Shown here piece by piece: positions 1-22,886 of a stretch of DNA of 22,886 nt (position 1 is the stretch's first letter; each line of letters starts with the position of its first letter). The position numbers and the translations under genes are program-made. This DNA comes from Polaromonas sp. (GTDB taxonomy: Bacteria > Pseudomonadota > Gammaproteobacteria > Burkholderiales > Burkholderiaceae_C): positions 1 to 22,886 of the forward strand of contig JAJAYS010000095.1 of the NCBI GenBank assembly GCA_026786065.1, read 5' to 3'. The notes under the pieces were generated by a model. That model saw nothing but the letters and a program-made list of their open reading frames with translations, did no database searches and had not been told where the DNA came from.

Positions 1-2
1 AG

Positions 3-149
3 GCAATACACGCGCCGTGGCTGGCATCGCCCTCGACATTGGAGCTAGCTGGAGTACAGATCGGAAAAAACTACCCGTTTCCTATCGTGCAACACGATCA
101 GGCTCGCGCGAATTCCCTAAAACGCTACTCGGTTGTTAAAACGAAGTGA
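3..149 (+). CDS. phrB: Deoxyribodipyrimidine photolyase, C-terminal end (partial)
   Basis: An open frame enters from the window edge and ends at TGA 147-149, giving 48 residues. They read like the extreme C-terminus of class I CPD photolyases: an IHAPW motif, then an AGV-x-x-G-x-x-YP segment, then PIVQHDQAR followed by a basic tail. In E. coli PhrB the corresponding stretch is IHKPW, then YPQPIVEHKEAR. The family repairs cyclobutane pyrimidine dimers with light, using FAD and an antenna chromophore. This end belongs to the helical FAD-binding domain; the rest lies outside the window. The gene is convergent with chpA, 57 bp between the stops. Another frame is also open here (2-139) but shows no family resemblance. 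Confidence 0.85.
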   Translation, partial: AIHAPWLASPSTLELAGVQIGKNYPFPIVQHDQARANSLKRYSVVKTK

Positions 150-165
150 ACCAACCCGCTATTGC

Positions 166-183
166 TTAAAAGCGCTTCGCGCT
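166..183 (-). terminator. Probable intrinsic terminator of the pil-chp operon
   Basis: Read on the minus strand, the arms AGCGC and GCGCT flank a GAA loop and are followed by a short T run. The hairpin starts 24 nt after the chpA stop. The stem is only 5 bp and the T run is short, so this is a weak terminator. Confidence 0.4.
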
Positions 184-206
184 ACGTGGCTGGGCTAGAC
201 TAACAT

Positions 207-3200
207 TTAAGCAGAACAGGTTGCCTCAGTCGCACAGTACTGTCGAACGAGCCTAATCAACTCCTCTTCGGAGTAGGGCTTACCCAGGTAATTGTCAACT
301 CCGAGTTCCATCGCGTATTCGCGATGCTTCGCCGCGATGCGCGAGGTAATCATGATGATCGGCAAGGACTTGAGACGGGCATCGGCGCGAATATTTCGGG
401 CCAGATCGAATCCGTCCATCCGCGGCATCTCGATGTCGGACAGGACAACTGATGGCAGCTCATCTTGCAGTCGCTCGAGGGCCTGCAAACCGTCTGCGGC
501 CATGGCCACACGGAATCCTTCGCGTTGCAACAGCCGCTGGGTCACGCGCCTGACCGTGATCGAGTCGTCCACCACCAAAACCAGCGGAACCTTTGACGGC
601 TCGGACGCTGCCATCTTGACGCCACCACCCACCGAGTCCTCGGTCAACACCATGCGTTGATTAGCTGTCGCCCAAGCGCGCGCTCGAACTCCATAAATCG
701 AGGCCAATGCCACCGGGTTGTAAATCAGAACAACGTCACCAGACGCCAGCACCGACATGCCTGAAAGACCGGGTAGGCGCGACAATTGAGGACCGAGATT
801 CTTGACCACCACCTCCTGGTTGCCGATGACTTCGTCAACATGCAAGGCCAGCCGCTGATCGGCGCTTCGAAAAACCACCACTGGCAGCGTTTTGGTCGCA
901 GGCTCGGCGCTCTGAAACGATGCCTGCAACAAAAGACCCGACCAGAAAAAGGGTAAGGCAGAACCCGCAAGTTCGAAGGTGCCCGACGCATAGGCGGCCT
1001 GCAAGTCGTTCGCGGAAACCCGCCGCACCGTCTCTATAAGGTGGGCCGGTACGCCAATGGAAAGGGCTCCTGACCGAATCATGACCACTAGTGTCACTGC
1101 AGTCGTCAGCGGCAGCACCAGCTTGAAATGCGTGCCTTTACCAACGACAGTATTGGTCTCGATCCGACCACCAAGTGCTTGCACCTCAGAGCGTACAACA
1201 TCCATGCCGATGCCCCGACCCGCCAATTCTGTGATTTGTGCTGCCGTCGTGAAACCAGGCAAAAAAATCAGGTCTGCGGCCTGCTGTTCGGTCAACACCG
1301 CATCAGCCTCGATTAAACCCTGCGTAACCGCCTTTTCTTGAATCTGGCGGATATTCAGGCCGCTACCATCGTCGCTGAAATCGACCGAAACGTCGTTTCC
1401 CTCATGTCTCAGGTGGACAGCGATCAAACCGACCGGATCCTTTCCGGAAGCTTCGCGGGACTCACGATCTTCGATGCCATGCGCCACACAGTTCCGAAGC
1501 AGGTGCTCGAAAGCCGGAGTCATACGGTCGAGCATCCCTCTGTCCATCTCGATGGTCCCGCCCAGCAGATCCAGCTTGACTTGCTTGCCGGTGTCTTTGG
1601 ACGCCTGCCGTACTACTCGGTAAAGTCGATCCGCGATACTTTCGAACTCGACCATTCGCGTGCGCAGAAGGTCACGCTGCAACTCGCGAGTCTGACGGGC
1701 TTGTGCGATCAAATCATCTTCTGTGGCCTCAACCGTGCGTTGCAAGGTACGCTGCACCGTCGCGACGTCGTTGACCGACTCCGCCATCATCCGAGTGAGT
1801 TCCTGAACGCGGGTGAAGCGATCAATCTCCAACGGATCGAACCCAGCCTGAGCCTCTTTGGCTTGGGCCAGACGGGATTGCATCTGGGTTTCCGCCTGGA
1901 GTTCGATGTCGCGAAGATGTTGGCGAAGGCGATTCAGGTTGCTATTCATGTCCCCCAAGGAACTTCTCAGCTGCATCAACTCGGCTTCGAGTCGCGAGCG
2001 GGTGATCATGACTTCGCCCGCCTGGTTTACCATTCGGTCAAGCAATTGCGATCGTACGCGCACGGAAGCCCCCGCAGCCTGGCGCACCGAGGCCATCACC
2101 ATTGCCTGCGGCGGGGGGATGAGAGTTTTAGTGGGGGTGTCGGCTAAGGCAGCGGCGACCCGTAAGGTCTCTCCCTGCTCTATTTCCAGCGATTTAATAA
2201 TACTTGCCGAGCCCTCGAGCAGCGAACTACTCCTGAGAGCCACTGCCGGATTTTCATGCGAGAAGTCAATTTGGTCGCGAACCGACAACTGGTCAACCGC
2301 AGAAGAGCCGCTGAGGTCCACTGAGGTCATCCAGGCCTGCGCTTCAACTTCCGCGCCATTCGTCCCGCGGCTGACATCGTCCCCCATCCCAATGTCAGAC
2401 TGGCAGACGCCCGTGTCGCACAATGAGTCAAAGACGTTTTGCATCGCGTCGAATCGGACCAACAACTCATCAAACTCGTCGGCGGGTGGAGGCTCGGTAC
2501 CCAAAGACTCAATTTGGGACTCGATCCTATGGGTCAATTCACCCAAGCGCATCGCACCGGCCAGGCGCGAGCTGCCCTTTAGCGTATGGAGGACCCTGAG
2601 CACCTCTAGGCGAGCTCTTTGGTTATTGGGCCTGCCAGCCCACTGACGCAGCGCACCGCCCAGCTGGGGCATCAACTCTTTTGCTTCCTCCTCGAAAATC
2701 GGGAAGAGATCTGGATCAATCGCGTCGATCGCGTCGATTGCTTCGATTCCAACCTGATCGGACAGATCTTTCAACTCGCCAACGAGGGGGAGCAATACAG
2801 AAACATCTCGATCCAACACCTCAGGACTTGACGGGACTGCTGACACCTTTAAGACCGTTTGTACTGTCCCGATTGGCTCAACAACAACTACTTCGGGAGT
2901 TGTGGCGCAAGCAAGAGTGTTTAAAACTGCTGACGGCATCAGCGAGCTAGAGAGCAGCTCCTTTGAAGCCGTCATCAAGAATTGAGGCGCTTTATCTGCC
3001 GGCGGCGTATCAAAATCGCTCGACTCATTCGAAGAGTTCGAGATCGAATCAGGAAAATCCAGGTTCTTGAGTTGCTCCAACATTTCCGGGTCAGCCTCTT
3101 TGAGAAAGCCAGCGGCGAACTGATGAAGCAGGCGGCGAATTTCTTCAGAAGTGTTCGAGAACAACGCTGAATAAGCATGGTGCGGAGCTGAGTAATGCGA

Positions 3201-6200
3201 CTGCGATTTTTGCAACGCGCGTTCGAACATCCTCGCAATGCTGGAAAGGGCCTGAAACCCTACTGTGGCCGAGCTTCCCGCAAGGGAATGCGCCAGAGCG
3301 ACCGTCGTGTCACTGACCGGCCGATCGACTTCAAGCGCCCACTCCCCAATTTCAGTTACCAAACGGCGTGACCATTCGTCGGCTTCATTCAGATAAACGT
3401 TGTAAAGCGGAATGCCGATACGCAAAGCGCCAATGACCCTGACCTGCTCTTCATCCTCGGTTTCGGTACCCGCGTCTGTGTCTAAAGCGTGGTCAGCGGG
3501 CTCGCGGTAAATCGAGATCGGCCAAGCCGACAAATCATCTAATTCAGCTGCTGACGTCAGTGCAGGGTCCAGGCTCACTTCCCTGACCGGCTCGTCCAAG
3601 GAAAACGAGCGGCTGCCTGAAAGCAGCGGCGTTAGATTAGTAGGTAGGTTTTCAGTCTGAGCAATTGCATCAGCGAAAAACCGGTCGGCTGCCAGCGCTT
3701 CCCGCTCCCCGTCCTCCGGCAGTCCGAACAACGCATCGAAATCCACGTCCTCAATGCTCTGTACCTCGTCGCCAGCAACTGGCATCGTTGGCGAAGCCGG
3801 GAAGGTCAGCGCATCGAGAGTCGCCTTAGGTCTGCCGTCATGGCCCAAAAAGCCAAAGTCGGCACCGCCTGAAAAAATCGGAGCAGTCAACTCCCCGCTG
3901 CCTTCGATCTCGGGCGATAGTTCACCTGAGAGAAACTCCCCAAGATCGGTAGCCTCGTCAAGTTGATCAAACTTAGAACTCTGTTGTGAACCCGGCTCAA
4001 GGGCAGGGCTTGGTCGGCCTTGCTCAGAAACCGCTAATCCACCCGACAACCCTGCATTGGAATGGGGTTGGGCTAGGCTCTTTGGAGCCAAGGCCACATA
4101 GGTTTCGGACGCACGCATGGCGTCGGCACTGGTCGAAAACGGAAGCGAAGACCAGCCAGCTTCATCGCGTGAGGCGATGGCGGAAATCCAGGACTCAAAC
4201 TCGCCCAATGCCTGCAGCATGAGAGTCCTGAAATCGGCACTGGCTGGTTTCTGATCTGCAAGCCAGCTGTTGTTAAGTTTCTCGAAAGACCAAGCGGCAT
4301 CCCCAAACTGCTTGAGCCCGACCATCCGCGAACTTCCTTTCAGAGTGTGGAAAGCTCGACGCAGAACAGTCAGCTCCAAAACGTCGCCGGGATTGTCTGC
4401 CAGCTTGGACAAAGCCTCTGATGCTGCGGCCACCACTTCTCGCGCCTCTTCGAGGAAAATCTCCTGCAGATCATCTTCGGTAAATGTGCTCGGCTCGGAC
4501 TCGTGCGACCCATCGACCTGCAACGCTGTCGGCTCAACCGTCAGGGAAGCCGCCCCCTGCCAAGAAAAATCGGAGCCCTCTGCACCCAACGCCAGATTTT
4601 TGGTCGCAAGCACCTCGATGTATTGTTGTGCGTCCAAGGAAGGAGCGGCTGCCCCGGAGTCCACAATTTTTGCGGAAGAGGGCTCGGCGCCAGAGTCTGA
4701 CATTGGGTTCGGTGCTACAGAATCGGAACCGTCGACGGCCAGCGAACCCCCAAGCGCTTCGGAAAAACCAGAAAGTGAACGCTTGGCACGCCGGCCCATG
4801 ATCGGCTTAAGCTCACCCACTTGCTCGTCGAACACGAACAGCTTCTTGGTCAAAGCAGGTTGATAGTTCAACATGTCGATAAGGAAACTCAGGGAACCGA
4901 CGTTATTGCCCAATTGGTCAAATGTGCCAGCGGCACTGGCCTGCTCAGCATTTACGTCCGTATCAAGCATCTGCTCGACGCTCTCGCGCATACGCAATAC
5001 GGTATGCGCAGCTTGGTCCAAACCAAGAACCGACAGCACGCCACGCATCTGCGAAAGCTGACCAGGAACCGCTTGAAGGGAGCTCTTGTCTTCTGGGTTG
5101 CGGAAAAAAGCATCCAGGCCTTTCTCCAATTCGCCTAAAGAAACCCGCAGCTCCCCAACAACGCTACCCATTGTTTGCTTGTCGCTGATCCGGCCGTAGA
5201 GTTCCTCCATCCACGATTCCAACGGCTGCGGTTCACCTCCCGCGCGGACTCCTTCAAGGCGTTCGGCCAGATTTCGCGTACGGACTTCGAGCAGCGGGTC
5301 ATTTGGATCGAGATCTTCGAATACCGCCTCGAGATACATGACCGATGTCGCAACCTCCATTGCCAGTTCGATGCGGGGGGGTTGCGCCAATTGAACCGTG
5401 CTGTGGATTGCTTGGGTTAATGCCTGAGCGAGAGGGCCACTGGCAGGATGCAATCTGATAAGCGAATCTGCGACCAGGCTAAACTGGTCCGAAACGCTTT
5501 TGAATTTGTTGACATCACCTGCGGACACCGCCGACCAAGTGTCCTTGGCTGCGGCGATACGCTTGCGCGCTTGAGAAAGAGTTGCCGGGTCAAATCGACC
5601 GAACTGAACCAACTCATAGTCAACAAATCTATGCGCATCAAGGCCATACAGTTCCCGAACTACGGCAAGAAGCGGGATTCCGTCAGCGCCCGAAGCTCCC
5701 GCTTGCGCGCAAAAGAAAATCAAGTCCTGGGCCAGACGGTCTGACACCTCCTCAACACCCTTCGCCAAGGACGCATACTGCAAAAGGATTCGGGAACTAG
5801 CGCGCTTTACATAAACGTCGGGTTTAAGCACATCTTGCGCCAGCGCTTCAAAAAAAGCGGCCGCGAGCTTCCAAAAAATCCTGGGTTGCGATCTCGTCTG
5901 TCCAGCGGAAAAACCGAGACACAGGTCGCGCAGGGTTTGTGCCGAATCCGGTGATCTCCCCTTCATCAAGGGAAGAATGGCCCGATCCAAAAGGGCACGG
6001 GAGTCCGGCCCATAAAAGAGAGCCGGTCGGTCTTCCGGATATTTCGGGTCCAGCCATCGCCATTCGTGAGACCAAAGGTCGGCGGGATGAATCCGCTCCG
6101 CCCGCACGATCTCTTGAATTTCGCGGTACTGAGGAAACAAGGAAATCGAAGAGACCGGGCGATTCGACAGCACCCCTTGCAAGTACTCGGTCAACGCGAA

Positions 6201-6557
6201 GCTGGCCCGCTCCAACTTGGTAGAGGCGTCTGCCGTGCAATTTTCAGGCTGTTGGACAAACCTTTGCACCGCAGCTTCCATACCCTTCAATAACATCGCC
6301 GGCGCCGGCAATCCGACCATCTCAAGGGCACCGACAGACTGGTGCAGTTGCTGGCGGGCAATACGCAACTGACTGGAGTCAATCGCCGCGAGGTCGGACC
6401 CTCGAGCAACTTCGGCGTCCCGGACAAATCGCTTCATGGCTTTAACCGCACCTTCAAGCGATTTGCGCAACTCGTCAATCACCCATGCCAGCGGGCCCAG
6501 ATCGTTGAGGCCAAGCTCCAGGTCTGCCGCTTGGGAGGGGGATGCGTTGGATTGCAT
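207..6557 (-). CDS. chpA: ChpA/PilL-type hybrid histidine kinase of type IV pilus chemotaxis
   Basis: This 2116-residue CheA-like kinase is the core of the Chp (twitching motility) pathway; it passes phosphate to PilG and PilH. The N-terminus is FimL-like with a degenerate Hpt segment around H72. Another Hpt-like segment near residue 500 has no histidine. Three Hpt domains carry good phosphorylation motifs: H737 (HTLKGSSR), H1090 (HSLAGSS) and H1324 (HTLKGSSR). A dimerisation region near 1500-1620 is followed by the ATPase with N1689 (LLRNCVAHGIED) and glycine boxes (DDGSGLN, GRGIGMD). A CheW-like domain lies at about 1800-1955. A C-terminal receiver follows, with the VVDDS acidic cluster, D2041 as phospho-acceptor and a late lysine in the KPYS motif. 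ATG at 6557 lies 53 bp after the pilJ stop, so it is probably cotranscribed. No pilK methyltransferase or chpB methylesterase gene follows. Family assignment is firm; Hpt activities are inferred. Confidence 0.95.
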   Translation of the reverse strand: MQSNASPSQAADLELGLNDLGPLAWVIDELRKSLEGAVKAMKRFVRDAEVARGSDLAAIDSSQLRIARQQLHQSVGALEMVGLPAPAMLLKGMEAAVQRFVQQPENCTADASTKLERASFALTEYLQGVLSNRPVSSISLFPQYREIQEIVRAERIHPADLWSHEWRWLDPKYPEDRPALFYGPDSRALLDRAILPLMKGRSPDSAQTLRDLCLGFSAGQTRSQPRIFWKLAAAFFEALAQDVLKPDVYVKRASSRILLQYASLAKGVEEVSDRLAQDLIFFCAQAGASGADGIPLLAVVRELYGLDAHRFVDYELVQFGRFDPATLSQARKRIAAAKDTWSAVSAGDVNKFKSVSDQFSLVADSLIRLHPASGPLAQALTQAIHSTVQLAQPPRIELAMEVATSVMYLEAVFEDLDPNDPLLEVRTRNLAERLEGVRAGGEPQPLESWMEELYGRISDKQTMGSVVGELRVSLGELEKGLDAFFRNPEDKSSLQAVPGQLSQMRGVLSVLGLDQAAHTVLRMRESVEQMLDTDVNAEQASAAGTFDQLGNNVGSLSFLIDMLNYQPALTKKLFVFDEQVGELKPIMGRRAKRSLSGFSEALGGSLAVDGSDSVAPNPMSDSGAEPSSAKIVDSGAAAPSLDAQQYIEVLATKNLALGAEGSDFSWQGAASLTVEPTALQVDGSHESEPSTFTEDDLQEIFLEEAREVVAAASEALSKLADNPGDVLELTVLRRAFHTLKGSSRMVGLKQFGDAAWSFEKLNNSWLADQKPASADFRTLMLQALGEFESWISAIASRDEAGWSSLPFSTSADAMRASETYVALAPKSLAQPHSNAGLSGGLAVSEQGRPSPALEPGSQQSSKFDQLDEATDLGEFLSGELSPEIEGSGELTAPIFSGGADFGFLGHDGRPKATLDALTFPASPTMPVAGDEVQSIEDVDFDALFGLPEDGEREALAADRFFADAIAQTENLPTNLTPLLSGSRSFSLDEPVREVSLDPALTSAAELDDLSAWPISIYREPADHALDTDAGTETEDEEQVRVIGALRIGIPLYNVYLNEADEWSRRLVTEIGEWALEVDRPVSDTTVALAHSLAGSSATVGFQALSSIARMFERALQKSQSHYSAPHHAYSALFSNTSEEIRRLLHQFAAGFLKEADPEMLEQLKNLDFPDSISNSSNESSDFDTPPADKAPQFLMTASKELLSSSLMPSAVLNTLACATTPEVVVVEPIGTVQTVLKVSAVPSSPEVLDRDVSVLLPLVGELKDLSDQVGIEAIDAIDAIDPDLFPIFEEEAKELMPQLGGALRQWAGRPNNQRARLEVLRVLHTLKGSSRLAGAMRLGELTHRIESQIESLGTEPPPADEFDELLVRFDAMQNVFDSLCDTGVCQSDIGMGDDVSRGTNGAEVEAQAWMTSVDLSGSSAVDQLSVRDQIDFSHENPAVALRSSSLLEGSASIIKSLEIEQGETLRVAAALADTPTKTLIPPPQAMVMASVRQAAGASVRVRSQLLDRMVNQAGEVMITRSRLEAELMQLRSSLGDMNSNLNRLRQHLRDIELQAETQMQSRLAQAKEAQAGFDPLEIDRFTRVQELTRMMAESVNDVATVQRTLQRTVEATEDDLIAQARQTRELQRDLLRTRMVEFESIADRLYRVVRQASKDTGKQVKLDLLGGTIEMDRGMLDRMTPAFEHLLRNCVAHGIEDRESREASGKDPVGLIAVHLRHEGNDVSVDFSDDGSGLNIRQIQEKAVTQGLIEADAVLTEQQAADLIFLPGFTTAAQITELAGRGIGMDVVRSEVQALGGRIETNTVVGKGTHFKLVLPLTTAVTLVVMIRSGALSIGVPAHLIETVRRVSANDLQAAYASGTFELAGSALPFFWSGLLLQASFQSAEPATKTLPVVVFRSADQRLALHVDEVIGNQEVVVKNLGPQLSRLPGLSGMSVLASGDVVLIYNPVALASIYGVRARAWATANQRMVLTEDSVGGGVKMAASEPSKVPLVLVVDDSITVRRVTQRLLQREGFRVAMAADGLQALERLQDELPSVVLSDIEMPRMDGFDLARNIRADARLKSLPIIMITSRIAAKHREYAMELGVDNYLGKPYSEEELIRLVRQYCATEATCSA

Positions 6558-6610
6558 ACTTGACGGGCCGTTCAGAATTCGAAGAGGTGATCCAGGGCGA
6601 AGATGGAAGC

Positions 6611-8911
6611 TCAGGCGATTTTGAATCGCGATACCGATTGCCGCAGCTCTTCCGCGATGCGAGAAAGGTCCCGAACCTGCAGGGCAGTCGAGCGCGTCCC
6701 CTCTCCCGTTTGCTCGGTCACGGCGAAAATATGCTGAATGTTGCCTGCAAGCTCGTTTGCCGACGCCGCCTCCTTGGACGTGGCGCTCGAAATCTGTGTA
6801 ATCAGGTCAGCCAGCCGCCTCGAAACCTGGTCGATCTCAGATAGCGCGGTGCCGGCGCTGTCTGAAAGTCTGGCCCCCTCAACGACGCCCTGTGTGGACC
6901 TTTCCATGGCGGCTACCGCGTCTTGCGTATCGGTCTGAATTGCTTTGACCAGCGCAGAAATCTGCCGCGTTGCATCAGCCGATCGCTCAGCAAGTCGCTG
7001 CACCTCTTCCGCCACGACGGAAAACCCGCGCCCGGCTTCGCCGGCCGAGGCAGCTTGGATAGCGGCATTCAATGCCAGCACGTTAGTCTGCTCGGTAATA
7101 TCGGAGATCAAATCGGTGATCTCGCCAATCTCCTGCGAAGATTCTCCGAGACGCTTAATGCGTTTCGACGTTTCCTGAATTTGATCTCGAATGGCATTCA
7201 TGCCGCCAATCGCGTTTTGCACCGCAGTCAAACCGGTCTCTGCCGCTGCAAGCGATTGCTTGGCGACTTCAGAAGAAGCGTTCGCCTGCGTGGAAACGTC
7301 ATTAATTCGGGATGCCATATCAAGTACCGACTGACCGGTTTCGCGAATCTCTCGCAATTGCTCAGTCGATGCAGCAAGCAGCTCAGTCGAGGTACTGTCA
7401 ACTTCGGCCGTCGTCTGCGCCACACGAGTGGCGGTAATCTGAACGTTGCCAACAAGCTGCCGAAGCTCTTCAACCGTGTAATTCACGGAGTCTGCGATGG
7501 CGCCGGTAATGTCCTCAGTCACCGTAGCCTCTTGCGTCAGATCGCCCTCTGCGACTGTCTGCAACTCATTCATTAATCGCAAAATGGCCGCCTGGTTGGC
7601 ATCGTTGACGCGTTTGGCGTCCTGCTCCAGATTCATCGCCTCCTTACGCTGGGTTTCGGCAACACCCTGCCGTTGCTGACTGTCTTGAACCTGTAAGCGC
7701 GCCAAACCCGCTCCGCATAGCAAGGCGATAAATGCGGCCCCAATCAGCGCCGTGAGCGAGGCCGCGCCAAGACCAGTTTCGGAAGAAAGCTTTACTTGCA
7801 ATTCTTCAAGAGTCACGCGCAATGGTTCACTTTCTTTAAGAATCGATGTCTGGGCCTCGCGGGCCGAGACCAAACCCTGTAAATTCCCCAGAATCGAGCC
7901 GGCTTGCACCCGGGTTTGCTCGTAAAGGGCGATCAGCGCCGTCAGGCGTTCACGAATTTGCGGGTCTTTGGTAGCGCTGAGGCGTAATTCGGGGCTGCCA
8001 TCCAGCAAAGCTTGGGATATCTCTTTGAAAGAGTTCAAGTCCTTGCCAAGCAGAAACACGGCTTCCGGACTTACGCCCTCGGTGGTCAAAAACTCATTCG
8101 CGGACTTGCCGATTCGCTGCGTCAACATCACGAGCTGGCCGGCCGCCGAAATCTCCGCCACAGCAGCATTTTGCTGAAGCTTTAGCGAAGAAACGGTTTC
8201 GGCAATTTCCAGCAGGTCGGAGGATTGCCGATTTATCGTACGCAGCGCACTACCCACCTGCGTCAGGATTGCCTGTTGGGCCATCACCGTCTTGGCATCT
8301 TTCTCCGCGCGCTCCATCATGGGTATGGTTTTTTGCAACTCGGGCTGATGCTCGTCAGCAAGCGGCCTCAAGCCCATAGTCGCGTCGCCGACACTAAGGC
8401 CACGAATGGCTTTTGCAAATACTTCTGCGCTGTTACGCACGTCGCCGAATGCGGGGGCGTTGCCAATCATCGCTTGCGAAACCGATTTCGCCAGCCGCTG
8501 GGCTTGCATCATCGACTCGCCAGTGCTGGCAACCTGCTGTGCAACGCCGCCCGCGCGATCCAGCGCGAAATAGGCAACGACGGCGAGCACCATGAGAGAC
8601 GATGCCAAAACGGCACCAAGAATCTTTTGATGCTGACCAACGGTACGTCGGCCCAAAACTGGAAGCGCAAGCAAGTCTGGATTGACCGGCACAAGAGGCT
8701 CTGGCTCCGCAAAATGACCAGACGGAAATTCGCTCCCATCGGCAGTAGCCGTCTCAAGGCGTCGGTCAGCAGCGGCGGGCGACGACTCCCATGTCACTGC
8801 CAAGCTCGAATGAACCTCGCTCGGTGAGCCTACCGACGCGGGTTCCAGGCTATCCAGTGGCTCGTTCAACTTGGGTTTAAACATGGTTTGAAAATTATCA
8901 ATTGCGGACAT
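6611..8911 (-). CDS. pilJ: PilJ, methyl-accepting receptor of the pilus chemotaxis system
   Basis: The product is a 766-residue inner-membrane chemoreceptor that feeds PilI and ChpA. The N-terminal cytoplasmic stretch of about 95 residues is rich in Pro, Glu and Ser. TM1 lies at about 97-117 and TM2 at about 378-400; the periplasmic sensor between them resembles the paired PilJ sensor domains. A HAMP-like helical region leads into the MCP signalling domain. Its hairpin tip near residues 600-625 reads [19 protein letters not shown], then [19 protein letters not shown], as in other PilJ proteins. ATG 8911 is chosen because a TTG 24 codons further upstream (8983) adds residues with no family look. 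An AAGG lies about 10 nt before the ATG. The 190-bp gap to pilI holds no gene that I can see. Confidence 0.95.
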
Positions 8912-9101
8912 AAGGAAAGCCTTGTGGAAAAACGAAAGGCCAGAGGCTAGCGGGCTTGCTGAAATACTGGCTTCTGACCTCAAAACCGCTGCAAAAAGTA
9001 GTTGTTTACCCCTTACCGCTTTTGGAAAAAACGCTTGTGGGCCGCTGTGCTAGGTCAAGGTTTTATGAATTGAGAGTTTCGATGAGTATTTCAGCCGCCT
9101 G

Positions 9102-9632
9102 CTAGGCACCTATAGTCAAAAAGTGCGCCTCTTGCGCGAGCTTCTGGAGATTTATTTCCTGCCACGTTACGCCTTTGAAATCAACGTAACTATTGCCGAA
9201 AAAATCGGGTGCATCGGATGCGCGTCCAGAAAAATCACAAAACATGCCTTGGTTTCGAAGGCCGGAAAGACGGTCGATCCACAAAGCACAGTTCACTTCG
9301 AGCGCACTATTCAATAATACGAAACGCGATTCAGAACACGCGGACTCGGAGAGGCCGAGCTTTGGCTCGCCACTTACAAAGCCGGCGAGATCGACCACGC
9401 CGACCAATCGACCACGCAAGTTGGCAACGCCGACAAACCAGCCTTGCGTGTAGGGGACAGGCTGCAGCGCAGCCCAAGGAAATATTTCCCCAGACTGAAC
9501 CAATGGAAACAGATACTTTTTATCGCCGGCCTCGACGGCGAGCCACGCTGCAGCAACACCTTGAGTACGGGCAACCTGCAGGCGATCAGCCAATCGCATC
9601 TGCAAATCCCGTAGCGCTTGCTTGTTCGCCAT
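9102..9632 (-). CDS. pilI: PilI, CheW-like adaptor of the pilus chemotaxis system
   Basis: A 176-residue protein made almost entirely of one CheW domain, which couples the PilJ receptor to ChpA in the cytoplasm. Visible CheW features are the strand after AAAWLAVEAG, the PVPYTQGWFVGVANLRGRLVG core (the usual G-x-x-N-x-R-G-x turn) and VVDLAGF. ATG 9632 lies 18 bp after the pilH stop, within the pilGHIJ-chpA operon. The length matches PilI of other proteobacteria. The C-terminal ~50 residues (Phe- and Asp-rich, ending HFLTIGA) are also typical of the PilI group. Confidence 0.93.
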   Translation of the reverse strand: MANKQALRDLQMRLADRLQVARTQGVAAAWLAVEAGDKKYLFPLVQSGEIFPWAALQPVPYTQGWFVGVANLRGRLVGVVDLAGFVSGEPKLGLSESACSESRFVLLNSALEVNCALWIDRLSGLRNQGMFCDFSGRASDAPDFFGNSYVDFKGVTWQEINLQKLAQEAHFLTIGA

Positions 9633-9650
9633 AATTCGACCCGCAAGCCC

Positions 9651-10016
9651 TTAGCCAAGGGCCCGGATTTTTTCCATAAGGTCGCTGGCGCTAACCGGCT
9701 TGGTGATGTAATCCCGAGCGCCTTGGCGCATAGCCCACACGCGATCAGTTTCCTGGTTTTTACTTGTACACATGATGATCGGCACGTCGCTGAAAAGCGG
9801 GTCCCGCGAAATGGCGCGCGTGAGCTGAAATCCGTTCTGTCCCGGCATTACCACGTCCATCAGAATCAAGTCAGGCTTCTCCTCAGCCAGCCGCCTGAAC
9901 GCGTCCTCGGCGTTTTCTGCCGTCTTGACAGTGAACCCCTTCTTGGTCAAGAGGTCGCTGAGGAACATCAACTCGGTTTTCGAGTCATCGACTACCAGCA
10001 CTTTGGTAATTGTCAT
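9651..10016 (-). CDS. pilH: PilH, single-domain response regulator
   Basis: A 121-residue CheY-like receiver. The acidic cluster is VVDDS near residues 8-12, the phospho-acceptor is D54 in LILMDVVMPGQNG, the switch Thr is in IIMCTSK, and the conserved Lys is in YITKPVS. In the Chp pathway PilH is one of two receivers phosphorylated by ChpA; in Pseudomonas it opposes or drains PilG signalling. The frame stays open upstream into pilG. The ATG at 10016 is taken as the start because the protein then begins just before the receiver fold and an AAGGA-type SD lies about 10 nt upstream. That SD overlaps the end of pilG, 5 bp away, which suggests translational coupling. Confidence 0.93.
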   Translation of the reverse strand: MTITKVLVVDDSKTELMFLSDLLTKKGFTVKTAENAEDAFRRLAEEKPDLILMDVVMPGQNGFQLTRAISRDPLFSDVPIIMCTSKNQETDRVWAMRQGARDYITKPVSASDLMEKIRALG

Positions 10017-10021
10017 CGCTT

Positions 10022-10414
10022 CTATCCTTGTATTGCGTTGCCGTATACACCCACGGTCTGCAGCAACTGATCTTTGGTAAAGGGTTTTGTGAGGTAGTCC
10101 TGCGACCCCACCATTCGACCACGGGCCTTGTCGAACACGCCGTCCTTGGAGGACAGCATCACGATAGGCACCGCTGAAAATTTTGGATTGCGCTTTAAAA
10201 TTGCAACGGTCTGATAGCCATCGAGCCGAGGCATCAGAATGTCGCAAAAAATGAGGTGCGGCTCGTAATCGTTCACCTTGGACAGCGCATCGAAACCGTC
10301 TTCGGCCAGCAGGACCTCATGACCACCCTGCTTCAAAAAAATCTCCGCGCTTCGCCTGATGGTGTTGCTGTCGTCGATCACCAGCACCTTTAGTCCGGAA
10401 CTTGGAATACTCAC
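10022..10414 (-). CDS. pilG: PilG, single-domain response regulator
   Basis: A 130-residue CheY-like receiver, read by pilus extension machinery in Chp systems. The acidic pair is in VIDDSNTIRR, the phospho-acceptor is D58 in LIFCDILMPRLDG, and the conserved Lys is in YLTKPF. The GTG at 10414 is preferred: GGGAG lies 9 nt upstream, and the protein then has the short N-terminus typical of PilG. A TTG start at 10456 would add 14 residues without an SD. The gene follows the rubredoxin by 69 bp and precedes pilH by 5 bp. Confidence 0.92.
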   Translation of the reverse strand: MSIPSSGLKVLVIDDSNTIRRSAEIFLKQGGHEVLLAEDGFDALSKVNDYEPHLIFCDILMPRLDGYQTVAILKRNPKFSAVPIVMLSSKDGVFDKARGRMVGSQDYLTKPFTKDQLLQTVGVYGNAIQG

Positions 10415-10483
10415 TATTTTCTGCTCCCATTTCAGCTGGCGGCGGTGGCCGCCCAACCGTGAATACTCAAGCTCGAAGTCGTG

Positions 10484-10645
10484 TCAGATGTCGATCATCT
10501 CGAAATCTTCTTTGCGCGCACCGCATTCCGGACAAGTCCAGTTCATGGGCACTTGATCCCACGCGGTACCAGGAGCGATGCCGTGCTCGGGAGCGCCCAA
10601 AGACTCGTCATAAATCCACCCACATATCAAACACATCCACGTCAT
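10484..10645 (-). CDS. rubA: Rubredoxin
   Basis: A 53-residue protein starting MTWMCLICGW and ending in FEMIDI. Four cysteines in two C-x2-C knuckles (C5/C8 and C38/C41) form the single-iron site. The aromatic residues around them and the AWDQVPMNWTCPECG stretch are standard rubredoxin. It is a small cytoplasmic electron carrier; its partner is not evident here. It sits at the head of the pilGHIJ-chpA genes on the same strand, a placement I recall from other Burkholderiales. No clear SD precedes the ATG at 10645; a second ATG three codons in is the alternative. Confidence 0.95.
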   Translation of the reverse strand: MTWMCLICGWIYDESLGAPEHGIAPGTAWDQVPMNWTCPECGARKEDFEMIDI

Positions 10646-10741
10646 TGGTTGAGTCACAGCTTAAATTGCCTTCGAATAGAATGCAACAATTGTATCGGGA
10701 CAGCGTTGCTTATTCGCGTACAAAAGCAACAATCGGATTCA
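10646..10741. promoter_or_regulatory. Divergent promoter region, rubredoxin/pil operon versus thiD-hemL
   Basis: This 96-bp AT-richer gap separates two divergent units and must hold promoters for at least one. Toward the rubredoxin, a TTGCAT and a TAAGCT spaced by 17 bp are the best -35/-10 pair I can see, each matching the sigma70 consensus at only about half its positions. Toward thiD, TTGCCT with TTGTAT at 18 bp is equally weak. Function is inferred from gene orientation. Confidence 0.35.
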
Positions 10742-11716
10742 ATGGCTACGCTCAAAACGCATTCTCTGGACACAAGGGAAATTCAGCGCGCGGATGAAGG
10801 CGCGTCTCCCGCATGCGTCATGACCTTCAATGCGAACGACCCAAGCGGGACGGGTGGCCTCAGTGCCGACCTCGTCGCGATGGCCTCTGCTGGCGTTCAC
10901 GTATTGGCGGTCGTGACTGGAGCTTACGCCCGCGACACGGCAGAAATTCTGGACCACTTTCCCTTCGGCGACGAGGCCGTTTCCGATCAGGCGCGCGCAG
11001 CCTTGGAAGACATGCGCGTTACCGCAATCAAAGTCGGTTTTGTAGGCAGCCCCGAAAACATCAGCGCGATTGCAGAAATTGCGTCGGACTATCCGGATCT
11101 TCCGCTGATTGCCTACATGCCCAATCTGTCTTGGTGGAACGATAGCGATATCGAGAGTTATCTGGATGCCTTTCGGGATCTCATGTTGCCTCAAACCACG
11201 TTGTTGATCGGAAACCACAATAGCCTGTGGCGCTGGCTGCTGCCCGATTGGCCCTCCGAGCGCAACCCCTCAGCGCGAGAACTGGCAAAGGCCGCTGCGG
11301 CGCATGGCGTGCCGTATACGCTGGTAACCGGAATGGTCTTGCCGGACCAGTTCCTCGACAACGTGCTTGCAACCCCTGAAACGGTTCTGTACAGCGAAAA
11401 ATTTGAGCGCTTCGAGGCTACTTTTTGCGGCGCAGGCGAAACCCTTTCCGCAGCGCTGACCGCCCTGATCGGCAACGGTCAGGACTTGCCCGCCGCCACC
11501 TCTGAAGCGTTGACCTATCTCGACCGCAGCCTTGATGCCGGGTTTCATCCCGGCATGGGGCACATCGTGCCAGACCGCATGTTCTGGGCCGAGGCAGACA
11601 TAGATGAAAACGGTGACGGCGAAGAAAACGGCGCTTCGGGCGGCGCCGAGCCTGACGCCGACGCCCCCCGCCAGCCGCTTTCCGACCCCCGGCCCGACAG
11701 TAATACAAAGCACTGA
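10742..11716 (+). CDS. thiD: ThiD-like hydroxymethylpyrimidine/phosphomethylpyrimidine kinase
   Basis: A 324-residue ribokinase-fold kinase. ThiD proteins phosphorylate HMP and HMP-phosphate for thiamine synthesis; related enzymes act on pyridoxal. The substrate loop [13 protein letters not shown] near residues 31-43 corresponds to the usual D-S-S-G-G-A-G-x-x-A-D-L. The anion-hole region reads [14 protein letters not shown] around 229-242. Where E. coli ThiD has a cysteine (GTGCT) this protein has E233; other members of the fold use Asp there. After about residue 285 comes an acidic, Pro/Asp-rich tail of roughly 40 residues that is not part of the fold. The first plausible start is the ATG at 10742; no SD is evident, and M27 (10820) is an alternative. 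hemL begins 5 bp after the stop. Confidence 0.8.
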
Positions 11717-11721
11717 GATCC

Positions 11722-13020
11722 ATGCGCAACATTGAACTTTTCGAGCGAGCAAAAAGATTGATCCCGGGAGGCGTGAATTCGCCGGTCCGCGCGTTCAGGG
11801 CCGTGGGTGGCACGCCCCGTTTTGTCACCCGGGCGAAAGGCGCCTATTTCTGGGATGCCAACGGCGACCGGTACACCGACTACATCGGTTCCTGGGGCCC
11901 GATGATCCTGGGCCACGGCCATCCAGCGGTGGTCGAAGCGGTTCAAAAAGCACTACTAGACGGTTTTTCTTTCGGTGCTCCGACCGAGCGAGAGATCGAA
12001 CTCGCCGAAGAAATCGTCAAACTGGTGCCCTCGCTCGAGATGGTTCGCCTGGTCAGTTCTGGTACTGAAGCGGCGATGAGCGCACTGCGGCTGGCGCGCG
12101 GCGCCACCGGGCGAAGCAAGATCATCAAGTTCGAAGGCTGCTACCACGGGCATGCCGACGCCCTGCTGGTCAAAGCCGGCTCCGGGCTGGCAACCAACGG
12201 TTTTCCGACCAGCGCTGGCGTGCCTCCGGAAGTGGTGCAGCACACCGTCGTGCTGCGCTACAACGACATTCCTGAACTGGAAGCCGCGTTTGATTTGCAT
12301 GGCCCGGAGCTGGCATGCCTGATGATCGAACCCATTGCTGGAAACATGAATTTCGTGCGCTCCAATGTGGCCTTCATTCAGCGCTGCCGCGAGCTGTGCA
12401 CGCAGCATGGCGCGCTGCTGATATTCGATGAAGTGATGACCGGCTTTCGCACCGGGCTCGGAGGCGCGCAAGGCCTGTATGCAAAATTGATTCCGGGCTT
12501 CAAGCCCGACATGACCGTGCTCGGGAAAGTCATTGGCGGGGGCATGCCGCTGGCCGCGTTCGGCGGAAGCCGGGCCGTGATGGAACAACTCGCGCCATTG
12601 GGGCCGGTTTATCAGGCTGGCACGCTGTCGGGTAACCCGGTTGCCACGGCCTGCGGCCTGGCCACCCTGCGCGAGGTGCAGGCAACTGGCTTTTACGACG
12701 CATTACACGCGAAAACGGCCAGTCTGGTGACCGGGCTCGACGAGGCCGCGCAGCGCGCCGGCATCCCGTTTTGTGGCGACAGCGAGGGCGGCATGTTCGG
12801 TTTTTTTCTGCTCGACGCGTTGCCGCAGAACTATGGTGAAGTAATGCGCACCGACGGATCGCGTTTCAACCTGCTGTTTCACGGCCTGCTTGATCGCGGC
12901 GTGTACATTGCGCCCGCCCTGTATGAAGCGGGATTCGTCAGCGCAGCGCACACAAGCCAGGACATCGAAGCCACAGTTGACGCTGCCGCAGCGGTATTCA
13001 CGGCGATAACCGGACGTTGA
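11722..13020 (+). CDS. hemL: Glutamate-1-semialdehyde 2,1-aminomutase
   Basis: A 432-residue PLP enzyme converting glutamate-1-semialdehyde to 5-aminolevulinate in the C5 haem pathway; it is a cytoplasmic dimer. It begins with the typical family N-terminus ([18 protein letters not shown]). It carries the [18 protein letters not shown] segment and the class III aminotransferase signature ([14 protein letters not shown]), and K269 in [11 protein letters not shown] is the PLP lysine. Length and ends match the family, with no break. The start ATG is 5 bp after thiD, so the two are probably one transcription unit. The 163 bp after the stop holds a terminator but no gene. Confidence 0.96.
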
Positions 13021-13120
13021 GCGCCCAGGCGGCCGCGATAGTGGCTTGCAGGCTTGCAGGCTTGCGCCATAGCCCCGGAAGCGCAGTGCATGCAACCCGG
13101 CGGCAGCAGCTGCACAAAGC

Positions 13121-13140
13121 CAAAAAAAGCCCGACGGGGC
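13121..13140 (-). terminator. Intrinsic terminator after the first GH8 gene
   Basis: On the minus strand the arms GCCC and GGGC, with a CGTC loop, are followed by seven T. The hairpin starts about 44 nt beyond the GH8 stop. It lies between convergent hemL and GH8 and may slow plus-strand transcription too, but the T run favours the minus strand. Confidence 0.7.
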
Positions 13141-13183
13141 CTGCCTTTTGGCAGTTCCCGGCGGGCATTCACCAGCGCAGCGC

Positions 13184-15337
13184 TTACGGTGCGATTTCTA
13201 TCCAGTCGATGTCCACGTAGCCCCAGTCCTTCAGGATGGAGATGCTGTTGGTTCCAGCGTTCAGGGCGACGCCGCTGAGTGTCTTGATTGCCCAGCTGCT
13301 GCCGGTTGCCGCAAAAGACTCGGTCCTGGAGGTCCCGTTGACCACCACCGTGTTCTGCTGGGTGCCCCATGCGTGATAGCGGATGCGCACGTTGTAGGTT
13401 CCGGCAACCACATTTGGAAAGCCCAGTGTCAGCATGTCGCGATTCGTCGTGAAGGCTCCGACGAACGCTGAACCTTCAAAACCGGCGACGTCCTTGCGCA
13501 CGCCGACTCCGACGCCAGCCATGGTGCCGCTTTCGGCCTGCATTTTGATGGTCGGCCGGGTTGCAGCGGCTGTAGTGGTGCCGGCCGAGACCAGTTCAAT
13601 CGAATCCACATTGATATAACCCCAGTCCTTCGTGATCGCGACGGTGTGGTTGCCGGCGGCCAGCGTCACATTGGCAATGGTCTTGACCGCCCATGCACTT
13701 CCGGTTCCCGAGAAGACTTCGCTCCGTGAGGCGCCATTGATAGCGACGTTGTTTTGCTGGGTTCCCCACGCGTGGTAGCGGATGCGCACGCTGTACGTGC
13801 CGGCTGCCAGGTTGGCAAAGGACACGGTCAGTTTGTCGCCTGCAGTAGTAAAGCCGCCGACAAAACCTGTGCCTTCGTAGCCCGCGACGTCGGTGCGTAC
13901 GGCCACGCCGGAACCGGAGAGCACACCACTTTCTGCCTGCCTGGAAGCCGCTGCAACAGTGCCGGCAGAGGTCGCCGGTGCCGGTGAGGAAATTGGCGTC
14001 GTAGAAATTGGCGTCGTAGATACGCGTGCAGGTGCAGGTGCAGGTGCAGGTGCAGGCGTCGGCGTCGACGTCGGCGTCGGCGTCGACGTTGAAGTCGTCG
14101 GCGGAGTGGGGTTCCACCAGTTGCCTGAAGCCACCAACATCGACAGCAGCATCAGTTCGCCGTCGTAATAGTTGGTGCTGTAGTTGGCGCTGGTCCAGTC
14201 CCAGGCCGCGTTCAGAAAGGGCTGGTAGCTGGCGTCCACCTGGGCGCCATTCATGGCTGCGGAGATCAGGCCTTTTGCGGGCCATTGAGTGCCCATACTG
14301 GTGCCGTTTAGGTGATATCCAACCGCCATCGAGCCGGGGTTGCCGCCGGTCTTGGACACAAAGAAGTTCATCATCTTGGTGACCACGCCTTTCAGCCGCG
14401 CGTCGCCCGAATGAACATAGTCGGTGCCCCAGCGCCACGGATTGCGCTGCGCGTTGGCAAAGTAATGCATCTCGGTATCGACGCCATCGCCCATGCCGCC
14501 GGGCGATGGCCGCGGGGTGGCGGTGTTGGTTTCGACGATGAAGTCGGGCATCAGCCCCACACCCGGCGAGTACACGTTCTGCATGCGTTCGACAAGTGCC
14601 AGGCTGCGGTCCACCGCCGTTTTACTCCAAAAGGTGTCGCCGGTGGCTTTCGTGTAGGCGCGAAAGTGGCCGATCATGTAGTCCGAGGTACGGCTGACAT
14701 CCGGGGTGCTGAGGCCTCTGGTGGTGCCGTCGGTCTTCATGTTCCAGGACTTGATCGCGTTGATCGTGTTGATTGCTTGCTGCTTGTAGTTCCAGGTGCC
14801 GGTCGAGCCCCACTGGCGGTCGGCCATCAGCAGGGCCATTGCAATGTCTTCGTCGCCATCCATCGCATTCCAGCCGCCACCGGCGGCGTTGCTCGAAGAG
14901 CCGTCGGCAGTCAGGCGCCAGTCCATCAGGTACGGGCCGCCGCTGGCAGCCGGGACGTTGTAAGCCGGGCGCGCGCGCACGGTTTTGAGCAAGGCATCGA
15001 ACTGGTTTTGCGCGTCGGCGTCGTGGCCGGCCATCAGGACGGAGAGCAGCATGCCGTAGGCCATGCCTTCAGAGACGGTGAGATGGCTGCTGCTGAACCG
15101 GACTGCCTTGCCACCGGACACCGTGGGTACGTTCACCACCGCCGCAGCCTTCCAGGCGTTGTAGTGCCCGCGAATCGCGTTGTCCATCTGCGCTGGCGTG
15201 ATGTGATTGGGCTTGGTGCCGTAAAGATAGGGGTCGGTTCTGGCCGCGAAAGGGTAGCTCGCAGGCGCGCCAAAAGCGGCGCTGGCGCAGAGCGCCGCCG
15301 CAAGCGAAAACGCGGCCTGAAGTTTGCGAAAGTTCAT
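13184..15337 (-). CDS. Secreted glycoside hydrolase family 8 with two C-terminal carbohydrate-binding modules
   Basis: A 717-residue exported enzyme. A Sec signal peptide ends near SAAFG-A (about residue 24). The GH8 domain spans about 30-408: E90 in TVSEGMAYGM is the likely acid catalyst, and the family signature WNAMDGDEDIAMALL carries D160. RTSDYM and the closing GNWWNP are also typical. A low-complexity Thr/Pro/Ala linker (about 409-462) leads to two tandem modules, about 464-590 and 599-717. Both have the pattern AESG, DVAG-E-GT/SxFVG, RIRYHAWGTQQN and DWGY-x-x-x-D-IE, which resembles the CBM35/CBM6 beta-sandwich group. GH8 members cut beta-1,4-glucan, lichenan, xylan or chitosan; the substrate cannot be fixed from sequence alone. 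Start ATG 15337 has AGGA about 9 nt upstream. TTG 15373 was rejected because it places residues before the signal peptide. Confidence 0.9.
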   Translation of the reverse strand: MNFRKLQAAFSLAAALCASAAFGAPASYPFAARTDPYLYGTKPNHITPAQMDNAIRGHYNAWKAAAVVNVPTVSGGKAVRFSSSHLTVSEGMAYGMLLSVLMAGHDADAQNQFDALLKTVRARPAYNVPAASGGPYLMDWRLTADGSSSNAAGGGWNAMDGDEDIAMALLMADRQWGSTGTWNYKQQAINTINAIKSWNMKTDGTTRGLSTPDVSRTSDYMIGHFRAYTKATGDTFWSKTAVDRSLALVERMQNVYSPGVGLMPDFIVETNTATPRPSPGGMGDGVDTEMHYFANAQRNPWRWGTDYVHSGDARLKGVVTKMMNFFVSKTGGNPGSMAVGYHLNGTSMGTQWPAKGLISAAMNGAQVDASYQPFLNAAWDWTSANYSTNYYDGELMLLSMLVASGNWWNPTPPTTSTSTPTPTSTPTPAPAPAPAPARVSTTPISTTPISSPAPATSAGTVAAASRQAESGVLSGSGVAVRTDVAGYEGTGFVGGFTTAGDKLTVSFANLAAGTYSVRIRYHAWGTQQNNVAINGASRSEVFSGTGSAWAVKTIANVTLAAGNHTVAITKDWGYINVDSIELVSAGTTTAAATRPTIKMQAESGTMAGVGVGVRKDVAGFEGSAFVGAFTTNRDMLTLGFPNVVAGTYNVRIRYHAWGTQQNTVVVNGTSRTESFAATGSSWAIKTLSGVALNAGTNSISILKDWGYVDIDWIEIAP
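13989..14095 (-). repeat. Tandem short repeats encoding the GH8 linker
   Basis: Two exact copies of a 15-bp unit (GAAATTGGCGTCGTA, plus strand) are followed by about five GCAGGT units and then GGCGTC/GACGTC-type hexamers. All are in frame and encode the Thr/Pro/Ala linker between the catalytic domain and the binding modules. Such tracts can change linker length by slippage. Confidence 0.75.
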
Positions 15338-15651
15338 TGGAGTCGTTCCTGTATCAAGAAATGGAAGGGTCAAACAAGCGGGTCGCTGACGGCAGCCGCC
15401 TCGTCAAAAGGAGTGCGGCCACCGTCCAATAATCAGCGAATATCTTTTGTGTTTTAGGCTTACGGCCCAATGATTAAGGGCGTAAGCAGCTACGTTTTTT
15501 ATAGCGACTGGAGCCGCTTTCCGAGGTTTTTCGGCGGGTCTGTCGGCACGAACAACGGGCCCAGGCAATCAGTCCGGCTCAGCCGATCTGGCAGACGACC
15601 AGCTTGCCGGGCCGTACCAAAAAATTTGCGGTTTGCGTGGACTTTTCCGGG
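15338..15651. other. Intergenic region between the two GH8 genes
   Basis: This 314-bp gap holds no convincing gene. It must contain the 3' end signals of the lipoprotein GH8 gene and probably the promoter of the secreted GH8 gene. A hairpin repeat occupies 15465-15505. No good T-tailed terminator for the upstream gene was found on the minus strand, so read-through from the first GH8 gene into the second is possible. The operator-like repeats upstream of the lipoprotein GH8 gene are not present here. Confidence 0.5.
15465..15505 (-). repeat. Interspersed hairpin repeat, copy 1
   Basis: On the minus strand a 17-nt hairpin with GCTAT and GTAGC arms is followed directly by TGCTTACGCCC, then TTAATCATTGGGC. 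It aligns without gaps over 28 nt to the copies at 17762-17789 and 21008-21035 (shared pattern GCTAT-N7-RTAGC-TNNTTACGCCC). It matches the third copy for 9 of 13 further bases. A second imperfect stem joins GCTTACGCCC to GGGCCGTAAGC (15458-15487). Confidence 0.7.
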
Positions 15652-17010
15652 TCATGGGTTCCACCAGTTGCCGGAGGCGACGATCAGGCTGAGCAGCTGC
15701 AGCTCGGTGCCGTAATACCCGGTTGAGAGGTTATTGCTGGAGTGGGTCCAGAGGCTGTTGAGAAAGGGCTGGAACTTCGCATCAACCATCGCGCCCGCCG
15801 TGGCGGGGCCAACGAAGGTCGGTGACGGATAGCCCGGAGCCATCGGCGTACCGCTGAGGGTGTAGCCGCCACTGAAGTTGGCCGGCTGGCCGCCAGTCGC
15901 CCGCTGGAAAAAATCGGTCAGCTTGGCCGTGACGACTTTGGATCGTTCGTCGCCGGAGGTGACGTAGTCCGATGCCAGGCGCCACGGGATGCGGCAGGCG
16001 TTGTACGAATAGTCGTCTTCAAGCAGGTTGCCGTCGCCCATGTAGCCGGGGGAAGGAATCGGGTCTGAGTGGGTGTTGACGATGAAGTCGGGAATCAGCC
16101 CGGTGTCCGGTGCGAACCTGGCTTGCATCAGGTTGAGCAATTCGAACGACTTGTCGGTAGCCAGGTCCCAGAACGCATCGCCGGTGGCGCGCTTGAATGC
16201 CTTGAAGTGGGTGATCATGTAGTCCGACGTACGGCTGGTGTTCCAGGTCCCCAGGCCGGTCGTGAAGCCCTGCGGGTTCATGTTGCGGCGCTTCATCGCG
16301 TCGATCGTGGCGAGCGCTTCCTTTTTGTAGTTGACCCTGCCGGCCGAGCCCCACTGCCGGTCTGCCATCAGCAGCGCCATCGCAATGTCCAGATCGCCAT
16401 CGACCGCGTTCCAGCCGCCACCGCCGCTGGTGCAATCGGCCTTGACCCGCCACTCCATCAGCGCCGGCTCGTTCAGGCCGTAGGCCGGAAACGAGCGGGC
16501 CACCCGAAACAGGCCGTCGAAAAGCGTTTTGGCCTGGGCGTCGTAACCGGCCATCACGACCGAAAGCAGCATGCCGTAGCCGGCACCTTCGGAAACGCTG
16601 GCGTATTCGTTGCTGAACACCGCGACATAGCCGCCGCAGCGGCTCTGCACACCGGTCTTCCAGGAGTCGTACTGGGTGCGGATCAGTGCATCCTGCGCGG
16701 CCTGCGTGGACGAAGTCGGCCGAATCCCCGCGACGTACGCCTTTTTATGGGAAGCAAAGGGGTAACCCAGGCCATTGGCGCCGGGCGTAAAAGTGGTGTC
16801 GCTGCCGGCTCGCGCCGGAGCGCTGGAGTCGCTGCCGGCTGGCGCCGGAGCGCTGGAGTCGGTTCCGACGCTGGCCGAAAAACCCGCTACGGTAGTTGCG
16901 CCGGCAGAGACGGCTCCCTGTTCGGCTCCTCCGCCGCCACCACCGCAAGCCGATAAGAATCCAGTAACCGCGAGCGCGACACTGGCCCATGAGAGTGCAA
17001 ACGTTTTCAA
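15652..17010 (-). CDS. Glycoside hydrolase family 8 lipoprotein
   Basis: A 452-residue GH8 enzyme without binding modules. The lipobox LSAC ends at C22 and is followed by six glycines, so the protein is probably membrane-anchored after lipidation. A Ser/Ala/Pro spacer with a duplicated 10-residue unit (about 45-68) leads to the catalytic domain. E141 in SVSEGAGYGM is the likely acid catalyst and D204 lies in WNAVDGDLDIAMALL. The domain ends exactly at GNWWNP, where the neighbouring secreted paralogue continues into its linker. The start is taken as TTG 17010 because GGAGG lies 8 nt upstream and the frame then opens straight into the signal peptide. GTG 17076 would put 22 unrelated residues ahead of it. 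Leader and operator-like elements lie upstream. Confidence 0.88.
   Translation of the reverse strand: MKTFALSWASVALAVTGFLSACGGGGGGAEQGAVSAGATTVAGFSASVGTDSSAPAPAGSDSSAPARAGSDTTFTPGANGLGYPFASHKKAYVAGIRPTSSTQAAQDALIRTQYDSWKTGVQSRCGGYVAVFSNEYASVSEGAGYGMLLSVVMAGYDAQAKTLFDGLFRVARSFPAYGLNEPALMEWRVKADCTSGGGGWNAVDGDLDIAMALLMADRQWGSAGRVNYKKEALATIDAMKRRNMNPQGFTTGLGTWNTSRTSDYMITHFKAFKRATGDAFWDLATDKSFELLNLMQARFAPDTGLIPDFIVNTHSDPIPSPGYMGDGNLLEDDYSYNACRIPWRLASDYVTSGDERSKVVTAKLTDFFQRATGGQPANFSGGYTLSGTPMAPGYPSPTFVGPATAGAMVDAKFQPFLNSLWTHSSNNLSTGYYGTELQLLSLIVASGNWWNP
16801..16860 (-). repeat. 30-bp tandem duplication in the GH8 lipoprotein spacer
   Basis: Two adjacent 30-bp units differ at a single base (CTCGCG versus CTGGCG, plus strand). 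Each encodes ten residues of the Ser/Ala/Pro spacer after the lipid anchor. The duplication keeps the frame. Confidence 0.85.
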
Positions 17011-17015
17011 AAAAA

Positions 17016-17145
17016 CTCCCTCCGGTTGATCTAGGCAGACTCGGCTGTCGTCCCGGCAGATCACCGAAGGGAGCACGACCCGCGCCCAGCCCGCCTCGCG
17101 GCGGCCACCTGGCGTGGTCTGAAAAGCCCTCCCTCGCTGCGATCT
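17016..17145 (-). promoter_or_regulatory. Structured leader with terminator over the SD and a competing antiterminator
   Basis: In minus-strand RNA, segment 2 (17073-17058, CTCCCTTCGGTGATCT) pairs with segment 3 (17032-17016, AGATCAACCGGAGGGAG). This gives a stem of about 16 bp with one bulge and one G-U pair. Segment 3 contains the SD of the GH8 lipoprotein gene, and seven T follow directly and run into the TTG start. The stem is therefore both terminator-like and SD-sequestering. Segment 1 (17145-17129, AGATCGCAGCGAGGGAG) nearly copies segment 3 (AGATC-N5-GAGGGAG) and can pair with segment 2 instead. Just upstream, 17174-17159 forms a 6-bp stem capped by a GCGA tetraloop. I did not recognise a known riboswitch class. 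Switching is inferred from pairing only. Confidence 0.6.
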
Positions 17146-17216
17146 TCAGGCAACCCGTCTGGCGTCGCCGCCAGCAAGTCTGTGTTTTTGGAAAACCGCG
17201 ATGGTAAGCGAGGCCT

Positions 17217-17234
17217 TGTAAGCTGGCTCTTACA
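17217..17234. promoter_or_regulatory. Operator-like inverted repeat A
   Basis: TGTAAG-N6-CTTACA, with perfect 6-bp arms. It lies 207 bp upstream of the GH8 lipoprotein start and fits the shared pattern TGTARG-N6-CYTACA. The binding protein is unknown. Confidence 0.5.
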
Positions 17235-17239
17235 CTCAA

Positions 17240-17257
17240 AGTAGGACAAAACTTACA
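17240..17257. promoter_or_regulatory. Operator-like inverted repeat B (degenerate)
   Basis: AGTAGG-N6-CTTACA starts 23 bp from site A. It matches the TGTARG-N6-CYTACA pattern except at the first base, and its arms pair imperfectly. Confidence 0.4.
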
Positions 17258-17271
17258 TAAGCAAACACTCT

Positions 17272-17289
17272 TGTAGGTGAAAACCTACA
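17272..17289. promoter_or_regulatory. Operator-like inverted repeat C
   Basis: TGTAGGTGAAAACCTACA: perfect 6-bp arms at the same 6-bp spacing. The seventh base pair (T/A) also matches. Confidence 0.55.
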
Positions 17290-17373
17290 GCAAATCTCGA
17301 CTTTCAAATGGAAGGTGCGTGCGGTCCCGGCCAAAGGTTCATTGTTTTAACGTAGGACGAAGTTCCGAAATCG

Positions 17374-17391
17374 TGTAGGAGATTACCTACA
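17374..17391. promoter_or_regulatory. Operator-like inverted repeat D with flanking half-sites
   Basis: TGTAGGAGATTACCTACA: perfect 6-bp arms. A left half-site (CGTAGG) starts 23 bp before it at 17351. A right half-site (CCTACA, 17409-17414) sits where the right arm of a site starting 23 bp later would fall. This 23-bp phasing equals that between sites A and B. Confidence 0.55.
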
Positions 17392-17414
17392 TTTAACCGC
17401 GTTCTACCCCTACA

Positions 17415-17747
17415 AGAGGCAAAAGTTTGGCGGAAGAAAGGGGTATGAGACCAGGCGTTGCAGCGAGGACTCCCGCGGGTCTCGAAGTTCGCTCAAAAAG
17501 CCCCCCTGAATTTGTATCTTTCAAGTCCTAAACCGGACCCCGCCCGCTTGTTACGACCCGGAGCCACCGTCTCGTCTTACATTCCCTTGGCTTACACAAC
17601 CAATTTTTACGCTTAAGGTCCTTTTACAGGCTGTTTGGCCGCATTTACCCGTCGCGGCATTGCAATTTCTTGGCGTGGCAGAAGGTGAAGTTCTTTCCTG
17701 AGTCGGTTGAATCAGGCGGCGACAAAATAGGCATCAAAACCTTGTTT
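17415..17747. other. Non-coding stretch with no recognised feature
   Basis: No gene-like frame is seen between the operator-like sites and the hairpin repeat before the Lrp gene. Two CTTACA half-sites occur at 17576-17581 and 17591-17596 without partner arms. A CCCGCGGG palindrome lies near 17473. I could not assign a function. Confidence 0.4.
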
Positions 17748-17761
17748 TTATCACTAATAAC

Positions 17762-17789
17762 GGGCGTAATTAGCTATGAAGTTCATAGC
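17762..17789 (-). repeat. Interspersed hairpin repeat, copy 2
   Basis: GCTATGAACTTCATAGC followed by TAATTACGCCC on the minus strand. This copy has the most perfect hairpin. An extra outer stem (CGGGCGT at 17761-17767 with ACGCCCG at 17792-17798) makes a 38-nt structure. It lies about 150 bp downstream of the Lrp stop codon. No T run follows on either strand, so it is not an obvious terminator. Confidence 0.7.
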
Positions 17790-17935
17790 GAACGCCCGAA
17801 GCCTGAATAAGCAGTGCAGCAGGTCGCCTAAGTCAGGCCGAGCGCAAGCCGCAAGGCGCGATGCAGAGCGTTCCCAACGTTTCCCATCGCCTTTTGGGGT
17901 GTACGGCAGACGCCCAAGCGCCGCATTCGCCCACA

Positions 17936-18418
17936 TCAAAGGGTGATGGTGCCGACGGTCCCCAGCGGCAGCGCGGTTTTATAGCGCACCTGCTTCAGCG
18001 CAAAGCTCGAACGAATCTTTTCGATGCCAGGAATTGGCGTGAGCTGGTTCAGAATGAATTTTTCCAGTGCGGCGATGTCCGCCACGGCCACCCGAATCAG
18101 GTAGTCGCTGTCCCCGGTCATCAAATAGCACTCCATCACTTCGTCGTGCTCAACGATGCGGCGCTCGAATTCGGCCAGCGAATCCCGGTTTTGCGAACGC
18201 AGACTTATGGAAATAAAGACGCTCAGGCCCAGCCCGAGCGCCGCCGCGCTGGCGAGAGCCACGTAGCGGTCAATCACTTTTGCGGCTTCGAGCGCCTTCA
18301 CCCGGGCCAGACACGGTGACGGGCTCAAATGCACCCGCCTGGCCAGCTCGACGTTGGACAGCGCGCCGTCGCGCTGTAATTCGTGAAGAATCTTCAAATC
18401 GGTTTTATCAAGCTGCAT
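17936..18418 (-). CDS. Lrp/AsnC-family transcriptional regulator (MdeR-like position)
   Basis: A 160-residue regulator. The N-terminal helix-turn-helix runs from about 3 to 50: LDKTDLKILHELQRDG, then LSNVELARRVHLSPSPCLARVKALE as the recognition part. The C-terminal ligand-binding/oligomerisation (RAM) domain runs from about 65 to 145 and includes CYLMTGDSDYLIRV. Family members bind amino acids and assemble as octamers or dimers. ATG 18418 gives the usual length. The gene is divergent from the 2-oxoacid dehydrogenase E1 gene with 104 bp between, so it probably controls that gene and itself. In Pseudomonas putida the Lrp-type mdeR lies beside mdeA and mdeB (an E1 homologue); the similarity here is of arrangement and is not proof of orthology. 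Confidence 0.9.
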   Translation of the reverse strand: MQLDKTDLKILHELQRDGALSNVELARRVHLSPSPCLARVKALEAAKVIDRYVALASAAALGLGLSVFISISLRSQNRDSLAEFERRIVEHDEVMECYLMTGDSDYLIRVAVADIAALEKFILNQLTPIPGIEKIRSSFALKQVRYKTALPLGTVGTITL

Positions 18419-18441
18419 AGGCCGTTTAAACTTTATTTCAA

Positions 18442-18454
18442 GGCATTTTATGCC
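18442..18454. promoter_or_regulatory. Candidate Lrp-type operator
   Basis: GGCATTTTATGCC is a perfect 5-bp inverted repeat around TTT in an AT-rich stretch, 24 bp from the regulator's ATG. Lrp-family sites are often short, AT-centred palindromes between divergent genes. Assignment is by position only. Confidence 0.35.
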
Positions 18455-18477
18455 GCTTTATTGCCGATTAATGGCTT

Positions 18478-18511
18478 TTTACGCAGCATGTTTTGCTTGC
18501 AGCTGCGTAAA
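18478..18511. promoter_or_regulatory. 10-bp perfect inverted repeat upstream of the E1 gene
   Basis: TTTACGCAGC and GCTGCGTAAA are exact inverse copies separated by 14 bp, ending 11 bp before the E1 ATG. It could be a second operator in the divergent region or a 5' hairpin in the E1 mRNA. There is no T run, so it is not a terminator. No SD is visible between the repeat and the ATG. Confidence 0.45.
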
Positions 18512-18522
18512 CTGGTTTCACC

Positions 18523-21705
<3,183 letters not shown>

Positions 21706-22418
21706 CTTTGCCGCCCGCCGCCTTGGCCGTCAGCATGCCGCCGGCCACGGTTTTCAGCGTCGCAGTGCCCTTGCCATCGGCAATCGCCTTGGTGATGGCG
21801 GCCGCGTCCATTTTTCCGGCCACGACGTGGTAGGTCAGGATGCCAGACAGCATCGCTTTGTTTTCAGGCTTGAGCAGCGTATCGACCGTGCCGGCCGGCA
21901 GTGCGGCGAACGCGGCGTTCGTCGGCGCAAAAACGGTGAACGGGCCAGGGCCTTTGAGCGTCTCGACCAAGCCGGCCGCCTTGACTGCCGCTACCAGCGT
22001 CGTGTGGTGTTTGGAATTGACTGCGTTGTCGATGATGTAGCGGGTGGGCAGCATGGACGCGCCGCCGACCATCACCTGGGCCATAGCCGGGGCCACACTC
22101 AGGCCCATAGCCAGACCAAGGGAAACAGCTAGGCCGATCGAGGCGAGTTTGTATTTGCTTTTCATGTGAGTCCTTCAAATAACGTGGGACGGGTTGAAAT
22201 GAACCCTTCAGCCGGAAGCGAAACGGCTTTCACCGGCTGCTTGAAATACGGCCGTGCTCCACCCCTGGATTCAAGACCACACGGGCAGCTTGGGTATGGG
22301 CGGCAGGCTGTGTCGGGCACAGCGGCCTTCTGATTTTGCGTCGGCACAGGTACGCAATTCCAACTCCCAGCACGCGTCCAGACGGGGCGCGCGCTGGCTG
22401 CGCTGAGCCAGAACCCGA

Positions 22419-22886
22419 CTACGCCCCAGACAGCAATGCGCAGATGACTGCCGGGTAGATCCGGTGTTCCTGCTCCTTAACCCTCCCCGCGAGGCTGCTG
22501 GGGGTGTCGCCCTTTAGGAATGGCACCTGGGCCTGCGCCAGGATGGCGCCGTGGTCCAACACCACAGTCACCGCATGCACGGTAAAGCCGACGACTTTTC
22601 GGCCCGCATCAAGCGCCCGCTGATGCGTGTTCAGCCCGGTGAAGTCGGGCAGCAGCGACGGATGGATGTTGACCAGCCGGCCACTGTAGTGCTGCACGAA
22701 GCCAGCGGTCAGGATGCGCATGAAGCCCGCCAGCACGACCAGCGACGGGGCAAACTCGTCGATGCGCTGCTGCAAGACCGCATCAAAGGCCTCACGCGAG
22801 CCGAATTGCCGGTGGTCCACCACCCCGACCTGCAGGCCCAGCGCCTGTGCCGCCACCCACCCCGGCGCGGCCGGCCGGTTGGAGAT
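22419..22886 (-). CDS. purN: Phosphoribosylglycinamide formyltransferase, C-terminal 155 residues (partial)
   Basis: The frame is open to the window edge and begins with ISNRPAAPG, the conserved stretch after the missing N-terminal nucleotide-binding part. PurN transfers a formyl group from 10-formyl-tetrahydrofolate to GAR in purine synthesis. Numbered from the first visible residue, N73 and H75 (in NIHPSLLP) and D111 (in VVLDHG) match the catalytic Asn-His-Asp trio of E. coli PurN. The core VVLAGFMRIL and the late EQEHRIYPAVI are also present. The GTG at 22856 is internal, not a start. TAG 22419-22421 ends the gene. Confidence 0.95.
   Translation of the reverse strand: MSNRPAAPGWVAAQALGLQVGVVDHRQFGSREAFDAVLQQRIDEFAPSLVVLAGFMRILTAGFVQHYSGRLVNIHPSLLPDFTGLNTHQRALDAGRKVVGFTVHAVTVVLDHGAILAQAQVPFLKGDTPSSLAGRVKEQEHRIYPAVICALLSGA

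Follow-up and report, generated by a model that had tools for sequence, protein, structure and literature searches.

What does the RNA leader of a glycoside hydrolase family 8 (GH8) gene do when its last hairpin buries the Shine–Dalgarno (SD) sequence and its U tract runs into the start codon? The question arises in a 22,886-nucleotide stretch of Polaromonas sp. DNA, the whole of which we call the window, in which a GH8 lipoprotein gene occupies 15652–17010 of the minus strand (identified by PF01270, E 7.4e-23, and by its translation). The gene starts with TTG at 17010–17008, encodes a signal peptide with the lipobox LSAC (FLSAC in the translation) and has the SD GGAGGGAG at 17023–17016. An earlier note, made from the letters alone, had described three leader segments that form mutually exclusive stems and had suggested a transcription attenuator or riboswitch, with ribosome-mediated attenuation as an alternative. 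Here, by computing the helices of the leader, their order of preference at equilibrium and the burial of the SD, we arrive at a tentative model, resting on predicted folds, of a cis-acting, default-off attenuator in the GH8 5′ leader that would be conditional through segment 1 and a further strand, strand 0.

An Lrp/AsnC-type regulator gene (18418–17936) lies upstream in the same direction, separated from the GH8 gene by 925 bases. Downstream is a second GH8 gene, an open frame at 15373–13184 with a long C-terminal extension, which is 53% identical to the first over query residues 81–452 and in whose own leader neither the segments nor the dyads described below recur. Elsewhere in the window, the minus strand of 207–9632 carries genes for a CheA-like protein with three Hpt stretches, a PilJ-like receptor and CheW, and resembles the chemosensory clusters of type IV pili.

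The hairpin at the SD and start codon

All three segments lie on the minus strand where the earlier note had placed them. Segment 2 (17073–17058) is the 5′ arm of a terminator-like hairpin and is common to two helices, 1:2 and 2:3, named here by the strands that they join; segment 3 (17032–17016), the 3′ arm, contains the SD. Together they form a stem of 16 pairs that buries the SD and runs straight into seven U, encoded by the T run at 17015–17009 (T7), the last two T of which are part of the TTG start codon. The lone mismatch of the DNA arms is, as had been claimed, a wobble pair in the minus-strand RNA only (U17067–G17022), and to that description we add a one-base bulge, A17027. The duplex energy of 2:3 is −25.6 kcal/mol, and the 25 bases between its arms fold in part.

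When the body was shuffled around a constant segment 3 and T7, an equally strong partner appeared in 0 of 3,000 shuffles (mean −13.9, s.d. 2.0, versus −26.5 observed). The GH8 start also ranked first for a hairpin of the 2:3 type among 272 predicted open reading frame starts, which were picked by a simple rule that gets some of them wrong, from frames of at least 250 codons in the window and the fetched loci, with the window start included and nine loci that copy the region excluded. Of these 272 starts, 2 have an uninterrupted run of at least six T nearby. The leader as a whole (17200–17009) folds at z −2.81, with 1 of 200 shuffles equally good.

Set beside a Rho-independent terminator, the hairpin has the G+C-rich stem, ending at 17016, followed by six or more U; a short loop of 3–8 bases is missing. 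A simple terminator scan of 16900–18600 did not return hairpin 2:3, because it permits only loops of that size, and a simple consensus scan of both strands of the same interval returned no sigma-70-like promoter (0.7 in shuffles).

Competing helices in the leader

Segment 1 (17145–17129, minus strand) is a near copy of segment 3 and can pair either with segment 2, as an antiterminator-like helix, or with strand 0. The latter (17191–17213, comprising 17213–17207 and 17199–17191 of the minus strand), which the present analysis adds to the three segments seen before, is anti-antiterminator-like and makes 16 pairs with 17147–17132. Helix 0:1 encloses the GNRA-capped hairpin of the earlier note (17152–17180, minus strand), in which the stem 17174–17169/17164–17159 carries the loop GCGA at 17168–17165. 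The capture of segment 2 by segment 1 that had been proposed is feasible, with duplex 1:2 computed at −19.0, weaker than 2:3. Two sites in the organism’s own genome, both of them here, match exactly the word that segments 1 and 3 share, AGATC-N5-GAGGGAG, and one further site matches it with one mismatch. Each taken alone, the two pairings and the likeness are only moderately unusual: the strength of 1:2 was matched in 88 of 5,000 shuffles, that of 0:1 in 144 and the likeness of segments 1 and 3 in 168, and a looser shuffle test matched 0:1 in 266 and 1:2 in 275 of 3,000.

Partition functions of growing transcripts, computed from four assumed 5′ ends (17335, 17235, 17216 and 17200), show these helices replacing one another: 0:1 is present until segment 2 has been made, 1:2 until about 17024, and 0:1 together with 2:3 from then on. 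The order is identical for all four ends; from 17200, where strand 0 is partly missing, 0:1 is weaker. These folds represent equilibrium, not kinetics. When the two states were compared, as the earlier note had suggested, the minimum free energy was −105.8 kcal/mol for the terminator state and −93.7 kcal/mol when the antiterminator state was imposed by constraint. In a test that was set up after the structure had been seen, a chain of 0:1, 1:2 and 2:3 in which no helix has fewer than 12 pairs, segments 2 and 3 being kept, arose in 12 of 1,200 shuffles, and in 59 when the minimum was 10 pairs; the pair counts of 15.0 (1:2) and 17.5 (0:1) were equalled in 0 and 1 of the 1,200. The attenuator-like architecture of the earlier note is thus fuller than had been recognized, since strand 0 competes for segment 1, and the leader is predicted to have the three overlapping, mutually exclusive helices—terminator, antiterminator and anti-antiterminator, in that order—expected of an attenuator of this kind.

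For the working of such an attenuator, we infer termination, use of 1:2 in the cell and the existence of a signal. Strand 0 would pair with segment 1 first as RNA polymerase advances, and segment 1 would switch to segment 2, giving the antiterminator form, once segment 2 emerges. On emergence of segment 3, helix 2:3 would prevail and 0:1 would re-form, and the hairpin with its seven U would end transcription at the start codon. In any read-through RNA, 2:3 would hide the SD, such that the gene would be off by default at two levels. It would be turned on by a signal that disrupts 0:1, or that prolongs 1:2 until the polymerase has passed.

This model draws on the strength of 2:3 beyond chance with T7 directly behind it, on the ordered switching, on the chain statistics and on the energy gap between the two states. 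The gap also counts against it: favoured by 12 kcal/mol, 2:3 might simply always win. Further points against the model are the individually moderate 0:1 and 1:2, the post hoc nature of the chain, the G+C-rich leader (64%), the 25-base gap between the arms and the lack of a sigma-70-like promoter in the scan, as well as the failure to find a homologous leader and the quite different leaders behind which the GH8 relatives lie. Were it true, one hairpin made of the gene’s own SD and start codon would block the gene at two levels, adding a second tier of regulation to a secreted GH8 enzyme, a cutter of sugar polymers.

Dyads upstream of the leader

Four tandem 18-bp dyads of the form TGTARG-N6-CYTACA, one of them imperfect and none assigned to a strand, stand at 17217–17391 before the GH8 gene. 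They are TGTAAG-N6-CTTACA (17217–17234), the imperfect TGTAAG-N6-CCTACT (17240–17257) and two copies of TGTAGG-N6-CCTACA (17272–17289 and 17374–17391). After the last of these comes CGATT-TCGGA...TCCTAC, just as it does in the GH8 promoter region of locus L039. The exact pattern occurs at three sites in the own genome (2.93 Mb, 83.56% complete), all within this stretch, with the one-mismatch dyad standing among them; allowing at most one mismatch gives 16 places, versus 3 for the reversed pattern. Judged by their sequence, the dyads are probably transcription factor operators, and with putative operators upstream of it the leader is probably transcribed. Their binder could be a Fis-type regulator of the TyrR/NtrC/PpsR kind, with TGT-N12-ACA sites; the portion of the literature covered by a search for the dyad letters contained no paper about such a dyad.

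Strict TGTAGG-N6-CCTACA is present in 38 of 87 genomes of the genus. In another genus, g122, an 18-mer matching it at 10 or more of 12 positions was found in 27 of 30 GH8 upstream regions, these 30 being the ones examined among 40 GH8 places listed, and 23 of the 27 have the form TGT-N9-CCTACT. The remaining three (L037, L075 and L093) have no such 18-mer, and the starts of L075 and L093 are probably misplaced. Two g122 loci, L039 and L073, have a double dyad arrangement like that of the window, and L039 has the string CCTACACGATT in common with window positions 17379–17369. A GH8 locus of another Burkholderiales genome, L004, carries TGTCAG-N6-CCTACA about 370 bases before the GH8 start, if that start is the ATG at 2740. 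Because GH8 genes in a different genus have related dyads in front of them, the dyad cluster may matter more widely; and because such dyads, rather than leaders, were found before GH8 relatives, the control that appears to be conserved resides in DNA and not in the leader RNA.

These dyads bear on a reading that we consider nearly as likely as the attenuator, and quite possible in its own right, namely that only 2:3 matters: a constitutive hairpin would lower GH8 translation, and perhaps transcription, with strand 0 and segment 1 as chance partners and a factor on the dyads as the regulator. Helix 2:3 alone is overwhelmingly significant, all three exact dyads of the own genome are located here and related ones precede the GH8 genes of g122, as this reading would have it; the chain statistics (12 of 1,200 shuffles) speak against it, as does the finding that no other site in the own genome matches the word of segments 1 and 3 exactly.

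Outside the window, one of the one-mismatch dyads of the own genome (L061, 1501–1518) lies about 100 bases before a Gly-rich lipoprotein-like frame, as read by eye, and it is possible that this gene is co-regulated with the GH8 gene.

Related leaders and known systems

We searched for relatives of both the protein and its leader. The GH8 protein was matched at E up to 0.001 in two of 61 nearby genomes, its own and one with a weak match of 28% identity. A contig scan gave one Burkholderiales metagenome-assembled genome with a GH8 protein at 67% identity (L004, whose contig also carries a fragment, L005). In the family, 6 of 399 genomes, own genome included, had a match at E up to 1e-30, and in g122, 23 of 59 genomes had one at E up to 1e-60. 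None of the leaders of GH8 relatives that were examined resembles that of the window, and the segments are absent from them. Searches with the GH8 protein found no relative in viral contigs and, by tblastn, 13 plasmid records, none of which reaches 60% identity. No plasmid matched a 411-base query spanning leader and promoter.

Weak DNA matches of the leader (E up to 0.1) occurred in 46 of 87 genus genomes, own included. The inspected ones (L007–L035) fall on both strands, match mostly one G+C-rich stretch and, in 28 of 29 loci, are enclosed by stop-to-stop frames of 581 bases or more (231 in L019); we regard them as chance. BLASTN of the 925 upstream bases against 85 fetched loci returned these same weak matches and a few shorter ones, with no GH8 locus among the 20 matches listed. 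A covariance model, R1, was built from the window leader alone, which limits its reach, and was run with strict filters above 40 genomes. It gave nothing below E 1 in 35 loci besides the window (L005, E 3; opposite strand of the window, 1.1), no match in the 86 other genomes of the genus at E up to 0.1 and one match, in G226, among 398 other genomes of the family set, a few of them of the same genus. The E-value of that match, 0.0046, applies to one genome, with 399 searched, and we rejected it as a homologous leader, as it sits within an open frame of 587 codons and lacks a T run. As judged from sequence, the leader is an orphan: no credible homolog turned up among the genomes searched (86 of the genus, 398 of the family) or before the GH8 relatives examined.

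That distribution weighs on readings in which the leader is a sensor. One, which we hold to be rather unlikely, is that the 0:1 domain with the GNRA hairpin is a lineage-restricted sensor of a ligand, an RNA or a protein and sets termination and SD access through segments 1–3; if true, it would be a dual-level expression platform with a terminator built from the gene’s own SD and start codon, serving a polysaccharide-degrading lipoprotein. Slightly less probable is a metabolite riboswitch with helix 0:1 and the GNRA hairpin as its aptamer. In riboswitches, the helix that closes the domain usually shares its 3′ strand with the antiterminator, and the final helix of this domain does so. Riboswitch aptamers are normally conserved across species, and here the earlier suggestion of a riboswitch found no support: no conserved leader was found, and Rfam 15 had no match in the window at gathering score and none in 16950–17860 at E up to 10.

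It is doubtful that the hairpin and its U tract instead end a separate small RNA between the lrp-like and GH8 genes, with proximity to the GH8 start being secondary. The structured stretch of about 200 bases does end in a terminator-like hairpin, and 925 bases separate the two genes, but the 3′ arm is the GH8 SD and the T run includes part of the start codon, tying the hairpin to the gene. Ribosome-mediated attenuation, in which translation of a leader peptide decides which helix forms, is very improbable: the ATG-less frame of the earlier note exists, from TTG 17249 (the first start codon of this frame within 17420–16980, and one lacking an SD) to the stop at 17063–17061 inside segment 2, but the leader start codons, the gene’s own TTG aside, have at most a 4-base SD-like match; 17235–17011 has no ATG and no start codon with a match of at least 4 bases, TTG 17239 has a 4-base match only and opens a frame that overruns the GH8 start, and no leader peptide with start codon and SD, as in a trp-type attenuator, was found. 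Control by CsrA is also unlikely, because csrA was not found (0 matches to PF02599), although the 83.56% completeness of the genome leaves its absence unproven.

The attenuator that we favour has partial counterparts. In the Bacillus subtilis rplJL leader, an anti-antiterminator, an antiterminator and a terminator overlap, and, as in the GH8 leader, the three neighbouring helices share bases and the last is followed by U-rich sequence; there, the L10(L12)4 complex stabilizes the first of these helices and mutations were used to test every one of them (PMC4538822, in excerpt), whereas the GH8 helices are predicted and the terminator-like hairpin has a 3′ arm that doubles as the SD. Mycobacterial rpfB, cited for comparison only and with no sequence relation claimed, starts with TTG, encodes an enzyme that degrades the cell wall and has a candidate switch of the terminator type in its 5′ untranslated region. 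That region resembles the GH8 leader in its terminator and antiterminator, its narrow distribution and, in the excerpt, the lack of a stated ligand, and differs in that its terminated RNA was detected by Northern blot and 3′ RACE (PMC6009663). The excerpted account of B. subtilis vmlR likewise describes an anti-antiterminator, antiterminator and terminator that combine transcription and translation attenuation, driven by ribosome stalling on an upstream open reading frame (PMC9226507); the GH8 leader has no such frame with a fair SD. An engineered RNA regulator also acts on both transcription and translation, as described in part of its report (PMC5435934). Two-level control is therefore already known, and the twist of the GH8 leader would be a modest one, with one arm serving as SD and terminator stem and the U tract entering the start codon. 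A narrow keyword search of the open literature found no paper on glycoside hydrolase family 8 and riboswitches together.

The leaders of g122 GH8 genes have features of their own. RNAalifold on 10 of them, chosen for the word CAGCTCAT or a close form, gave 17 pairs, none changed on both sides, and so no covariation support. Rfam gave 4 matches at E up to 5 in 12 g122 GH8 loci, none within a GH8 leader; one of the 4, at L073 3371–3445, is an SAH riboswitch above gathering score on the opposite strand, about 500 bases beyond the GH8 start. About ten g122 GH8 leaders carry GCTGAGGTT and CAGCTCATCTTTCAACAGG or near variants of these words, and L039, L073, L070, L071, L092 and other g122 GH8 loci have TGTSGGAC-N3/4-TCCTACTACA in common.
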